Below are positions 1-64,000 of a stretch of DNA of 64,000 bases, one piece after another. Positions within the stretch are counted from its first letter, which is position 1. Each line of letters opens with the position of its first letter. The DNA comes from Actinomycetota bacterium (GTDB taxonomy: Bacteria > Actinomycetota > Aquicultoria > Aquicultorales > Aquicultoraceae): the NCBI GenBank assembly GCA_018333515.1, contig JAGXSZ010000023.1, forward strand, positions 62,001 to 126,000, read 5' to 3'. A model generated the notes under the pieces. The model searched no databases. It was not told the DNA's origin and saw only the letters and a program-made list of their open reading frames with translations. A program made the position numbers and the translations under genes.

Positions 1-556
1 TGCGGCGCTCGACTATCCCGAGCTTTATCAAGAGCACAATGACGAGCGGGGCCTCAAAGACCACCCCGAAAGATATCAGAAAGAGCGAGACGAACCCGAT
101 ATAATCGTCGGCCTTCATGAGGAATTCGAGCTGGCCCTGACCCTGGCCGTAGAGCCAGGTTATCGCGGCGGGCAGGACTACGTAGAAAGCGAAGGCCACA
201 CCGGAAAAGAAGAGCGTGACCATAACCGGCAATATCGTGAAGACGTATTTTCGCTCTTTCTCCTGGAAAGCCGGCGCGAAAAACGCGAGTACCTGGTATA
301 TGATGTATGGTGAAGTAAGGATAAAGCCGCCGATAATCGCCAGTTTGAACCGGACCATAAAGACCTGCATGAAACCGAAGACTGTAAACTGCAAGTCCTT
401 TAACTCGTCCGGCAGCGGCGACTTGATGAAATCGAGTATCGGTTCAAAAAAGAGATAGCAGGCAAGCGTCGCGACTACCAATACCAAGACGGACGATATC
501 AGCCTGCGCCGAAATTCATCCAGGTGTTCCAAGAAGGACATCTCAACGTCGCTCAA
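1..556 (-). CDS. tatC: Sec-independent translocase subunit TatC (partial)
   Basis: TatC is the multi-spanning receptor of the twin-arginine pathway, which moves folded proteins across the cytoplasmic membrane. The reading frame is open to the window edge, so about 185 N-terminal residues are seen of a usual ~240. The N-terminus reads MSDVEMSFLEHLDEFRRRL, the hallmark first cytoplasmic segment, and FAPAFQEKERKY and ISFGVVFEAPLV (with the conserved membrane Glu) follow. I chose the TTG start at 556 because GGAGG lies 8 nt upstream; an in-frame ATG at 541 is the alternative. It follows tatA by 43 nt, a normal tatAC operon. Confidence 0.93.
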   Translation of the reverse strand, partial: MSDVEMSFLEHLDEFRRRLISSVLVLVVATLACYLFFEPILDFIKSPLPDELKDLQFTVFGFMQVFMVRFKLAIIGGFILTSPYIIYQVLAFFAPAFQEKERKYVFTILPVMVTLFFSGVAFAFYVVLPAAITWLYGQGQGQLEFLMKADDYIGFVSLFLISFGVVFEAPLVIVLLIKLGIVERR

Positions 557-599
557 ACACTATACCTCCAAACCGTGACAACAGTGAACGCGCCGGGGA

Positions 600-821
600 T
601 TAAGCCGACTCGCTATCCCCTTTGTCTTCTTTGCCCAGAGTGCTGATAGGCTCGACCAGATCTTTTTGAACCGCGGTTCGAATCCCTTGAGATGCCTTCT
701 TCAACTCCTGCAGAGCTTTACCCAACGACCTAGCCATCTCCGGCAACCTCTTCGGTCCAAAGACAATCAACGCAAGAGCCAATATGAATATTAATTCAGT
801 CGGTCCTAAACCTAAAAACAT
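600..821 (-). CDS. tatA: Twin-arginine translocase pore subunit TatA
   Basis: TatA oligomers form the transport pore of the Tat system. The 73-residue protein has the standard layout: a short N-terminus, one transmembrane helix (about residues 6-20), the hinge FGPKRLPE, then an amphipathic helix and an acidic tail. GAGGAAG lies a few bases before the ATG. Only one TatA/B-type gene is visible next to tatC, as in minimal Gram-positive TatAC systems. It lies 75 nt after the RsbW-like gene on the same strand and could be co-transcribed with it. Confidence 0.93.
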   Translation of the reverse strand: MFLGLGPTELIFILALALIVFGPKRLPEMARSLGKALQELKKASQGIRTAVQKDLVEPISTLGKEDKGDSESA

Positions 822-896
822 ATACTTCCTCTAAAAAACATAGTAACAACCGCACTCGTCGAAGTCTAGGGCTCTGAGGGTGTTATGGGCAGCGCG

Positions 897-1325
897 TTAT
901 TCGGGGAGCCGGGCCGGGACATTCTTCGTAAGCCTTATGATGACGCCGTCCGGGCTCGCCCTCGCGATCTCTACTTTATCCATAATGCTCACGAGTATGC
1001 TCATCCCTAAATCACGTTCATGGAGTTGGCGGCTCGCGAACTCGGCGCCCGCCTCTTCGCCGACAAAATAGATGATGTCTATGAGCATGCGCTCGTCTTT
1101 GATGTATGCGCTCATTGTCAGCAGATGCTTATCGGGGGGCGCCTGCTTGTGGAGCTGCAGAATGGCGTTGGTGCAAGCCTCGGATACCGCGAGCTTGATG
1201 TCTTCGACGGCATCACCATCGTAGTCAAGCAAGTCCGCGAACGCGGCCACGACAAGGCGCACCACACTGACATACTCCGGCTTGGCCGGTATTGTGATTA
1301 ACGTAGGTTGGTCGAAATGGGCCAC
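897..1325 (-). CDS. RsbW/SpoIIAB-like serine kinase, anti-sigma factor
   Basis: This is an HATPase-type anti-sigma factor kinase. In partner switching such a protein holds a sigma factor inactive and phosphorylates its STAS antagonist. The 142-residue protein has the N-box DIKLAVSEACTNAI (Glu49, Asn53) and the G-box-like DLGMSIL (105-111). The middle DxGxG-type box is poorly recognisable (IIYFVGEEAGAEF), so the ATP lid is divergent. It starts 3 nt after the stop of the STAS gene, so the two form an rsbV-rsbW pair. Unlike Bacillus sigB operons, no sigma factor gene follows; tatA does. Its target sigma factor is therefore encoded outside this window. Confidence 0.85.
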   Translation of the reverse strand: MAHFDQPTLITIPAKPEYVSVVRLVVAAFADLLDYDGDAVEDIKLAVSEACTNAILQLHKQAPPDKHLLTMSAYIKDERMLIDIIYFVGEEAGAEFASRQLHERDLGMSILVSIMDKVEIARASPDGVIIRLTKNVPARLPE

Positions 1326-1328
1326 TTA

Positions 1329-1676
1329 TTACGACCCTTTGATACTGTTTATAGCTTCTTCTTCAGACGAGAAAATCGGGAATACCTTAACCAGCCCGGT
1401 AATCCTAAATATCTTCAGGATGTTCTCCTGCGTGCAGACCAATAGAATCGACCCCTGATGGGACTTAACGCGCTTGAGACCGCCGACCAGCACGCCCAGA
1501 CCCGAGCTATCCATGAACTCCACCTTTTGGAGGTCGATGATGATATTGAATTTCCCTTCGTCGACGATATCGATGAGCCTGCTCTTCAACTTTGGAGCGG
1601 TATATACGTCAACCTCTCCCTCGAGGATTATAACGCCTACACCTTCGACTTCTTTGCTCTCGATCTTCAAATCCAC
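1329..1676 (-). CDS. STAS-domain anti-sigma factor antagonist (RsbV/SpoIIAA-like)
   Basis: This single-domain STAS protein (115 residues) binds the anti-sigma kinase when dephosphorylated and so frees the sigma factor. The sequence FMDSSGLGVLVGGL (about 55-67) is the diagnostic phosphorylation loop, with the target Ser among residues 57-58. The first 50 residues give the usual beta-strand pattern (IILEGEVDVYTAPKLKSRL). It is the first gene of the pair with the RsbW-like kinase. A sigma-B-type promoter (1722-1747) lies about 50 bp upstream, which would make the switch autoregulated. Confidence 0.9.
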   Translation of the reverse strand: MDLKIESKEVEGVGVIILEGEVDVYTAPKLKSRLIDIVDEGKFNIIIDLQKVEFMDSSGLGVLVGGLKRVKSHQGSILLVCTQENILKIFRITGLVKVFPIFSSEEEAINSIKGS

Positions 1677-1721
1677 GCGCCACCTCCAAAATAGTAAGCC
1701 TTAAACCGCTTCAACACGCTT

Positions 1722-1747
1722 ATACCACACGGAAAGCCCGGCCAAAC
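1722..1747 (-). promoter_or_regulatory. Candidate sigma-B-type promoter of the rsbV-rsbW pair
   Basis: On the minus strand GTTTGG (1742-1747), a 14-nt spacer and TGGTAT (1722-1727) are seen 46 nt before the STAS start. The known sigma-B consensus is GTTTAA-N12-14-GGGTAT. The spacing equals that of the sites before two KGG genes. The -10 has one mismatch in GGG. Confidence 0.5.
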
Positions 1748-1756
1748 TCCGACGCT

Positions 1757-1770
1757 ATTTAGCGCTAAAT
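1757..1770. repeat. 14-bp perfect palindrome upstream of rsbV
   Basis: ATTTAGCGCTAAAT reads the same on both strands and lies just upstream of the candidate sigma-B-type promoter, in an otherwise empty 237-bp gap between rsbV and the phosphoribosyltransferase. It could be an operator; no regulator is assigned. Confidence 0.4.
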
Positions 1771-1913
1771 CGCTATTCAAACAAAAAAACATAAAGGCGA
1801 TTTATTACGAAAAGTCATCGCGCCAATTATTTTTCCCAAACAAGCGCTGCCTTAAACTTTGCCGCTCATATCATTCTATGTAAAAAGCAAGCGCTTTACA
1901 ATCAAACATTAGA

Positions 1914-2543
1914 TTAACGATGTTCGCTTAGTATTTCAGTGACTTCCGCATCGGTCGTCTGCTCAAAGACCTCATAGAACTGGCCTACCGCGAAGAATCG
2001 CTCGTGGACCTCGACGCAGACTATCTCGTCCACCTCTTTTTTGAGCATCTCATAGGTGTCGCGCGGTGCGACCGGCACCGCGAGCACAAGCGCGCCGGGG
2101 TCTTCTTGCTTGACGGCTCGGATAGCCGCGAGCGCCGTATATCCGGTGGCCAGCCCGTCATCGACGAGCAGAACGACCCGGCTCTGAACCCCGTGGGGCG
2201 GGCGGGCGCCCACGTAGAGTTGACGCCTGCGCTCTATCTCTCGGAGCTGATTGTCTATCTCTTGCTCGATATAGGAAGCGGGGATATTCAGCTGCGAGAC
2301 TAGCGTCCGGTTTATCATCGGATGGTCGCGAGAGAGCACCGCCCCTATGGCCAGCTCGGGGTTGCCGGGGGCGCCGATCTTTCTCGGGATAACTACATCC
2401 AGCTTGAGGTTGAGCGCCTGAGCGACCTCATAGCCGACAACGACTCCGCCTCGCGGAATCGCTAATACGACCGCGTCGGTATCTTTGTATTCGAGCAGCT
2501 TCATGGCGAGTTTCCGACCCGCGTCGACTCTGTCTTTAAACAT
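1914..2543 (-). CDS. Predicted phosphoribosyltransferase (COG1926 type)
   Basis: This is a type I phosphoribosyltransferase fold protein of 209 residues. The PRPP-binding loop is VVLLVDDGLATGYT (123-136), and the N-terminal half carries the conserved IPRGGVVVGYEVA and RKIGAPGNPELAIGAV segments of this uncharacterised family. The substrate is not known; members are often found beside stress genes. A run of Arg/Glu residues (100-110) is probably a surface helix. It lies between the rsbV promoter region and the KGG genes, all on the minus strand. Confidence 0.85.
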   Translation of the reverse strand: MFKDRVDAGRKLAMKLLEYKDTDAVVLAIPRGGVVVGYEVAQALNLKLDVVIPRKIGAPGNPELAIGAVLSRDHPMINRTLVSQLNIPASYIEQEIDNQLREIERRRQLYVGARPPHGVQSRVVLLVDDGLATGYTALAAIRAVKQEDPGALVLAVPVAPRDTYEMLKKEVDEIVCVEVHERFFAVGQFYEVFEQTTDAEVTEILSEHR

Positions 2544-2554
2544 GCCTCACCTTA

Positions 2555-2580
2555 TAGTAGCTCAGGGCTTTAGCCCTGAA
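2555..2580. repeat. Copy 1 (half element) of an interspersed hairpin repeat
   Basis: The core TCAGGGCTTTAGCCCTGA forms an 8-bp stem. It is preceded by GTAG as in the fuller copies at 9855-9905 and 58410-58480. It sits 8 nt past the stop of the first KGG gene and could act as its transcript end, though no U-run follows. Confidence 0.7.
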
Positions 2581-2588
2581 CGGCGGCC

Positions 2589-2819
2589 CTACATAGCCTT
2601 TTTGCCCTTCTCTATCAAACTCTTGACTTTTTGGCCGCCCTTGTGGCCGATCTCCTCGTAAAACTCATGGCCGTACTTCTCCTTGGTCGTCTGGCCGCCT
2701 TTCTTGCCGCCCTTGTGGCCTATCTCTTCGTAAAACTCATGGCCGTACTTCTTCGAGGTAGTGTGGCCGCCTTTGCGGCCCGCCTCGCTCACCGTCATTT
2801 TACCTTTTTCATCAGACAC
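2589..2819 (-). CDS. KGG-repeat stress protein 1 (Con-10/GsiB type)
   Basis: This small, very hydrophilic protein (76 residues) is made of KGG motifs (PF10685 type). Relatives include Bacillus GsiB and fungal Con-10, which are linked to desiccation or general stress. It opens with GKMTVSEAGRKGG and continues with repeats of the form KYGHEFYEEIGHKGG; three KGG units are seen. I chose the GTG start at 2819 because AAGGGGG lies 8 nt upstream and the protein then begins like its paralogues (MSDEKGKMTV). A good sigma-B-type promoter (2846-2871) precedes it. The mechanism is unknown; the repeats suggest an intrinsically disordered protectant. Confidence 0.88.
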   Translation of the reverse strand: MSDEKGKMTVSEAGRKGGHTTSKKYGHEFYEEIGHKGGKKGGQTTKEKYGHEFYEEIGHKGGQKVKSLIEKGKKAM

Positions 2820-2845
2820 AAACGTCGCCCCCTTTCGGGCATTAA

Positions 2846-2871
2846 ATACCCTGGCGAAGACCTCTCTAAAC
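2846..2871 (-). promoter_or_regulatory. Sigma-B-type promoter of KGG gene 1
   Basis: On the minus strand GTTTAG (2866-2871), a 14-nt spacer and a perfect GGGTAT (2846-2851) lie 27 nt before the GTG start. This is a near-perfect match to the sigma-B consensus. Confidence 0.7.
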
Positions 2872-2965
2872 ACGAAACACTTAGATGTCTGCCCGACGAA
2901 ACAAGGCAAGCACTCCATGCTCGCAAACGCCGGGCGCTGTGCGCCCGAACGTCGCCGGAAAATAA

Positions 2966-2999
2966 TTAGGAGCGGCAGCGCGCTCGCTGCCGCTCCTAA
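2966..2999 (-). terminator. Rho-independent terminator of KGG gene 2
   Basis: A perfect 15-bp stem (2966-2980 with 2985-2999) closes on a 4-nt loop. It begins 31 nt after the stop of KGG gene 2 and is followed on the minus strand by TTATTTT. Confidence 0.85.
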
Positions 3000-3029
3000 C
3001 GTATCATACGCGAAAGATATCGGGTAGGC

Positions 3030-3191
3030 TTAGCGTGACGCTTGTTTGCCGCGCTCGATTAACTCCTTAACCTTCTGACCGCCCTTGTGGCCGATCTCTT
3101 CGTAAAACTCACGTCCATATTTTTTAGCGGTTGTCTTTCCGCCTTTGCGGCCCGCTTCGCTCACCGTCATCTTGCCTTTTTCCTCCGCCAT
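3030..3191 (-). CDS. KGG-repeat stress protein 2
   Basis: This is the shortest paralogue (53 residues): MAEEKGKMTVSEAGRKGG, one KYGREFYEEIGHKGG unit, then the basic tail QKVKELIERGKQASR. The ATG at 3191 has an ideal AGGAGGTGA 7 nt upstream, so the longer frame reaching 3329 is not used. It has its own sigma-B-type promoter (3233-3258) and terminator, so it is a stand-alone unit within the KGG cluster. Function as for the family (stress protection) is inferred. Confidence 0.88.
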   Translation of the reverse strand: MAEEKGKMTVSEAGRKGGKTTAKKYGREFYEEIGHKGGQKVKELIERGKQASR

Positions 3192-3232
3192 CTGCGTCAC
3201 CTCCTTTAGGATAAGCCGTTGGCACTTGTTTT

Positions 3233-3258
3233 GTACCCCGTGTACAAACCTCTTAAAC
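3233..3258 (-). promoter_or_regulatory. Sigma-B-type promoter of KGG gene 2
   Basis: On the minus strand a perfect GTTTAA (3253-3258), a 14-nt spacer and GGGTAC (3233-3238) lie 42 nt before the ATG. Confidence 0.7.
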
Positions 3259-3334
3259 TGCAACTGCCGCAGACCGCGAGGTTTAAAAGACGTAATCGCA
3301 GCTGAGAATCGTGAGCTAAATCGACGCAAAGGAA

Positions 3335-3634
3335 TTATTCCTCCGCTTTCTTTCCCTCCTCAATCAAGCGCTTCACCGCTTGTCCGCCTTTGTGGCCTAT
3401 CTCCTCATAGAACCCGTGCCCGTACTTCTCTTTAGTCGCTCTCCCGCCTTTGGGCCCCCCTATCTTTCCGCCCTTTTCGCCTATCTCCTCGAAAAATTGC
3501 CGCCCATATTTTTCGGATGTAGCCTTGCCGCCTTTTCGGCCGGCCTCGCTCACCGTCATCTTACCTTTATCGGCCCGCTCTTCCGCCTCTTCCCGCTCCG
3601 CCCGGTCCGCCTTATTTGCCATGTCTTCCGGCAC
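3335..3634 (-). CDS. KGG-repeat stress protein 3, with acidic N-terminal extension
   Basis: This 99-residue member differs from its paralogues by a charged N-terminal stretch (NKADRAEREEAEERADKGK) before the common MTVSEAGRKGG start. It has KYGRQFFEEIGEKGG, a spacer KIGGPKGGRATKEKYG and a final FYEEIGHKGG unit. The GTG at 3634 has GGGAGGTGA 8 nt upstream; the frame runs to 3682 without a better site. A sigma-B-type promoter (3698-3722) lies upstream. The extension may give different solubility or partner binding; this is inference. Confidence 0.85.
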   Translation of the reverse strand: MPEDMANKADRAEREEAEERADKGKMTVSEAGRKGGKATSEKYGRQFFEEIGEKGGKIGGPKGGRATKEKYGHGFYEEIGHKGGQAVKRLIEEGKKAEE

Positions 3635-3697
3635 CGTCCTCACCTCCCGCAGGGTCTTGCCCCGGTACCGAATAGATTGCATCCGTTCTTCAAAGTT

Positions 3698-3722
3698 CTA
3701 CCCAAGAGTCAGACCCTTTAAC
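3698..3722 (-). promoter_or_regulatory. Sigma-B-type promoter of KGG gene 3
   Basis: On the minus strand GTTAAA (3717-3722), a 13-nt spacer and GGGTAG (3698-3703) lie about 64 nt before the GTG start. There is one mismatch in each hexamer. Confidence 0.55.
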
Positions 3723-3774
3723 CTACCCTTGAAAACCACTTCAAGTCAGGGCCATCGGATACGTGCGCCCCGCC

Positions 3775-3807
3775 GGGCGCACCACTAAAACGGGCGCACC
3801 ACTAAAA
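3775..3807. repeat. 16-bp direct repeat, two copies
   Basis: GGGCGCACCACTAAAA occurs at 3775-3790 and again at 3792-3807, one base apart. It lies just past the terminator of KGG gene 4, probably a local slippage duplication. Confidence 0.8.
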
Positions 3808-3830
3808 AAGGGCAGCGATTCGCTGCCCTT
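3808..3830 (-). terminator. Rho-independent terminator of KGG gene 4
   Basis: A 10-bp stem AAGGGCAGCG / CGCTGCCCTT with a 3-nt loop lies 19 nt after the stop, and the minus strand continues with a run of six T. Confidence 0.85.
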
Positions 3831-3849
3831 CTGAGCGGGGTCGTGTCAG

Positions 3850-4068
3850 CTAGGCTCTCTTCTTACCTTCTTCGATTAGTCTCTTTACTTTTTGGCCGCC
3901 CTTGTGGCCTATTTCTTCGTAAAATTCCGGGCCATATTTCTTCGAGGTGGTCTCGCCACCCTTTTTACCGATTTCTTCGTAGAATTCCGGGCCATATTTC
4001 TTGGATGTAGTCATCCCGCCTTTGCGACCTGCCTCGCTCACCGTCATCTTACCTTTTTCTTTGGCCAT
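3850..4068 (-). CDS. KGG-repeat stress protein 4
   Basis: This 72-residue paralogue begins MAKEKGKMTVSEAGRKGG, then carries two nearly identical units (TTSKKYGPEFYEEIG) with KKGG and HKGG ends and the basic tail QKVKRLIEEGKKRA. The ATG at 4068 has GGGAGGTGA 8 nt upstream; a GTG at 4077 is possible but less well placed. It ends in a clear terminator. Unlike genes 1-3, I found no convincing sigma-B-type promoter upstream (236 bp, otherwise featureless). Confidence 0.88.
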   Translation of the reverse strand: MAKEKGKMTVSEAGRKGGMTTSKKYGPEFYEEIGKKGGETTSKKYGPEFYEEIGHKGGQKVKRLIEEGKKRA

Positions 4069-4304
4069 ACCTTTCACCTCCCGTTTGTGGACTCAAGACC
4101 GTCTCTCCCGACTCATGTTCCCAGCTCAAGCCAGCCTAATTCCTTATGGTTTCGTGTAGTACATTGCCTGCTTTACATCTCACCATCTTTCTTTTACCCC
4201 TTTTTTCATCAGTCAATCGCCAAATCACAAAAATATTTAAAAATAACTTGGAGTGCTGGAAAGCTTTGAGGATATCACCATTGCCAAGCTAAAACATCCG
4301 GTCT

Positions 4305-5001
4305 CTATTTAGCATCCGGCCGGTTGTACGCGGTATGCATGCCTTCAAGCCGGCGTAATATATGTTCTATGATGTCTTTGGCGACGTCCCGGCCGGTAAA
4401 TAGATGCGACGACTTCGCCGCCGACGACAAACGCACGGATGTCGCGCCCGGGGTTTGATATGTATTCTTGGAGGTATATTACCTTGTGCTCATCGAGAAT
4501 ACGCTTAACCCGCGCCCCGGCACTGCGGGCAGAGCTATTGACCCGGATGACCCCGTAGCCCTGAAATCCGTATATCGGCTTCACAATGACATCATCGTGC
4601 GCGCTCAGAAATCCCTCGGCATATTCCATCGTCTGAGCGATTATACCGGTCGGCACCGGAAGGCCGTGCTCCTGAAGCATATAGCTGGTCAAGAACTTAC
4701 TCTCGGCGATCTGCAGGGCAGCCGGCGAGTTGACGATGATGACCCCCGCCTTGTCGAGCTGCTCGAAAATCTCAAACTGGAAGTCGGTATCACCGCGAAA
4801 ATCGAGCCCCCGCACCACCAGAGAATCGAAATAGGTGCCTTCAAGCGCACCGATTTTTATCGCGCGGCGCCCGTCAAGCTCTACCGAGAACTCGATGGGG
4901 TCGACGACCTTCGCCTCTGCAACACGCGCTGCAGCTTCGAAGAGGTCCCTGGCCGTGCCGTCGGTCTCGAAGGTGCTCGTCACAATCCCTATACGATACA
5001 A
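4305..5001 (-). pseudogene. ATP-grasp (RimK-like) ligase with a C-terminal deletion
   Basis: The open frame (4345-5001, 218 residues) is clearly RimK-like: ATP-grasp signatures VIVKPIYGFQGYGVIRV and YLQEYISNPGRDIRAFVVGGEVVASIYR. Right after IYR the sequence goes into RPGRRQRHHRTYITPA and stops. The family normally goes on ~90 residues with the metal-binding E-x-N strand. In the next frame (4305 to about 4395) a typical family ending, GRDVAKDIIEHILRRLEG, is still readable. So some 60-70 codons with the catalytic metal ligands have been deleted, with a frameshift, at a GGCCGG-like junction near 4390. A sigma-B-type promoter (5120-5144) is intact. It is a probable pseudogene, or an assembly collapse. 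Confidence 0.75.
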
Positions 5002-5119
5002 AGCGCGCTCCCTCAGTAGACGGGCTCTACGCTGACTTCTAGCCTCGTGTAGGCGTTAGAGCCCGGCTCCTGCTTCTCCCACATCGATGCCTAAGATAAA
5101 TCCCACATTCCGCTACTTA

Positions 5120-5144
5120 ATACCCTTCTAACTGAGGGTTAAAC
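5120..5144 (-). promoter_or_regulatory. Sigma-B-type promoter of the ATP-grasp gene
   Basis: On the minus strand a perfect GTTTAA (5139-5144), a 13-nt spacer and a perfect GGGTAT (5120-5125) match the sigma-B consensus fully. The start codon at 5001 lies about 119 nt downstream. The rest of the 288-bp gap holds nothing I recognise. Confidence 0.65.
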
Positions 5145-5289
5145 TGCCATCACGGGCAACAGTGGCAAAAAACATCGAATCGCGCAGCGCTACGACCTGG
5201 CAGACCTGTGGTTATACAACATCGCGAACTCCGCGATGAGATATGGGTAAGAACAATATGCGGGGAATACCGCGACAGCGGAGACCATA

Positions 5290-6033
5290 GTGCACGATGA
5301 GTACACGCGCAAGAAACTTCATATCGGGACATCCGGTTGGAGCTACCGCCACTGGCAGGATTCCTTCTATCCGCGCGGCGTTATGCCGCGCTATTGGTTG
5401 GCCTTTTATGCGGAGCACTTCTCGACAGTCGAGATAAACAACTCTTTCTACCGCCTACCCGAAAGAGAGACCTTCGCCAACTGGTCGACGGCAACGCCGG
5501 ACGATTTTACCTTCGCCGTTAAGGCAAGCCGTTACATAACACAATTCAAGAAACTTAGCGGCACCGAAGACGCGGTTCGCAGGGTGCTGGACAATGCTCG
5601 CGGGCTCGGGACTAAACTCGGGCCGATTCTCTTCCAGCTACCCGCTAACTGGCATCTAAACCTGGAGCGCTTCGCCGATTTCACGGCATCGCTACCCCCC
5701 GGCTACCAATACGCCTTCGAATTTCGCCACGACAGCTGGCTATGCGGGGATGTTTACCGGCTCCTTAGAGACAAGGGCCTTGCTTTCTGCATCTCTGACG
5801 CACCCTCCTGGTCGACCTCGCTAGAGACGACCGCGCCCTTCGCCTATATACGACTGCATGGCGGCAGAGTCCTCTACGGTTCAGAATACTCCGAGGGCGA
5901 GCTTAACAAGTGGGCTAGGCTCATCGAACAGTTTGCGGAGCAGCAGTTGGAGGTCTTCGTATACTTCAACAACGACGCGCAAGGTTATGCAGTCAAAAAC
6001 GCCCTGCGGTTGAAGAATATACTAGGTGCCTAA
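5290..6033 (+). CDS. DUF72 (YecE-like) TIM-barrel protein
   Basis: This 247-residue protein has the DUF72 signature: HIGTSGWSYRHWQDSFYP at the N-terminus, VEINNSFYRLPERETFANW, FAVKASRYITQFKKL, and a late FVYFNNDAQGYAVKNAL. The family adopts a TIM-barrel fold related to xylose isomerase-like enzymes; the reaction is unknown. The GTG at 5290 has GGAG 6 nt upstream. It is one of the few plus-strand genes in the first 30 kb and ends at a bidirectional terminator facing the lactonase-like gene. Confidence 0.9.
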   Translation: MHDEYTRKKLHIGTSGWSYRHWQDSFYPRGVMPRYWLAFYAEHFSTVEINNSFYRLPERETFANWSTATPDDFTFAVKASRYITQFKKLSGTEDAVRRVLDNARGLGTKLGPILFQLPANWHLNLERFADFTASLPPGYQYAFEFRHDSWLCGDVYRLLRDKGLAFCISDAPSWSTSLETTAPFAYIRLHGGRVLYGSEYSEGELNKWARLIEQFAEQQLEVFVYFNNDAQGYAVKNALRLKNILGA

Positions 6034-6037
6034 CATA

Positions 6038-6067
6038 AAAAAAGCCGGCGGATGCCGGCGTTTCTTT
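6038..6067. terminator. Bidirectional terminator
   Basis: GCCGGC-GGAT-GCCGGC (6044-6059) is flanked by A7 on the left and TTTCTTT on the right, between two convergent genes. It can serve both strands. Confidence 0.85.
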
Positions 6068-6087
6068 ATGCTTTGCGGCCGTCTCTT

Positions 6088-6837
6088 CTATCCGATCGTG
6101 TCGACCGAGGAGAAGCTCGGCTCGTGGAGCGGCAATATTATGTCGGCGAGGTCGCGCACGCGTATTACCTGCTCGTAGGCGTCATAAGCGTTGACATGAA
6201 CGCCCGGCGCCAAGACCTCCATCTCCATCGCTTTTATCACCGGCGGCGGGTCGAAGTTCTCATTGATGACGCAGAACCCCGTGATTGCCGCAAGGCCCTC
6301 TTCGGTGTCGACCAGGATGGTCAGCGAACCCGGGGTGTGCGAAGGCGTATGTATTACGCGCACGCCCTCGACAATCTCCATCTCGTCACCGTCTACGACG
6401 ACTATTTTTCCCGCGGCCTCGATTCCTTCGATGAACTCGAGTTCATAGCGGAAATCAAGCGGTTTGGGGTCGTGAATCCGCTCCAATTCGAGTTTGTGGA
6501 TATAGAATTTCGCGTTCGCGCACTTGATATCGTTTTCGCAGTGGTCGTTGTGGAGATGCGTGTGTATGACGATGTCTATCTCCTCCGGCTTGAGGCCCCA
6601 CTTAGCCAGACCCTCTTCGAAGGTGTGTATCTTCCCGCCGATGCGTTCTTCTCGCTCTTTCGACGGGAGAACACCCATCAGCGCGGTATCGACCAGGACC
6701 TTCTTGTCGCCGCCTTCGAGATACCATACGTATACCGGGATATGAAACTCGGTGCCGTAATTATGCTGGTAGGTCATGATACCCTTATCGATGACCTTGC
6801 TACCGACCACAATCGGGTGGATCTTGTACTTTGCCAT
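6088..6837 (-). CDS. AHL-lactonase-like metallo-beta-lactamase fold hydrolase
   Basis: This 249-residue metallo-beta-lactamase fold enzyme resembles the N-acyl homoserine lactonase family. The metal motif HTHLHNDH (92-99) provides HxHxDH, His167 lies in HTPSHTPGS and a late His238 in LPLHEPSF. The bridging Asp normally found near residue 186 is replaced: the segment reads AITGFCVINENF. The true substrate is therefore uncertain and lactonase activity should not be assumed. It starts 3 nt after the TPR gene stop, so the two are an operon, and it ends at a shared terminator. Confidence 0.8.
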   Translation of the reverse strand: MAKYKIHPIVVGSKVIDKGIMTYQHNYGTEFHIPVYVWYLEGGDKKVLVDTALMGVLPSKEREERIGGKIHTFEEGLAKWGLKPEEIDIVIHTHLHNDHCENDIKCANAKFYIHKLELERIHDPKPLDFRYELEFIEGIEAAGKIVVVDGDEMEIVEGVRVIHTPSHTPGSLTILVDTEEGLAAITGFCVINENFDPPPVIKAMEMEVLAPGVHVNAYDAYEQVIRVRDLADIILPLHEPSFSSVDTIG

Positions 6838-6840
6838 AAC

Positions 6841-7410
6841 TTACTTCGCGGCCTTCTCTAAGACCTCGATTTGAGCCTTAGCCCTAGCCGCGCCTTCACC
6901 TTTGGGCTCCAGCTTTACATAGGCCTTAAAGGACTCGATGGCCTCTTTGTTTTTCCCTTGGGCACTGTAGTATATGCCTAAATTAAAGCGAGCGTTGGCG
7001 TGTTTAGGGTCGAGTTCGATTCCCTTTAACCCCTCCGCGGTCGCCGTCTCAACCTGGCCCGAATAGAAATAGTTGGTCGCCCTGTCAATCCGCACATCGA
7101 CGTTCTTGGGGTCGATTTCGAGCGCCCTCGAATAGGCGTCTATCGCTTTATCGTGTATCTTCTGGCCGTGGTAAGCGTTTCCGAGCGATATCAAGTTAGC
7201 GAGGTCTTTCGGGTTCGCCTCGACGGTCTTTTCCAAAGCCGCAATCCGCGCCGCCGCATTAGCTTGGCTCTGACTCTGAGCCGCCGGAGTGTTTGCGGCC
7301 GGATCCATGACCCCTGTTATCATCGGGATATACGCCAAGATAAACGTGAGAGCAATGAAAACCGCGCCGACCTTCGTAAACGTCTTGACTCTCTTCTTGT
7401 CTAGAAGCAC
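6841..7410 (-). CDS. Membrane-anchored TPR protein
   Basis: This protein of about 189 residues has one N-terminal transmembrane helix (VGAVFIALTFILAYIPMI), a Gln/Ala-rich linker, then about three tetratricopeptide repeats (LISLGNAYHGQKIHDKAIDAY, ATNYFYSGQVETATAEGL, NLGIYYSAQGKNKEAIESF). TPRs bind other proteins; the partner is not known. The GTG at 7410 has AAGGAGAAGG upstream and removes a 12-residue Lys/Arg/Cys-rich leader present in the longest frame. It is co-transcribed with the downstream lactonase-like gene (3-nt gap). Confidence 0.8.
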   Translation of the reverse strand: MLLDKKRVKTFTKVGAVFIALTFILAYIPMITGVMDPAANTPAAQSQSQANAAARIAALEKTVEANPKDLANLISLGNAYHGQKIHDKAIDAYSRALEIDPKNVDVRIDRATNYFYSGQVETATAEGLKGIELDPKHANARFNLGIYYSAQGKNKEAIESFKAYVKLEPKGEGAARAKAQIEVLEKAAK

Positions 7411-7448
7411 TTTCGCCTTCTCCTTACATCTTAATTGCCTAAGCAAGA

Positions 7449-7484
7449 CGGCGGAAACAGCGCACGCTGTTTCCGCCGGTTTTT
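7449..7484. terminator. Strong hairpin between the membrane gene and the TPR gene
   Basis: A 13-bp perfect stem (7449-7461 with 7466-7478) closes on GCAC. The plus-strand side is followed by GTTTTT; the minus side, in the direction of the flanking genes, by TCTTGCTT only. It is probably the terminator of the upstream minus-strand gene, but with the weaker U-tract on that side. Confidence 0.55.
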
Positions 7485-7606
7485 GCTTTCAGCATACTGC
7501 CTGTCACCTTCTAAGTTTAGCAAAGATCGCGCTGAAATTAAACCCATTCGGCGGCAGAATCCACTTATTGTTTGTCGTTCAAATACCCATAAGCGGGTCG
7601 TTCCGC

Positions 7607-8155
7607 CTATGGACTCCCGTCTTTCTTGTCCGGCGGAACCTCTACCGACTGTCCATCGCCCGATAAGTCTCCGGTTGCCGGCACATCGCTCTTGACGTCG
7701 CCCATGCCGCCTTTACCGCCGGGCGGCATAAACCCGTCGGGCGCGGCGCCGGACGGCGTCGTCTCTCCGCCAATATCCGGATGGCCTTGCGGAATGCCCT
7801 GCTGCACCTGGTCTTCGCTTAACGCCGGAGCGCTTTGCCCGCCCTGCGGCATGCCCTGCGCGCCGGGCGCGGTGTTGAACGTCTCGCTCAAACCCGGTGA
7901 CGCCGTGGTCGCGGGCATGAATACCCCGCGGATAAAAAATCCCGCTACAAAAGCGACTACCACAAACGCGACTGTCCACACCAAATCTACGGACTGAGGT
8001 ATCCCAGTCTCGACAGCGGGATTGTCCTGCGCGCCGCCACCGGTGCCGGTAGCTTTGCTCGCCTGCGCTTTCTTAGCGGAACCGCTTTTCTTTTGAGGAG
8101 TTTTCTTCTCACTGGGAGCCTCGACTGGCTGATCCTCAAAGAAATCGTCTCCCAT
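7607..8155 (-). CDS. Single-pass membrane protein, Pro/Gly-rich, unknown function
   Basis: I do not recognise this 182-residue protein. It has a charged, Lys/Ala-rich N-terminus, one transmembrane helix (VDLVWTVAFVVVAFVAGFFI, about 55-74) and a long low-complexity external part rich in Pro, Gly, Gln and Asp. One short motif, LSEDQVQQGIPQGHPDIGG, stands out as possibly conserved. The ATG at 8155 has AAAGGAGGG at good spacing; the longer frame to 8428 lacks support. It lies alone on the minus strand between a 150-bp gap with a hairpin and a 282-bp gap. Confidence 0.6.
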   Translation of the reverse strand: MGDDFFEDQPVEAPSEKKTPQKKSGSAKKAQASKATGTGGGAQDNPAVETGIPQSVDLVWTVAFVVVAFVAGFFIRGVFMPATTASPGLSETFNTAPGAQGMPQGGQSAPALSEDQVQQGIPQGHPDIGGETTPSGAAPDGFMPPGGKGGMGDVKSDVPATGDLSGDGQSVEVPPDKKDGSP

Positions 8156-8437
8156 CGAGTTACCCTCCTTTCTGCTAGCTAAAACAGCATCGGCGCTCAA
8201 CAATCGGCGCCGAGCTATGGGCGGCAAGAAATTTGTGCCGCCAATTTTTAATGATAGCGCCTTGTCGTCAATGAAGCAACTATTTCGAGCCACTTGTGAA
8301 AAAAGTGTACAATATTTCCTTACTGCACAATCGGTAGTTTTCGCAGGTATGCTAGGGCTTTTAAGCGCATGGGATGTGCCCCGCCCAAAAAAAGCGCCCG
8401 TGTCCCGCGCAAACCGCCGCCGAAACATAAATCGCGC

Positions 8438-9796
8438 TTAACCCTCTCGTTCCAGCTTTAGCCGCTTGCGGATAGGCTCGGACTTTTTAAGTATCGCTTG
8501 CTCATCGAGCGTCGCGTAAACGCCATCCCGGTAGAGTATTTTGCCGGCCACCATGGTCAACATCACATTCTCCTGGTTTGCCGTATACACCAGCGCCGAA
8601 TAGGGTTCGCGAGCCGGTGTCTGGTGGCTATGCGACATGTCTACCACCGCTATATCCGCCTGCTTCCCGGGGTCGAGTGAGCCGACCTCATGCTCCATAT
8701 TGATAGCCTCGGCGCCGCCGAGCGTCGCCATGCGGACAAAATCCTCAGCGGTAAAGTCGAAAGAGCCCTTGATACCGCGCTGCAGCAAAACGCCTATCCT
8801 CATCTCATCGAAGATATCCATCGTGTTGTTGCTGGCCGGGCTGTCGGTGCCGAGGCCCACCTTGAGGTTGCGCTGTGCGAAACCGGGAAGCGGCGCAATC
8901 CCCATTCCGAGCTTGGCGTTGCAGCGCGGGCAGTGCGCGACCGCGACATTATATTTCTTCAAAATATCGATGTCGGCCTCGTTGACTTGAACGCAATGTA
9001 CCGCCAGCACTTCACCGCCGTCGAAGACGCCCCACTCCTCCAAATACTTCACCGGGCTCACACCGGTAGGCTGCCACAAAATATCACCCCAGCCGACCAA
9101 GTCCCAATATTCGTTTGGCAGAACACCCGAGCCGAACTTTACAAAATCGTACTCCGCTTTGGAGCCGGCGAGGTGGGTGCAGATCTTAAGCTTGTTCCGG
9201 CGCGCCCATTCGGACGCCTTCTTATAGAGCGGCGGTGAGACGGTGTATGGCGAATGCGGCGCGAGCCCTATGGTGAGGTTGGTCCCGGATACCTTATCGG
9301 CCCACCGGGCGATAGTCTTTTCGGCTTCAGCGATTATCTCGGGCACCTTGGTGTGGTCCATGTCGGCCACCTCGTAATAGATGAGCCCCCGCAGGCCGGC
9401 GTCTTTTGCGGCCCGTAAACTCGCGCCGGAGCCGGTGATATCGGCGATAGTCGTAATGCCCGACTGGAGCGACTCGAGCGCGCCGATATATGCCGAGAGT
9501 TCCCAATCACCTTTCCTTAAGGCTCCGCTCTTCTTGGTCAACTGTATCTTCCAATCCGCGTAGCTCAAGTCGTCCAAGAGCCCCCGGAAGATGCTATATT
9601 CCAAATGCGTGTGGAGGTCGACGAAGCCCGGCAAGATTATCGCCTTGCCGAAATCGACTACTTCCTCGTCTGGAAATTTGCCCAAGAGACGCTTGTACTT
9701 GCCGACGGCTTTTATCTTCGAGCCCTCGACTACGACCGCCCCGTCTTCAATCGGTTTCTTGCTTATCGGTAGTACCCATTGCGCTTTTAAAAGCAT
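8438..9796 (-). CDS. Amidohydrolase (chlorohydrolase/deaminase family)
   Basis: This is a metal-dependent hydrolase of the amidohydrolase superfamily, subgroup of SAH/MTA deaminases, 452 residues. The metal and catalytic positions are visible: His62/His64 in LPGFVDLHTHLE, His181 in APHSPYTVSP, His208 in CTHLAG, His267 in AVHCVQ and Asp318 in GTDSPASN. FVDLHTHLE plus YADW (79-82) also resemble aminofutalosine deaminase (MqnX), and the next genes upstream make a polyprenyl diphosphate. A role in futalosine-route menaquinone synthesis is thus possible but unproven. The start has GAGGTGAGG just upstream. Confidence 0.8.
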   Translation of the reverse strand: MLLKAQWVLPISKKPIEDGAVVVEGSKIKAVGKYKRLLGKFPDEEVVDFGKAIILPGFVDLHTHLEYSIFRGLLDDLSYADWKIQLTKKSGALRKGDWELSAYIGALESLQSGITTIADITGSGASLRAAKDAGLRGLIYYEVADMDHTKVPEIIAEAEKTIARWADKVSGTNLTIGLAPHSPYTVSPPLYKKASEWARRNKLKICTHLAGSKAEYDFVKFGSGVLPNEYWDLVGWGDILWQPTGVSPVKYLEEWGVFDGGEVLAVHCVQVNEADIDILKKYNVAVAHCPRCNAKLGMGIAPLPGFAQRNLKVGLGTDSPASNNTMDIFDEMRIGVLLQRGIKGSFDFTAEDFVRMATLGGAEAINMEHEVGSLDPGKQADIAVVDMSHSHQTPAREPYSALVYTANQENVMLTMVAGKILYRDGVYATLDEQAILKKSEPIRKRLKLEREG

Positions 9797-9854
9797 GCCT
9801 CACCTCTATAGTTGACTATTATCGGTTCACAATTGATACCGGATAGCGCCTCCT

Positions 9855-9905
9855 CGTAGCTCAGGGCTTTAGCCCTGACAATCAGCCCTAAAGAGCTGAG
9901 CTACG
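9855..9905. repeat. Copy 2 of the interspersed hairpin repeat
   Basis: Two arms beginning CGTAGCTCAG and ending CTGAGCTACG face each other; each arm carries its own small CTTTAG-centred hairpin. It lies between the prenyl synthase stop and the amidohydrolase start. It is the same element as 58410-58480 and, in half, 2555-2580. Confidence 0.8.
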
Positions 9906-9917
9906 CTTCCGTCCACG

Positions 9918-10883
9918 CTAGTGGTACCTGTCGACGACAAACTCGCCGATACCGGTAAAGACCGCTACCGCCTCGGCGTTGGTCAACTCGCCGAGCGCGC
10001 GAATCGCATCGTCTACGTAGGAACGCGCCGTCTCTTTCGTCCTCGTTATCGCGTCGCTCCGCCCGATAAGCGAAATCGCTTCGCGCACCTCTTCGTCGCT
10101 CGGGTTTTGCGTCGCGACGAGTTCGGCAAAGCGGCTGTCGCGGCCAAAATACTCCAGGGCGTAGAGTACCGGTACCGTCACCGTGCCGTCGCGTACGTCG
10201 ACCCCGAGCGCTTTTCCGGTTTCCGCGCCGCCCGCCACATCGAGCACGTCGTCATATATCTGAAAAGCCACGCCGAGGTTCTCGCCGTAGCGTGAGAGCG
10301 CGTCGATTTCAGCGGCGGGCGCCCCCGACAAGTAAGAGCCGGCTTGGCAGCACGCCGTAAAAAGCGCCGCCGTCTTGCGCTTCGCCTTCCGCAAATAATC
10401 ATCGAACGATTGCTCGACGACATGCGCCGTCACCATTTGGTCGAATTCGCCAAGCGTCAAATCGAGCGCCGCTTTTACCATTATCTCGACCGAGCGCATC
10501 TCCGATCGCGCCAATATCTTGAACGCCGTCGCAAAGAGAAAATCCCCGGCCGCTACGGCAGTGCGTTCCCCCCACAACGAGTACACCGTCGGAAAACCCC
10601 GTCGTGTCTTGGCGTCGTCCAAGATGTCGTCGTGGATGAGCGACGCCATGTGGATAAGTTCCGAGGCGACCGCGGCAGGCAAAAACGCCTTAAGGTCGTA
10701 TGCGCCGACCATCCCGGAGATCAAAACGAGCGCCGGGCGGAGCCTTTTGCCGCCGGCTTTGAGGGTGGCTGTGGACGCCTCTGCCAGAACACCGTCGGCC
10801 GCCGAAACCGCCTTGTTGAGTTCATTTTCGACCACCGCCAAATCTTGAAGAATATGCGGCGGAATCGGGTAGGTTTTACTCAT
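9918..10883 (-). CDS. Long-chain polyprenyl diphosphate synthase, catalytic subunit (HepT-like)
   Basis: This trans-isoprenyl diphosphate synthase of 321 residues would add isopentenyl units to make the side chain of menaquinone. Both Asp-rich motifs are intact: DDILDD (85-90) and DDVLD (211-215), with GGKRLRP (45-50) before the first. The ATG at 10883 overlaps the stop of the upstream partner gene by 8 nt (ATGAGTAA), which points to translational coupling and a two-subunit enzyme. Product length cannot be read from the sequence alone. Confidence 0.88.
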   Translation of the reverse strand: MSKTYPIPPHILQDLAVVENELNKAVSAADGVLAEASTATLKAGGKRLRPALVLISGMVGAYDLKAFLPAAVASELIHMASLIHDDILDDAKTRRGFPTVYSLWGERTAVAAGDFLFATAFKILARSEMRSVEIMVKAALDLTLGEFDQMVTAHVVEQSFDDYLRKAKRKTAALFTACCQAGSYLSGAPAAEIDALSRYGENLGVAFQIYDDVLDVAGGAETGKALGVDVRDGTVTVPVLYALEYFGRDSRFAELVATQNPSDEEVREAISLIGRSDAITRTKETARSYVDDAIRALGELTNAEAVAVFTGIGEFVVDRYH

Positions 10884-11592
10884 AGGCAAGCCCTTCGAGC
10901 AAGCGCGACAGGGGTAACGGGAAAGCGGCGAGACCCAAGAATGCGCGCGCCCTAAGCTCCGCCAAAGACTCACCGCCCCGCGGTTTGCCGCCGACCTTCT
11001 CGCCGTTTTCGTCGCTGAGCACCGCCTCATCGATGCGACTCAAAGCCTCGGCGTAAACGTCGAGCGGAGCTAGTACCGAGGCCGGGCAATCCGATAACAG
11101 GGCCCCTATGGCCACCGCGGCCTTAAAGAGGCTCGCGTGTTTACCGCCGGCCGCACCGTCGTCGACGTCCGGCTCGCGTCTACGAACATGCTCGGCCGCC
11201 ACATCCGCTATCGCCTGGACCATGTACTCGATTACCCTGCCATTGTCGAGCGCGCCGGCGACAAATATGGCGCGCGCGTAAAAATAGTCCGCGCTTATGA
11301 GGCGAAATGCCTGCCGACCGTCCGCGATGTTTACTTCATCGGGATAATGCGCCGCCACCGCCATGCGCAACAGCTCGAGCCCGGCGCCGGCCGGGACCAG
11401 CTCATCCGAACGGTATCTCCCCATGCTAGCCGTGACAAAGAGCAATGCCGCGACCGGCGTATCGATTATTGAACGCTCCGCTTCCGCCAGCAGCCGGTGG
11501 TCGGAGAAAGCATAGACCGCGAGGCGCTCTTTCGTCTCATCGAGGTCCGATTTTATCTTATTGGCCATGGCGTCCGATTTTTGGGTCTCCAT
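10876..11592 (-). CDS. Prenyl synthase-like partner without DDxxD (HepS-like)
   Basis: This 238-residue protein is not obvious at first. It keeps echoes of a prenyl synthase: ISADYFYARAIFVAGALDNG resembles the GDFLFARA segment, and KHASLFKAAVAIGALLSD resembles the KTAALF segment. Both Asp-rich catalytic motifs are missing. Non-catalytic small subunits of heptaprenyl/hexaprenyl synthases (HepS) are known to pair with a catalytic subunit, and the 8-nt overlap with the HepT-like gene supports this. The start at 11592 lacks a clear ribosome site; an ATG eight codons later (MANKIK) is an alternative. Confidence 0.65.
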   Translation of the reverse strand: METQKSDAMANKIKSDLDETKERLAVYAFSDHRLLAEAERSIIDTPVAALLFVTASMGRYRSDELVPAGAGLELLRMAVAAHYPDEVNIADGRQAFRLISADYFYARAIFVAGALDNGRVIEYMVQAIADVAAEHVRRREPDVDDGAAGGKHASLFKAAVAIGALLSDCPASVLAPLDVYAEALSRIDEAVLSDENGEKVGGKPRGGESLAELRARAFLGLAAFPLPLSRLLEGLAYE

Positions 11593-11719
11593 ATCTATTC
11601 AAGAATACAGGAGCGCGCAGCCATAATCCAGCGGATATCAAGGGTCAATCGTGGGGTAAAATAGTTCTCGGTGCAAATAAGGACATGGGGCGCAGTGTCG
11701 CGGCGGCTACCCGTTGGCG

Positions 11720-12352
11720 CTATCGCTTCTGCAGATAATACGAGAGTATCTGCAGCTCGACCGAGAGATCGACCTGGCGGAGGACGACCCCGTCGGGGAC
11801 GTCGATGGTTATAGGCGCGAAATTGATTATCGCGCGCACCCCGGCTTCGACCATCTTGTTGGCCACACCCTGGGCGGACGGCGCCTGGGTGGCGATTATG
11901 CCGATATCGACACCGCCGGGAAGGTTGCGCGCAAAATCATTGATCTCATTGATATGTTGGACTTGAAGACCGTCGACTTTCTTGCCGATTATCGCCGGGT
12001 CACGGTCGAACGCGCCTACCACCTTAAAGCCTTTTTGCGAAAAACCCTGGTACCCGACGAGCGCGCCGCCTAATCTGCCAAGACCTACTATGATGACGGT
12101 ACGGTCGCGCAATAACCCGAGCCATTTCGAGACCTCGTTTACGAGCTGGTCTACCTCATAGCCCACGCCGCGCGTGCCGAACTCGCCGAGGTACGAGAGG
12201 TCTTTGCGAAGCTGGGCGGCGTTGGTCCCGGCTATCTGGGCCAAGCCCTCCGAGGATACTATCCGTTCCCCTTTATTCGCCAGCATTACGAGGGAGCGCA
12301 AATACACGGGCAAGCGTGCTATTGTCGTTTGGGGTAATTTATGTTTTTTCAC
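11720..12352 (-). CDS. rex: Redox-sensing transcriptional repressor Rex
   Basis: Rex senses the NADH/NAD+ ratio and represses fermentation and respiration genes. The 210-residue protein has the N-terminal winged helix (PQTTIARLPVYLRSL, SSEGLAQIAG, QLRKDLSYLGEFGTRGVGY, residues 7-66) and a Rossmann domain with GLGRLGGAL (90-98) and FDRDPAIIGKKVDG. The C-terminal helix SVELQILSYYLQ swaps between monomers in known structures. Rex is typical of Gram-positive and related phyla. Its own promoter region has an inverted repeat at 12392-12407. Confidence 0.95.
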   Translation of the reverse strand: MKKHKLPQTTIARLPVYLRSLVMLANKGERIVSSEGLAQIAGTNAAQLRKDLSYLGEFGTRGVGYEVDQLVNEVSKWLGLLRDRTVIIVGLGRLGGALVGYQGFSQKGFKVVGAFDRDPAIIGKKVDGLQVQHINEINDFARNLPGGVDIGIIATQAPSAQGVANKMVEAGVRAIINFAPITIDVPDGVVLRQVDLSVELQILSYYLQKR

Positions 12353-12391
12353 GCTTTTCGTCTGCTCCTATCGGTCGAGATGCTCTTTCGC

Positions 12392-12407
12392 TCACAATAC
12401 TTTGTGA
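12392..12407. promoter_or_regulatory. Inverted repeat upstream of rex
   Basis: TCACAA-TACT-TTGTGA lies 40 bp upstream of the rex start. The half-sites resemble Rex boxes but face outward compared with the canonical TTGTGA...TCACAA order, so binding by Rex itself is doubtful. Confidence 0.35.
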
Positions 12408-12566
12408 TTATGAGAACTTTCTCTTGAATTCTACCTAACAGACGCGCGTTTGTCTACGGCAAACATAATTCTGTAGTTTCGAATCAATTCACTGCTTATT
12501 AAGGCCGTAGTCCGCCGGGGTCGCCATAGAGACGTCGGGGTTGCGCGAGATATAGTTACTTTGGGG

Positions 12567-14588
12567 CTACTTTGCCGGCTCCTGAAGCGCGGCTTTGGCT
12601 TCGGCATCGTCGGGCTTGACGGCTAAGAGCCTCTCATACGCGGCCCTGGCCTTCTCGCTCTCGCCAACGGCCTTTTGGCCCTGGGCCAAGAGACGAAGAC
12701 CGGTCTCATTGCCCGGCTCGACCTTTAAAACGAAATCGAGAAGCTCGATGGACTCGACATGTTTTGCCCTGTAGTTATATATGTTGGCAAGGAGCAAGCG
12801 CGCCGAGAACGCGTTCGGCCTGATAGCTATGGCCCTCATAAGCTCTTGCTCAGCGAGATCGAGTGCGGGGTCGTCCGGAGTCGACGCGATTTTACTGTAA
12901 GCGCTCGCCAGGAATATATAGTGGTCCGCTTCGAGCGGCTCCTGGAATACTCCTTCTTCATATATCGCTATCGCCTTGTCGAGTATGCTTCTATTGTTCG
13001 GAGACATTCCCAGTTGCTCGAGGAACATGCCGTACCCATCGTAATACCTGCCGTTTTTATAAAGGATAATCGCTTTTTCGAAGCAGGCAATCGCTTCATT
13101 GTATTGACCGTTGCCGGCCGACTTAAGCGCGTTCGCGTAATGGAAATCGGCGACGTACATCGTCACGCCGAAATATGCCGAGACGAGCGCGACGAGCGCG
13201 AGGGCGCCCATAGCGGCCTTCGAATAGATGTCGCTGTTTGTCCGGGGTACAATCGCGGCGACCCTAACCTTGCCCACAGAAGCCATCAGCGCCCCCATGA
13301 TGAGCCAGAAGATCGTGGTGCTGCCCGATATGCTGACACCGAAAGCAAGGTGCACCAAATAGCCGACGATCGCCGCGGTCAGGCCGGCGTAGACCAGGCG
13401 CTCCTCGCTATCGCGCTTTCGCAGATAGCGCACGCTTAAAACCACGACAAGCACAAAGAACAGCAGGAACAGCAGGGTCGCCGGTATGCCGACGCCCGCC
13501 GCGAGCTGGATTATCCAGTTGTGCGCATTGTCCGCAACAGAACGCCCGGCGTTCATCCGCACATACTCGAACGTCTCATAGCGCTCCGAGCCGAGCCTGA
13601 AAGTGTCGGGGCCGAGACCGAGAATCGGGTCTTCCTCGACCATGCTCCAACCGGCCTTCCATATCTCGAGACGAGAACCCGCGCTCCCCTCGGTTATCTG
13701 GGTCATCGACTGGACGCGCTTGACCAGGTTCATGACCTCGTGGCCGGCGACCGCGGAATAACCCGCGATGACCAGGAAAATCCCTATAAACGCCGCGCCG
13801 ACGAAGATGAGCTTTTTTGGCCGCGCGATAATCGCCTTGGCCGCGACGACCGCGAAGAACAGGAATGCGACCGCGGCGCCAACCCACGCACCGCGCGTGA
13901 ACGCGGTCAAAAGGCAGAGCAATATCAAAAAGAGGCTCGCGCCCATCAGCAGGTTGCCTTTGAGGTCTTTTGCCCGCAAGAATTCCGCGAGCGCGATAGG
14001 TGTGACGATAACGAGGAAGCCGCCTAACAGATTGGGATTGCCAAAGGTGGAAAAGCTCCGCCTCTCCTCGAAGGGGAGCGTCGCCCAGCTGAAAACATCA
14101 AGGCCCATATACTGCATGACGCCGTAGAACGCGACGACCGCCCCGGTATAGGTCAAGGTCTTGCTCAGTGCGGACAGCCGGTCGAAACCGCGGAAGGTCT
14201 GCAACGCCAGCAGGTAGAGGATGCCGTAATTTAGAAAGGTCAGCAGACCCTCGTAGCGCTTGAACTTGCCGTGAACCGCCGTCGGAAAGTGTATCGAGGT
14301 CACGGTTGAGACAAAGACGAGCAGCAAAAAGCCGACGAGGACAAAATCGAGTTTGGTCCAGCGAAACTCGGGGTCGCGCGCGGTGAGCATCTTCCCGACC
14401 CAAAACGCCAGCGCCGCCAGGGTGAGCAGTCGCAGCGTGAATATCTTGGCGATATCGAACTGATCGAAGGTTATACGCGACATCGCGAGCGGCAGCGTAA
14501 TCGCTATCGCTAAAAAGCTGTAAAATACCCATGTGTCCAACTGTGCGGGAAGAGGGGCTTGGCCTACTTTTTTTCTGTTCTTGCTCAT
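12567..14588 (-). CDS. O-antigen ligase-like membrane protein with C-terminal TPRs
   Basis: This is a polytopic protein of 673 residues. About 12 transmembrane helices and a Wzy/WaaL-type periplasmic loop containing SVADNAHNWIIQLAAGVG (about 350-367) suggest ligation or polymerisation of lipid-linked glycans outside the membrane. From about 490 to the end it carries at least four TPRs (EAIACFEKAIILYKNG, AEQELMRAIAIRPNAF, ESIELLDFVLKVEPGN, KARAAYERLLAVKPDD). Such fusions occur in cell-surface glycosylation loci. It is the distal gene of the minus-strand run starting with the glycosylphosphotransferase. Confidence 0.85.
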   Translation of the reverse strand: MSKNRKKVGQAPLPAQLDTWVFYSFLAIAITLPLAMSRITFDQFDIAKIFTLRLLTLAALAFWVGKMLTARDPEFRWTKLDFVLVGFLLLVFVSTVTSIHFPTAVHGKFKRYEGLLTFLNYGILYLLALQTFRGFDRLSALSKTLTYTGAVVAFYGVMQYMGLDVFSWATLPFEERRSFSTFGNPNLLGGFLVIVTPIALAEFLRAKDLKGNLLMGASLFLILLCLLTAFTRGAWVGAAVAFLFFAVVAAKAIIARPKKLIFVGAAFIGIFLVIAGYSAVAGHEVMNLVKRVQSMTQITEGSAGSRLEIWKAGWSMVEEDPILGLGPDTFRLGSERYETFEYVRMNAGRSVADNAHNWIIQLAAGVGIPATLLFLLFFVLVVVLSVRYLRKRDSEERLVYAGLTAAIVGYLVHLAFGVSISGSTTIFWLIMGALMASVGKVRVAAIVPRTNSDIYSKAAMGALALVALVSAYFGVTMYVADFHYANALKSAGNGQYNEAIACFEKAIILYKNGRYYDGYGMFLEQLGMSPNNRSILDKAIAIYEEGVFQEPLEADHYIFLASAYSKIASTPDDPALDLAEQELMRAIAIRPNAFSARLLLANIYNYRAKHVESIELLDFVLKVEPGNETGLRLLAQGQKAVGESEKARAAYERLLAVKPDDAEAKAALQEPAK

Positions 14589-14735
14589 ACTCTAACCTGT
14601 GCTCCTGTATCGTTTAAGTCAAGTAATTCGCGGTGGATACGCGACGCCGGTCACGGCTACCGCAAGGGCCGTCGGCCGACATCTTTAACATACCATTAAG
14701 CGTTATCGCAGTCTAGAAGAAGCCTAGTCCGGCGT

Positions 14736-16097
14736 CTACCGCGCGCCGCGCCCCGTCAACAGCACCTTTACCGTCTCCAGGGCAATCTTCAAATCCAGGA
14801 ATAACGACTGGTGATAGATGTAGATGAGGTCGTACTTGAGCTTGTTCCGCGGGTTCGTCGTATAACTGCCGTTTATCTGGGCCAGGCCGGTCACGCCCGG
14901 CTTTACCTTGAAGCGCTCGCCGTAGCCCGATATCTCCTCTTTGAACCGCTCGACGAAGAACGGGCGCTCGGGCCGCGGGCCGACAAAGCTCATCTCGCCT
15001 TTTAGAATATTTATGAGCTGCGCGAACTCGTCGATTCGATATCTTCTCAGAAAGCGCCCGACCGGCGTAATCCGGGGGTCGTCTTCGGTCGCGAACACCG
15101 GCCCGGACACGGCCTCGGCATTCTCGACCATCGTGCGAAACTTGTAGACATCAAAGGGTTTCTCGCGCTTGCCTACGCGAACCTGTTTGTAGATGAGCGG
15201 CCCGGGCGATGAGAGCTTCACCGCGATTGCCGCGACGAGCATTACCGGCGAGGCGACGACGAGCGCGGCGACCGCCCCGGCAATGTCTAAGAGCCGCTTG
15301 AGCGCGTAGACCCAGTCCGGCGCCGGCTCTCTGGTCAGCTGTACGAGCGGTATGTCGCTTATAAGGGTGTGGTCGACCCGGCCTATGTAGATCTCGTAAA
15401 GCTCCGGTATCACCTCGAGCTTTACGTCCGTCGCCGACGAGTACGCCAGCTCCTCGAGCATCTCGCGGTGGGCGACGGGTGACGTTATAATGACGCGATC
15501 GACTCCGCGCGAACGGATCAGCGGCACCAGGTCATCGAGCGTCCCTAAAACCTCGACGCCCTCGAACGCTTGCCCGACATGGCCGGAATCCGGACATATC
15601 GTTCCGATTACCTCATATCCCCAGGCCGACCGGGATTGGAGTTCGTTTACGACTTCGAAAGCGGGCTCGCCGTGGCCGACTATGAGGACGCGCTGCGTGG
15701 GCCACTTTATCTTCAGCGCCCTAGTCGCCGCGAAACGCCAGCCGCTCAGCAGAATAATCTGGAGCAGCCACGAGATGATAAATACCGGACGCGGGAACGA
15801 GAAAAACCCGCTGAAGAAGGTCAAGAAGACGTTGAGGACGAGCGCGAGGGTCACCGCTTTGGTTACGCCCGCGACGATATCCCAGCCGTCGCCGGCCGTC
15901 TCGACATCGTAGAGGTCGTAGATGTATAGCGCGACGATGCTTACAATCGTGATAAAGACGGCGAGGCTCGTATACGCCTGGAAATTAAAGTACGGCAGTT
16001 TCCCTGCGAAACGGATTAGAAACGCTCCGATAATGGCGAGGTTGATGATGAGTATGTCGTTTAAGATAGAGAACAGAACCCATTGGCGTCTATTCAT
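14736..16097 (-). CDS. Polyprenyl-phosphate glycosylphosphotransferase (WbaP/CpsE family)
   Basis: This enzyme starts a glycan by moving a sugar-1-phosphate onto undecaprenyl phosphate. The 453-residue protein has the full domain order: four to five N-terminal helices, a Rossmann-like middle (RVLIVGHGEPAFEVVNEL), one more helix, then the C-terminal sugar transferase domain (from about 265) with KRLLDIAGA, FDVYKFRTMVENAE, RRYRIDEFAQLINILKGEMSF and VGPRPERPFF. The Tyr/Arg/Asp-rich DE motif is intact. The sugar cannot be read; glucose, galactose and mannose versions exist. Confidence 0.92.
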   Translation of the reverse strand: MNRRQWVLFSILNDILIINLAIIGAFLIRFAGKLPYFNFQAYTSLAVFITIVSIVALYIYDLYDVETAGDGWDIVAGVTKAVTLALVLNVFLTFFSGFFSFPRPVFIISWLLQIILLSGWRFAATRALKIKWPTQRVLIVGHGEPAFEVVNELQSRSAWGYEVIGTICPDSGHVGQAFEGVEVLGTLDDLVPLIRSRGVDRVIITSPVAHREMLEELAYSSATDVKLEVIPELYEIYIGRVDHTLISDIPLVQLTREPAPDWVYALKRLLDIAGAVAALVVASPVMLVAAIAVKLSSPGPLIYKQVRVGKREKPFDVYKFRTMVENAEAVSGPVFATEDDPRITPVGRFLRRYRIDEFAQLINILKGEMSFVGPRPERPFFVERFKEEISGYGERFKVKPGVTGLAQINGSYTTNPRNKLKYDLIYIYHQSLFLDLKIALETVKVLLTGRGAR

Positions 16098-16114
16098 TTC
16101 GCCGCGTTTCTCCT

Positions 16115-16150
16115 ATGCCGCCTTTCATGCCGCCTTTCATGCCGCCTTTC
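16115..16150. repeat. Tandem repeat, 3 x 12 bp
   Basis: ATGCCGCCTTTC is repeated three times exactly at 16115-16126, 16127-16138 and 16139-16150, in the 60-bp gap between the GT4 gene and the glycosylphosphotransferase. On the minus strand each unit reads GAAAGGCGGCAT, so each carries a GAAAGG ribosome-site-like string. Confidence 0.85.
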
Positions 16151-16157
16151 GCGCTGC

Positions 16158-17285
16158 CTATCGTTGTCGCAAGACCTCTCCATGCAAGACCTCTTTATAA
16201 ACGTCGAGCAAACGCTCGATCATGACATCCATCGCGAACTCGTTCTCGAACCGCTCTTTAGCTTGAGCGCCCAGCTTCAAGCGTAACTCGTCATCCCCGA
16301 GAAGCCTGTTTAATCCATCGGCTAACGCGGCAACGTCCTTAGGCGGCACCACAAGGCCGGATACGCCGTCTTTATTGACAAAGGGCACTCCCGTCGGGAG
16401 ATTCGTGCTTATGACCGGCTTGCCGCAAGCGTGCGCCTCGAGCTGGACCAACCCGTACGCCTCGCTCGACTCGACCGACGGCAGCACAAAGACGTCGCAT
16501 GCGTGGTAAAAGGCGGCAAGCTCCGCCGGCGGCAAGGGGCCGACAAACTCGACCTTGCGGGCGATGCCCAGCTCTTCGGTGAGCGCCTTGAGTTCCGGCT
16601 CTAAGTCCCCTTCACCCGCTATTACGAGCACCGCGTCGACCTCTTTGAACGCTTTTATTAAATAATCGACGCCCTTGTAATAAATCAGGCGCCCCAGAAA
16701 AAACGCTATCTTCGGGCCGTACCGCGCGCGCAACTCATCCGCTCTGGCTCGGACTTGCGGTGTGAGCGCGAGCCAATCGGTCGGCACGCTAAACGGTATG
16801 ACCGTGCATTTATCCTCGACCCGCCGCAAAAACGGCGAATTCTCGATAAGGTTGGGAGAACTCGCTATTATCCGGTCGGCGCGGTCGAGAAACTTCTCCA
16901 GAAACGGCCGGTAGAACTTGAGCAGAGTCTTCTGCCTTATTATATCGCTGTGGTAGGATACGACAAGCTTGCCCTTGGGTTTGGCGATAAGATACGCCAG
17001 CTCACCGGTCGGGTTCGGAAAGTGGAGGTGATAAATGTCGCTCGTGCTCTTTTTGAGCGCCGGGATGAAACCGGGCGCCATCGGCGTGGACCGCAGACGG
17101 CCAAGGCTCGCGACCTTTGTAACCCTTACCCCATCGGTGTATTCGACAACGGTGCGCGGCGCCTCGTTGGCGGCGAGCACCTCGATATCGACCTTGTCTT
17201 TGAGCCCGACCACAAACATACGGACGACGTTTTCGACGCCGCCGATGTGGGGATAGTAGAGTTTGTTAACCTGCAAAACTTTCAT
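16158..17285 (-). CDS. Glycosyltransferase family 4
   Basis: This GT-B retaining glycosyltransferase has 375 residues. The N-terminus MKVLQVNKLYYPHIGGVENV is typical of GT4 enzymes that use activated sugars in the cytoplasm. The C-terminal donor domain has IAFFLGRLIYYKGVDYLIKA, and the ExnE-type motif is seen in SVESSEAYGLVQLEAHACGKPV. It is more distant from the five GT4 paralogues further along (its N-terminus differs). Gene order suggests it acts just after the glycosylphosphotransferase. Confidence 0.9.
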   Translation of the reverse strand: MKVLQVNKLYYPHIGGVENVVRMFVVGLKDKVDIEVLAANEAPRTVVEYTDGVRVTKVASLGRLRSTPMAPGFIPALKKSTSDIYHLHFPNPTGELAYLIAKPKGKLVVSYHSDIIRQKTLLKFYRPFLEKFLDRADRIIASSPNLIENSPFLRRVEDKCTVIPFSVPTDWLALTPQVRARADELRARYGPKIAFFLGRLIYYKGVDYLIKAFKEVDAVLVIAGEGDLEPELKALTEELGIARKVEFVGPLPPAELAAFYHACDVFVLPSVESSEAYGLVQLEAHACGKPVISTNLPTGVPFVNKDGVSGLVVPPKDVAALADGLNRLLGDDELRLKLGAQAKERFENEFAMDVMIERLLDVYKEVLHGEVLRQR

Positions 17286-17303
17286 ACGATACCGGCCCGG
17301 AGC

Positions 17304-17343
17304 GCGCTGCCCGGCGCTGCCCGGCGCTGCCCGGCGCGACCCG
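17304..17343. repeat. Tandem repeat, 10-bp unit
   Basis: GCGCTGCCCG is repeated exactly three times from 17304 to 17333, followed by a degenerate fourth copy. It lies just upstream of the GT4 start, on the other side of that gene from the 12-bp tandem repeat. Confidence 0.8.
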
Positions 17344-17505
17344 GCTCTCTCCCAAGACTCAAGATTCTTTTCAAACGCTTATAATACCTAAGGTTCTTTG
17401 TGCGGATTTTCACCCGCGCTTTTATTATATAGGAAGCGGGTTTTTTCGAAAACCTTTAGGATGGAGAAGAATTGCGTGCGAAACGTGCGCGGACTTTCGC
17501 GAACT

Positions 17506-17940
17506 TTATGAAACATTGCTCGGGTAAATAAAAAAACCCTCGTTCTTAGCAGCTTCTCTCAACCTTTCGTCGAGACATACAAAGCCATGATTAAATGGAT
17601 TTTTTTCTGCCCAAATCAAAGCCGCAGCTAATTGTAAGGAGTCGGCAGCGCGTAGCGGATGCAATCTTAATAATCGCCGAGCAATCTGTCTGACCTCATT
17701 GGTGGGCTCAACCTCTGTCCATCCCGAGGCCAGCGCTTTAAGAATATGGCTAGCTTGCCCTTCCGACAGAAAGTCTAGACTACCTTCCCGTCTTAAGCGC
17801 TCTAATGCCGAGTAGCACTCGACCAAGCTGCCCCACCAGGCAACCATAGCCTCATCTTCTACGATTAGTTGTTCAATCGCTCGAGTGTGTGACTCCTTGA
17901 AGCAAAGTGGAAGAATAGCGGACGCATCCCAAAACTTCAA
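17506..17940 (-). CDS. PIN-domain ribonuclease toxin (VapC-like)
   Basis: This 144-residue PIN-domain protein is a likely RNase toxin. Acidic active-site positions are seen: Asp5 in MKFWDASAILP, Glu41 in SLVECYSALERL, Asp100 in RAADSLQLAAAL and a late Asp in FVCLDERLREAA. Its start overlaps the stop of the Phd-type antitoxin gene by 4 nt, the normal toxin-antitoxin layout. The module sits between two parts of the glycan locus and is probably mobile. Confidence 0.88.
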   Translation of the reverse strand: MKFWDASAILPLCFKESHTRAIEQLIVEDEAMVAWWGSLVECYSALERLRREGSLDFLSEGQASHILKALASGWTEVEPTNEVRQIARRLLRLHPLRAADSLQLAAALIWAEKNPFNHGFVCLDERLREAAKNEGFFIYPSNVS

Positions 17941-18227
17941 CGGCTCTCCTCCCGCTCCTCAAGCAATGCTTTCAAGGCAATGCCTTTTTTGTCTAGGGGT
18001 CTCGGCATATCCCAAAATCCGTCAGGTAGTCTGTTATGACCTAGCTTAATAAGCCCTTGCTTTTCCAGCTCACGTAATCTTTCGGGCACGGCATCTTCAC
18101 GCGCTATCGGCACCATTTTTGCCACCGGCTTTCCATGCTCAGTAATAAGAATCTCTTCGCCTGCTTTGACCTTTTTCAAATATTCGCTTAGCGAGGCCTT
18201 GAGTTTTGATACAGCTGCTTTTTTCAT
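17937..18227 (-). CDS. Phd/YefM-type antitoxin
   Basis: This 96-residue antitoxin has the Phd N-terminal DNA-binding fold (KKAAVSKLKASLSEYLKKV, then EEILITEHGKPVAKMVPI) and a C-terminal part that would wrap and block the PIN toxin. I took the ATG at 18227, with GAGG upstream; a TTG at 18239 is possible. A perfect 10-bp inverted repeat lies directly upstream and is the probable autoregulation site. Confidence 0.88.
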   Translation of the reverse strand: MKKAAVSKLKASLSEYLKKVKAGEEILITEHGKPVAKMVPIAREDAVPERLRELEKQGLIKLGHNRLPDGFWDMPRPLDKKGIALKALLEEREESR

Positions 18228-18237
18228 TTTTAACCTC

Positions 18238-18261
18238 AATAGTCATATTTTTATGACTATT
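18238..18261. promoter_or_regulatory. Operator palindrome of the Phd/PIN module
   Basis: AATAGTCATA-TTTT-TATGACTATT is a perfect inverted repeat (10-bp arms) 10 nt upstream of the antitoxin start. Phd-family antitoxins bind such palindromes to repress their own operon; its position fits. Confidence 0.75.
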
Positions 18262-18359
18262 ATAGTTTATTTTCTAGCTTAACGGTAGATATTTTTATCG
18301 GCATCTTATGCGCAAGGCTGTACAGTAAGCTCTGCGGCTAGCGCGTGTAAGGCAGGTGC

Positions 18360-18382
18360 GGGGGGCGCTTTTAGCGCCCCCC
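18360..18382. terminator. GC-rich hairpin after the large secreted protein gene
   Basis: A 10-bp stem GGGGGGCGCT / AGCGCCCCCC with loop TTT lies 18 nt past the stop. No U-run follows on the minus strand, so termination is only probable. Confidence 0.55.
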
Positions 18383-18400
18383 TCTGCCGGCAAGGCATAC

Positions 18401-20428
18401 CTATTGAAGCTCGAGTCTGGTCTGGCCGTGAAGTACGCCGAGACGCTGATACGCGCCGCCGAAGTACACGCGCACCTCATATCGCCCGCCCGGCGCCAGC
18501 CAGGGGTAGCTTTTCGGGTCGATGTCGAGCAGGTATTTCTTATCACAGGAATTGATTCGAACCACGTTGTCGGCCGACTTGCCCGAGTAAACGAAGACCG
18601 CCGAACTCTCCCCAGTCGAGACGAGTACGCGCACCGATTTATCGGTCGCAAAATTTCTCATCCCGTCGCGCGCCGCAAAGCGCAACGGGATGCGCGACGA
18701 GCCGTCTGCGACATAGGTTTTGTCCGCCGGGTCGCCTGGACGCCGCACCGGCCTCAGCCAGCCAAAATCATAGCCGACGGTAAAAGGCACCGATTTTAAG
18801 GCGCTGTTGCCGGCCGTATCGGTCGCGCGCACATCGAGGGTTTGCTCGCCGGGCGTACTGAAAACCAGCGACCCGCCGCTGAGAACGGTTTTGCCGGCAA
18901 CGCCTCCGGCAAACGAGCCGACCCCGGAGACCGTATCGGTAACATCGAAGGTGAAGGTTATCGGCTCATTTACCAGGTAGTGATTGTTCGCGCGCAACGG
19001 CCGGAGACTTGCCGTCACTTCCGGCTTAGCGCAATCGACCTTCAAGGAAAGGCCGCGCACCTGCTCCCGGTTGCCGGCGGCATCTTCAGAGTAATATGAA
19101 AACTCATGCGCGCCGGCGGGCACCGCAAGAATCGCGTCGTAGAGATTGTAGGGGCCGACCGCGAAGCGATAGTGGGTCTTGCCCGCTTCGTTAGACTCGA
19201 GAGCGATCTTCGGCCTCGTGACATACCAGCCGTTTTGCCCATCGGGGGCCGGCGGTGTCACCGAGACACGCGTCACCGGCGGCTCGGTGTCGGCAATGAG
19301 TTCGACTTGTAGCGGGCTCAGCAACGACTTCGAGAGATTTTCAATACCCGCATAGCTATTTGACGTATCGGAATACCAGTATATCTTGGCGTTAGCCCTA
19401 CCCGAGCTATCGTCGAACGAGATTATCCTGTCCCACGCGCCCGAGCACTTGGCCGCCGCATACCACCGCGCGACATCTTTAGCGATGGCGCCAAAGACGA
19501 CGCCGTTGTTCGGATTTCTAAATGCCAGGTACTTGGGGTTAACGCCGGCGCTATCGTACCCGGTAAACCAAGGCCCGATATCGCTCACGCCCAAATTAGT
19601 TATAGATACCTCGTCACCGAGGCCGTTCTTCATAAACTGATAATTCCTATTGAAGCAGAGCATGCCGTCAACGGCGCCGTTTGCCATAATCCACTTCTGA
19701 TCCTTGTAATAGCGAAGCCTGGCGGCGCCAAGCGCTATCTCCGAAAATACCGGACCGCTTTCGACGAGTCGGGCTTGCGCGGCGCCGAAATCACCGGGGT
19801 TTACTCCGTTAGAATCAGAGCCCAAAAAGCCGTAAAACCACGACCACGTAGACTCATCGGTTAAGCAATCGGGGTCGTTGGTCAAGTTCTTATCATTGTT
19901 GCCGTCAAACCTCAAGTCCGTAATGGCGTTCTTGCCGGAAATGTCGAAACCGGCTCTTCCGCCCCACCCGATATACACGCCGTCTGTTTGCCAAAACTTA
20001 CCGTAGTCGTTGACCACGGAATTTAGAACCCCGTAATTCGGCTTGCCCGCGCTCGGGTTGCCGTAGTAAAGACGGTATTCGCCGGTGCCGCCCGCATCGG
20101 CCTGGGCGAAAAAAGAAATCTTGTAGATGTGGGCGTCGCTTACGCTTACCTGGCAAGGTATCTCGGCGCCGCCGGTGCCGGTTATGCGAATGTCCTCGCC
20201 TCGGGGTTTTACCTTATCCGATACAAGAACGACTTCGACCGGCTCATTGGTCCTTTTAATCCCGGCGGGCTCCGTGACCCGAACGACCGCCGAATGCGCC
20301 CAGCCGCCGCCCCCTGCCTCCGATAACCCGCTTAATCCGCTGGAATAAGCCGTATTCGACATCCCACCGAACAATACAATCGTTAGAACTAAAATCGCTA
20401 TATTGATAGCCCTTTTGTGGATATTCAA
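18401..20428 (-). CDS. Large secreted protein with Ig-like repeats, unknown function
   Basis: This 675-residue exported protein has a signal peptide (about 1-30, hydrophobic IAILVLTIVLFGG). An N-terminal domain contains VRVTEPAGIKRTNEPVEVVL, and a central region has YLAF/WWY-type aromatic segments resembling carbohydrate-active folds. From about 385 a module runs PPVTRVSVTPPAPDGQNGWY...ALESNEAGKTHYRF...FSYYSEDAAGNRE, the same kind of repeat as in the 59-64 kb surface proteins. A further Ig-like domain (VTDTVSGVGSF) and a C-terminal domain follow. A role in binding or trimming the surface glycan is a guess. The TTG start at 20428 has GGAGG 9 nt upstream and overlaps the stop of a 19-residue leader frame. 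Confidence 0.7.
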   Translation of the reverse strand: MNIHKRAINIAILVLTIVLFGGMSNTAYSSGLSGLSEAGGGGWAHSAVVRVTEPAGIKRTNEPVEVVLVSDKVKPRGEDIRITGTGGAEIPCQVSVSDAHIYKISFFAQADAGGTGEYRLYYGNPSAGKPNYGVLNSVVNDYGKFWQTDGVYIGWGGRAGFDISGKNAITDLRFDGNNDKNLTNDPDCLTDESTWSWFYGFLGSDSNGVNPGDFGAAQARLVESGPVFSEIALGAARLRYYKDQKWIMANGAVDGMLCFNRNYQFMKNGLGDEVSITNLGVSDIGPWFTGYDSAGVNPKYLAFRNPNNGVVFGAIAKDVARWYAAAKCSGAWDRIISFDDSSGRANAKIYWYSDTSNSYAGIENLSKSLLSPLQVELIADTEPPVTRVSVTPPAPDGQNGWYVTRPKIALESNEAGKTHYRFAVGPYNLYDAILAVPAGAHEFSYYSEDAAGNREQVRGLSLKVDCAKPEVTASLRPLRANNHYLVNEPITFTFDVTDTVSGVGSFAGGVAGKTVLSGGSLVFSTPGEQTLDVRATDTAGNSALKSVPFTVGYDFGWLRPVRRPGDPADKTYVADGSSRIPLRFAARDGMRNFATDKSVRVLVSTGESSAVFVYSGKSADNVVRINSCDKKYLLDIDPKSYPWLAPGGRYEVRVYFGGAYQRLGVLHGQTRLELQ

Positions 20429-20484
20429 GAATCATCCCCTCCAATAAATGTTATATGGCGCGACGTAGCGCTTGCTGTGGCCAT
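20425..20484 (-). CDS. Short leader frame coupled to the large secreted protein
   Basis: A 19-codon frame starts at ATG 20484, preceded by GGGAGGTGA, a stronger ribosome site than that of the large gene itself. It encodes MATASATSRHITFIGGDDS and stops with TGA overlapping the TTG start of the downstream gene (TTGA). The layout suggests translational coupling by a leader peptide. The peptide has no motif I recognise, and the frame may be fortuitous. Confidence 0.4.
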   Translation of the reverse strand: MATASATSRHITFIGGDDS

Positions 20485-20613
20485 AGGTCTTCACCTCCCT
20501 TGGAATAAAATAAACAAGCGATAACTACGCACTTGCATATTTCAACATTTGTGCTTATATTCCTTTAAGTAAATTAAATTTTGTTTTAGGAAGTGAGATA
20601 GATACCAAGACCC

Positions 20614-21432
20614 CTACTCAACCCAGGCGTGGAGCATGACCGGCCCGCCCGCCCGTTCCTCTATCCCCTTCACCTCGATACGATACCGGGGATTTATATC
20701 CGTTAAGTAACCGGCAATCGATTCGGCATGCCCCGCCACGTGGTACGTAGTAATAGCTATCTTCGGGGACTGCTTCTTTATGGTTTCCCTTGCGCCCTTT
20801 AGCATGGAGAACTCGTAACCCTCCAGATCGGCCTTGATGTAAGAGACGGGGATGCCGCGCTCGACGAACAGGGTATCCAGCGTTGCAACCTCGACCGGGG
20901 CGCCGTCACCGGAGGTGTTCAGGGCCGACGAGATGCCGCGCTCCGATATGTGCGCCGTTCCTTCTTGGTCGGAGAGCGCCATCGGCAATACCTCCACATT
21001 GTCAAAGCCGGAAAAGGTCAGCCGCATGGCTTCGACAAATCTTGTCATCGGCTCTATCGCATAGACTTTAGCGGCCCTGTCGGCCGCCAGCAGGCTAAAC
21101 AATCCTTCGGCCGCCCCGCAATCGACAACGACGTCCCCCGGCGCAACCCGCGTCTGCTCGATCTCGTAATAATGCCAATCCTGGGGGTAACTTAACTCCG
21201 CTATCACCTGGTACAGCGAGCCTATCGCAAATTCTTTCGGGTAATACAGCGGGCGCTCAAGGCCGTTCAGATAGACCAATACATAATCGCCGTCTTCAGC
21301 AACGCGCCATATGTTTGGTTTTGCTTTCCGCTCACATCTCCGCCCAAATAAAAATTTAATCATCTCCGTTGTCGAGACCCCGTTTTTGCGCCCGGAAAGC
21401 CAATGTAAGAGTACCTGCAACCGCCTGTTCAC
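20614..21432 (-). CDS. FkbM family methyltransferase
   Basis: This SAM-dependent O-methyltransferase of 272 residues has the FkbM core: GDVVVDCGAAEGLFSLLAAD (motif I, about 113-131), VYAIEPMTRFVEAM, NVEVLPMALSD, VATLDTLFVER and YIKADLEGYEFSMLKGA. Family members methylate sugars or natural products, and within a glycan locus this one probably decorates a sugar hydroxyl. It lies after the PMM/PGM terminator, so it has its own promoter or depends on readthrough. The downstream 185-bp gap contains the leader frame of the next gene. Confidence 0.88.
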   Translation of the reverse strand: MNRRLQVLLHWLSGRKNGVSTTEMIKFLFGRRCERKAKPNIWRVAEDGDYVLVYLNGLERPLYYPKEFAIGSLYQVIAELSYPQDWHYYEIEQTRVAPGDVVVDCGAAEGLFSLLAADRAAKVYAIEPMTRFVEAMRLTFSGFDNVEVLPMALSDQEGTAHISERGISSALNTSGDGAPVEVATLDTLFVERGIPVSYIKADLEGYEFSMLKGARETIKKQSPKIAITTYHVAGHAESIAGYLTDINPRYRIEVKGIEERAGGPVMLHAWVE

Positions 21433-21563
21433 GAGCCCTCCTCATCCAAACCGACCGCCTGCCGGATAGGCGATCAAGCCGCTGTGAGCGCTCGATTTTT
21501 CGGCACTTCAGGCCCCTTTTGGTAGGTGCGCGTTGAAACGAAGAAATGGTGCCCTAAAATAAA

Positions 21564-21591
21564 AGACAAGCGCATATATACGCTTGTCTTA
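21564..21591 (-). terminator. Rho-independent terminator after manB
   Basis: A 10-bp stem AAGACAAGCG / CGCTTGTCTT with an 8-nt loop lies about 140 nt past the manB stop. The minus strand continues TTTATTTTA. Confidence 0.75.
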
Positions 21592-21729
21592 TTCTATATT
21601 TGTGCAAATATACCTTTATGTATTATGAAGATTTTTTACTTTATCGAGGAGATGATATTGAGATTCTTCGCTTCGCTCAGAATGACAGAGAAAAGCTCAG
21701 AATGACACAAGAATTAAGGTGTAGTGGTA

Positions 21730-23154
21730 CTAGCATTGCAGCTTCAATTGACCCTCAACAAAAGTTCTCAAGTAGTCGCGGCGTTCGGCGCTGTTTGCCT
21801 CGAAGCGCAGCACCAGTACCGGCTGCGTGTTGGATGCCCGAACCAGGCCCCAGCCGTCTTCGAAAATCAGCCGTACGCCGTCTATCGTGATTATGTCCTT
21901 TATTCGCGGCTCGGCGCCGCTCGCGCGGTGCTCCTCGAACACACGCTTGAGCGCCTCGACGACCTCGCGCTTCTTGTCCTCGGGGCAGTCGGCGCGAAGC
22001 TCCGGCGTAACAAAAGTCTGCGGCAAGCCCTCGAAGAGACTGCCGACGCCGGTGAAACCGTCATCCTGCGCCCGCTTTCTCTTAACAATCGAAATCAAGC
22101 GACACGCGGCGTATAGCGCGTCGTCGTAGCCAAAATACCTATCGGCAAAGAAAAAGTGTCCGCTCATCTCGCCGGCGAGCGCCGCTTTTTCCTCTTTTAT
22201 CTTGTCCTTGATGAGCGAGTGGCCCGTCTTCCACATAATGGGGACGCCGCCTAGGCGCGCAATCTCGTCGTACATCACCTGAGAGCACTTGACCTCGCCG
22301 ATAAACTTCTCGCCCTTTCTTTCCCGCAAAATGTCGGTGGCAAATAAAATCATCAGCTTGTCGCCCCAGAGAATGTCGCCCTTCTCGTCGACGCCGCCGA
22401 GCCTATCCGCGTCACCGTCGAACGCGATGCCGAAATCGCACCCCTCATCGACGACCATACGGATAAGGTCTTGGAGGTTTTCTTCGACTGTGGGGTCGGG
22501 GTGGTGGTTCGGGAAGCGCCCGTCGGGCTCACAATACAGCTCGACGACTTCGCAGCCGAGCGCCCTGAACAACTCGGGGGCGAGGAGGCTCGCCGCCCCG
22601 TTGCCCGCATCGACGGCTATCTTTATCCGGGGAAGCTCGACCATGTCACTAAAGGCGTGTCTGATGTATTCAATATAGGGCGGGATGATTTCGTACTCGG
22701 CGACACTGCCGCGATCGATAGTCGGAAGCTCGGCGTTGTAGTAAATCTCTTTCAGACGCTGTATCTCCCGCCCGTGGATGGTGTCGTGCCCCACGCATAT
22801 CTTGAAACCGTTGTATTCCGCGGGGTTGTGGCTGCCGGTAATCATGATGCCGCCGTCGACTTCGAGATGATAAGTCGAATAATATAACAGGGGTGTCGGG
22901 CACGGCCCAAGGTCATACACGTGTGCCCCCTGACTTGTCATGCCCTCTATCAAGGCGGCTGAGAGGTCATCCGAACTGAGCCGCACATCGCGGCCTACGC
23001 TCAACACAAGCTCGCTCTTTCCGGTTCTATTGCGCACATATTCACAGTAAACAGCGCCTAAGCGCCGCGCAAACTCAACCGTTAACTCCCGCCCAAAAAC
23101 ACCGCGCAGGTCATATTCGCGAAACATCGTCTCTTCCAAAGTTCTTTTCTGCAA
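21730..23154 (-). CDS. manB: Phosphomannomutase/phosphoglucomutase (AlgC/ManB type)
   Basis: This enzyme converts mannose-6-phosphate to mannose-1-phosphate (or the glucose equivalent), feeding the ManC enzyme encoded at 28.9 kb. The 474-residue protein has FREYDLRGVFG at the N-terminus, the phosphoserine loop ITGSHNP (Ser108), the metal loop DGDADR (246-251), the sugar-binding GEMSGHFFF and the phosphate-binding RASNTQP. The TTG at 23154 has GGGAG 8 nt upstream; ATG at 23127 is an alternative. Two partial copies of this gene lie at 24300-24363 and 28105-28287. Confidence 0.93.
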   Translation of the reverse strand: MQKRTLEETMFREYDLRGVFGRELTVEFARRLGAVYCEYVRNRTGKSELVLSVGRDVRLSSDDLSAALIEGMTSQGAHVYDLGPCPTPLLYYSTYHLEVDGGIMITGSHNPAEYNGFKICVGHDTIHGREIQRLKEIYYNAELPTIDRGSVAEYEIIPPYIEYIRHAFSDMVELPRIKIAVDAGNGAASLLAPELFRALGCEVVELYCEPDGRFPNHHPDPTVEENLQDLIRMVVDEGCDFGIAFDGDADRLGGVDEKGDILWGDKLMILFATDILRERKGEKFIGEVKCSQVMYDEIARLGGVPIMWKTGHSLIKDKIKEEKAALAGEMSGHFFFADRYFGYDDALYAACRLISIVKRKRAQDDGFTGVGSLFEGLPQTFVTPELRADCPEDKKREVVEALKRVFEEHRASGAEPRIKDIITIDGVRLIFEDGWGLVRASNTQPVLVLRFEANSAERRDYLRTFVEGQLKLQC

Positions 23155-23158
23155 GTTA

Positions 23159-24268
23159 TCATCTCCCTAGGACTTGTTTGTAAACATCGAGGGTCTCTCT
23201 CGCGAACTGTTCCAGCGAAAAATCATTAACCCGCCTATGCCCTCTCTCTACCAGGCTCGACCTCTTGTCTTCATCTGTAACAACCTCGACTATAGCATCG
23301 GCTAATGCGCCTACATCGAGCGGATTGACAATTACCGCGGCGTCACCCACCACCTCCGGCACCGATGACCTATTTGAGGCGATAACCGGGGTTCCGCATG
23401 CCATGGCCTCAAGCGGCGGCAAGCCAAAGCCCTCGTAAAGCGAGGGAAACACAAAGACGCTTGCCCCGTTGTAGAGGCCAACCAGCTCATCATCGGTTGT
23501 TCCGCCTATAAACCTTACCTTCTGTTCAAGCCCATACTTGCCTATTCGCTCTGCCACGCCCTTAAATTTACTACTCGGCGTGCCCGTAAGAACGAGTTCA
23601 TGCCTCAACTGGTGCTTATTGATAACTTCATAATACGCGTCGATTAAGTATTCGAGCCCCTTGTTGGGCTTTTGATTGCCGAGCGCAAAAATGAATTCGC
23701 CTTTTATATCAAATTTTTCTTTGGTGCGAAGAACGATGTCGCTATCGACTCTGCCGAATATTTCGTCAACGCTCTCATAGACAACCTCGACCTTACTCTG
23801 TGCAACGCCAAGCATTTTTACAACATCGTTTTTTGTGCTATTAGACGGCACAATTATGGCCTTCGCGTTTCGGGCGGCGAATAAATTGTACAGGTAATAG
23901 TAGGCCTTCCGCACCAGGCTCGGCATGGTGCCCCCAATAATAATCGGGGTCAAATCATGTATGGTTATAACAACCGGATACGTCGTTCGTCCTAAAGGCG
24001 ACACAAAATGAGGAGTATGCAGAATATCAAAGCCGTATTGCGCGAATTCGCGCCTTAGTTTTAGAGGCGCGCTTAACGAAAATACTTTGGTTCGCAGATA
24101 ATGCCGCTCAAGATTTGATTTACCAGGAATTTCATGCGCATTATCGCGGTCACAAAAAAGAACCGGCTCGACACCTTCGCCAAATTCCGTAATGCCTTTG
24201 ATTAGGTGATCGGTATATCTTCCAATGCCGCTCCAGCCTATCATTCGAGCGTCAATTCCTACACGCAT
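23159..24268 (-). CDS. Glycosyltransferase family 4 (paralogue A)
   Basis: This GT-B glycosyltransferase of 369 residues begins [20 protein letters not shown] and has [19 protein letters not shown] and the retaining motif [20 protein letters not shown] with both Glu residues. The start at 24268 has GGGAG upstream. The frame runs further, to 24424, but that extension is a piece of manB fused by chance. It ends 4 nt before manB. It is one of five closely similar GT4 enzymes in the window, a set that would fit a mannan-type polymer. Confidence 0.9.
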
Positions 24269-24299
24269 GGCAACTCCCGCTATCCGCCCGCAAAAACTT

Positions 24300-24363
24300 G
24301 AGCACTTGACCTCGCCGATAAACTCCTCGCCCTTTCTTTCCCGCAAAATGTCGGTGGCAAATA
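24300..24363 (-). pseudogene. manB internal fragment
   Basis: These 64 bases match 22283-22346 inside manB with one mismatch and would encode ILFATDILRERKGEEFIGEVK. It lies just upstream of GT4 paralogue A and adds a false N-terminal extension to that frame. The near identity means the duplication is recent. Confidence 0.9.
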
Positions 24364-24419
24364 GTATGACCATACCGCTAAATTTAGCGCTTTTTCTAGC
24401 GCCGATATAAATCTTTCTA

Positions 24420-24552
24420 AGCAAACATTAAGCGCCCTCTAGGTTTAGGAATAGGTCGCCCGAGTTCTTTTGCGAAACGATTGGTCGTCATCGCTCCGAT
24501 AGATAATCACTTCATACTTAACCATTAGAATCACCCAATCTATGTTTTGAGT
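24420..24552 (-). pseudogene. Decayed hicB copy with internal deletion
   Basis: The two ends match the intact hicB region at 28364-28600 almost base for base, but about 100 bases of the middle are missing at the junction near 24473. Only the first (KYEVIIYW) and last (LGRPIPKPRGRL) parts of the antitoxin survive. No hicA is seen next to it. Together with the neighbouring manB fragment it marks recombination between this site and the 28-kb site. Confidence 0.85.
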
Positions 24553-24639
24553 AAATCACCGACCGAACTCTATGCCGTGTTTTGGATGTAAAAAGAGCCG
24601 ATTTTGCCCTAGCGAGGAGCAAGGAACGTGCGGGTTAAG

Positions 24640-25212
24640 CTAGATCTGATCTTGAAGTATTAGCCAATTTACCGCAACAAACAAATCCTTAGCTACAAAA
24701 TTCGGCGCAAACTCACTCGGTATACAACTCACCTCTTCTGCCCCATGGCCGGTAGTTACAAGAATCGTTTTACACCCGGCCCTCTTGCCCGCAATCATAT
24801 CCTTCACCGTATCGCCAATCATATAGGAATAGGAAAGATCAATATCTAAATCGCTAGCGGCCTGAAATATCATCCCCGGTTCAGGCTTTCGGCACGAACA
24901 AGCCCGCCCATAGTTTTCGTCGCCGAATTCGGGGTGGTGAACACAGTAATAGATCGCATCTATCCATGCTTCCTCTTTAGCAAGCTCGAACCTCATGTGG
25001 GAGTGTATCTCTTCTACTCTTTCTTCGTTAAAATAGCCTCTCGCTACACCGGCCTGATTGGTAACGACGACCACCTTATATGCGGCCTTGTTAAGAATTC
25101 GAATAGCCCTAGCCGAATCGGGATAGAATTCGAACCTGCTTACTTCCCTGAGATGACCGACTTCTTCGTTTATCGTGCCATCGCGATCTATAAAAACCGC
25201 CTTACTCTTCAC
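24640..25212 (-). CDS. gmhB: D-glycero-alpha-D-manno-heptose-1,7-bisphosphate 7-phosphatase
   Basis: This HAD-superfamily phosphatase of 190 residues has the nucleophile motif VFIDRDGTINEEV, motif II VVTNQAGVARGYF, the zinc-binding region YYCVHHPEFG...YGRACSCRKPEPGM and MIGDTVKDMIAGKRAGC. This is the GmhB pattern. It removes the C7 phosphate before GMP transfer in the GDP-heptose route. The GTG at 25212 follows GGGGAGG closely and overlaps the gmhA end by 11 nt, so the two are coupled. Confidence 0.88.
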   Translation of the reverse strand: MKSKAVFIDRDGTINEEVGHLREVSRFEFYPDSARAIRILNKAAYKVVVVTNQAGVARGYFNEERVEEIHSHMRFELAKEEAWIDAIYYCVHHPEFGDENYGRACSCRKPEPGMIFQAASDLDIDLSYSYMIGDTVKDMIAGKRAGCKTILVTTGHGAEEVSCIPSEFAPNFVAKDLFVAVNWLILQDQI

Positions 25213-25873
25213 TCGACCTCCCCGGTAAAACATCATGGCTCTCGCCCAGACCTCCGAGGAAAGATTCATCAAAAATGGCCTTCTCGACTATGTCGCAGAT
25301 TATGTGGCCGACGGTTATGTGGGCTTCCTGTATGCGGGGCGTGCTAACAGAAGGGGTTTTAAAGCATATATCTACCATCGGCGCAAGCTTTCCGCCACCC
25401 TCGCCGGTAAAAGCAACAGTTACCGCGCCGATCTCTTTGGCCTTTTCTATCGCCGCTACCACGTTGCTAGAATTTCCGCTGGTACTTATCCCAACAACAA
25501 CATCTTCCGGCCTTGCCCAGGCTTCGATCTGACGGGCAAAGACCCGGTCAAAATCGTAATCGTTGCCGATTGCAGTAAGAATCGAGGTATTAACGCTTAA
25601 AGCAATCGATTGCAGAGCTCTACGTTCCATCTGGAACTTGCTCACGAATTCGCAGGCCAAGTGCTGTGAATCGGCCGCACTGCCACCATTCCCCATGAAA
25701 ATAACTTTACCGCCTACTTGATAGCATTCGATGATCTTCTTAGCGATTTCCATGATAACCGATAGGTGCCCTTCACCTTTGACCAGTGCCTCTTTTACAC
25801 TAATGCTATCGACAATCTGATCGCGAATTTTGCCCATTAGCTGCACTTTCATATCGCCGGCAACGCCATCCAT
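25202..25873 (-). CDS. gmhA: D-sedoheptulose-7-phosphate isomerase
   Basis: GmhA converts sedoheptulose-7-phosphate to D-glycero-D-manno-heptose-7-phosphate, the first step to ADP- or GDP-heptose. The 223-residue SIS-domain protein has KVIFMGNGGSAADSQHLACEF, TAIGNDYDFDRVF, VVVGISTSGNSSNVV and a late EAHITVGHIICDIVE with catalytic His. The start has AAAGGAGAG upstream. The partner genes gmhB (adjacent), hddC (26.1 kb) and hddA (44.2 kb) complete the pathway. Confidence 0.93.
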   Translation of the reverse strand: MDGVAGDMKVQLMGKIRDQIVDSISVKEALVKGEGHLSVIMEIAKKIIECYQVGGKVIFMGNGGSAADSQHLACEFVSKFQMERRALQSIALSVNTSILTAIGNDYDFDRVFARQIEAWARPEDVVVGISTSGNSSNVVAAIEKAKEIGAVTVAFTGEGGGKLAPMVDICFKTPSVSTPRIQEAHITVGHIICDIVEKAIFDESFLGGLGESHDVLPGRSSEE

Positions 25874-26146
25874 CCGTCTCTCCTTTACCTGGCAACAGCT
25901 CCAACACGACCGCCCGCCACGTTACAATTCTTTAAGGCCAAACGCGAAGTAAACGACCAATCATATAGTTCATTAAACTCTTGTAAGTATTATAGCTCAT
26001 TGAAATAACCGATGCTAATCGGCGTCCTTGTGCCGCGGCTTGTGAAATCCCGCCGATGGTGACAAGCTTGCGGGCCGATGTCCCTTACCGTAAAACCTAT
26101 CTTAAGCTCAGCCTTGCCTCGGATAGATGCTTAAAACCTAGGCAAC

Positions 26147-26848
26147 TTAAAAGTAACGGACAAAGTATTCTTGAGCTTTTTCATAGCTCTCAGGCGTCCC
26201 GATATCTATAAAGTAGCCATCCGAAACATAGCCAAAAACCGAACCTGTAGTAATTATGGTAGGAATTACATCGTTTTCCAAAGAAACGGGCTTTCCGGGT
26301 GCAATGTAGTCTAACACGGCGGGCGAAACTGCATAAATGCCGGCATTTACATGACCAAATCCTTGCGTATCCGAACCCTTCTCCCTAAAGCCTAAAACTC
26401 GGTTATTTGAATCTATAGCGACTGAGCCAAAACGGGCTGCATCGTCTACCATAACTAAAGACAAGCTAAGCCCCGCCTCTTTTCCCTCGTGGAAATCGAG
26501 AAGCCCCCGACAATCGAGGTCGAAAAAAGTATCGCCGTTTAGCAGCAAGAACGTGCCGTCAATAAATTTAGCAGCATTTAATACCGCCCCAGCAGTACCA
26601 AGCGGTTCTTTTTCGACCGAATAGTCAATTTTTAGCCCGAAATTCGAACCATCGCCGAAATACAAGGCGACCTTGTCCGCAAGATATCCGGTGCAAAGCA
26701 CGATATCGCAAAACCCCTGCGCCTTTAACACCATCAATTGCCATTCCAAAAATGGCCTGCCGGCAACCGGAGCCATTGGTTTTGGCAAATCTGAAACCTT
26801 ACTTCTCAAGCGAGTGCCAAGTCCGCCAGCCAATATGACTACCCTCAT
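26147..26848 (-). CDS. hddC: D-glycero-alpha-D-manno-heptose-1-phosphate guanylyltransferase
   Basis: This nucleotidyltransferase of 233 residues has the sugar-nucleotide signature LAGGLGTRLRSKVSDLPKPM, then PFLEWQLM, EKEPLGTAGAVL, FLLLNGDTFFDLD and FIDIGTPESYEKAQEYF. In the presence of gmhA, gmhB and hddA it is best read as HddC, making GDP-heptose; mannose- or glucose-1-phosphate transferases are alternatives. It lies 6 nt after GT4 paralogue B. The 273-bp gap to gmhA has no gene I can see. Confidence 0.82.
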   Translation of the reverse strand: MRVVILAGGLGTRLRSKVSDLPKPMAPVAGRPFLEWQLMVLKAQGFCDIVLCTGYLADKVALYFGDGSNFGLKIDYSVEKEPLGTAGAVLNAAKFIDGTFLLLNGDTFFDLDCRGLLDFHEGKEAGLSLSLVMVDDAARFGSVAIDSNNRVLGFREKGSDTQGFGHVNAGIYAVSPAVLDYIAPGKPVSLENDVIPTIITTGSVFGYVSDGYFIDIGTPESYEKAQEYFVRYF

Positions 26849-26854
26849 CTAATG

Positions 26855-27988
26855 CTAACCCAACCTCTCATATACTTGCAACGTATCGGACGCTGTCTTT
26901 TCCCAGGAAAATCGCTCTGCGTTTACCAGTCCCTTTTCAATCATACTGCTGCGGAGTTGACTGTTCTCAATAACGCTCAAGATATGCGCGGCCAATTGCT
27001 CTACATCGCGCGGACCAAACAGCAAAGCCGCGTCACCCGCAACTTCCGGCAATGACGACACATCGGAGCATACAACAGGCGTTCCGCAAGCCATTGCCTC
27101 TAGTACGGGCAAGCCAAAACCTTCATAAATCGATGGGTACAGAAAAGCTTCCGCGCCGCTATAAAGCGCTGGTAAAATATTGTCTTCAATAAAGCCTAAG
27201 AAAATTATCTTTTCGTTAAGTTTCAATTCCTCTACCAGTTTAAAGATATCGTCATACAACCAACCCTTGCTACCGGCAATTACTAAGCGATAAGGAAAAT
27301 CACGCATACTTCCAATGCAGTAACTAAATGCCTTAAGTAGAGTTGCAATATTCTTTCTCGGTTCCATAGTGCCGACATATAGTAGATAAGGTTCGGTTAT
27401 CCCAAGACCCCCCAAAACAGTATCTATCTGTTGCCTAGCGGCAGGCACATATTGGCTACCCGCGGCAAGATGGATAACCGATATCTTGTCCTCGGGAATT
27501 GACAGGTATTCGATAATGTCTTGCTTGGAGCTGTAAGAATCGGCTATTACGGCACTCGCATTATGCGCCGAAAACTTTGCTATTTGCCGCATAAATGTAC
27601 GGTTGGCCCATGTAAAGTATTCCGGGTAGCGTAGAAATATCAAATCGTGCACAGTAAGAACGCTTGGTATTCCCTTTGGCGCCGGAAAGGAAAAATCGGG
27701 AACATGAAAGAGGTCTACCTTCCGTATCAGGTGGTTTGGCGTGCGGCCAATAAGCTTTAAGCCTAATAAATAAGAACGCAGCGCCCTGCCGTTAAAACCA
27801 TGCACATATATTCGGGACAAGGGCAGACCGAGGCGTGCAGCCAAATCCGACGCGTCTCCGAAGAAAGAATGGAGGACGTACTCGTTTCTCCCGTCCATTT
27901 CCAAAAGCTTCGCAACCAACTCACCAGTGTATCTCCCAATGCCCGCCGTCTGGTTGACAGCTGAAGACACATCAATGCCGATTTTCAT
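26855..27988 (-). CDS. Glycosyltransferase family 4 (paralogue B)
   Basis: This GT-B enzyme of 377 residues begins MKIGIDVSSAVNQTAGIGRYTGELV and has LLYVGTMEPRKNIATLLKAF, VIAGSKGWLYDD and [20 protein letters not shown] with the two motif Glu residues. It is co-directional with hddC 6 nt later. Its similarity to paralogues A, C and D suggests they arose by duplication within the locus. Confidence 0.9.
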   Translation of the reverse strand: MKIGIDVSSAVNQTAGIGRYTGELVAKLLEMDGRNEYVLHSFFGDASDLAARLGLPLSRIYVHGFNGRALRSYLLGLKLIGRTPNHLIRKVDLFHVPDFSFPAPKGIPSVLTVHDLIFLRYPEYFTWANRTFMRQIAKFSAHNASAVIADSYSSKQDIIEYLSIPEDKISVIHLAAGSQYVPAARQQIDTVLGGLGITEPYLLYVGTMEPRKNIATLLKAFSYCIGSMRDFPYRLVIAGSKGWLYDDIFKLVEELKLNEKIIFLGFIEDNILPALYSGAEAFLYPSIYEGFGLPVLEAMACGTPVVCSDVSSLPEVAGDAALLFGPRDVEQLAAHILSVIENSQLRSSMIEKGLVNAERFSWEKTASDTLQVYERLG

Positions 27989-28104
27989 GAAAAATAGAGC
28001 CTTTCCGGAAATTTTATCTTGATTATATAGGTTTCCGGTAACCCCATCAAACCCCCTCCATAAAATAGAAAAGGCGCTTGCCGGGTACGTAAGAGACTTT
28101 CACC

Positions 28105-28287
28105 TCAAATGCGTGAAGCGTGTCCGGCCCACGCTGTTACAAACTTCTCCTTACCGAGACGCTCACGCAGGCATGCGCAACAGACAGCGCCGAGACGCTT
28201 TGCAAAACCTATCGTCAGCTCTTGCCCGAATACGCCCCGCAGGTCGTATTCGCGAAACATGGTTTCTTCCAAAGTTCTTTTCTGCAA
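28105..28287 (-). pseudogene. manB 5' fragment, second copy
   Basis: From the TTG CAG start at 28287 the frame gives LQKRTLEETMFREYDLRGVF, identical in pattern to manB, then diverges (ELTIGFAKRLGAVCCACLRERLGK) and goes out of frame before the SVGRD segment. The ribosome-site region upstream is also conserved. Divergence is clearly greater than for the 24300-24363 fragment, so this copy is older or came from another strain. Confidence 0.85.
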
Positions 28288-28357
28288 GTTATTATCTCCC
28301 TGCTGTCCCCGGCTATTCCTATGGAATACAGCGCTCTCTATCACGGACTAAAGGCAC

Positions 28358-28567
28358 TTAGGCAAACATTAAGCGCCCTCTAGGTTTAGGAATAGGTCGC
28401 CCGAGTTCTTTTGCGGTGTCAAGCCATTCCTGGATTACTACCTCAACATTTGCCAGTGCTTCCTGATAGGTCTCGCCATCAGCCATGCAGCCCGGCAATT
28501 CCGGAACCTCTGCAATAAACGATTGGTCGTCATCGCTCCAATAGATAATCACTTCATACTTAACCAT
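28358..28567 (-). CDS. hicB: HicB family antitoxin
   Basis: This 69-residue antitoxin has the HicB partial RNase-H-like fold: KYEVIIYWSDDDQSFIAEVPELPGC, MADGETYQEALANVEVVIQEWL and a short basic C-terminus. It neutralises the HicA mRNA interferase. I chose the ATG at 28567, which overlaps the hicA stop by 8 nt; a GTG at 28576 is possible. A decayed copy of this gene lies at 24420-24552. Confidence 0.9.
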   Translation of the reverse strand: MVKYEVIIYWSDDDQSFIAEVPELPGCMADGETYQEALANVEVVIQEWLDTAKELGRPIPKPRGRLMFA

Positions 28568-28817
28568 CAGAATCACCCAATCTATATTTTGAGATTACAT
28601 TTCGAACTTGCTTTACCTGATAAGGCTTAGCCTTACCGACTTTAGGTTGTAAGTTTAATATTTCCTCAACCCCGTCTTTAGTAAAAATATGATGACTACT
28701 GCGAATTCGCTCGGAAAAGCCTAGCCTGATTAGTAGACTGCGTAAGTCGGCAAAAGAAATATTTGCATCAGATTTGCCAGACAATATTAGGATTAAAACT
28801 TTATCGTCACGTGTCAT
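28560..28817 (-). CDS. hicA: HicA family toxin (mRNA interferase)
   Basis: This 85-residue protein matches HicA: the dsRBD-like segment ISFADLRSLLIRLGFSERIRSSHHIF with the catalytic His, then LNLQPKVGKAKPYQVKQVRNVI. An unusually long N-terminus (MTRDDKVLILILSGKSDAN) is present. HicA degrades mRNA when HicB is lost. The hicA-hicB order with overlap is typical. The module lies between a manB relic and manC. Confidence 0.88.
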   Translation of the reverse strand: MTRDDKVLILILSGKSDANISFADLRSLLIRLGFSERIRSSHHIFTKDGVEEILNLQPKVGKAKPYQVKQVRNVISKYRLGDSDG

Positions 28818-28871
28818 TCTAGCTACCCTATTTTATCAACTGCTGAACGATTTTCAAAAGAAAAGACCTTT

Positions 28872-30314
28872 CTACTGTCTGGCATAGTCATCCTCGGTCC
28901 GCATGATGTCGTCCTCTTCGAGATACTCGCCGTTTTGCACCTCGATTATCTTAAGCGGTATCATCCCCGGGTTTTCCAGGCGATGCATCGTGGAGGGCGG
29001 TATGAACGTGCTCTCATTGACATGCACATTGAAGACTTCGCCGCCGCGCGTTACCGTCGCCGTACCCGCTATTACCACCCAGTGCTCACTGCGATGGTGA
29101 TGCATCTGCAAGCTCAGCCGCTCGCCGGGTTTGACTTCGATGACCTTTATCTTAAAGCCGGGCCCCCGCTCTAACAGCGTATAGCAGCCCCACGGCCTGT
29201 ACATCGTGCGATGCACCAAGTACTCCTCGGCATTTCGGGCCTTGAGCACATCGACGACCTTGCGCACATCCTGCGCCCTGTCTTTAGAGCACACGAGCGT
29301 CGCATCGTGCGTGTCGATGACGACCGTGTCTTTCAGCCCGAGGGTAGCGACCAGCCGGTTCTCCCCAAAGACGATCGAGTCTTCGGAATCGATGTCGATT
29401 ACATTGCCCGCAATGGCGTTGCCGCGCTCATCTTTCTTCAAGAAATCGCCGATTGCCGTCAGGCTCCCGACGTCCACCCAATCAAGCTCCACCGGCACCA
29501 CGGCGACTTTATCGGATTTCTCCATTACGCCATAGTCGATCGATGTTGATTCGGCCTCGCAGAAAAGCTCTTTTGTTTTTTCTGAATTCCACTCATTGAG
29601 CGAAAGCTCCTTGAACCGCATCAAAAGACTGTACAGTTCCGGCATTAACCGCTCGATCTCATCTAAAACGGTGCTCGCCTTAAAAACGAACATACCGCTG
29701 TTCCAAAAATAATCGCCCGCCCGCACATACAGCTCGGCCGTTTCTCTGTCCGGTTTTTCAACAAAGCGCTCTACGGCATATGATGGGTAGGTTTCGCCAT
29801 GCCCTTGAAGCCTCGCCCCCAGCTTAATATAGCCGAAACCGGTCTCGGGACGACTAGGTTTCAAACCCAGCGTAACGAGATAACCCGCGCTCGCGAGTTC
29901 TTCGGCACTTGTAAGCACCGATAAAAACTCGTCGGGATTGCCCAGTAGGTGATCGGATGGAAGAACCGCCATTACGGCGTCTGGATTTATGTTTAAAAGA
30001 TGAACGGCGGCCAGGCCAATCGCAGGCGCCGTGTTTCTGGCGTGGGGCTCGACAAGATAGCCCACGTTCTTGAAGGGCTCCTTTTCCGTGATAAGATGAG
30101 TTCTTATTTCTTCGACAAGCTTGTTGTTGGCGACCACATATACCTGTTCTTGCGGTATGAGCGGCAGCAGACGCTTAATAGTCTGCCAAATCAAGCTTTC
30201 GGCACCAAACACCCTGAGCAACTGCTTTGGGCTCATCTCTCGACTCAGGGGCCAGAACCTTGTCCCGGCGCCGCCTGCTAGAATAACGCCGTACAAATTC
30301 TTCGAAGTTACCAT
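28872..30314 (-). CDS. manC: Mannose-1-phosphate guanylyltransferase/mannose-6-phosphate isomerase
   Basis: This two-domain type II enzyme of 480 residues makes GDP-mannose. The N-terminal nucleotidyltransferase has YGVILAGGAGTRFWPLSREM, SPKQLL, FVEKPDRETAELY and WNSGMFVFKA. The C-terminal cupin isomerase domain has YRPWGCYTLLERG, LSLQMHHHRSEHWVVIAGTA and STFIPPSTMHRLENPG. I took the ATG at 30314 (AAGGAG 6 nt upstream) rather than the longer frame. With manB it supplies GDP-mannose for the polymer and possibly for the Gmd-like enzymes. Confidence 0.95.
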   Translation of the reverse strand: MVTSKNLYGVILAGGAGTRFWPLSREMSPKQLLRVFGAESLIWQTIKRLLPLIPQEQVYVVANNKLVEEIRTHLITEKEPFKNVGYLVEPHARNTAPAIGLAAVHLLNINPDAVMAVLPSDHLLGNPDEFLSVLTSAEELASAGYLVTLGLKPSRPETGFGYIKLGARLQGHGETYPSYAVERFVEKPDRETAELYVRAGDYFWNSGMFVFKASTVLDEIERLMPELYSLLMRFKELSLNEWNSEKTKELFCEAESTSIDYGVMEKSDKVAVVPVELDWVDVGSLTAIGDFLKKDERGNAIAGNVIDIDSEDSIVFGENRLVATLGLKDTVVIDTHDATLVCSKDRAQDVRKVVDVLKARNAEEYLVHRTMYRPWGCYTLLERGPGFKIKVIEVKPGERLSLQMHHHRSEHWVVIAGTATVTRGGEVFNVHVNESTFIPPSTMHRLENPGMIPLKIIEVQNGEYLEEDDIMRTEDDYARQ

Positions 30315-30846
30315 ATAAAACTCCTTACCAGATGCAAACATCATCTTGCGTAATGCTATATCGCATTGATTGTATTTTACCTGCATTTAAAGGCAGTAAT
30401 CAAGAATCCTTAGATGCTATAGCGTTGCATAGGCGGTGCTTGTATCGCAGTCGCCTTACCGAGGGCCACCTCGTCATAACTTGTAAGCAAATATCTTTCC
30501 CGACCCTGTAACCATCCACAGGTATTGGCCTATCAGACAAACGCAGCGCACCAGGCTTCCTTAATCTTAAATGCCTCAACCGCCTCGCCCGATCTGCATC
30601 TACCACTATGGCGATAAGACGCAACTTTACTTTATCGACCAACAACCGGTCAACCTTCCCGCCGCTTTTGATTTATTTTATTATTTCAAGTCACCTTACC
30701 CTTGTTCGCAAGATACAGGTTTGAGCCATTACTGCCTGTTTCGACTATCAAAGAAGAATTTGCCTCCTTATAAGACAGCTTTCCTGCGCCCCTGCTATTT
30801 ATCTTTACGAAAGCAATCTTTTGCGCACAGGAAAGAGCTACTTCAA
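30315..30846. other. 532-bp gap without a recognised gene
   Basis: The only longish frame (30400-30645 minus, Arg-rich, 81 residues) matches nothing I know and has no ribosome site. The composition is mixed and it may hold a decayed gene between manC and GT4 paralogue C. No clear hairpin or repeat was found. Confidence 0.5.
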
Positions 30847-31983
30847 TTAGCATCCGCAAACCTTGCGATACACGTCATACGTAAGCTGCGCGGTTTTATC
30901 CCATGAGAAAAGCTTTGAACGCTCTATTCCCTTCCCTTTCAAACCAGCGGCAAGCTCTGGCTTAGTTACTACCGCATATATCGCTTCCACCCAAGCACCC
31001 ACATCATGAGGCTCGAGCAAAATACCCGCATCTGCCACAACTTCAAGTGACGAGGACGTATTTGAAACAACCACTGGTGTTCCACATGCCATAGCCTCAA
31101 GCGGCGGAATACCGAAGCCCTCATAAAGGCTCGGAAAAACGAATACCGAAGCAGCACTATGCAGGGCTGCTAGGTCAACATCCTCAACAAAGCCGGTAAA
31201 AACAATCTCATTTTCGAGACCTATTTCCGTCACTTTCTTAAAGATTTCTCCATAAAGCCAGCCCTTCTTACCAGCTATCACCAGTTTATGTGGTATAAGA
31301 TGCTGTTGTTTAAGTGCGGAAAACGCGTCGATGAGGAACGGGATGTTTTTGCGCGGCTCTAACGTGCCAACATAGAGAATATATTCTTGCGGTAATGCAT
31401 ATGTGTTCCTGACGGTGTCCAAAATAGATGAATCTTCGATCGGTTTAACGTTACAGTCCGCAGCCATGTGGGTGACCACAATCTTGCTCTCATCTATCCC
31501 TAACAATGTCACCAAATCACGCTTGCTGCTTTCCGAGATCGTTATGACCCTATCAGCTCTGCGAGCCGCAACCGGCACGAACTTGTTAAAGTATGCCGCG
31601 TCTCCAGCCGGCATAGTTTCCGGGTAGAAGACAAATGTCAAGTCGTGAATCGATACGACTTGCTTGGCAAAAAGTGTGGGCGGTACCATATAATTCAATG
31701 AATGGAATACGTCTGCTTTGCCGATGAAGGGCTCTATTGGGATACCAATACTATTATGCAGCATTCTCTGCACCCTACAAGGTATGCGACTAACCCTAAC
31801 GCGACCTAGCTCATTTAATTCAGCCGGAAGCGCCTTGCCATGTCTAAAATAGTTATAGAAAAGCAAAAGCTCATCGTCGGTTTGGTTTATGATGCCGGCA
31901 AGATGTCGAATTAACTGATACGCATAACAGCCGATACCGGTTCTTGGCGGAATCGCCGGGCTTGCATCAATTGCGATTCTCAA
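30847..31983 (-). CDS. Glycosyltransferase family 4 (paralogue C)
   Basis: This GT-B enzyme of 378 residues begins MRIAIDASPAIPPRTGIGCYAYQLI and has ILYVGTLEPRKNIPFLIDAF, VIAGKKGWLYGEIF and [20 protein letters not shown] with both motif Glu residues. It is transcribed away from the plus-strand SDR genes; the 148-bp gap between them holds a candidate promoter. Probably a mannosyl- or heptosyltransferase, but the donor cannot be told. Confidence 0.9.
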   Translation of the reverse strand: MRIAIDASPAIPPRTGIGCYAYQLIRHLAGIINQTDDELLLFYNYFRHGKALPAELNELGRVRVSRIPCRVQRMLHNSIGIPIEPFIGKADVFHSLNYMVPPTLFAKQVVSIHDLTFVFYPETMPAGDAAYFNKFVPVAARRADRVITISESSKRDLVTLLGIDESKIVVTHMAADCNVKPIEDSSILDTVRNTYALPQEYILYVGTLEPRKNIPFLIDAFSALKQQHLIPHKLVIAGKKGWLYGEIFKKVTEIGLENEIVFTGFVEDVDLAALHSAASVFVFPSLYEGFGIPPLEAMACGTPVVVSNTSSSLEVVADAGILLEPHDVGAWVEAIYAVVTKPELAAGLKGKGIERSKLFSWDKTAQLTYDVYRKVCGC

Positions 31984-32063
31984 GATTCTTACCCCTTAAG
32001 GAGATATTGACCACATGTTTTCCTCTCTTCGCAAATGGTATCTACATTTCAAATGCAGCTACC

Positions 32064-32093
32064 TACAATAGCTAATTAATTCTATGATATAAT
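32064..32093 (+). promoter_or_regulatory. Candidate vegetative promoter of the three SDR genes
   Basis: A perfect -10 TATAAT (32088-32093) is preceded by a weak -35 TACAAT (32064-32069) at an 18-nt spacing, 39 nt before the first ATG. Confidence 0.45.
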
Positions 32094-32131
32094 CAAGCTT
32101 ACATCAATTAACTTATGTTTTAAGGGGTTCT

Positions 32132-33106
32132 ATGAGGATACTAGTAACCGGTATCACCGGCTTTGTCGGTGGTCATTTAATTGAATGTTTACACGCAATC
32201 CCAAACGTCGAAATATATGGAAGCGCCTTTGGAGCCACCCCTGAATACTTTGATCAGCTAAACACCAATTCTAATGTAACAGTCATAGGTTGCGATTTAA
32301 CGAAAAGCGATGCAGCAAAGCGACTCGTTGAGATCGCCAAGCCTGATCTGGTATTTCATTTAGCGGGTATCGCCTCGATTGCTGATACATTAGAGAACGC
32401 CGAATATGTTATCACCAATAATATAATTGGCCAACTAAACCTATTGGATGCGTTAAAGAGCATATCGCCAAAGGCAAAAGTGCTCATAATCAGCTCGGGC
32501 GAGGTGTACGGAAGCGCGTCTGAGGACGAGCTGCCTTTATCGGAAAAAAGTGACCTTCGCCCAAATAATCCATATTCAGTAAGTAAATTGGGGCAAGAGT
32601 TTTTGGGTTATCAATTCTACGCAGCATATAATATACCTGTGGTTTTTGCGCGCCCGTTTAATCACACAGGTCCACGGCAGCATGGTAATTTCGTAGTGCC
32701 TAGTTTCGCCAAGCAAATTGCCGAGATAGAGGCCGGATTAAGGAAACCAATAATGCGTGTAGGAAACTTACAGGCAAAGCGTGATTTCTTGGATGTAAGA
32801 GATGTTGTAAAAGCATATTGGCTTACTCTCAATAAAGGAATACCCGGTCAAAGATATAATGTCGCTTCAGGAAAAATGCAATCTATAGCTCAAATTCTAA
32901 ATCTCCTGCTTCGGCATTCGAAGGCATCAATCGAAGTTAGAATCGATCCAAAGTTGGTTAGAGGCATTGATACGCCATGCCTCCTTGGCGATGCCGGTAA
33001 ACTTAGAGAACTGACAGGTTGGCAGCCCGAGATACCGCTAGACAAGACGCTGGCAGACACTTTAGACTACTGGCGACATTTTATTAAATTACGAAAGGGG
33101 AATTAA
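32132..33106 (+). CDS. NAD-dependent epimerase/dehydratase, Rmd-like
   Basis: This extended SDR of 324 residues has the Rossmann motif TGITGFVGGHL (6-16) and the catalytic SSGEVYG...YSVSK. The segment RPFNHTGPRQHGNFVVPSF plus VGNLQAKRDFLDVRDVV matches GDP-4-keto-6-deoxy-mannose reductases (Rmd) and Gmd relatives. It probably reduces a 4-keto GDP-sugar, perhaps of heptose type. It is followed by the Gmd-like gene after 1 nt. A 33-bp stretch (32704-32736) is identical to one in that gene. Confidence 0.82.
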   Translation: MRILVTGITGFVGGHLIECLHAIPNVEIYGSAFGATPEYFDQLNTNSNVTVIGCDLTKSDAAKRLVEIAKPDLVFHLAGIASIADTLENAEYVITNNIIGQLNLLDALKSISPKAKVLIISSGEVYGSASEDELPLSEKSDLRPNNPYSVSKLGQEFLGYQFYAAYNIPVVFARPFNHTGPRQHGNFVVPSFAKQIAEIEAGLRKPIMRVGNLQAKRDFLDVRDVVKAYWLTLNKGIPGQRYNVASGKMQSIAQILNLLLRHSKASIEVRIDPKLVRGIDTPCLLGDAGKLRELTGWQPEIPLDKTLADTLDYWRHFIKLRKGN

Positions 33107-33107
33107 T

Positions 33108-34076
33108 TTGAATAAAAAAGCGCTTATTACAGGAATAACCGGTATGGCCGGCAGTCATCTTGCCGATTACCTACTCGACTTAGGCGATATCGAGGTGCAT
33201 GGCACTAAAAGATGGCGCAGTAACCCTGCGAATATTGCTCATATCGAGAACAAGATTGCGCTGCATGATTGTGATCTAACGGATTATAAAAATGTTCTGG
33301 GGGTTATCCGAAAGGTCAAGCCCGATTTTATCTTTCATTTAGCCGCACAGAGCTATGTTCCAACTTCGTGGGTCTCTCCTGCAGCAACGCTCAGCGATAA
33401 CATCACGATGCAGGTAAACGTGTTCGAAGCGGTTCGCGAAGCGGGTATTGATCCGACTATTCAGATCGCGCTCTCATCCGAAGAGTATGGTCTGGTCTTA
33501 CCGGATGAAGTCCCAATCAATGAAGACAATCCACTGCGGCCGCTAAGCCCTTATGCGGTAAGTAAGGTGGCACAGGATATGCTGGGGTATCAGTACCACC
33601 AAAGTTATGGCTTAAAAGTAATCAGAACACGCACGTTTAACCACGAAGGCCCGAGGCGCGGCGACGTCTTTGTAACCAGCAATTTCGCCAAGCAAATTGC
33701 CGAGATAGAGGCCGGTAAGAAAGAGCCGGTTATTGAGGTGGGAAACCTTCAGGCTAAGCGCGATTGGGCGGATGTGCGCGATACCGTCAGAGGCTACTGG
33801 CTTGCCGTCAATAAGTGCACGCCCGGCGATGTCTATGTTATCGCGAGCGGAGTAACGCGAACGGTCCAGGAGATGCTCGATCTTCTACTTAGCATGAGCA
33901 ACATAAAGGTGGAAGTAAGGCAAGACCCATCGAGAATGCGGCCATCTGACGTCGAAATTCTTTTAGGCGATTATAGCAAGTTTAGGGCGGCAACAGGCTG
34001 GGAGCCAACTATACTATTTGAGAAGATGATGGAGGACCTGCTTAATTACTGGCGGAAGATAATTAATAAATGCTAG
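33108..34076 (+). CDS. GDP-mannose/GDP-heptose 4,6-dehydratase-like SDR
   Basis: This extended SDR of 322 residues begins with TGITGMAGSHLADYLL and has LSSEEYG (where Glu is the dehydratase acid/base), YAVSKVAQDMLGYQY, RTFNHEGPRRGDVFVTSNF and VGNLQAKRDWADVRD. The Glu-Glu pair after SS fits a 4,6-dehydratase. Because the window encodes GDP-heptose synthesis, the substrate could be GDP-manno-heptose (as for DmhA/WcbK) or GDP-mannose. It starts at TTG with AAGGGG upstream, 1 nt after the Rmd-like gene. Confidence 0.82.
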   Translation: MNKKALITGITGMAGSHLADYLLDLGDIEVHGTKRWRSNPANIAHIENKIALHDCDLTDYKNVLGVIRKVKPDFIFHLAAQSYVPTSWVSPAATLSDNITMQVNVFEAVREAGIDPTIQIALSSEEYGLVLPDEVPINEDNPLRPLSPYAVSKVAQDMLGYQYHQSYGLKVIRTRTFNHEGPRRGDVFVTSNFAKQIAEIEAGKKEPVIEVGNLQAKRDWADVRDTVRGYWLAVNKCTPGDVYVIASGVTRTVQEMLDLLLSMSNIKVEVRQDPSRMRPSDVEILLGDYSKFRAATGWEPTILFEKMMEDLLNYWRKIINKC

Positions 34077-34108
34077 GACAACGAATAGCGGTTAAGGGGG
34101 TCGTTTAA

Positions 34109-35050
<942 letters not shown>

Positions 35051-35124
35051 AACCGTGTACGGCTATAGACTAGGCAAAACATCATTTACAAGTAGATAGC
35101 AATCCCATGAACTGCAAAATTTAA

Positions 35125-35802
35125 CTATTCTTTATTTCTCTTCATACTAAGGTTTCGCAGGAATAACCAGAACGCTATCGATACCGCGAACATAGAGATC
35201 TTTATCAATACGCCTTCTACGCTATTATTTATAAAATACTCCGTAAATGAACTCCCCAGAGAAACGAAAACAATGGAGGCAGGAATAAGAAAGACAAAGG
35301 TTGAGATGGAAAACTCAGCCAGCCCAATTGAAGTTACCCCAAAAAAATAACCTATAAGTGAAGATGGAAATATCGGGTTCAAGCGTAGAAATGCATTTAA
35401 CCTCCAACCTTTGTTAACCTCTTTTTTTAAATATAGGTTAAACTTTTCATTCTTTACTTTAGCCTTAATAAAATCACCGGCGGTATATCTTGAAATTAAA
35501 AAAGCTATCGTTGAACCGACAGTAGCACCGCTCACATCAACAACCACCCCCCAGAAAGGGCCCCACAACATTCCTGCAAGTAATGCCAGATAAAAAGTGG
35601 GTAGGAAAATACCTGGCGAGACAAGGTATAAAAACAGCATGATATACGGGGCCATACTGGCGTTGCTTTTGATAGCATGCACTATATTTTCGGTCGAAAT
35701 GTATCCGTTCGACCTCAGAAAAAAAAGGGTGACTATGCAAACCATAATTATGATTATGAGCGATAATTTAAGTATTGATCTCCAGTTGATCCGGTTATTC
35801 AT
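35125..35802 (-). CDS. VTT-domain (TVP38/TMEM64, DedA-like) membrane protein
   Basis: This protein of about 225 residues has five or six hydrophobic segments. The VTT core GMLWGPFWGVVVDVSGATVGSTIAFLISRY and RLNPIFPSSLIGYFFGVTSI is seen. Such proteins are thought to move lipids, including undecaprenyl phosphate, across the membrane. I chose the ATG at 35802, which overlaps the GT2 stop by 8 nt. The pairing with a polyprenyl-phosphate-type GT2 suggests lipid carrier handling. Confidence 0.85.
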   Translation of the reverse strand: MNNRINWRSILKLSLIIIIMVCIVTLFFLRSNGYISTENIVHAIKSNASMAPYIMLFLYLVSPGIFLPTFYLALLAGMLWGPFWGVVVDVSGATVGSTIAFLISRYTAGDFIKAKVKNEKFNLYLKKEVNKGWRLNAFLRLNPIFPSSLIGYFFGVTSIGLAEFSISTFVFLIPASIVFVSLGSSFTEYFINNSVEGVLIKISMFAVSIAFWLFLRNLSMKRNKE

Positions 35803-36760
35803 TAAAGCCATGGGTACTTTCAACAATATAGTTCGGTCTTCCCTTTGTTTCGAGGAATATAGAGTTTATATATAGCCCGAGCATTCCAATTGTGAGCAAT
35901 TGAATGCCGCCAAGCATGAGTATAGTTGCCATTATGGCCGACCAACCCGGCAAAGAAAGTTGGAGGAACTTCATAATGAATATCACAATCAAAAAACAAA
36001 AGGCGCCAGCTGATACTAAAAAGCCGATAAATAAAGAAACTTTCAAAGGTATGCTTGAGAATGAAATTAGAGCAGAGTCTAAGAAATTGCTAATCACTTT
36101 CCGCCCATATACTTTAAACTTAGTCTCCCCAGCATAACGAGCGTCCCTATTGTAGTAGATAGTTTCTTGCTTGAACCCAATCCATCTGACTAATCCCCGC
36201 GTAAACGGCTTCTTTTCTTTTAGCTTTATTAATTCGTTCACAGCCCTTCTTGAAAGTAACTTGAAATCCCCGACTTCCGGCTCTATATTGACGCTAGAAA
36301 CCTTATTTAGAGTCAGGTAACCGATTTTAGTAATTAGTAACTTAATCTTTGATTCGCCTGCTCTAGATACCCTTCTAGTATCAACTATATCTGCATCACC
36401 GTTTAACCAGACCTTTACCATTTCCGGAATAACCTCAGGCGGGTCCTGTAAATCGGCATCCATATAAACAACAGCATCGCCAGAAGAAAACGCCATTCCA
36501 GCAAGGACGCAGGGAGAGACGCCGAAGTTTCGCGACATGTTGACTATCTTTATACTTTTGTTGTTTTTTGATAATCTTATCAAGATTTCTTTCGACTTAT
36601 CGGTCGACGCATCGTTCACTAAGATAAGTTCGTGGTCACTAACGACCCCTTTCAAATCTTTCTTAAACACATTTTCAAGCCTATTGACGAGTTCCTCGAT
36701 AACGTTTTCCTCATTATAAAATGAAAGCACGACAGACAATACCTTTATTTCTTTATTCAC
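35795..36760 (-). CDS. GT2 glycosyltransferase, GtrB/ArnC/DPM1-like, with two C-terminal helices
   Basis: This inverting GT-A enzyme of 321 residues begins SVVLSFYNEENVIEELV and has LVNDASTDKSKEIL, FGVSPCVLAGMAFSSGDAVV, MDADLQDPPEVIP and GDFKLLSRRAV. Two hydrophobic helices lie at about 230-300. Enzymes with this layout usually load a sugar onto undecaprenyl or dolichyl phosphate for later transfer outside the cell. It is separated from the TIM-barrel gene by 214 bp, so may be a separate unit from the eight-gene operon. Confidence 0.88.
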   Translation of the reverse strand: MNKEIKVLSVVLSFYNEENVIEELVNRLENVFKKDLKGVVSDHELILVNDASTDKSKEILIRLSKNNKSIKIVNMSRNFGVSPCVLAGMAFSSGDAVVYMDADLQDPPEVIPEMVKVWLNGDADIVDTRRVSRAGESKIKLLITKIGYLTLNKVSSVNIEPEVGDFKLLSRRAVNELIKLKEKKPFTRGLVRWIGFKQETIYYNRDARYAGETKFKVYGRKVISNFLDSALISFSSIPLKVSLFIGFLVSAGAFCFLIVIFIMKFLQLSLPGWSAIMATILMLGGIQLLTIGMLGLYINSIFLETKGRPNYIVESTHGFNE

Positions 36761-36974
36761 AAAAAGACCCTTTCCATTGAAATTTCGGAGGAATTCCCAA
36801 TAGACCGCATGACTTTAAGAATCTACAAATGGTATCGTTATGGCTAAAATTAGAATCCCCCTCACATCGCTCATTTTAGATAACAACCTACTCCCTGTCA
36901 AACAGGACTTTAAGACTTAAGCGAACACGATTCCGCCAGATAGACCTATTAAAAGAAGCTATTCAGGTTGTCTT

Positions 36975-37859
36975 TTAGCGGGTGGACTTGGACTTGTGTT
37001 CCGTGGAAGGTGAGTTTTTGGTTAACACATCATGTACCAGCAAATAACTATCTAAGAGTTCTTGAACTGATGAGTAATTCCTTGCTTCTATCGTAACGTT
37101 GATTTTATTTCGTTTAATCAGCTCAGCATATCTTTTTATGATAGCGTATTGAGCACTATCCGAGTAGATTGGGAAATGGCTATCGTTAATAGCATCATTT
37201 TCGGAGAGGTGAATTTCTACAATTCTATCGCTATACTTTTCAAACAAAAGCCCTGCCGCCTCCAGGTAGTCAAAGCCCAAGAGCCTTGATGAGACCTTCA
37301 AGTGCCCCAGATCTAGTAATAAGTACATCTGAGAAAATCTCTCCATCATCAGGACAATTTTGTCCACATGCATCATAAAACAGCATTCTTTGTTTCTGTT
37401 GTTCGGGTACAGGTTTTCGACTGCTATCTTTGTGTCCGAAAACTCTCTTACAAACCACTCGATATTGCTTTCTATGTTTTCTAGAAGAAAAACTTTTTTA
37501 TCACCGGATTCAAAAAGAAGCTCGTTCTCGAAGTCGAACGTTCTCTTAAACCCCGCATGGATGGAGTAATAACCGATACCCAACGACTTGACATACCTCA
37601 TTGTCTCTGTTAAAAACACCCTCGTTTTTTTGCTTGTATCGGCAAAATTCAAAATGAAGTGCTCTGGTGGAGGCGGGAAATAACCGTGTACTAAAAAATT
37701 GATACCCTCTTGCTGCTTAACCTTTATCAGTTTCTGAAGAAGCTTATCATCATATAGGCAACCGCCGGATAGTTCAATATTCCGCGTTATTCCTAATAAT
37801 TGGCGTATCGCTTCGAAAATATTGTTCGTTTGGATTGAAGACGTTGAGATGTAGAGCAA
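36975..37859 (-). CDS. TIM-barrel sugar isomerase/AP endonuclease-like protein
   Basis: This 294-residue protein resembles the xylose isomerase-like/AP endonuclease 2 family: ISTSSIQTNNIFEAIR at the start, then FLVHGYFPPPP, YYSIHAGF, KIAVENLYP, LLLDLGHLKVSS, EIHLSEND and NVTIEARN. These put His/Glu/Asp metal ligands at the ends of beta strands. Such proteins act as sugar isomerases or epimerases. It follows the radical SAM gene by 7 nt and is the last gene in the operon. Function is unknown; within this context it probably acts on the sugar or a sugar precursor. Confidence 0.75.
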   Translation of the reverse strand: MLYISTSSIQTNNIFEAIRQLLGITRNIELSGGCLYDDKLLQKLIKVKQQEGINFLVHGYFPPPPEHFILNFADTSKKTRVFLTETMRYVKSLGIGYYSIHAGFKRTFDFENELLFESGDKKVFLLENIESNIEWFVREFSDTKIAVENLYPNNRNKECCFMMHVDKIVLMMERFSQMYLLLDLGHLKVSSRLLGFDYLEAAGLLFEKYSDRIVEIHLSENDAINDSHFPIYSDSAQYAIIKRYAELIKRNKINVTIEARNYSSVQELLDSYLLVHDVLTKNSPSTEHKSKSTR

Positions 37860-37866
37860 GTTAAAA

Positions 37867-39348
37867 TCAGCCTTCTAGTATCTTTCTTTTCAACCTAGTC
37901 TTCGTTAGCTCTTGTATATGCCCCTTAACGTTTTTTCCGAACTTTTCCTCGATCATATTTAAGTAACCCGCATTTTCGTAATACCGGTGAAACGCATCAT
38001 CCCTGAATGCCAGCACTTCCGCTGCGCTGATATGCTTCGTTGGCAAGGGGAGCATATCATACGAATGTTGCGAAAATCCGTGCCACTTTTCTGGGAGCAC
38101 CCATCCTTCTTTAACCGCGATGGCGTATAATTTCGACCCCGGATAGGCCATGGCGCAGTAAAAGTTTGCGAATTCACAATTCAACTCTGTGGCCATATCG
38201 AATGTCTCTTGCATTGTTTCTAGGTTATCATCCGGCAAGCCAAAGATATAATTCCCTATCACTCGAATACCGGCATCATGGATAGCCCGTACCACGCTCT
38301 TTACATCATTTACTCTCATTCTTTTTTCGGCGCCATCTCTTACATCAGGATTAGCCGATTCGACCCCTAGCGCAAGCCAGTTAATCCCAGCTTCTTTCAT
38401 GCGCCTCAAATTATCCTCTTTTACGGTATCCACCCTCGCATATGCCCAGATATTTAAATCGAGACCCCTTCTTATTATCAAATCAACGATTGTCATGTAA
38501 TGCTTATCACTTAGAACGAACAACTCATCAACAATCTTAACATTCCTTATCCCGTGTTCGCTCACTAGCAATTCGATTTCTTTTACAACTAATTCGGGAC
38601 TCCTATACCTTATGCCAGGCTTTCCAAAAGGTGCATTTATGCAGCAAAAGACACAAGAATAAGGGCAACCGAGACTTGTATATACGGCACCATAAGGCAT
38701 TCTATTCTCTAAATCATCAAAACAGTGCCAGTTATGCGCTCTATACTTTTGCATTGGAAGCAAATCCCATGCGGCAACAGAAAGCATTTTATCCAGATCT
38801 TTAACAAGCGGGGCTCTCGGGTTATTTTTAATGGCGCCATCCTCGTAATACCAAAGCCCTGGTATATGCGAGTATTCCTTCTTTCCTGATTTTAAGGCCT
38901 GCGTTAAGCCTGTGAGAGTATAAAACCCCTCACCCTCTATTACAAAATCAACCTTTTCCTCTTGGAGTGTTTGTTGAGGCAATGCCGAGGGATGAAGCCC
39001 CCCAATGGCCACTTTTGAAGACGTGTTTTCCTCTATAGCCTTACATATCTTTCCCGCAATCGTCATGTTCTGTGTTGATGCGGAGGGTTGGGAACCATAA
39101 ACTATCACGGCGGATAGTATTGGGTTTAATTCATTAACCCTTGTTGCGGTCTCACCTGGAGAAATATTTTCAGCGTTTGCATCAATTATTGACACATTCA
39201 ATCCACTGTTCCTAAGATAAGCGGCTAGCACTGCCACCCAGAATGGGGGTTCGATTGCGGAATAATCCCTTCCTAAGTCCTGATAGACTTGCTTCCTGTC
39301 CCCGGGATTAATTAATACTAAATCTACTGTCCGACTCATCAAGCTCAC
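37867..39348 (-). CDS. B12-binding-domain radical SAM protein
   Basis: This 493-residue protein has a cobalamin-binding-like N-terminal domain (VDLVLINPGDRKQVYQDLG, AIGGLHPSALPQQTLQEEKV, FVIEGEGFYTL) and then a radical SAM core with CxxxCxxC in SLGCPYSCVFCCINAPFG (about 225-242). ALGVESANPDVRDG and YIFGLPDDNLETM are further core strands. Relatives (BchE, methyltransferases) do methylation or ring chemistry. It overlaps the transketolase gene by 4 nt, so it is coupled to sugar-making enzymes. A methylation or rearrangement of the sugar is a reasonable guess. Confidence 0.85.
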   Translation of the reverse strand: MSLMSRTVDLVLINPGDRKQVYQDLGRDYSAIEPPFWVAVLAAYLRNSGLNVSIIDANAENISPGETATRVNELNPILSAVIVYGSQPSASTQNMTIAGKICKAIEENTSSKVAIGGLHPSALPQQTLQEEKVDFVIEGEGFYTLTGLTQALKSGKKEYSHIPGLWYYEDGAIKNNPRAPLVKDLDKMLSVAAWDLLPMQKYRAHNWHCFDDLENRMPYGAVYTSLGCPYSCVFCCINAPFGKPGIRYRSPELVVKEIELLVSEHGIRNVKIVDELFVLSDKHYMTIVDLIIRRGLDLNIWAYARVDTVKEDNLRRMKEAGINWLALGVESANPDVRDGAEKRMRVNDVKSVVRAIHDAGIRVIGNYIFGLPDDNLETMQETFDMATELNCEFANFYCAMAYPGSKLYAIAVKEGWVLPEKWHGFSQHSYDMLPLPTKHISAAEVLAFRDDAFHRYYENAGYLNMIEEKFGKNVKGHIQELTKTRLKRKILEG

Positions 39349-40313
39349 TTTAACACTTCTCTGATAGCCTTTGCGATACTTCCCTCATCCAAATTGTTTA
39401 ATTTATGTAAATGCTCCCTACCGCCCATTTCAAAAACATATTCGTCCCCAAATCCCATTCTTCTAAGCCCGATCTTAGGGTTTTTGTTTTCTAGTATGGT
39501 AGAGACGAGGCTATCCAGCCCCCCTGTGTTTATGAAAGCTTCTTCAAGAGTTATTACAGCCTCGTATCTGTTTAAAGATTCAAAAAATGAATCTTTATCA
39601 AAAGGCTTCAGCATGAACATATCGATAAGCCCGATTTTTATACCATCGTTCAGTAATTTATCCGCTGCTTTTACCGCGGTATGCGTCATAAAACCGGTTG
39701 AAACTAAGCAGCATCCCTCCCCTTCTGCTAATTCACAAAATCCTTTCTGAAAATCGATGTTTGCTGTATTCGGATAGATTCGCGGCAATGGTTTACTGTC
39801 AAACCTCATATACTTGGGTTTTTTAACATCTATCGAATAGTCCAAAAACTTTTCAGCAAGCACCCAGTCGCTAGGGGAGAATACGGTAACGTTTGGCAAT
39901 GTCCTCATTATAGTAATATCTTCTAAACAATGATGCGTCGGACCAGATACATCATAACTTAGTCCCGCGCCAACCCCCACCAGGTTTACGTTGACTGTCT
40001 TTACCTGTGATAGCAGCGAGAGGTTGTTCCTTATCTGTTCGTAAGCCCTCATCGTCAAAAATGGCGCAATCGCGTAAGCGTATACGTTATAACCTTCTAG
40101 CGCAAGCCCAGTCGCTACATTGATGAGGTTTTGCTCAGCTATCCCAACATTTATAAACCTGTCTTTAAAATCCTCTTTTAGTTTATCCAGCTTAGGAGAC
40201 CCAAAGTCTGCGGATAGAAAGAATAGGCTACTATCTTCATGCATGCGCTCATAAATTTTTTCTATGAGCGCATCCCTCATGGTTTTTGTTTCAACTCTCG
40301 TCTCTATTATCAT
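39345..40313 (-). CDS. Transketolase C-terminal subunit
   Basis: This is the second half of a split transketolase, 322 residues. It has the pyrimidine-binding domain (FLSADFGSPKLDKL, FINVGIAEQNLINVATGLAL with the conserved Glu, YDVSGPTHHCLEDITIMRTL, SPSDWVLAEKFL) and the C-terminal domain (GCCLVSTGFMTHTAVKAADKL, IDMFMLKPFDKDSF, ITLEEAFINTGGL). It needs the N-terminal subunit encoded just upstream (4-nt overlap). Inside a sugar operon such a pair probably transfers a two-carbon unit to or from a ketose or keto-sugar. Confidence 0.88.
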   Translation of the reverse strand: MIIETRVETKTMRDALIEKIYERMHEDSSLFFLSADFGSPKLDKLKEDFKDRFINVGIAEQNLINVATGLALEGYNVYAYAIAPFLTMRAYEQIRNNLSLLSQVKTVNVNLVGVGAGLSYDVSGPTHHCLEDITIMRTLPNVTVFSPSDWVLAEKFLDYSIDVKKPKYMRFDSKPLPRIYPNTANIDFQKGFCELAEGEGCCLVSTGFMTHTAVKAADKLLNDGIKIGLIDMFMLKPFDKDSFFESLNRYEAVITLEEAFINTGGLDSLVSTILENKNPKIGLRRMGFGDEYVFEMGGREHLHKLNNLDEGSIAKAIREVLK

Positions 40314-41143
40314 TTCAACCCCGCAATTATCAAATCGATCTCTTCTTCCCTTAAGCTCCTAATATGGCTCAAGGGGTCTTTCTCTAAGCTTGGAACGCAT
40401 TTTCCTTTTATCGTATCTGCGATCAATAGTTTTGGCTTGTTGCTTTTATCCTCTTTCAGCTCTATTAACGCATCATATAGGCACCCGATATCATGGCCAT
40501 CGACCCTTTTAACTTTCCACCCGTATACCTCGAATTTCTCATCAAGCGGTTCGAGGTCTATGATATTAGCGCAAAGGTCAAGCATGCACGCTTTATTACT
40601 ATCGATTATCGCTATCAAATTATCTAACTTATGCTCGCCCGCAAACATGACAGCTTCCCATACAGAACCTTCGTACAGCTCACCATCACCTAGCAGTACG
40701 AATACTTTTTCATTTCCGTTCTTACTTTTCAAAGCCAGGGTTACACCACATGCAACCCCCAATCCGTGACCTAAAGAACCGTTTATGCTTTCATATCCAG
40801 GTATTATGGGGTCGGGGATTCCTCCTAAGATTGAACCTTCTTTGCATACCCTGCTTAATTCTTGTTTGTCAAAATAGCCCAAATCGGCTAATATCGGGTA
40901 AAATGAGATTGAACCGTGGCCCTTGCTAATTATAAACCTATCCCTATTTTCCCAGAGGATGTCCCGGGGATCATGATTGATGATCTTGCCGTAATATAAA
41001 ACAACAAATATCTCTACAGGCGATAGTGAAGAGGCAACTCTGGTTTCCTGAGCTATTCTATGTATATTTAGAGTTTCCTTTCTTACCCATGTAGCCTTCT
41101 CTTTCAGAAAGCTAATTAGCTCTTCAGATTTTTGCGCTGGCAT
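40310..41143 (-). CDS. Transketolase N-terminal (TPP-binding) subunit
   Basis: This is the first half of a split transketolase, 277 residues, with IISKGHGSISFYPILADLGY, INGSLGHGLGVACGVTLALK and the TPP motif GDGELYEGSVWEAVMFAGEH followed by Asn in IDSNKACMLD. It is missing the pyrimidine domain, which the next gene supplies. Split transketolases occur in ordinary metabolism too, but here the pair is locked between SDR and radical SAM genes in an overlapping operon. The gap to the upstream SDR gene is 10 nt. Confidence 0.88.
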   Translation of the reverse strand: MPAQKSEELISFLKEKATWVRKETLNIHRIAQETRVASSLSPVEIFVVLYYGKIINHDPRDILWENRDRFIISKGHGSISFYPILADLGYFDKQELSRVCKEGSILGGIPDPIIPGYESINGSLGHGLGVACGVTLALKSKNGNEKVFVLLGDGELYEGSVWEAVMFAGEHKLDNLIAIIDSNKACMLDLCANIIDLEPLDEKFEVYGWKVKRVDGHDIGCLYDALIELKEDKSNKPKLLIADTIKGKCVPSLEKDPLSHIRSLREEEIDLIIAGLK

Positions 41144-41153
41144 AGCATGTTCC

Positions 41154-42098
41154 TCATTCTATCCGATTATTATTTAAGTACCATTCGTACGTTATTTTAA
41201 TACCATCTTCTATGGCAGTAGCTGGTCTCCACCCTAGACTTAAAAATTTTGAGCTATCTAAAAGCTTTCTCGGCGTTCCATCCGGCTTGCTTAAATCCCA
41301 TAAGATTTCACCTTTAAAGCCCACAATTCTTGATATAATCTCGGCAAGTTCCTTTATTGAGTGATCAGCGCCAGTCCCTAAATTATAATGGTTATTTTGA
41401 AATTTTTCAGCATTTTCCATAACGAAAACGGAGGCGCCAACAACGTCTTCACTGAATATAAACTCCCTTCTCGGGCTCCCGCTTCCCCAAAGGGTTACTT
41501 TATCTCTTCCTTCCATCTTTGCTTCATGGAGCTTTCGGATAAGTGCGGCCATAACGTGGGAGTTCTCTAAATCATAATTGTCGTTAGGCCCGTACATGGA
41601 ATTCGGAACCAGCGCAATAAACCTATTCGTCTTATACTGGCTGTTGTATCCCTTGCAGGCAATTATACCCGCAATCTTTGCCGCCGCGTAAGCTTCGCTA
41701 GTCTCCTCGATCGCGCCGGTTAGCAAATATTCTTCTTTTATAGGCTGCGGGCAGTTTTTCGGATACACGCACGACGAACCGTAAAAGATAAGATGTTTTA
41801 CCTCGTTTTCCTGTGCCGCCTGAAAAACATTATCCTGAGTTGCGATGTTGACATGCAAAAAATCTGCTGGATAGGTTTTATTAGCTACAATGCCCCCGGT
41901 TAGTCCAGCGGCAAGAAAAACGTACTCGGGTCGTTCTCTCTGAAAAAAGTCGGCTACTGCCCCCTGATTTGTAAGATCAAGCTCACTGTGGGTCCTCGTG
42001 AGTATGTTCTGATAACCGGCGGATTTTAATTTTGTTACCAGCGCCGAACCCAAAAGACCGGTATGTCCCGCAACATAAATCCTTGAATCTTTAAACAT
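41154..42098 (-). CDS. GDP-L-fucose synthase-like SDR (second copy)
   Basis: This extended SDR of 314 residues has VAGHTGLLGSALVTKL, FLAAGLTGGIVANKTYPADF, FYGSSCVYPKNCPQPIKEEY, EAYAAAKIAGIIACKGY and PNSMYGPNDNYDLENSHVMAA. It is close to WcaG/Fcl and keeps the Ser-Cys-x-Tyr region of the epimerase reductases. It is distinct from the plus-strand copy at 34.1 kb, so the locus has two enzymes of this class. It may make a different isomer or finish the sugar after dehydration. It overlaps the upstream SDR gene by 8 nt. Confidence 0.85.
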   Translation of the reverse strand: MFKDSRIYVAGHTGLLGSALVTKLKSAGYQNILTRTHSELDLTNQGAVADFFQRERPEYVFLAAGLTGGIVANKTYPADFLHVNIATQDNVFQAAQENEVKHLIFYGSSCVYPKNCPQPIKEEYLLTGAIEETSEAYAAAKIAGIIACKGYNSQYKTNRFIALVPNSMYGPNDNYDLENSHVMAALIRKLHEAKMEGRDKVTLWGSGSPRREFIFSEDVVGASVFVMENAEKFQNNHYNLGTGADHSIKELAEIISRIVGFKGEILWDLSKPDGTPRKLLDSSKFLSLGWRPATAIEDGIKITYEWYLNNNRIE

Positions 42099-43029
42099 TG
42101 CTGTAACTGCTATTTGTAATTATCGCGTAACCTTTGATAAGTTCCTTTATCCCCATCTCCAGGGAGTGTGTGGGCTTGAAACCCGTGCTTTCAATCTTCT
42201 CGTTTGAGACGATATAATCCCTCTTATCGGGGTCCTCACCTATCGGGGCTTCCATAATCGTAAAATCGGGAACCTGCTCCTTTATCTTGGAACAAAGCTC
42301 GAGTTTCGAGAGATTGGCATCGGATAACCCCACATTGTATGACTCATTCTTCATCGCCTCAAAGTTATCGATCACATGAATGAAGGCTCTGGCAACATCA
42401 CGAACGTGGATGTAATTCCTCTTGAAATGGCCTTCAAAAACAACTATAAAACGATCTTTAACAGCCCTGTAGGTAAAATCATTAACTAACAGATCAAGCC
42501 TCATCCTCGGAGACATGCCAAAAACCGTAGCAAGCCTCAGACTTATGGCGTCGCCCCTATCAAGTAGAAAACTCTCTGCCTCCACCTTTGTTTTTCCATA
42601 AGAGGATATCGGGTTTAAAGGTGTTTCCTCCGTGCAATAGATGCCTTTTTGCCCAACGCCATATCCGCTATTTGTGCATGGATAAACAATCCTCTGTTCT
42701 TTTGAGGCAAGCTTAGCGACAGAGATTACCGCATCCCTGTTAGTACTTACGGTACCCGACTTATCCCTATTGCATAGCGGTGCGCCCACTAACGCCGCCA
42801 GGGGAATGATGTAATCCACATCTTTCAAGAGCGGTTTTAAAGTACCCTCGTCCCTCGCATCACCCCGGACAACATCAAAATTCTCGGAAGCGCAACTATC
42901 AAGCAGGGAATTCTGTTTAAACATAAAATTATCCAGCACAGTTACCCTGTGCCCCAACTCCAACAGTCTGGGAACAAGCGTCGAACCCAAATAACCAGCA
43001 CCACCAGTAACCAATATTTTATAGCTCAC
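42091..43029 (-). CDS. NAD-dependent epimerase/dehydratase (SDR)
   Basis: This extended SDR of 312 residues starts ILVTGGAGYLGSTLVPRLLELGHRV and has IPLAALVGAPLC, YPCTNSGYGVG, ISSYGKTKVEAES and RNYIHVRDVARAFIHVID. The active-site region TNSGYG...YGKTK is consistent with a 4-epimerase, reductase or decarboxylase-like SDR; the exact reaction cannot be told. It lies 15 nt after the ColD-like gene, and its product probably acts on the same nucleotide sugar. Confidence 0.82.
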   Translation of the reverse strand: MSYKILVTGGAGYLGSTLVPRLLELGHRVTVLDNFMFKQNSLLDSCASENFDVVRGDARDEGTLKPLLKDVDYIIPLAALVGAPLCNRDKSGTVSTNRDAVISVAKLASKEQRIVYPCTNSGYGVGQKGIYCTEETPLNPISSYGKTKVEAESFLLDRGDAISLRLATVFGMSPRMRLDLLVNDFTYRAVKDRFIVVFEGHFKRNYIHVRDVARAFIHVIDNFEAMKNESYNVGLSDANLSKLELCSKIKEQVPDFTIMEAPIGEDPDKRDYIVSNEKIESTGFKPTHSLEMGIKELIKGYAIITNSSYSNV

Positions 43030-43044
43030 CTGATCACTCTTTCC

Positions 43045-44205
43045 TTATAGGTCTTTTAGCGTTTCATATAAATAATCTATTTTATCCCTTACATCGTGGG
43101 GGTGATTTCCGATAAAAAACCCATTGTAATGAGCCGTATCGGCATTCGTCGATTTCGTAACTGTGTAGTCATAGTATTCAATGACATCATGCCTTAATAT
43201 ATTTCCGCCCGTTATTATCCTGTATTCAATATTTGCATCCTTTAGCTTTTGAAGAACTTTATCCCTCACGATGTTCGACTCAGGATTTACAATCATCGTA
43301 AAGCTAAACCACGAACCTTTTCCAATCTCCTTTTGAATTATAAATCTCGCGTCATCCTTGAAAAGATCTACAAAATGCTCAGCATTCCGCCTTCTGATCT
43401 CTAGAAAACCCTTTAACTTATCTAACTGCCTTATTCCTATCGCACCTTGAATTTCAGTAGGTCTTAAATTGTATCCCGGCAGAATAAACCTGTAAGCCTC
43501 AAAAAAATCATCATCCCTTCTCTCAAAAATCGGACTATCCTCATCCTGGTCTCTCGTCCAACCGTGATTTCGAAGCGCTTTTAAAATATTGTAGATTTCT
43601 TTGTCGTTAGTTAAGACGAGCCCCCCCTCCATCGTTGAGATGTGGTGCGAGAAGAATGTGCTAAAGGTATTTACAAGCCCAAACGTCCCGGTATGCCTAC
43701 CATTCAACTCCGCACCCATCGACTCGCAATTATCTTCAAAAAGGATAATATTATTCTCTTCGCAGAGGCTCGTTATCTCATCGAACTGGCAGGGATTACC
43801 TAGAATACTGACCGCGACTATCATTTTGGTATCTTTAGTTATGGCTTTCTTGAGTTCATTTACATCGTAGTTCAGCGTATGTAAATCAATGTCAACGAAT
43901 TTTAGCCTTAAACCGTACTGGTGTAAGGGATGATAAGTTGTCGACCATGCAATGCACGGTACTATTACTTCATCTCCCCTCTTGAGAGGCTTATCCTTCC
44001 TATAAAACAAAGAGCCAACCGCAATCAGGTTAGCCGAAGAGCCTGAGTTTGCCATAACGGCATGCTTCATTCCGAAAAAGCTTGCAAACTTCTCTTCAAA
44101 ATCTTTTACATTTCTCCCCATCGTGTATTTATCGCTGTTGATTACTTCGAGTATCGCGTTTTTCTCTTCCTCAGCCCATGTTGAGCTTGCAAGCTCAAAA
44201 CTCAT
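43045..44205 (-). CDS. DegT/DnrJ-family PLP enzyme with His instead of Lys (ColD-like)
   Basis: This fold-type I PLP enzyme of 386 residues belongs to the sugar aminotransferase family (SGSSANLIAV, ILFEDNCESMGAEL, NLRPTEIQGAIG). The position that normally holds the PLP-binding Lys reads FSTFFSHHISTMEGG, so His187/His188 stand there. ColD, which removes the 3-hydroxyl from GDP-4-keto-6-deoxy-mannose, also uses His in this place. I therefore predict a 3-dehydratase, not an aminotransferase, giving a 3-deoxy-4-keto nucleotide sugar. It overlaps hddA by 4 nt. Confidence 0.8.
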   Translation of the reverse strand: MSFELASSTWAEEEKNAILEVINSDKYTMGRNVKDFEEKFASFFGMKHAVMANSGSSANLIAVGSLFYRKDKPLKRGDEVIVPCIAWSTTYHPLHQYGLRLKFVDIDLHTLNYDVNELKKAITKDTKMIVAVSILGNPCQFDEITSLCEENNIILFEDNCESMGAELNGRHTGTFGLVNTFSTFFSHHISTMEGGLVLTNDKEIYNILKALRNHGWTRDQDEDSPIFERRDDDFFEAYRFILPGYNLRPTEIQGAIGIRQLDKLKGFLEIRRRNAEHFVDLFKDDARFIIQKEIGKGSWFSFTMIVNPESNIVRDKVLQKLKDANIEYRIITGGNILRHDVIEYYDYTVTKSTNADTAHYNGFFIGNHPHDVRDKIDYLYETLKDL

Positions 44206-45215
44206 CTTCTCTCCCCATTAGCTTGATAGCTTGGCCTGTATACAATAATTTCCGAACCCGTAAAGTCAAAATTAAAAGGAATATGCAGGTGATCTTTTAA
44301 CGCCTCTTTAACCCTGCTGTGATTCTCTGGCTCTACATAGAATAGCATAAAACCTCCACCGCCGGCACCTAGTAGCTTGCCGCCAACCGCACCGTTCTTG
44401 ATAGCGATCTCATACATACTATCAATCTCGTTATTACTAATTCTATTTGATAGCTTCCTTTTCAACCTCCATGTTTCATTTAAAAGTTTGCCAAATTCGA
44501 TGAAATCACCGTTGCCAGTGATGAGTATTTTATAGGCCTCGTCAACAAGTTCTCTCATCTTAACCAATTCGTCTCTGTTTTTAGATGTATTTCGTATCTG
44601 TTCCTCTGCTATCTCTGAAGCATATCTCGCTATACCTGTGAAAAAGAGCATGAGTTTACTCTCAAAGCTTCTCAAAAACCTTTCCTTCATTATTATCGGT
44701 TCAACAATAATCTCGCCGTTTTGCAGGAATTCAATGGTGTTAAGCCCTCCATACGCGGCCCACACCTGATCTTGAGAGCCCACGTTCTCGTTAATTTGAT
44801 TCTGCTCAATATGTATTGCCTCTTTATAAAGGTCCTGTTTTGTAATAATCTTGCCCTTAAGCGCATATAACGTTTTTAAAAGCCCCACGGTAAAGGCTGA
44901 ACTTGACCCCATGCCTGAACGGGCAGGGATATCACCATCGTGGTGAATCTCCAACCCTTGATCTATGTTTAGATATCTCAATGTTTCCCTTACAGATGGG
45001 TGCTGAATTTCATCTACGCCGCACACCATCTCCACTTTTGAATAAGCTATTCTGTGTTTGTGTTTAAAAAAAGGGGGGAGTTCTCTGCAGGTTATATAAG
45101 AATACTTATCGATAGCTACCCCTAAAACCTTGCCTCCGTTTTCCAGATACCATGACGGGTAATCAGTCCCGCCTCCAAAAAAAGAAATTCTGTGAGGTGT
45201 TCTTGAAATAATCAT
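44202..45215 (-). CDS. hddA: D-glycero-alpha-D-manno-heptose-7-phosphate kinase (GHMP kinase)
   Basis: This GHMP kinase of 337 residues starts with ISRTPHRISFFGGGTDYPSWY and has the ATP loop IPARSGMGSSSAFTVGLL, then QINENVGSQDQVWAAYGG and GAVGGKLLGAGGGGFMLFY. This is the HddA pattern: phosphorylation at C1 of heptose-7-phosphate. It is the first gene of the eight-gene minus-strand operon, showing that the operon's sugar is most likely heptose-derived. GmhA, GmhB and HddC are encoded 18-19 kb away. Confidence 0.9.
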   Translation of the reverse strand: MIISRTPHRISFFGGGTDYPSWYLENGGKVLGVAIDKYSYITCRELPPFFKHKHRIAYSKVEMVCGVDEIQHPSVRETLRYLNIDQGLEIHHDGDIPARSGMGSSSAFTVGLLKTLYALKGKIITKQDLYKEAIHIEQNQINENVGSQDQVWAAYGGLNTIEFLQNGEIIVEPIIMKERFLRSFESKLMLFFTGIARYASEIAEEQIRNTSKNRDELVKMRELVDEAYKILITGNGDFIEFGKLLNETWRLKRKLSNRISNNEIDSMYEIAIKNGAVGGKLLGAGGGGFMLFYVEPENHSRVKEALKDHLHIPFNFDFTGSEIIVYRPSYQANGERR

Positions 45216-45809
45216 CTTGTTCTTCCTTCACTCTTGTCCGTTCAAGATATTAAAAGGCACACTATGCTATAGCGCTACAAGTCACACCGCATTAATCGGA
45301 CAAGTACCAAAGTCGGCTCACAATGTGATAAATGCTTTAGAGGATTCTTTCGAAGTATTACCATTACTACCGCAGCAGATTTCATGTTTTGCAAAAGCAT
45401 CAAAAAAACCTGAAGTTACCCCGGATACCTCTCGTGATTATCCCATATAGCACAGTCAGAATAATTATATAAAGACGCCTCTTAAATGTCAAAAGCTCCT
45501 TAAGAAGGTTGCGGGGATAGATTCCCATGCCCCCAATTTTTCCCGGCTTTAGTGTTTGTACGGCATTATGCGGCGTTAAAAAAAGAGTTTTTTCAAAACA
45601 TTTCTCTGAGTGGTTACCGACTGCACAGAAATGTTCTATAATAGCAACAGGCTGCCTTCTTATCTTGGCTACGTCAGCTCTAGGCAACTCGAGGCTATGT
45701 GGTTTTGTTCTAAAGCATCCCAAGCAGACTGTCCATATTTAGCTGACGGGTCATTAAGATGCTTGGTGTTTTAATTCGCATCAGACGTTATTAAATACGG
45801 AGGGTCCAA
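45216..45809. other. 594-bp gap between divergent units, with relics
   Basis: This divergent gap must hold promoters for the eight-gene operon (minus) and for the membrane protein gene (plus), but no strong -10/-35 pair stands out. It contains a GT4 N-terminal relic at about 45440-45560. A further coding-like stretch on the plus strand (about 45270-45450, residues ALIGQVPKSAHNVINALEDS) matches nothing I recognise. Confidence 0.5.
45440..45560 (-). pseudogene. GT4 N-terminal relic
   Basis: The minus strand encodes LKPGKIGGMGIYPRNLLKEL, close to LWPGKIGGMETYIRNLLDHI at the start of the GT4 gene at 50421-51632. No start, and no GT body, is present. It is a remnant of a lost or moved GT4 gene. 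Confidence 0.65.
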
Positions 45810-48056
45810 GTGCTTTTCATAATTTCGCTATCAATAATGCTTACGATGCTTCTTATGGCGACGATAGTTGGGCTTAGTATAGCCAAGTTGCTGCCTTATC
45901 GACTCCGACCGTTCGGGAAATTATACTTTAGCCCGCTGTTTGGGCTTGCTATATTCATACTCGTTGCCACAATCCATGGTTGGGTCGCCCCATTTAGTCA
46001 ATTGATTGTTTTAGTCGAATTACTGCTTGTAGTCGCGATTTCTCTTTTCTTTTTACGTAAAGATATAAGACAGACCCCCCCGGCCCAGTACTTGCTGTTG
46101 TTCTCATTCTCTTTAATAGCATCCACGACAATTTTTGCGCCACTTATCCGCTTTGACGGATATAACTCTTTCAACGATATATTCACTTATCTCGTTCACA
46201 GTCAGTGGTTGCAAAAGCACGCCTTCTCAGAGGTCGTTACCGCTTCGGGATATTACCCAGCCTTATCCCAGGTCGTTTTATACCAAGGGGCGGGATCCCG
46301 CATGGGCGGGTCTTTTTTCCTGGGCTGGGTGCAGGCTATTTTTGGGCTGGATTGGTCTTATCTTGCCTACCCGGCCGTTATAGCCGTTCCGTTTATCGCA
46401 GGTTCTTTAGCGATCGGCGGGGCGGTTAATTTTATCATGAGGGGCAGCAGAAAAATCGCGCTTCTTACCGCCTTGGCGGCGGCAACGATGTTTACCGGTT
46501 GGCATTTTGGCGCAACGAACGCGTTTTTCCCACAAACTTTCGGCCTTGCCTTTGCGGCAGGAAGCACGACATTATTTGCGGCTTTCATTAATGAAAGCCC
46601 TAGAGTCAAGCAACTCGGAAAGCTGTTTATTGGCGCGATACCCATATCCCTTCTTTTTGCAATAGTAGTATTTTGCTACAACGATATGTTGCCCTTTATC
46701 ATTGTAGCACTGCTTGGGTTTTTGTTCTTGAAAATAATTTTCGACCCTTCTAATATCAAAAAGCTGCTACTATCCAGCGTGTTCGTTATCTTTCAAGCCG
46801 CGCTGTTCGTTAACTTTGAATCAGTCAGGGTCCTTAATAACATTGTAAAAATTCTTTTTGGAATAGGGTCGGGCAAGGGCGAGATTGGCTGGCCGATTTT
46901 ATGGAATCCTTTCGAGTTCTTGGCCTTCTCATCAGGCTTTAAAACAGCATTCGGCTTTTGGATATTCGGAAAATACGTTACGCCCGTGGTCTTTGCCGCC
47001 CTCTTTTCGGCGATTTTATATTTCATCTTCCTGACGTTTAAGAAGAAGCTATCAAATCCCCTTCTCGTTCATGTCTCCATCCTATTCGTGTATTTTCTTG
47101 CATTTTTATATTTCAGATACGTTTCCGCGCCGATAACCGCAAACGAAGTCGGCCACTCTTTCTTGCAATTTAAGATTGCGAAGTGGGCGAGTCCTTTTTC
47201 TATTATTCTGCTGGGATCATCTATCGCATTTTACAGCAAAAAGTATCGCACCAAGCTTTTGCCGATTTTTCTTGGCTTCTTAGCTATGTATTGCGCTGTC
47301 GTAAACTTGCTTATCGTGTCTAAACATATCACACAGGATTTTCTAAATGAGACGGGTTATAATCGCGCGCCGTTTACCGCCTTTTTGCACTTAAGGGAAG
47401 CAGTAAAAGATATAGACCCGGATGAGGTGATATATCTGAATTTAGGTCCCAGCCACCACAAACTGCGCCAGATGGTCGCCTATATATTGCTCGACAGAAA
47501 GCTGGCAAGCGACTACACGGATGATGGTTATATTACGGGGCATTTGCCGCCCGAACATCGAACAATGCCCTTTAAGACGGCAGACTGGGTAATCGAGTTT
47601 ACAGAGCCACATGAAGGGTATCAAGGCGTAGGTGCGGGAAGGATTGCCTTAAGAAGGGCGAGCGACGTGCGGGATATGTTCTACCTAGCCACAGTTAGCG
47701 GTGGGTATAACCGCGAAACAGACGGGACCAACTGGTGGTACTGGACTTCAAAATCCCTTGTCTTTGAGTATAAGGTTTTGGTAAACGACACCGACGAGAA
47801 AAAAGCCATATTAAAATTTACCGTCAACCCAGCGGCGCCCGGTAAGACTTTGAAGGTCAAAGTCGCGGATGAGAAGATAGCGGAGTTCAAGATGGGGGAC
47901 GGATGGCAGGAGTATATATCCGAGCCCATAGATGTTAATTACGATAAGCTCTTGATCGAATTTGTCGCCGATGGGGAACCCGTTCGCGTAACCGATACCG
48001 ACCCTCGCGTTATGTCTTTTATGATCGTGAATCTTGAATTGGTTAAGGCCCAGTAA
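45810..48056 (+). CDS. Large polytopic membrane protein, GT-C-like
   Basis: This 748-residue protein has about 12-14 transmembrane helices (1-490) and a soluble C-terminal domain of some 240 residues. An acidic loop after the third or fourth helix (IRFDGYNSFNDIFTYLVHSQ, about 112-131) and aromatic-rich external loops fit GT-C enzymes that use lipid-linked sugars, but I cannot assign a family. The soluble part ends in a beta-rich jelly-roll-like region (KAILKFTVNPAAPGKTLKVK). The GTG start has GGAGGG 6 nt upstream. It is alone on the plus strand. Confidence 0.7.
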   Translation: MLFIISLSIMLTMLLMATIVGLSIAKLLPYRLRPFGKLYFSPLFGLAIFILVATIHGWVAPFSQLIVLVELLLVVAISLFFLRKDIRQTPPAQYLLLFSFSLIASTTIFAPLIRFDGYNSFNDIFTYLVHSQWLQKHAFSEVVTASGYYPALSQVVLYQGAGSRMGGSFFLGWVQAIFGLDWSYLAYPAVIAVPFIAGSLAIGGAVNFIMRGSRKIALLTALAAATMFTGWHFGATNAFFPQTFGLAFAAGSTTLFAAFINESPRVKQLGKLFIGAIPISLLFAIVVFCYNDMLPFIIVALLGFLFLKIIFDPSNIKKLLLSSVFVIFQAALFVNFESVRVLNNIVKILFGIGSGKGEIGWPILWNPFEFLAFSSGFKTAFGFWIFGKYVTPVVFAALFSAILYFIFLTFKKKLSNPLLVHVSILFVYFLAFLYFRYVSAPITANEVGHSFLQFKIAKWASPFSIILLGSSIAFYSKKYRTKLLPIFLGFLAMYCAVVNLLIVSKHITQDFLNETGYNRAPFTAFLHLREAVKDIDPDEVIYLNLGPSHHKLRQMVAYILLDRKLASDYTDDGYITGHLPPEHRTMPFKTADWVIEFTEPHEGYQGVGAGRIALRRASDVRDMFYLATVSGGYNRETDGTNWWYWTSKSLVFEYKVLVNDTDEKKAILKFTVNPAAPGKTLKVKVADEKIAEFKMGDGWQEYISEPIDVNYDKLLIEFVADGEPVRVTDTDPRVMSFMIVNLELVKAQ

Positions 48057-48314
48057 ACAAAAGGTATAAGTGGCACCTTATACCACTCAAGCTCAACTAT
48101 CGGATGTATAAAGGTTAGTTGCCCATTGTTGTCCGAAGAAATTCCAAAGTTCCGCGGTTAGTAGGCATTTTACCCCAGCCAAAACCTAAATCACCAGCTC
48201 AGCAGCCCGACATAAGAACTATCAGCCGCAAAAAACGAAGACGGCCGCGCCTAAGGAGTATTCGCCATAATCGAACAGGGATTGCATACGAGTCACTGTA
48301 AAACAATCACGATA

Positions 48315-49451
48315 CTATCTGATGCATGCTTCGTACACAGCAAGGGTTTTTCTGGCCGCCTCTAACCAGGAAAACTCGGAGGATCTAATAATACTCTTGG
48401 CCCTCAAATCGTTGGCGAGTTCTCGATCATTTATAATGTCCAGGATGGCATTGGCTATTGCCGTCTCATCTATTGGGTCGATCAACAACGCCGCACCCTT
48501 GGCAATCTCGCGAAGCGAAGAGTTATTTGAAGTTATAACCGGGGCTCCACAGGCCATAGCCTCAACAACTGGTAGGCCAAATCCCTCATAGAGTGACGGG
48601 TAAACAAACATGTCGGCCGCGCTATAAAGAACGGGCAGATCTTCATCGACGATATAGCCGATGAACTTCACATAATCGCTTAAGTTCAATTCTTTAACCT
48701 CGGCGTATATATCGCTGTTCAACCAACCGGTACCACCCGCGATTACGAGGCTAAATCGGCCTCGTGTCCGTTCATCAAGGAGGGCGTAGGCTCGAATTAG
48801 GCGAATAAGATTCTTTCTTGGCTCGATCGAACCGAGGGAGAATATATACGACCCCTTAATGCCATACTTCTTTAACACTGTCCCGCGCATCAGCTCATCG
48901 TTGATGGGCCGGAATACATCACGCGGTGCGAGATGAGTGACGACTACTCTTTCGGGTTCGACGGCAAAATATTTAATCAAGTCGCTCTTGGTATTCTCTG
49001 AGATAGCGATGATTCTATCGCAGCGATCTGCCGCATCAAGGGTACCCTGGAGACAGTACAGCCTATTAGCCTCGGTGTGGCATTCGGGGAAAAGCAGAAA
49101 ACTTACATCGTAGATCGTGGAGATAATCGGACCACTGTATTGCTTTGGGATAAAAAAACTCGTGCAATGCAAAAGATCGATACCGTTAAAATACCGGCTA
49201 TTATCGATACCAAACTTTATCCTCGTTAACCTCACGCGCGACGGCGAGGCAGAGTCCATGAAGACCCTGAAGTTGCCAGTGGCCAATGCGGTGACTTTCT
49301 TAAAGTCGGGATGCATCGTGTTGCCGAAGAACGGATAGAGCATATAATCGTGTTGCCTGTCGATCTTCGCTAGCGCCTCAATAAGGCTAGCCGCATAATA
49401 ACCGACACCTGCCTTCTCGCCAACGGCCAGGCTTACATCAATACCAATCAT
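48315..49451 (-). CDS. Glycosyltransferase family 4 (paralogue D)
   Basis: This GT-B enzyme of 378 residues begins MIGIDVSLAVGEKAGVGYYAASLI and has IFSLGSIEPRKNLIRLIRAY, VIAGGTGWLNSD and [20 protein letters not shown] with both motif Glu residues. It is the last gene of the minus-strand run starting at the Wzm gene; the GT2 gene stop lies 53 nt upstream. The 258-bp gap beyond its stop has no gene I can support. Confidence 0.9.
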   Translation of the reverse strand: MIGIDVSLAVGEKAGVGYYAASLIEALAKIDRQHDYMLYPFFGNTMHPDFKKVTALATGNFRVFMDSASPSRVRLTRIKFGIDNSRYFNGIDLLHCTSFFIPKQYSGPIISTIYDVSFLLFPECHTEANRLYCLQGTLDAADRCDRIIAISENTKSDLIKYFAVEPERVVVTHLAPRDVFRPINDELMRGTVLKKYGIKGSYIFSLGSIEPRKNLIRLIRAYALLDERTRGRFSLVIAGGTGWLNSDIYAEVKELNLSDYVKFIGYIVDEDLPVLYSAADMFVYPSLYEGFGLPVVEAMACGAPVITSNNSSLREIAKGAALLIDPIDETAIANAILDIINDRELANDLRAKSIIRSSEFSWLEAARKTLAVYEACIR

Positions 49452-49504
49452 TTTATCCTCATTTTTGGCTACATAACCGAGTATCCAGGATTACGCTAAA
49501 CCCG

Positions 49505-50419
49505 TCATAACCCCTTTGACCGAACGTGTTTGAAAAACCTTCCTACCCATTCTTTCAGATCGGCTGACCCCGGCAGTACACGGTTTACACGATAATTATA
49601 GTAAAACACCATAAGTGCCAGCAAACCTACATGGGCGATATATTTCGCCTTAGTATCACGCGTCAATAACCTATCTAGCACATAATGGCCATAAGCATAA
49701 ATCCAATTCCGCGGGACGATGCTAAAATGCCTTTTAACGGTTTCAATAATTTCCGCATGCGCCTCCACCCGTTTTGATAACGTCTTCGTGTCCTGATACA
49801 GTCTCGTATTTGCCAAATGCAGAGGCAGATACTCGACTTTAAACTTCTTTGCAATTCTAATCCAAAGGTCATAATCCATGCAGTAATGTAGGCCAACATC
49901 AAGCATGTCAATCTCATCAAAGATGCTTGCTTTTAAGAAAACGGCTGGTTGACATATAAAACAGGTCTCAGATAATCGCTGCAGCTCAAACGGCTCGGTA
50001 GGATACCATTCCATAAATTCGCCGTTTTCATAGATATGAGCACCCTTTCCATAGACCATCTTAACGCCCGGATGCTTAATAAAAAACTCAACCGCAGCCC
50101 TAATCGCACCTGGCTCATACGTGTCGTCGGAGTTCAACCAGCCGAGAATCTCGCCTCTCGCCGCTTTAAAGCCTTTATTTACGGCGTCAGATTGTCCCCG
50201 ATCTTTTTCCGAAACCCAGGTAAGCTTTCGTTCATACTTCCGCAGAATTTCAACCGTATTGTCCGTCGAACCCCCATCAAACACGAGGTACTCAATATTA
50301 GGGTAATCCTGACCGAGCACGCTGTTGATGGTCGCCTCGATATATTTGCCTTGATTGAATGATGGAGTAACAATCGAAACCAAAGGGTATCCATTGTTTG
50401 ACTGCAAGCTATCGCTCAT
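49505..50419 (-). CDS. Glycosyltransferase family 2
   Basis: This inverting GT-A enzyme of 304 residues begins MSDSLQSNNGYPLVSIVTPSFNQG and has NIEYLVFDGGSTDNTVEIL, DRGQSDAVNKGFKAARGEIL and the DxD-like LNSDDTYEPGAI. A C-terminal positively charged helix may tether it to the membrane. The ATG at 50419 lies 1 nt after the stop of the upstream GT4; the longer frame is not needed. Acceptor and donor are unknown. Confidence 0.88.
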   Translation of the reverse strand: MSDSLQSNNGYPLVSIVTPSFNQGKYIEATINSVLGQDYPNIEYLVFDGGSTDNTVEILRKYERKLTWVSEKDRGQSDAVNKGFKAARGEILGWLNSDDTYEPGAIRAAVEFFIKHPGVKMVYGKGAHIYENGEFMEWYPTEPFELQRLSETCFICQPAVFLKASIFDEIDMLDVGLHYCMDYDLWIRIAKKFKVEYLPLHLANTRLYQDTKTLSKRVEAHAEIIETVKRHFSIVPRNWIYAYGHYVLDRLLTRDTKAKYIAHVGLLALMVFYYNYRVNRVLPGSADLKEWVGRFFKHVRSKGL

Positions 50420-50420
50420 C

Positions 50421-51632
50421 TTAGCCTCTGCTCTTACTTTCTCGATATAATTCCTCAAGAACATGTAAGGTCCGTTGCGCCGTTTTATCCCAGGAAAACT
50501 TTTTAAGTTGTTTTCGCCCGGCCTGCGCCAGATTATGCCGTAACGCGGCATCATCCACCATTTTCTCGATCACCGCGGCAATCGCCTCCGGATTCCTCGG
50601 GTCGAAATAAAGAGCTGCATCCCCTGCAACCTCTGGTATGCTAGTCATCTTCGACGCGGCAATCGGACAATCTGACGCCATCGCCTCAAGTAGCGGTATG
50701 CCAAACCCCTCAAAAAGCGATGGAAAGATCATGAAGCTTGCGCTCCGGTAAACGGCTGGCATCTCAGCGCGCTGGATATACCCCAAAAACACCACATCGT
50801 CGACTAAATTGTAGCGATCGATTAGTGCCTGGAGTTGCTCGCGGGCATCGCTCACGCCACTCAGAACCAGTTTCAGGTTACTGTTGCTGCGCTTCTTAAA
50901 TAGCGCAAAACCCATGATGAGTAGCTGGTGATTCTTATGCGCCCAGGTGTTAGCCGGATAAAACGCATACGCTTTAGGCAAGGAATACTTCTCTGCTATC
51001 CGGTTATCGCCGGCACCATCGGTTGAAAGGAACTCGTCGCCGACGGCTTGAAGCGTTACCTCTACCTTATCCGGTGACAGGTGGTATTTATCGCAGAGAC
51101 TTCGTTTGGAAAACTCAGAGATGGTCAACACCTTTGTCGCCTCATGACATGACTGCCTCCAATTCGTTGCGCGATTGAATAGTTCCTTATCGGTAAAGAA
51201 CTGAGGGTAATATTCCTGCTGGACATCGGGTATGGTTATCGCGGCTGGAATGCGTAAGTATCTGGGATCAAGGCTCATTAAAGGACAGAACCAAACATCT
51301 ATGGATAAATCCCTTATGATCTTAGTTAGTTTACCGGTTTTTACCCGTCGCAGGGTTTTATAGAGGTACCGAACGTAGCGTATCTTATAGATACTGCGCT
51401 CAAATCGGCTAATCTCCCGAGGCGCAAACTGGGGTATCTCCTTTTCCACTAGCACTTTTTTGAAGTTAGGATTCGCAAAATCGAGCGTATCGTCATTCCA
51501 ATCGGCCGTGAATAGAAAGTATTCATTTGTCCTGTCCAAAGCAGCGATATGGTCGAGTAGATTTCGAATATACGTCTCCATGCCACCGATCTTACCGGGC
51601 CACAATGGTATAAGATTAATGCCGATTCGCAT
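50421..51632 (-). CDS. Glycosyltransferase family 4 (paralogue E)
   Basis: This GT-B enzyme of 403 residues begins MRIGINLIPLWPGKIGGMETYIRN and has AFYPANTWAHKNHQLLIMGF, LKLVLSGVSDAREQLQAL and SLFEGFGIPLLEAMASDCPI. The ATG at 51632 has AGGAG 11 nt upstream; a GTG at 51644 is possible. A relic of a similar N-terminus lies at 45440-45560. It is followed after 1 nt by the GT2 gene, so they are co-transcribed. A 215-bp gap separates it from the methyltransferase gene. Confidence 0.9.
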   Translation of the reverse strand: MRIGINLIPLWPGKIGGMETYIRNLLDHIAALDRTNEYFLFTADWNDDTLDFANPNFKKVLVEKEIPQFAPREISRFERSIYKIRYVRYLYKTLRRVKTGKLTKIIRDLSIDVWFCPLMSLDPRYLRIPAAITIPDVQQEYYPQFFTDKELFNRATNWRQSCHEATKVLTISEFSKRSLCDKYHLSPDKVEVTLQAVGDEFLSTDGAGDNRIAEKYSLPKAYAFYPANTWAHKNHQLLIMGFALFKKRSNSNLKLVLSGVSDAREQLQALIDRYNLVDDVVFLGYIQRAEMPAVYRSASFMIFPSLFEGFGIPLLEAMASDCPIAASKMTSIPEVAGDAALYFDPRNPEAIAAVIEKMVDDAALRHNLAQAGRKQLKKFSWDKTAQRTLHVLEELYRESKSRG

Positions 51633-51847
51633 CAGCCGCCACACTCCTACGCGCTATCCCTCAGCCCTGAAATCAATCCTATACTTCTTCAAAACCAACG
51701 CATCATTTCCGAACAGGCCTCAATCGATCAATGGTTCCTCAAATTCGATAATTGGCGCTATATATGATCCTCAACAACCTGCCCCATAAAAATGCCTCCC
51801 AGAAAGTCGTCTTCGAGCTGTTTTAAATATTCTAGCACATCTCCCGT

Positions 51848-52720
51848 CTACGGTGAGACCAGCCTCCGCAGGATCGACACCATCCGGCGCATAGGCGCGG
51901 TGATGCGCCAAGACGTACTGTTTATCAAATCAACGGCGCGGGCTTCGGCTTCGGTGGCGCGGGCTTCGGCGTGCTGGTCATATCTACCGGCCAGGCTTTC
52001 TAGCGTTAGACCATATTCAGCATCAAAAGCTGGTTTTGTCGCGGCAATGATTTCTTCGGAGCCGGCTTTTTGCGCCACAACGGCATAATCGGGACTTACG
52101 CCACTGAGCACGTCGAGTAGCGATGGCGCCTTATTGCAGGCGAGTTCCGCGGACTCCTGCAGCCTCAATATCTTTACTCTTTCGAAACCGTAGTGCTCGG
52201 GGAGGAAAGATAACAATAGGGGCGGAATCGGGCGCCGGTGCGTTGGGTCTACATAAAAATCTCTTGTAGCCACAACAATATTTTCGGGATTCGGGGTTTC
52301 CATGATCAGCAGGCCTCCGGGCTTGAGCACCCGCAGCGCCTCGGAAACCAGCAATCTCAGTTGCTCAAAGCCGATGTGCTCCACCACATGAAAGGCTGAG
52401 ACGACGGCCTGGCTTTCGTCGGGAAGCGTGGCGAGATAAGCGACCGCGTCGCCTTTCTCTGCCGGCAACCCCAGTTCAACACAGGCACCGAGCATTCCGT
52501 CGTCCAAGTCGACACCATAAGGCATAAATTTAGCTTCAAGCATCAATTCCAACCACTCTCCGCGCCCACAGCCCAGATCAACGGCTTTGGGTGTATCGTA
52601 GAATCCCCGAAGCGGTTCAACAAAAGGCAGATACGCGCGCAAGCGCGACATGATCGACTCACGTGAACCGCGATACCGTGCCTCAAACACACGGTAAAAG
52701 TCTTCATTCATTTCAGACAC
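51848..52720 (-). CDS. SAM methyltransferase, WbdD-like chain terminator
   Basis: This 290-residue protein has a class I methyltransferase domain (AVDLGCGRGEWLELM, about 46-60; AFHVVEHIGFEQL; VLKPGGLLIMETPNPEN). The C-terminus is a heptad-like, Ala/Glu-rich helix (ESLAGRYDQHAEARATEAEA) ending in STSWRITAPMRRM. WbdD-type enzymes cap the growing O-polysaccharide by methylation and use a coiled coil as a length ruler. Its place 33 nt after wzt, whose product has a carbohydrate-binding C-domain, supports this. No kinase domain is present, unlike full WbdD. Confidence 0.8.
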   Translation of the reverse strand: MSEMNEDFYRVFEARYRGSRESIMSRLRAYLPFVEPLRGFYDTPKAVDLGCGRGEWLELMLEAKFMPYGVDLDDGMLGACVELGLPAEKGDAVAYLATLPDESQAVVSAFHVVEHIGFEQLRLLVSEALRVLKPGGLLIMETPNPENIVVATRDFYVDPTHRRPIPPLLLSFLPEHYGFERVKILRLQESAELACNKAPSLLDVLSGVSPDYAVVAQKAGSEEIIAATKPAFDAEYGLTLESLAGRYDQHAEARATEAEARAVDLINSTSWRITAPMRRMVSILRRLVSP

Positions 52721-52753
52721 TCCAATATCTAAACGTATGTGTCATTGGGCCGA

Positions 52754-53992
52754 TCAACTAAACCCACCAGGGTTCGTGCTAACGGGCGACTTTAACTCAA
52801 CACGCACGGGTATGTAAAAGGCTCCAATATCATCGCTCGGATTGTCGACTTCAAATAAGAGGTAACGATCAAGCCAATGATATGTTACTTTTTCATCTGC
52901 GGATTGAACGGCTAAGGATATATAGAACTTACCTTCAAGCATCGGCAGGTGCTCGAGGTGAAAGTACATGATACCCGCGCCGTTAACGATACCCGTCTTG
53001 TACCTCTTTAATTGCGTATTCGTACCGAAACAGTGGTTGCCCCTCAAATCGTAAATAGCTATCCCGAAGTTGGGTTCCTCAACCGGATTTGTCGCCTCAA
53101 AATGGACCGCTAAGGTCATGGTATCGCCGGCTAAAAAAGTCCTGGTCGCTTCGCCCCGCCGGTTAAGGAGTTCGCACTTGTTAATTACGACCTCTTTTGT
53201 ACCGTATTCGGTAAAGCTGCTTTCTTCATCGATTAGCTCCGCGTCGACATAATCCCTGATAACCTGGCCTGGTTTGCCCTGCGCTTTTATGCGGCCCCTC
53301 TCAAGGGTGATAACTCTATCGCACATGCGCCGCACTGAACCAAGGTCATGCGTAACGAATACGATGGTGACACCGGCTTTTTTGAAAGCTTCAATCTTTT
53401 CAAAACATTTCTTTTGAAAAGCTTCATCGCCAACAGCCAACACTTCATCGACGAGTAAAATTTCGGGATCTGAATGAACGGCAATCGCAAACCCCAAACG
53501 AACATACATGCCTGACGAATAGTTTCTAACCGGCGTATCGATAAATTCTTCGAGTTCGGCAAAGTTTACTATGTCATCAAAGCGCGCTTTTACCTGCTTT
53601 CTTGTGAGGCCAAGAATAGCTGCGTTTAGGTAAATATTCTCGCGGCCGGAGAGATCGGGGTGAAAACCGGCGCCCAGCTCAAGCAGCGGCGATATCCTGC
53701 CGTTTACCTTTACGCTGCCCTTATCGACAGGTAAAACACCGGCAATGCATTTTAGAAGCGTGCTTTTACCCGAGCCGTTATGGCCGATAATGCCTACCAT
53801 TTCACCCTTGTTTACATTGAAGGATACTCCGCTTAATGCCCAGAAATCTTCATAAGAAGAGCCGCCGAGTCTTACCAGCCTCTCCTTCAATGTAAATTTT
53901 CGGTCATGGTAAATGCGAAATTTCACCCATGCATCACTAATGCTAAGTGTTACATTTTTATCCCGCTCCGAGCCGAGTGGTTTAGATGACAT
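52754..53992 (-). CDS. wzt: Polysaccharide ABC exporter ATPase with C-terminal glycan-binding domain
   Basis: Wzt powers export of lipid-linked polysaccharide. In 412 residues the ATPase domain has Walker A GHNGSGKST (70-78), the signature SSGMYVRL (159-166), Walker B ILLVDE (178-183) and the H-loop VTHD. The last ~150 residues (from about 260) form a Wzt-C-type beta-sandwich that in Escherichia coli O9a reads the capped end of the chain. Presence of this domain with the adjacent methyltransferase suggests export depends on chain capping. It is 3 nt from wzm. Confidence 0.93.
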   Translation of the reverse strand: MSSKPLGSERDKNVTLSISDAWVKFRIYHDRKFTLKERLVRLGGSSYEDFWALSGVSFNVNKGEMVGIIGHNGSGKSTLLKCIAGVLPVDKGSVKVNGRISPLLELGAGFHPDLSGRENIYLNAAILGLTRKQVKARFDDIVNFAELEEFIDTPVRNYSSGMYVRLGFAIAVHSDPEILLVDEVLAVGDEAFQKKCFEKIEAFKKAGVTIVFVTHDLGSVRRMCDRVITLERGRIKAQGKPGQVIRDYVDAELIDEESSFTEYGTKEVVINKCELLNRRGEATRTFLAGDTMTLAVHFEATNPVEEPNFGIAIYDLRGNHCFGTNTQLKRYKTGIVNGAGIMYFHLEHLPMLEGKFYISLAVQSADEKVTYHWLDRYLLFEVDNPSDDIGAFYIPVRVELKSPVSTNPGGFS

Positions 53993-53995
53993 CTA

Positions 53996-54775
53996 TTACA
54001 CCTCTTTGGCGAACGCCGGCGATAATCGCTTAAACAACCAATACCCCGCCCAGAACACCAAAAGCGAGCTGACTGTCGTATAGGCAAGTAGTTTTAGGCT
54101 CGGCCAATGCAAATAATACAAAGCCTCACGGTATAAAAATATAACCGATGTCATCGGATTCGCATACTTTATTAGCCACAGGAACCTATCGGGTATCATC
54201 GACATGTCATACAATACGGGGGTACCATAGAACCATATTAACAGCATTATGCCGATCAACTGTTCTATATCACGAAAATACACATTCAAACCCGCGAGCA
54301 TTAAAGAAAACCCAACGGTCAACAGAGTATGCGCTATGATTGCAAAGAGTAAAACCGGTAAAAAGACATAAAAATTGTAGCCGTATAGAGCTAAGACGAC
54401 GAACAAGACCGCGAGAGATAAAAACAAATTTACCAGATTTGCAACCACCAGTGAAATCGGTATAATTTCGTGAGGAAAATATACTTTTTTTATTAAACTC
54501 CCGCTTCCGACAATGCTCCCCGTGCTAACCGATAGCACGGTTACAAAAAAATTCCACGGCAGAAACCCGACGAGAAAATAAACAGGATAATTTTCTATGT
54601 TCGCCCTAAAGACGTAGGAGAAGATAAATGTGAAAACCAGCATCATCAATAACGGGTGGATGAGACTCCAAAAGAAACCCAATATTGAGTTTTTGTATTT
54701 AATTTTTAGCTCTTTGACAACAAGGTTGATTAGCAGTTCTCGGTATTCATACAGCTCTTGTAATGCTTTTAGCAT
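53996..54775 (-). CDS. wzm: Polysaccharide ABC exporter permease
   Basis: This ABC-2 type permease of 259 residues has six hydrophobic helices; it starts LQELYEYRELLINLVVKELKIKYKNSILGFFW, the conserved amphipathic entry, and has LMMLVFTFIFSYVF and the late LYREALYYLHWPSL. It forms the channel with Wzt. The start at 54775 follows GAAGG, but 17 nt further upstream is a terminator-like 14-bp hairpin, so transcription of this export operon may be controlled by attenuation. Confidence 0.92.
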   Translation of the reverse strand: MLKALQELYEYRELLINLVVKELKIKYKNSILGFFWSLIHPLLMMLVFTFIFSYVFRANIENYPVYFLVGFLPWNFFVTVLSVSTGSIVGSGSLIKKVYFPHEIIPISLVVANLVNLFLSLAVLFVVLALYGYNFYVFLPVLLFAIIAHTLLTVGFSLMLAGLNVYFRDIEQLIGIMLLIWFYGTPVLYDMSMIPDRFLWLIKYANPMTSVIFLYREALYYLHWPSLKLLAYTTVSSLLVFWAGYWLFKRLSPAFAKEV

Positions 54776-54791
54776 GTCTTACCTTCAAATA

Positions 54792-54826
54792 AAATTAATT
54801 AGAGCTTGAACGGCTCTAATTAATTT
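54792..54826 (-). terminator. Terminator-like hairpin directly upstream of wzm
   Basis: A perfect 14-bp stem (54792-54805 with 54813-54826) with 7-nt loop is followed on the minus strand by TTTTATTTG and then, within 17 nt, by the wzm start. It can end the relic gene upstream, or act as an attenuator of the wzm-wzt operon. Confidence 0.7.
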
Positions 54827-54908
54827 ATACACTATCCTTTTGCGCTCCGCAATCCTTATGGAGTATCAGCAAATCAACTGGCTGCTGATAACTTTTTCTT
54901 TTTTTATA

Positions 54909-55088
54909 CTAATTCACGCTCACCGATATGTTTCTGGTCGCAACGCCCTTCGATGAGAACCAGGTAACCAACTCTTCGACCAGGTCCCACCTGAGCGTAT
55001 AGGTTCCGGCGGCGCCGAGGTCATCGACGGTCTCGTTTCCGCTGATGCGCATATAACCACCCCGGGATATAGTCGAAGGTTCACTCAT
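54909..55088 (-). pseudogene. Tail of a lost surface protein (NBR1 Ig-like fragment)
   Basis: A 59-residue frame encodes ISGNETVDDLGAAGTYTLRW...EELVTWFSSKGVATRNISVSVN, which resembles the end of an NBR1-type Ig-like domain found in large exported proteins. No signal peptide or body is present. A 27-bp stretch around 55010-55036 is identical to DNA at the TVDDLGAAG codons of the subtilase gene. Its upstream sequence matches that of the subtilase. It is likely the scar of a deleted surface-protein gene. Confidence 0.6.
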
Positions 55089-55095
55089 ACAATAG

Positions 55096-55124
55096 GCAAC
55101 TGCTTGGATAATTATAACATTGCG
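55096..55124 (-). promoter_or_regulatory. Promoter-like element shared with the subtilase gene
   Basis: This 29-bp stretch differs from 62628-62656 at only two positions and contains a minus-strand TATAAT (55111-55116). Here it lies 8 nt before the ATG of the relic. Confidence 0.5.
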
Positions 55125-55345
55125 AGCTGCCTATCGCCATTATACGAGAGCAGAAAAACGCATCAAAAATTAAGCAGCCCTAATCCAACACTATTCGAAC
55201 CAGAAAGAGTTCAGGTTTGCTCGCGAAAAAGAATACTTGGGACGGAAGCAGAGTCTGGAAGGATAAGTCAGTGCTTTTGATAAGGCTAAGAACAACCTAC
55301 AAACCGAGAATCGTAGGCAGACCTCGGCTGACAGCTTTAGATACA

Positions 55346-55528
55346 TTAAGAGTGAGCTTGGCTAACTTTCTTAGTCGCAGTGCGGACTACCTTCGCTTTT
55401 TTCGCCGGAGCCATAATCTTTTCAAGCTCGCTTTTGGAGACGCCCTTTTTTACTCTGTAAGCTACTTCTTTTCTGACGCTTTCAATTTCGTCAGAAGAAA
55501 TATCTAAGTTTGGTCTTTTGTCTCTCAT
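55346..55528 (-). CDS. Small basic protein coupled to the zinc peptidase
   Basis: This 60-residue protein starts 4 nt inside the stop of the peptidase gene (ATGA), so translation is coupled. It has an acidic middle (SSDEIESVRKEVAYRVKKG) and a Lys/Ala-rich basic tail (PAKKAKVVRTATKKVSQ). I recognise no domain. It could be a regulator, substrate or immunity-type partner; this is inference from the layout only. Confidence 0.55.
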   Translation of the reverse strand: MRDKRPNLDISSDEIESVRKEVAYRVKKGVSKSELEKIMAPAKKAKVVRTATKKVSQAHS

Positions 55529-56184
55529 AGCCCGAGAGCCCCTTTCAAATAATCACGCCTATCAGCGGCCAGATACGGATAGAGTAAATCCTGTGTTATT
55601 GAATTACTATTATGATACGGTGAGTTTGGATCTAATAGTAGCCTATAATCCTCAGCAATCCACTCACCTATTTCTCCATTACGGTTGCGATCATCCAATT
55701 GGAGAAGCGCTTCTGGACCACCTTTTCTCATTTTTGCCACATGGTCTATATACTCTGTAAATCGGCTATCGAAACCACCTGCTAAATAATCACCCATGAC
55801 ATCGAGTGTTTTTAGGTGGCAATATTCGTGCAATAACGTCCTTACTATAGATTCTACGACATTATTAGCCCTATCAGCAAGGGTCCCGTCAATGTTTAAT
55901 TTCTCATAAAGGCCCCGTATCGCATTACTATACCAAGCGCAATCTGCAATTAAATCCACGCCTTGAAGGTAGATGACTGGTCGGCCGATGAGAATAAAGC
56001 CATACGAAGATTCATCATGATAATCACTGCTTTTAATTGTTATTCCGGTAAAATCAGCGCCTCTTGATTCTGCCGCAGCCATGGTTTTCTCAATGAGTTC
56101 TTTGGGTTTGGGCACACCTTTGATGTGCCCAAAATATGTACCATCAGTATCTCTAGATCCGTTGATTATCTCGATATTTCTCAC
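55525..56184 (-). CDS. Putative zinc metallopeptidase (HExxH), unknown family
   Basis: This 219-residue protein has a zinc-binding helix TLLHEYCHLKTLD (about 116-128) with HEYCH and a later Glu in EWIAEDYRLLL as possible third ligand. The region before it (SYGFILIGRPVIYLQGVDLI) resembles the beta sheet of gluzincins. No signal peptide is seen, so it acts in the cytoplasm. I cannot place it in a named family; ImmA-like proteins have a similar layout but a different sequence. It lies upstream of the small basic protein in a two-gene unit. Confidence 0.6.
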   Translation of the reverse strand: MRNIEIINGSRDTDGTYFGHIKGVPKPKELIEKTMAAAESRGADFTGITIKSSDYHDESSYGFILIGRPVIYLQGVDLIADCAWYSNAIRGLYEKLNIDGTLADRANNVVESIVRTLLHEYCHLKTLDVMGDYLAGGFDSRFTEYIDHVAKMRKGGPEALLQLDDRNRNGEIGEWIAEDYRLLLDPNSPYHNSNSITQDLLYPYLAADRRDYLKGALGL

Positions 56185-56452
56185 GGCAGCTCTTCATCAC
56201 TCCCACTGTAGAGGTTCTCAGATTATCAAGTCTCTACCTTGTTGCAAGCACTCGAGGCATAATCCTTAATACTGATCTTAACAGAGACCGAGTACGACAT
56301 ATATGCCCAAGTCAAAAGTTACGAGAAGAGAGAAAACGCTAATCCATTATACGGCTCCTATAGCTCTCTTGCAGGTACCGCTAATGTGTAAAAAAGTTCA
56401 AATCCTCTCACGGGTGATCAACGACAATTAGAATTACCGACAGGAAAAGTAA

Positions 56453-56692
56453 TTGACGTTAATCACCCACGATCCCGCAGAATACGAAGGTGTAGAAATC
56501 CCTGGCGGTATGCGCCCCACTCGCCCGCGCCCCAAGAAAAAAATGGTCACCTTCCGACTTGATGAGGACCTCGTTGAGCGGCTCAATGAACTCGCGCTTA
56601 AGAAGGGCATGGGCTACCAGACGCTAATGAGAATGCTGCTCTTTGAGGCCGTCGAGATTGAGGAGCAAAAAGAAGCGAAGCGGGCTGGTTAG
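56453..56692 (+). CDS. CopG/ribbon-helix-helix-type antitoxin, orphan
   Basis: This 79-residue protein has an N-terminal linker (DPAEYEGVEIPGGMRPTRPRPKKK), then a ribbon-helix-helix core (MVTFRLDEDLVERLNELALKKGMGYQTLMRMLLFEAV). It resembles BrnA/CopG antitoxins of type II toxin-antitoxin systems. No toxin gene lies next to it on the plus strand: the upstream 268 bp hold no clear BrnT. It may be an orphan antitoxin or autonomous regulator. The TTG start has AGGA upstream. Confidence 0.7.
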   Translation: MTLITHDPAEYEGVEIPGGMRPTRPRPKKKMVTFRLDEDLVERLNELALKKGMGYQTLMRMLLFEAVEIEEQKEAKRAG

Positions 56693-56705
56693 CGATTTTA
56701 ATTCG

Positions 56706-56727
56706 CGGGGTCGTTCTTGAAAGAGCG
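56706..56727 (+). repeat. Short repeat CGGGGTCGTTCTTG, copy 1
   Basis: The 22 bases at 56706-56727 are identical to 58269-58290. Variants lie at 57434-57471 and, inverted, at 58532-58559. All fall between the small toxin-antitoxin genes. Confidence 0.8.
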
Positions 56728-56786
56728 CTGCCCTCGCCGGAAACGAGCGCTTGTACATCATAGCCTGCTACAATAAGGCAATCGTC

Positions 56787-57176
56787 TTACCAAGTGGTTT
56801 CGATTATTTTGGATTCGATAATCTCTTGATCCTTGGTGATCAAAATTACTTCTTCCTCGAGACTATCTTGAAGCGCGAGGCACGTGGCGCATATTATTGC
56901 ATCGTGGATTTCTAAACCCTCCGGGAGGTAATCTAATGTGGTGTCATCAAGCGGATAGATGGTAACCCTCTCGTCATCGTCTAATAATTCTCTAACTTCA
57001 GTGAAAACGCTCGCGATTCGTTTCTTGTTGTAGAGGTGTTTTATTTCAGCAAGAACGATGGTAGGCACGACGATCGATGATTCAGCCGCGCGCATTATCT
57101 CTCGTGCTTCGCGACCTAGATTTTTGCTGCCTTCAATAAACCAGACAAGGGCGTGCGTATCAATAACGTAAATCAT
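56787..57176 (-). CDS. PIN-domain toxin (VapC-like)
   Basis: This 129-residue PIN protein has Asp6 in VIDTHALVWFIEG, Glu44 in TIVLAEIKHLYNK and Asp92 in EIHDAIICATCLAL. A late acidic residue is in ILITKDQEIIES. The protein would be an RNase. Its start overlaps the antitoxin stop by 4 nt. The antitoxin is not a known RHH type, so the pair is a less common variant. Confidence 0.85.
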   Translation of the reverse strand: MIYVIDTHALVWFIEGSKNLGREAREIMRAAESSIVVPTIVLAEIKHLYNKKRIASVFTEVRELLDDDERVTIYPLDDTTLDYLPEGLEIHDAIICATCLALQDSLEEEVILITKDQEIIESKIIETTW

Positions 57177-57364
57177 TTGAGCTCTTCAGGAGTACTAATC
57201 TCAACTGCCTTGATTTCGTCAAAAGAGGTATCGCTCCTGCCTTTTAGTAATCCATCCACCTGCGCCAAGGCTCTTTCTTTTTTCTTCTTTTTCGCCTGCC
57301 CCTTAAGAACTTTTATTTGCAGCTCAAGGCTCGCAATCTTGGTGGCAAGGTTTCCTTGTGCCAT
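57173..57364 (-). CDS. Antitoxin of the PIN module, coiled-coil type
   Basis: This 63-residue protein begins MAQGNLATKIASLELQIKVLKGQAKKKKKERA, a heptad pattern with a Lys-rich stretch, then ends with SDTSFDEIKAVEISTPEEL, a likely toxin-binding tail. It lies directly before the PIN gene with a 4-nt overlap. The ATG at 57364 has AAGGGGTGA upstream. I do not see a DNA-binding fold such as RHH or AbrB. Confidence 0.75.
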   Translation of the reverse strand: MAQGNLATKIASLELQIKVLKGQAKKKKKERALAQVDGLLKGRSDTSFDEIKAVEISTPEELK

Positions 57365-57433
57365 GTAAATCACCCCTTAACATATCGCATATATTGTAAC
57401 GCGGGTCGGCTCTTCATACAAGCTGCTTATTCA

Positions 57434-57471
57434 CGGGGTCGTTCCTGCAAGATTGAAAGATTGCGGAATCC
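57434..57471 (+). repeat. Short repeat, variant copy 2
   Basis: CGGGGTCGTTCCTG is followed by AAAGATTGCGGAATCC. The second half matches the inverted copy at 58532-58559. Confidence 0.65.
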
Positions 57472-57521
57472 CTGAGCTAGGATGTGTCTTATTGCGAAAA
57501 GAGGGTTGCAACGATATGCAA

Positions 57522-57914
57522 TCAGAAGATTTCTACAATTGTTTGTACTACCTTTTGGTAGTGCCTATCGGTGGTGAGTATCTTTAGCCCGTCCCGCATG
57601 GCTAAAGCGGAAATCCAGATATCGTTTGTGGGTATCGGGGTTCCTTTGTCTTTTAATGACGACAGAATTAAAGCATACCTTTCGGAAGTTTCTTCATCGA
57701 TTATCTGTAAGTAAACCCGGGGTGAAGACAGAAAGGTCTCTAGTTCGGTTCTGTTCTTCTTCTCTTTATTGCCCCTTATGAATCCGGCTAAGAGTTCTCC
57801 CAAAACTATGGGATTGAGATAAATTTCATCGGCTGCCTGAACCGCCTCAACAGCAGCCGGGTCGCCTTTAAAAAAAGCGGAGTATGCCGAGGTGTCCAAC
57901 AAAACCCGGTTCAT
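57522..57914 (-). CDS. VapC family PIN-domain toxin
   Basis: This 130-residue PIN RNase has Asp7 in VLLDTSAYSAFFKG, Glu40 in PIVLGELLAGFIRG, Asp97 in IPTNDIWISALAM and Asp115 in ILTTDRHYQKV; all four acidic positions are present. The ATG at 57914 overlaps the antitoxin stop by 4 nt. It is a standard VapBC-type module. Confidence 0.9.
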   Translation of the reverse strand: MNRVLLDTSAYSAFFKGDPAAVEAVQAADEIYLNPIVLGELLAGFIRGNKEKKNRTELETFLSSPRVYLQIIDEETSERYALILSSLKDKGTPIPTNDIWISALAMRDGLKILTTDRHYQKVVQTIVEIF

Positions 57915-58174
57915 CTCCACACATCCTCATCGATTCTTCTTTGCTCTTCAAGGTGCCTTTCAAACTCTTCCGCTTCCTCTGACGACCATGTTCCGGCAAG
58001 GCTATCCAGATCATGATAAACCGTCTTTTTGAGGGTCTTTTTTGCTGTTAGGCCCGCTCCTTTCTCGAGCAAAGAGACCACTACCTTGTTAGTGCTTAGG
58101 CCTTTCTTTCTAGCTTCTTCTTTTATCACTTTTTCTAATTCCGGCGCAATTCCTCTAATTGTCATCTGTTTCAT
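57911..58174 (-). CDS. VapB-type ribbon-helix-helix antitoxin
   Basis: This 87-residue antitoxin has an N-terminal RHH (MTIRGIAPELEKVIKEEARKKG, then STNKVVVSLLEKG) and an acidic C-terminus (SSEEAEEFERHLEEQRRIDEDVW) that would cover the PIN active site. The ATG at 58174 is my choice; a GTG at 58186 is possible. It is the first gene of the pair. Confidence 0.88.
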   Translation of the reverse strand: MKQMTIRGIAPELEKVIKEEARKKGLSTNKVVVSLLEKGAGLTAKKTLKKTVYHDLDSLAGTWSSEEAEEFERHLEEQRRIDEDVWR

Positions 58175-58268
58175 CAGACTGTTCACCTCACTTTATGACT
58201 CATATCGTCTCAATAATTGCATCATCACTCGTTTTTGTCAAGCACAACTATGGAAGAACGCGCGTTTT

Positions 58269-58290
58269 CGGGGTCGTTCTTGAAAGAGCG
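58269..58290 (+). repeat. Short repeat CGGGGTCGTTCTTG, copy 3
   Basis: Identical over 22 bases to 56706-56727, and both continue into a CCCTCGCC string. Confidence 0.8.
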
Positions 58291-58409
58291 GTACCCTCGC
58301 CTTTATCTCCTTACTATCCTTTTTGCAGTGGTAAAGCACCTTACCGCTTATGCTCTTGTTGATAGATACGAACTTGCTTCAGAGATTTTGCAACTCATAT
58401 TTTATCTCC

Positions 58410-58480
58410 CGTAGCTCAGGGCTTTAGCCCTGATAATCGCATATGCATGGCCGTTATCAGCCCTAAAGGGCTGAGCTACG
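58410..58480. repeat. Copy 3 of the interspersed hairpin repeat, longest
   Basis: Arms of 27 nt (58410-58436 and 58454-58480), starting CGTAGCTCAG and ending CTGAGCTACG, face each other across 17 nt. Each arm folds on itself too. It is the same element as 9855-9905. Confidence 0.85.
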
Positions 58481-58531
58481 TCAATTAAGCAGCTACGAGC
58501 TTACTCGAAAGGTCTACTTTGATTTTGATTC

Positions 58532-58559
58532 GATTCCGCAATCTTTCAAGAACGACTCC
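58532..58559 (-). repeat. Short repeat, inverted copy 4
   Basis: The reverse complement reads GGAGTCGTTCTTGAAAGATTGC..., matching the variants at 57434-57471 and 58269-58290. Confidence 0.65.
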
Positions 58560-58583
58560 ATCGGCGCGCATTAGCTCGGACGA

Positions 58584-59225
58584 TTACCCCAGGATCTTGA
58601 AGAACTCGGTGATGACCCATCCGCCGCCGGCGATGAGAAAACCGAAATAGACAATCGTGGCGATATTGGAAAGGTTGCCGAGGAGAATAAAGCCGCCGTC
58701 GCGCTGGATCATCCCGACGGATAAAAAGATGAGCGCGAGCGCCGGCAGGGTGTTGCTAAATGGGATAAAGCCGAAAGGGGCCATGAGCAGTACCGCGGCG
58801 AGAATGAACGACAAATTACTCAAGACCGTCATCAAACCCTCAGAGGTCAACCCGCTCAAGCGGTGCGGACGGCTGATCCTTTCCAATCGGTGGAACCAGA
58901 CGAGGGCGCGCTTGAATCCCGCGCCGAGTTTTTCGGAGGATAATTTGCGATCCGCAATGGTTTTTGGAAGCCATAATTTGCGCGAAAACAGCCGGGTAAT
59001 TCCGATGAGCAGGATGCCGGTACCAAAAACCGTGCTGACACCCGGAATAGACACCGGTACGAGAAATATCAGGGAAAGAAATACGGTCAGAAGCAGGAGG
59101 CTATCGGCCCCGACGATATCCATAACTTCGATAAGGGTGACTTCGGAGGGGGGCAATTTCTCAATGGCGAGTTCGATCTTTTCCCCAAGTGATTCGGACT
59201 GGAGTGCGGATTCTTGAAATTTCAT
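58584..59225 (-). CDS. ExoD family membrane protein
   Basis: This 213-residue protein matches ExoD: an N-terminal soluble helix (ESLGEKIELAIEKLP), LIFLVPVSIPGVSTVFGTG, then the conserved FGFIPFSNTLPALALIFLSVGM and QRDGGFILLGNL. Four to five helices are predicted. ExoD was named for exopolysaccharide defects in rhizobia; its biochemical role is unknown. It lies between the toxin-antitoxin island and the subtilase gene, both on the same strand. Confidence 0.9.
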   Translation of the reverse strand: MKFQESALQSESLGEKIELAIEKLPPSEVTLIEVMDIVGADSLLLLTVFLSLIFLVPVSIPGVSTVFGTGILLIGITRLFSRKLWLPKTIADRKLSSEKLGAGFKRALVWFHRLERISRPHRLSGLTSEGLMTVLSNLSFILAAVLLMAPFGFIPFSNTLPALALIFLSVGMIQRDGGFILLGNLSNIATIVYFGFLIAGGGWVITEFFKILG

Positions 59226-59292
59226 AATATTTTACCTCGCAGCTTATTTCATCCCTCGTTTGAAAGTTTAGCATACCTGCGGAGTGTAGTTA

Positions 59293-59318
59293 ACCCTCCC
59301 CCATTGGTGGGGGAGGGT
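59293..59318. terminator. GC-rich hairpin after the subtilase gene
   Basis: ACCCTCCCCCA pairs with TGGGGGAGGGT over an 11-bp stem and a TTGG loop, 44 nt past the subtilase stop. There is no U-run on the minus strand. A similar hairpin follows the next surface protein gene. Confidence 0.5.
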
Positions 59319-59361
59319 CTAAGTGTTGCTTGCCGTCTCAGAACAACTGCCACTGCGGCGA

Positions 59362-62300
59362 TTATATGATTGAGCGCCTTCTTACGATTAGCAGCAAACC
59401 CAGCGCCGTGAGCATTGCGGCGAGCATCGCCAACATGTTGGTGTTGTGGCCGAAGGCTATCGTGGTAACCGCCGTCGTGCCGACTTCGTTTTCACCTACA
59501 GCGAACGGTGAGAGTGACGTCGTCATACCGATAATGATGTTGTTCTCGGTATCGACCTCCACCGTCACATCCTCCCACTTTTGGCCGTTCCAGTGCATTA
59601 ACTTCAAGTTCTTCTCGTTGCCTTTGATTAACGAGGGGTCGTATGGGATTGTTACCATGATTGTCCCCGAATAATTCGCCGTCGTACTGATATCGATGTG
59701 GTAACCCCTGAACCTGAAGTTCGCGTCGGGCGCTCCGTACGGCGGGTCGATGATGATAGTCGCCGACGTAATGCCGGCTACGAGCACATTGCTAAAGCTC
59801 ACTTTCACGCCGTTACCCAGCTCCACGTCGACAGACGTGCCGGGGTTGATCGATCGGCTTGCCCTGAACGTCGTCGCCTCAACGGTTTCGCTTACCGGCG
59901 ACCGGTTGCCCGCTGCGTCAAAGGCCGCGACGTAATAGCGGTAGGTGGTGTTTGGCGCCAGCCCTGTGTGCATATAGTTCGTCTTTTCCACGCTCACGAT
60001 TTTCTCGCCGTTGTCGGCGTTATAGACGTCGTAGCCGATGACCGCGACGTTGTCGGTCGCGGCCTCCCATTTGATAAAGACCTTACTATCATTCGGCGCC
60101 ATTGCCTTTACGTTTGTCGGGGCCGCCGGCTTTTGCGTGTCTACCTTAAGGACTGCGCTCCGTGCAGTCTCGGTGTTGTTTGAGGTGTCGACCGAGTAGA
60201 AATAGAGGGTGTGCTCCCCTTCCGGCGCGGTAAATGACCCAGAATATGTCGTCCAGTTCGCAGTTGCAGTCGAATCCCACTGGTAGTAGGTGGTAGCAGG
60301 CTCATTTGCGGTGAGACTCGCCGTGGTCGTGCTCTTAAACCAGCCGTTTTCCCCGTCGGGGCTGGTCGGGCTGGTGGAAAGGGTCGTGACCGGGGCTTGG
60401 GTGTCACTTGCCGCAGTCACCAAGACCGTCGCCGTTTCAACCTTGGCGGCCGCGTCAAAGGCCCGCAGACGGATTACAAAGTCTCCTTCGGCCAACGTGC
60501 GCGTGTCGAGTTGCCCCAGCGTCTCGTTGGTCTTCTGGGTGCTCGAGTTTGTTATCTCGGTCCAGCTTGCCGGGGATACCCCTTGGCCGAAGTCTAAGAT
60601 ATAGTTGACAAAGTTCGCGTCCGTCGCCGTGCCGCTGATGGTTACGATACCTGTGACAGTGCCGCCCGTCGGGCTCGTAATCGTGGCGGTGGGGGCGACT
60701 GTGTCTACCTTTATTGCCTGGCTCTTTACCGCCTCGGTGTTGCCTGATGTGTCCACCGAGTAGAAGTAGAGGGTGTGCTCCCCTTCCATCGAGGCGAAGC
60801 TTCCGCTATAGGTCGTCCAGGCGCCGGTGGTCGAACCCCACTGGTAGTAGGTAGTGCCGGGCTCATCCCTGGTCAAGGTGATAGACGGGGCGGTATTAAA
60901 CCAGCCGTTTGCCCCATCGGGGCTGGTCGGGTTGGTGGAAAGGGTCGTGATGGGGGCGGTTGTGTCTTTTACGGTCACAAAATCAAACGCATCGACATTT
61001 ACATCGTACCCCGATGAAGACGCGTTCTTGGTGCCGGCAACTTCGATCTTGATCGTATGGTTGCCGAGCGCCAAACCGGACTTCGTGTAGACCAGCTGCT
61101 GGTGGTCGCTCGTGCCGTAGAGGTCTACATCTTGCTGGTAGACGCCGTCTATGTAGACTTTGGCGATGCCGGATGCGGGGCTCTTCTGCGCGACCCACGA
61201 GACGCTCGTGCCATTAAACGAGTACGTGACCGAAACGCCGGTCGAGCTTGAATGCTTGAACGCGCCGCCGCTGGCGTTTGAAGAACTCCCGTTAGTCCAG
61301 GTGCCTGAATATGTCGCGGCGGCGCTGTTTTCCTCATCGTGGACTATAAGAGTTTTAACGGCTTTTTCGGCGTTGATACGGCCGTAGCCGAAGGTGTCGT
61401 CCCTGCCGGCGGCGCCGAGGTCATCGACGGTCGCCTGAATAGTGCGGCCGAGCTGCGCGCCCGTCTTACCCGGGTATACCGTCGCGATAAGCGCGGCCAG
61501 GCCGGCGACGTGCGGGGCGGCCATGGAGGTGCCGTTCATATAGACGTACTGGTTGCCGGGGTAGGTGCTCGCGATGCCGTTCGAGGCGGTGCCGTCGGCG
61601 TTGCCGCCCGGCGCGGCGACATCGACATACCAGCCGTAGTTGGAGTATGACGCTTTGCCGTCGTCGGTGCGCGTCGCCGAGACACCGATGACATTTTGAT
61701 ATCCCGCCGGGTAGAGGACATTGCTTGTGTTCCCGTTGCCGGCGGCGGCTACGACAAGACAGCCTTTCCCTTGCGCGTATACGACCGCATCGGCCATGGT
61801 TGATGAGTAGTCGTAGCCGCCGAGGCTTAGGTTGATGATTTTGGCGTTGTTGTCCGCCGCGTACCGGATACCGTTTGCGACAGTAGCATCGGTGCCGCTG
61901 CCGGAGCTGTTAAGCACTTTTACCGCAAGAAGTTTCGCGCCCCAGGAGACGCCGGCCACGCCTTGGGCGTTGTTGGTTATGGCGCCGGTGATGCCGGCAA
62001 CGTGCGTGCCGTGGCCGTGGTCGTCCATCGGGTCGTTGTCGTTGTTGATATAGTCGTAGCCTTTGATGACCTTAGTCGAGAGGTCGGGGTGGTTGTAATC
62101 GACGCCGGAGTCGACGACCGCCACGACGGTCTCGTTTCCGGTGGTCGTATCCCATGCCTGCGGCGCTTTTATCTTAGGCAGCGCCCACTGCACCCCATAA
62201 TTGGTGTCGTTCGGGGTTAGAAGCGCGTGGCGGTAGTAGTTTGGCTCGGCGTATTCAACGTCGGGGAGCTTCTCGTAGTTTGCTATCGCATTGTGCTCAT

Positions 62301-62583
62301 CAATGCCCTTTGGGAGTTTAACCCGGTGGGTCTTTGAGTTGCGCAGCTCTTCGAGCTTTTGCGCACCGATGCCCCTGTGGGCGTTGTCTATCTTAGAAGA
62401 GGTGGCGGTGGATTTAAACTTTACAAGAAGTTCGCCGGGGACGAACTCGCCTTCTATGGGCGCGCTTGAGCGCGGTATGCTCGGTAGGCCGGCGGGACTT
62501 GCGAACAGCGGAAGGATTGGCAATGATGAAAATATCATTGCGCAAATGAGCGCAAAACTCAGAAAACGGTGCCTTGTAAGCAT
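59362..62583 (-). CDS. Secreted subtilisin-family serine protease with Ig/FN3 modules and C-terminal anchor
   Basis: This 1073-residue S8 protease has a signal peptide (about 1-30), a propeptide (FVPGELLVKFKS...AEPNYYRH) and a catalytic domain with Asp158 in VVDSGVD, His191 in DDHGHGTHVAG and Ser353 in NGTSMAAPHVAG. Then follow a jelly-roll module (SSSTGVSVTYSF), two or more TTLSTNPTSPDG-type repeats, an FN3 domain, and a domain with ELGNGVKVSFSNV and GYHIDISTTANYSG. The tail reads AFGHNTN, a transmembrane helix, then RRR. The ATG at 62583 has GGGGTGA upstream. It probably acts at the cell surface. Confidence 0.92.
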   Translation of the reverse strand: MLTRHRFLSFALICAMIFSSLPILPLFASPAGLPSIPRSSAPIEGEFVPGELLVKFKSTATSSKIDNAHRGIGAQKLEELRNSKTHRVKLPKGIDEHNAIANYEKLPDVEYAEPNYYRHALLTPNDTNYGVQWALPKIKAPQAWDTTTGNETVVAVVDSGVDYNHPDLSTKVIKGYDYINNDNDPMDDHGHGTHVAGITGAITNNAQGVAGVSWGAKLLAVKVLNSSGSGTDATVANGIRYAADNNAKIINLSLGGYDYSSTMADAVVYAQGKGCLVVAAAGNGNTSNVLYPAGYQNVIGVSATRTDDGKASYSNYGWYVDVAAPGGNADGTASNGIASTYPGNQYVYMNGTSMAAPHVAGLAALIATVYPGKTGAQLGRTIQATVDDLGAAGRDDTFGYGRINAEKAVKTLIVHDEENSAAATYSGTWTNGSSSNASGGAFKHSSSTGVSVTYSFNGTSVSWVAQKSPASGIAKVYIDGVYQQDVDLYGTSDHQQLVYTKSGLALGNHTIKIEVAGTKNASSSGYDVNVDAFDFVTVKDTTAPITTLSTNPTSPDGANGWFNTAPSITLTRDEPGTTYYQWGSTTGAWTTYSGSFASMEGEHTLYFYSVDTSGNTEAVKSQAIKVDTVAPTATITSPTGGTVTGIVTISGTATDANFVNYILDFGQGVSPASWTEITNSSTQKTNETLGQLDTRTLAEGDFVIRLRAFDAAAKVETATVLVTAASDTQAPVTTLSTSPTSPDGENGWFKSTTTASLTANEPATTYYQWDSTATANWTTYSGSFTAPEGEHTLYFYSVDTSNNTETARSAVLKVDTQKPAAPTNVKAMAPNDSKVFIKWEAATDNVAVIGYDVYNADNGEKIVSVEKTNYMHTGLAPNTTYRYYVAAFDAAGNRSPVSETVEATTFRASRSINPGTSVDVELGNGVKVSFSNVLVAGITSATIIIDPPYGAPDANFRFRGYHIDISTTANYSGTIMVTIPYDPSLIKGNEKNLKLMHWNGQKWEDVTVEVDTENNIIIGMTTSLSPFAVGENEVGTTAVTTIAFGHNTNMLAMLAAMLTALGLLLIVRRRSII

Positions 62584-62627
62584 GAAATCACCCCGGAAAT
62601 ATGGCCAAACGTTCACTTATTATGTCA

Positions 62628-62656
62628 GCAACTGATTGGATAATTATAACATTACG
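62628..62656 (-). promoter_or_regulatory. Promoter-like element of the subtilase gene
   Basis: The minus strand has a perfect TATAAT (62643-62648), 60 nt before the ATG; the -35 is not convincing. The same 29-bp stretch, with two changes, precedes the surface-protein relic at 55088. Confidence 0.5.
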
Positions 62657-62713
62657 GCTTATGTGCTGCCATGCCTTCGCATACGGAAGCCCTGTTAATT
62701 TTTGGTTTTACCG

Positions 62714-62733
62714 CCTCCCCCTCAAGGGGGAGG
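62714..62733. terminator. Hairpin after the last surface protein gene
   Basis: CCTCCCCC and GGGGGAGG form an 8-bp stem closing on TCAA, 7 nt past the stop. No U-run follows. Confidence 0.45.
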
Positions 62734-62739
62734 AAAACA

Positions 62740-64000
62740 TTAGACCGTGCTTCTGCGCAGCACAAGCGCTGTGCCGAGCAGCATCATCGCGACTGCGAGC
62801 GCCGCGAGCAGGTTCGTGTTGTGGCCGAAGGCTATGGATGTCGCTGCCGTGGTGCCTTCTTCCTCGCCCACGCCGAACGGCGAGAGCGAGGTAGTCATGC
62901 CGGTAATCGTGTTGTTTACCGTATCCACCTCGACCGTGATATCTTCCCACTTCTGGCCGTTCCAGTGCATGAATTTAAGGTTCTTCTCGTTGCCCTTGAT
63001 CAACGACTCGTCGTACGAGACCGTTACCATGATGGCGCCCGCATAACCTGCCGTCGTGCTGATATCGATGTGATAGCCCCTGAACCTGAAGGTCGGTGTG
63101 GGAGTACCGTACGGCGGGTCGGTGATGACCGTCGCCGACGTAGTGCCTGATACGACTACGTTGCTAAAGCTCACTTTCACACCGTTACCCAGCTCTACAT
63201 TGACCGATGTGCCGGGGGCTGTCGATTTACTCCCCTGGAACGTTGTCGCCTCGACCGTGTTGCTTACCGGCGACTGGTTGCCGGCCGCGTCGAAGGCCGC
63301 AACGTAGTAGCGGTAGGCGGTGTTTGACGCCAAACCGGTATGCGTGAAGCTTGTTGTCGTCGTGCCGGCAATCTTCTGGCCGGTGTCGGCGTTATAGACG
63401 TTGTAGCCGGCGACCGCGATGTTGTCGGTCGACGCTTCCCACTCAATGAGAATCTTGCTCTCGCACAGCGCCGTTGCCTTCACGTTTGCCGGCTTCGACG
63501 GGGCTTGCGCGTCTACTTTCAAGACCACGCTCTTAACGACTTCGGTATTATTCGAGGTATCCATCGAGTAGAAGTAGAGTGTGTGTTGGCCTTCGAGCGC
63601 CGCAAAGCCGCCGCCGGCCGTCATCCATGGCCCTGTTGTCGAATCCCACTGATAGTATATGATTCCCGGTCGGTCGCTTGTGAGCGTTATCGTCGGAATC
63701 GTCTTGTACCAACCGTTTGAGCCATCCGGTGTCGTGGGGCTAAGCGTTATCGAGGTTGCCGGCGCGTCGACGAAGGCCGCTGTCGTAAACGACCACACCT
63801 TCGCTGTCGCCATCGCGGTCCCGGCCAGGTCCCTCACACCGGTCGTTATCGTAGCCGTGTAGGTCATCGAGCTTATCAGGTTGTTGGTGGGCTTAAGGGT
63901 GGCTGTCCGAGTGCCGGCATCGTATGTCACGGTGCCCGCGACCGGGTTATTCGCACTATCCATCAAGGTGACGGTGCTCGAGTTTATTGTCGATGGATCC
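62740..64000 (-). CDS. Surface protein with Big_5/FN3 modules and the same C-terminal anchor (partial)
   Basis: The frame is open to the window edge, so at least 420 C-terminal residues are seen. An SbsA-type Ig domain (INSSTVTLMDSANNPVAGTV...GVRDLAGTAMATAKVWSF) is followed by an SITLSPTTPDGSNGWY module, an FN3 domain (KPANVKATALCESKILIEWE) and the domain VELGNGVKVSFSNVVVSG...GYHIDISTTAGYAG. The end is FGHNTN, a transmembrane helix and RRSTV. From the DG module to the end it is a close paralogue of the subtilase C-terminus. It is probably a wall- or membrane-anchored adhesin or enzyme whose catalytic part lies outside the window. Confidence 0.88.
   Translation of the reverse strand, partial: DPSTINSSTVTLMDSANNPVAGTVTYDAGTRTATLKPTNNLISSMTYTATITTGVRDLAGTAMATAKVWSFTTAAFVDAPATSITLSPTTPDGSNGWYKTIPTITLTSDRPGIIYYQWDSTTGPWMTAGGGFAALEGQHTLYFYSMDTSNNTEVVKSVVLKVDAQAPSKPANVKATALCESKILIEWEASTDNIAVAGYNVYNADTGQKIAGTTTTSFTHTGLASNTAYRYYVAAFDAAGNQSPVSNTVEATTFQGSKSTAPGTSVNVELGNGVKVSFSNVVVSGTTSATVITDPPYGTPTPTFRFRGYHIDISTTAGYAGAIMVTVSYDESLIKGNEKNLKFMHWNGQKWEDITVEVDTVNNTITGMTTSLSPFGVGEEEGTTAATSIAFGHNTNLLAALAVAMMLLGTALVLRRSTV

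Follow-up and report, generated by a model that had tools for sequence, protein, structure and literature searches.

A conserved [FY]GxNT C-terminal tail on Aquicultoraceae surface proteins: a likely sortase-type sorting signal and its candidate partner sortase

Two neighboring surface proteins encoded at this locus share a C-terminal tail, which raises the question of whether the tail is a surface-sorting signal and which enzyme would read it. The window, the whole stretch of 64,000 nucleotides that was analyzed, corresponds to G000:C23:62001-126000 of a 2.33-Mb genome (G000) assembled in 40 contigs. Protein A (ORF 59362..62616, reverse strand, 1084 residues) is a secreted subtilase that comprises a signal peptide, a fervidolysin-like pro-domain, an S8 domain, a stalk of Ig/OmpL47-type and fn3 domains, and the tail. 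It has matches to PF00082 (E = 5.8e-63), PF22148, PF00041, and an OmpL47-type domain, and by inspection its N terminus (...MLTRHRFLSFALICAMIFSSLPILPLFASPA) is an export signal. Its C terminus is ...TTIAFGHNTN-MLAMLAAMLTALGLLLIV-RRRSII, in which the tail (IAFGHNTN, a hydrophobic helix, and RRRSII) is encoded at 59365..59460 on the reverse strand with the GHNTN codons at 59437-59451. Protein B (62740..64000, reverse strand, 5' end open) is the C-terminal part of a giant adhesin with Big_5, OmpL47-type, and fn3 domains; it extends past the window as far as C23:128525, where the contig ends, and has 1261 residues up to that point. It ends with ...TSIAFGHNTN-LLAALAVAMMLLGTALVL-RRSTV, and its tail (IAFGHNTN, a hydrophobic helix, and RRSTV) is at 62743..62835 on the reverse strand with the GHNTN codons at 62812-62826. 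The shared AFGHNTN, helix, and RR or RRR plus three residues noted in the preliminary description are confirmed, the common motif being IAFGHNTN, and the last 350 residues of A are 67% identical to those of B. The ORF directly 3' of protein A (58584-59225) resembles, by eye, ExoD-type exopolysaccharide proteins. Two neighboring pairs at 56787-58186, toxin-antitoxin-like in sequence appearance, consist of PIN-like proteins (56787-57176 and 57522-57920) and adjoining small ORFs (57173-57373 and 57911-58186, respectively).

Protein B is 71% identical to residues 1153-2420 of a giant protein of a related genome, G003, that has 2421 residues and the C terminus IAFGYNTN-helix-RRRSII, and an ORF with an open 3' end, at the edge of contig C37 of the window's genome, is 62% identical to residues 1-568 of the same giant. 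Because both fragments align with one protein, an assembly gap most likely divides the G000 gene, and the C37 ORF is probably the N-terminal part of the adhesin to which protein B belongs. This N-terminal piece has BNR/Vps10-like propeller matches, and its N terminus, by inspection, is hydrophobic like that of protein A. A TPR gene is found directly 5' of the giant adhesin gene in G000, G002, G003, G005, G008, and G010. Since the C37 fragment directly follows the TPR gene and B is the C-terminal part of the giant, the gene order at the window locus would be TPR, giant adhesin, subtilase. It is syntenic with the order TPR, giant adhesin, sortase in G010, so that the slot after the adhesin is occupied by a sortase in G010 and by protein A in G000. 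In relatives, SLH domains are present beside, or instead of, the tail-bearing proteins: G005:C25 encodes a Big_5-SLH protein near a subtilase (L071:3086-3829 and L071:4169-5644), and in G008:C100 (L241) what looks like the beginning of an SLH domain comes after the adhesin C-terminal domain. Surface anchors seem to have been swapped among these relatives.

Ten intact tails were identified in five Candidatus Aquicultoraceae genomes (two in G000, three each in G003 and G005, and one each in G001 and G010). They are distributed over several genera of the family and proteins of differing domain make-up, and the possibility that only two recent paralogues have the tail therefore fails. A further copy in G001 (RVAFGTNT) runs into a gap and is outside this set. 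The ten tails align as [IVAT]-[AG]-[FY]-G-x-N-T-[NY]-x-[LV], where P3 is mostly Ile or Val, with Thr or Ala in single copies; no variation occurs at the G, N, and T, and almost none at the [FY] and [NY] positions. The helix has a Gly at +17, and 28-32 residues separate the motif Gly from the protein end. Column identities in the linker preceding the motif are only ~0.1-0.2 in the same ten sequences, and the codons differ between copies (e.g. GGCCACAACACCAAC, GGTATAAACACCAAT, and GGGCTAAACACAAAC). The invariant residues beside a linker with almost no conservation indicate that conservation of the tail exceeds that expected from chance or simple descent.

A genome search for tail proteins, proposed in the preliminary description, added none in G000, where the tail profile found the tails of A and B and no others. 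The GHNTN DNA pattern has three matches in the whole 2.33-Mb genome, the third of which (C26:8178) was rejected as having no C-terminal tail, as was a GVNTN match at C27:11471. Among 396 genomes of the phylum, the profile (E ≤ 1e-5) matched only the five genomes with [FY]G tails, G015, which has a TG version, and, weakly, G034. A 52-residue tail query gave many weak matches across the class in frames of ~375 residues, from which only C-terminal ones bearing GxNT were retained.

Four PF04203 sortases are encoded in G000, on contigs C22, C9, C12, and C27. The sortase on C22 (C22:150491-151099, reverse strand, 206 residues) is probably the dedicated partner of the tail. Members of its subfamily score >350 bits against their own profile, with the next best sequence at 122, and the subfamily is present in seven of the 396 Actinomycetota genomes searched (G000, G001, G002, G003, G005, G008, and G010), all Aquicultoraceae. 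All five genomes with [FY]G tails are within this group, and [FY]GxNT tails are restricted to it, so that the co-occurrence across genomes sought in the preliminary description is observed. The other Aquicultoraceae, G004, G006, G007, and G009, have neither the sortase nor the tail. In G002 and G008 the sortase is present and no tail was seen; the giant genes there are broken by gaps or by the ends of contigs. The association within the family, 5/7 vs 0/4, has a hypergeometric probability of 21/462 = 0.045, calculated by hand for genomes that are close relatives. The closest named relatives of the C22 sortase are from Candidatus Aquicultor MAGs, which places the genome in Actinomycetota, class Candidatus Aquicultoria.

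Direct linkage of an [FY]G tail to a C22-subfamily sortase is seen in G010 only, where the sortase gene begins ~10 bp after a giant adhesin gene with a GYGLNTN tail; in the window's own genome the C22 sortase does not adjoin the tail proteins. In G005 and G008 the sortase gene is divergent beside a TPR paralogue, and in G005 a giant repeat protein is next. Canonical tails are found near two of the other G000 sortases, LPYTG (L066:2918-3538, on G000:C27) near that of C27 and QAETG (L113:5530-6114, on G000:C9) near that of C9, indicating that several sorting signals coexist in this genome. The search for a partner enzyme thus produced a probable sortase and no exosortase, as PF09721 has no match in G000 or the other four tail-bearing Aquicultoraceae genomes.

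Tails of equivalent layout in other families of the class retain a TG. They include VPSTG-YNTYWLL in G017, on a protein whose C terminus is 47% identical to that of B and which has a TPR gene nearby, APATG-LNTNMLL in G015, TSTG-YNENFLL in G021, and PGTG-VKANVLL in G034. G037, which belongs to another class, has a VTG-ANRNILT tail 12 bp before a sortase gene. TGxNxN tails were sought in G029, G025, G021, and G035, and only that of G021 was found. The alignment of VPSTGYNTYWLL with GIGFGYNTYVLL of G003:C128 indicates that the Thr of TG corresponds to Phe/Tyr and the P3 Pro to Ile/Val. The genomes with the nearest related sortases have VPSTGYNTY, APATGLNTN, and VTGANRN tails, which argues that the tail is an LPXTG-type signal. 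We read it as an LPXTG-type cell-wall sorting signal altered in Aquicultoraceae, in which the Thr before the cut would have been replaced by Phe/Tyr and the P3 Pro lost. Of the possible new surface-sorting signal first described, the sorting role is now well supported, with a probable partner sortase; because homologous VPSTG-YNTY and APATG-LNTN tails occur in other families, the system is not new in kind.

Sortase-like proteins with Ser in place of the catalytic Cys (LTL[IV]AS-ASSW vs LTL[IV]TC-xSTW) and with the His and Arg kept are encoded in two families of the class (L230:1750-2358 on G021:C181, L231:3228-3887 on G034:C151, and G035:C294:394-951). They may be sortases without activity or naturally occurring serine variants of the enzyme, and two of the genomes, G021 and G034, encode TG-type tails as well.

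The C22 subfamily is monophyletic (100/100) and joins only the sortases of G037/G029 and G015/G017, in a clade supported at 96/92. The non-family members of this clade include G015, G017, and G037, the three genomes with TG-x-N tails; two long-branch pairings in the tree were flagged as unsafe, which makes the branching order within the clade uncertain. The C22 protein has an N-terminal membrane helix and the conserved His, TC (TLxTC-like), and Arg of the sortase superfamily. Its AlphaFold2 model, from a 30-sequence alignment (pLDDT 88) that replaced one of six sequences (pLDDT 45), has a sortase barrel preceded by the N-terminal helix. The best fold matches in the PDB are class C sortases (E ~1e-11), and classes A, D, and E give comparable E-values. 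The sequence passes the general model TIGR01076 (58.5 vs a cut-off of 39.35) and is below every NCBIfam class cut-off (C, D, E, F, and GN), the best being 61 vs 160 bits for class C.

We consider it likely that the dedicated C22 sortase reads the tail, which would be a sortase-type (LPXTG) cell-wall sorting signal. The tails have the tripartite layout of motif, hydrophobic helix, and positively charged C terminus, and some homologues carry SLH anchors in place of the tail, which supports this reading; against it, none of the ten tails contains the P-x-T core of characterized signals, and no signal lacking that core is known for a characterized sortase. In the proposed mechanism, the tail-bearing proteins would be exported by Sec, and the helix and arginines would hold the C terminus in the membrane, where the membrane-bound C22 sortase would recognize [IV]-[AG]-[FY]-G-x-N-T-[NY]. 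The sortase Cys would attack the carbonyl of the Phe/Tyr, releasing G-HNTN-helix-RRR, and the protein would then be joined to an amine of the cell envelope. The C22 sortase as partner, [FY]|G as the cut bond, and the acceptor are what we infer from sequence. By homology with the VPSTG-YNTY and APATG-LNTN tails, the F|G cut in the tail of A would correspond to 59451/59452. The substrates would be the giant stalked adhesin with its propeller-like head and, in G000, also the subtilase, which has its C-terminal stalk and tail in common with the adhesin. It appears evenly balanced whether the acyl-enzyme of this natural subfamily involves an aromatic residue (Phe/Tyr|Gly), with x-N-T-N read past the cut, and whether the subfamily arose in Aquicultoraceae from a TG-reading ancestor. 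Such a specificity is not described for any sortase class and would possibly be a new one.

The position of the cut could be different. In a class-B-like register, the sortase would cut T|N inside G-x-N-T-N, as in NPQT|N, and the F/Y-G would be an upstream contact. The N and T are, with the G, the most conserved residues, SrtB reads NPQTN (PMC9126251), and the usual Thr acyl-enzyme would be kept. However, the related tails align TG with [FY]G, as in VPSTGYNTYWLL with GIGFGYNTYVLL. The NTN runs directly into the helix, and it is a cut at F|G that would give the 3-4 residue spacer of the genome's LPYTG and QAETG tails. In addition, the motif of G003:C128 ends in NTY, and the linked tail of G037 reads NRN, which lacks a Thr at that position. 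The T|N cut is unlikely, given how the TG tails align, the spacer, and a G037 tail without that Thr. It is improbable to a greater degree that the motif is part of a plain C-terminal membrane anchor, kept by descent and left unprocessed, as the preceding C-terminal domain common to most copies might suggest. An anchor would have no need of invariant G, N, and T residues next to a linker with almost no conservation. Proteins that are little alike in the preceding domain (24% for G003:C128 and 37% for G005:C32) also have the tail, and both the sortase linkage and the distribution would be left unexplained.

The enzyme might also be another one. The C9, C12, and C27 sortases exist in the same genome and could read the tail along with LPXTG-type substrates, but those of C9 and C27 are near canonical QAETG and LPYTG proteins, and close relatives of C9 and C12 are present in genomes that lack the tail, e.g. 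G004, G006, and G007; we regard this as very improbable. An enzyme other than a sortase, of the exosortase/archaeosortase, rhombosortase, or myxosortase type, would act on signals with the same tripartite layout. There is no PF09721 match in the five tail-bearing Aquicultoraceae genomes and no CTERM model of those systems at cut-off, and such an enzyme is hardly to be expected. With both Pro and Thr replaced, a matching sortase subfamily, and TG-type intermediates in sister families, the evolution of sortase specificity becomes directly testable. A C22-type enzyme could supply a ligase independent of LPXTG enzymes, and LPXTG searches would miss [FY]GxNT surface proteins or catch them by the helix alone.

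A P-x-T core is reported to be common to all sortase signals characterized by 2016, and the class motifs are LPXTG, NPXTN, LPXTA, and LAXTG, of which LAXTG has Ala for Pro and keeps the Thr (PMC5148588). A review table lists LPXTG, NPQTN, QVPTG, LPNTA, and LAXTG for natural enzymes and departures from Thr only for engineered sortases, e.g. LMVGG (PMC9126251). Literature searches returned no title or abstract that describes this tail signal. The initial observation that GHNTN is unlike known signals holds for the NCBIfam and Pfam sorting signals, which have no match at the motif and only matches driven by the helix. PEP-CTERM and other exosortase signals share the tripartite layout but fail to match the motif at cut-off, and an exosortase was not found; none of the CTERM models, including rhombosortase GlyGly-CTERM, reaches cut-off on the tail. 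The class B signal NPQTN also ends in T-N, but the tail lacks NP and is followed immediately by the helix, and there is no class B model among the C22 matches. Class C (pilin) sortases, e.g. Streptococcus agalactiae SrtC1, are the best PDB matches in fold and sequence, but the C22 sortase scores 61 vs 160 bits and no tested feature marks its substrates as pilins. The model for a class D sortase with an LPxTATN signal (NF058671) implies by its name a T-N just before the helix and has moderate similarity to the C22 sortase (4.8e-15); the sortase nevertheless scores 55.7 vs a cut-off of 140, and the tail lacks LPxTA. The LPXTG signal (TIGR01167/PF00746) differs in that the tail has no L-P-x-T, has I/V at P3 and F/Y at P1, and has an additional N-T-[NY] after the Gly; the tail peptide of A scores 18.3 vs a cut-off of 15.9 bits with TIGR01167, a score that comes from the helix and arginines rather than from LPXTG. 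The two are alike in having a C-terminal motif, helix, arginines, spacer length, and a partner sortase in the genome, and homologous TG versions of the tail are present in other families of the class.
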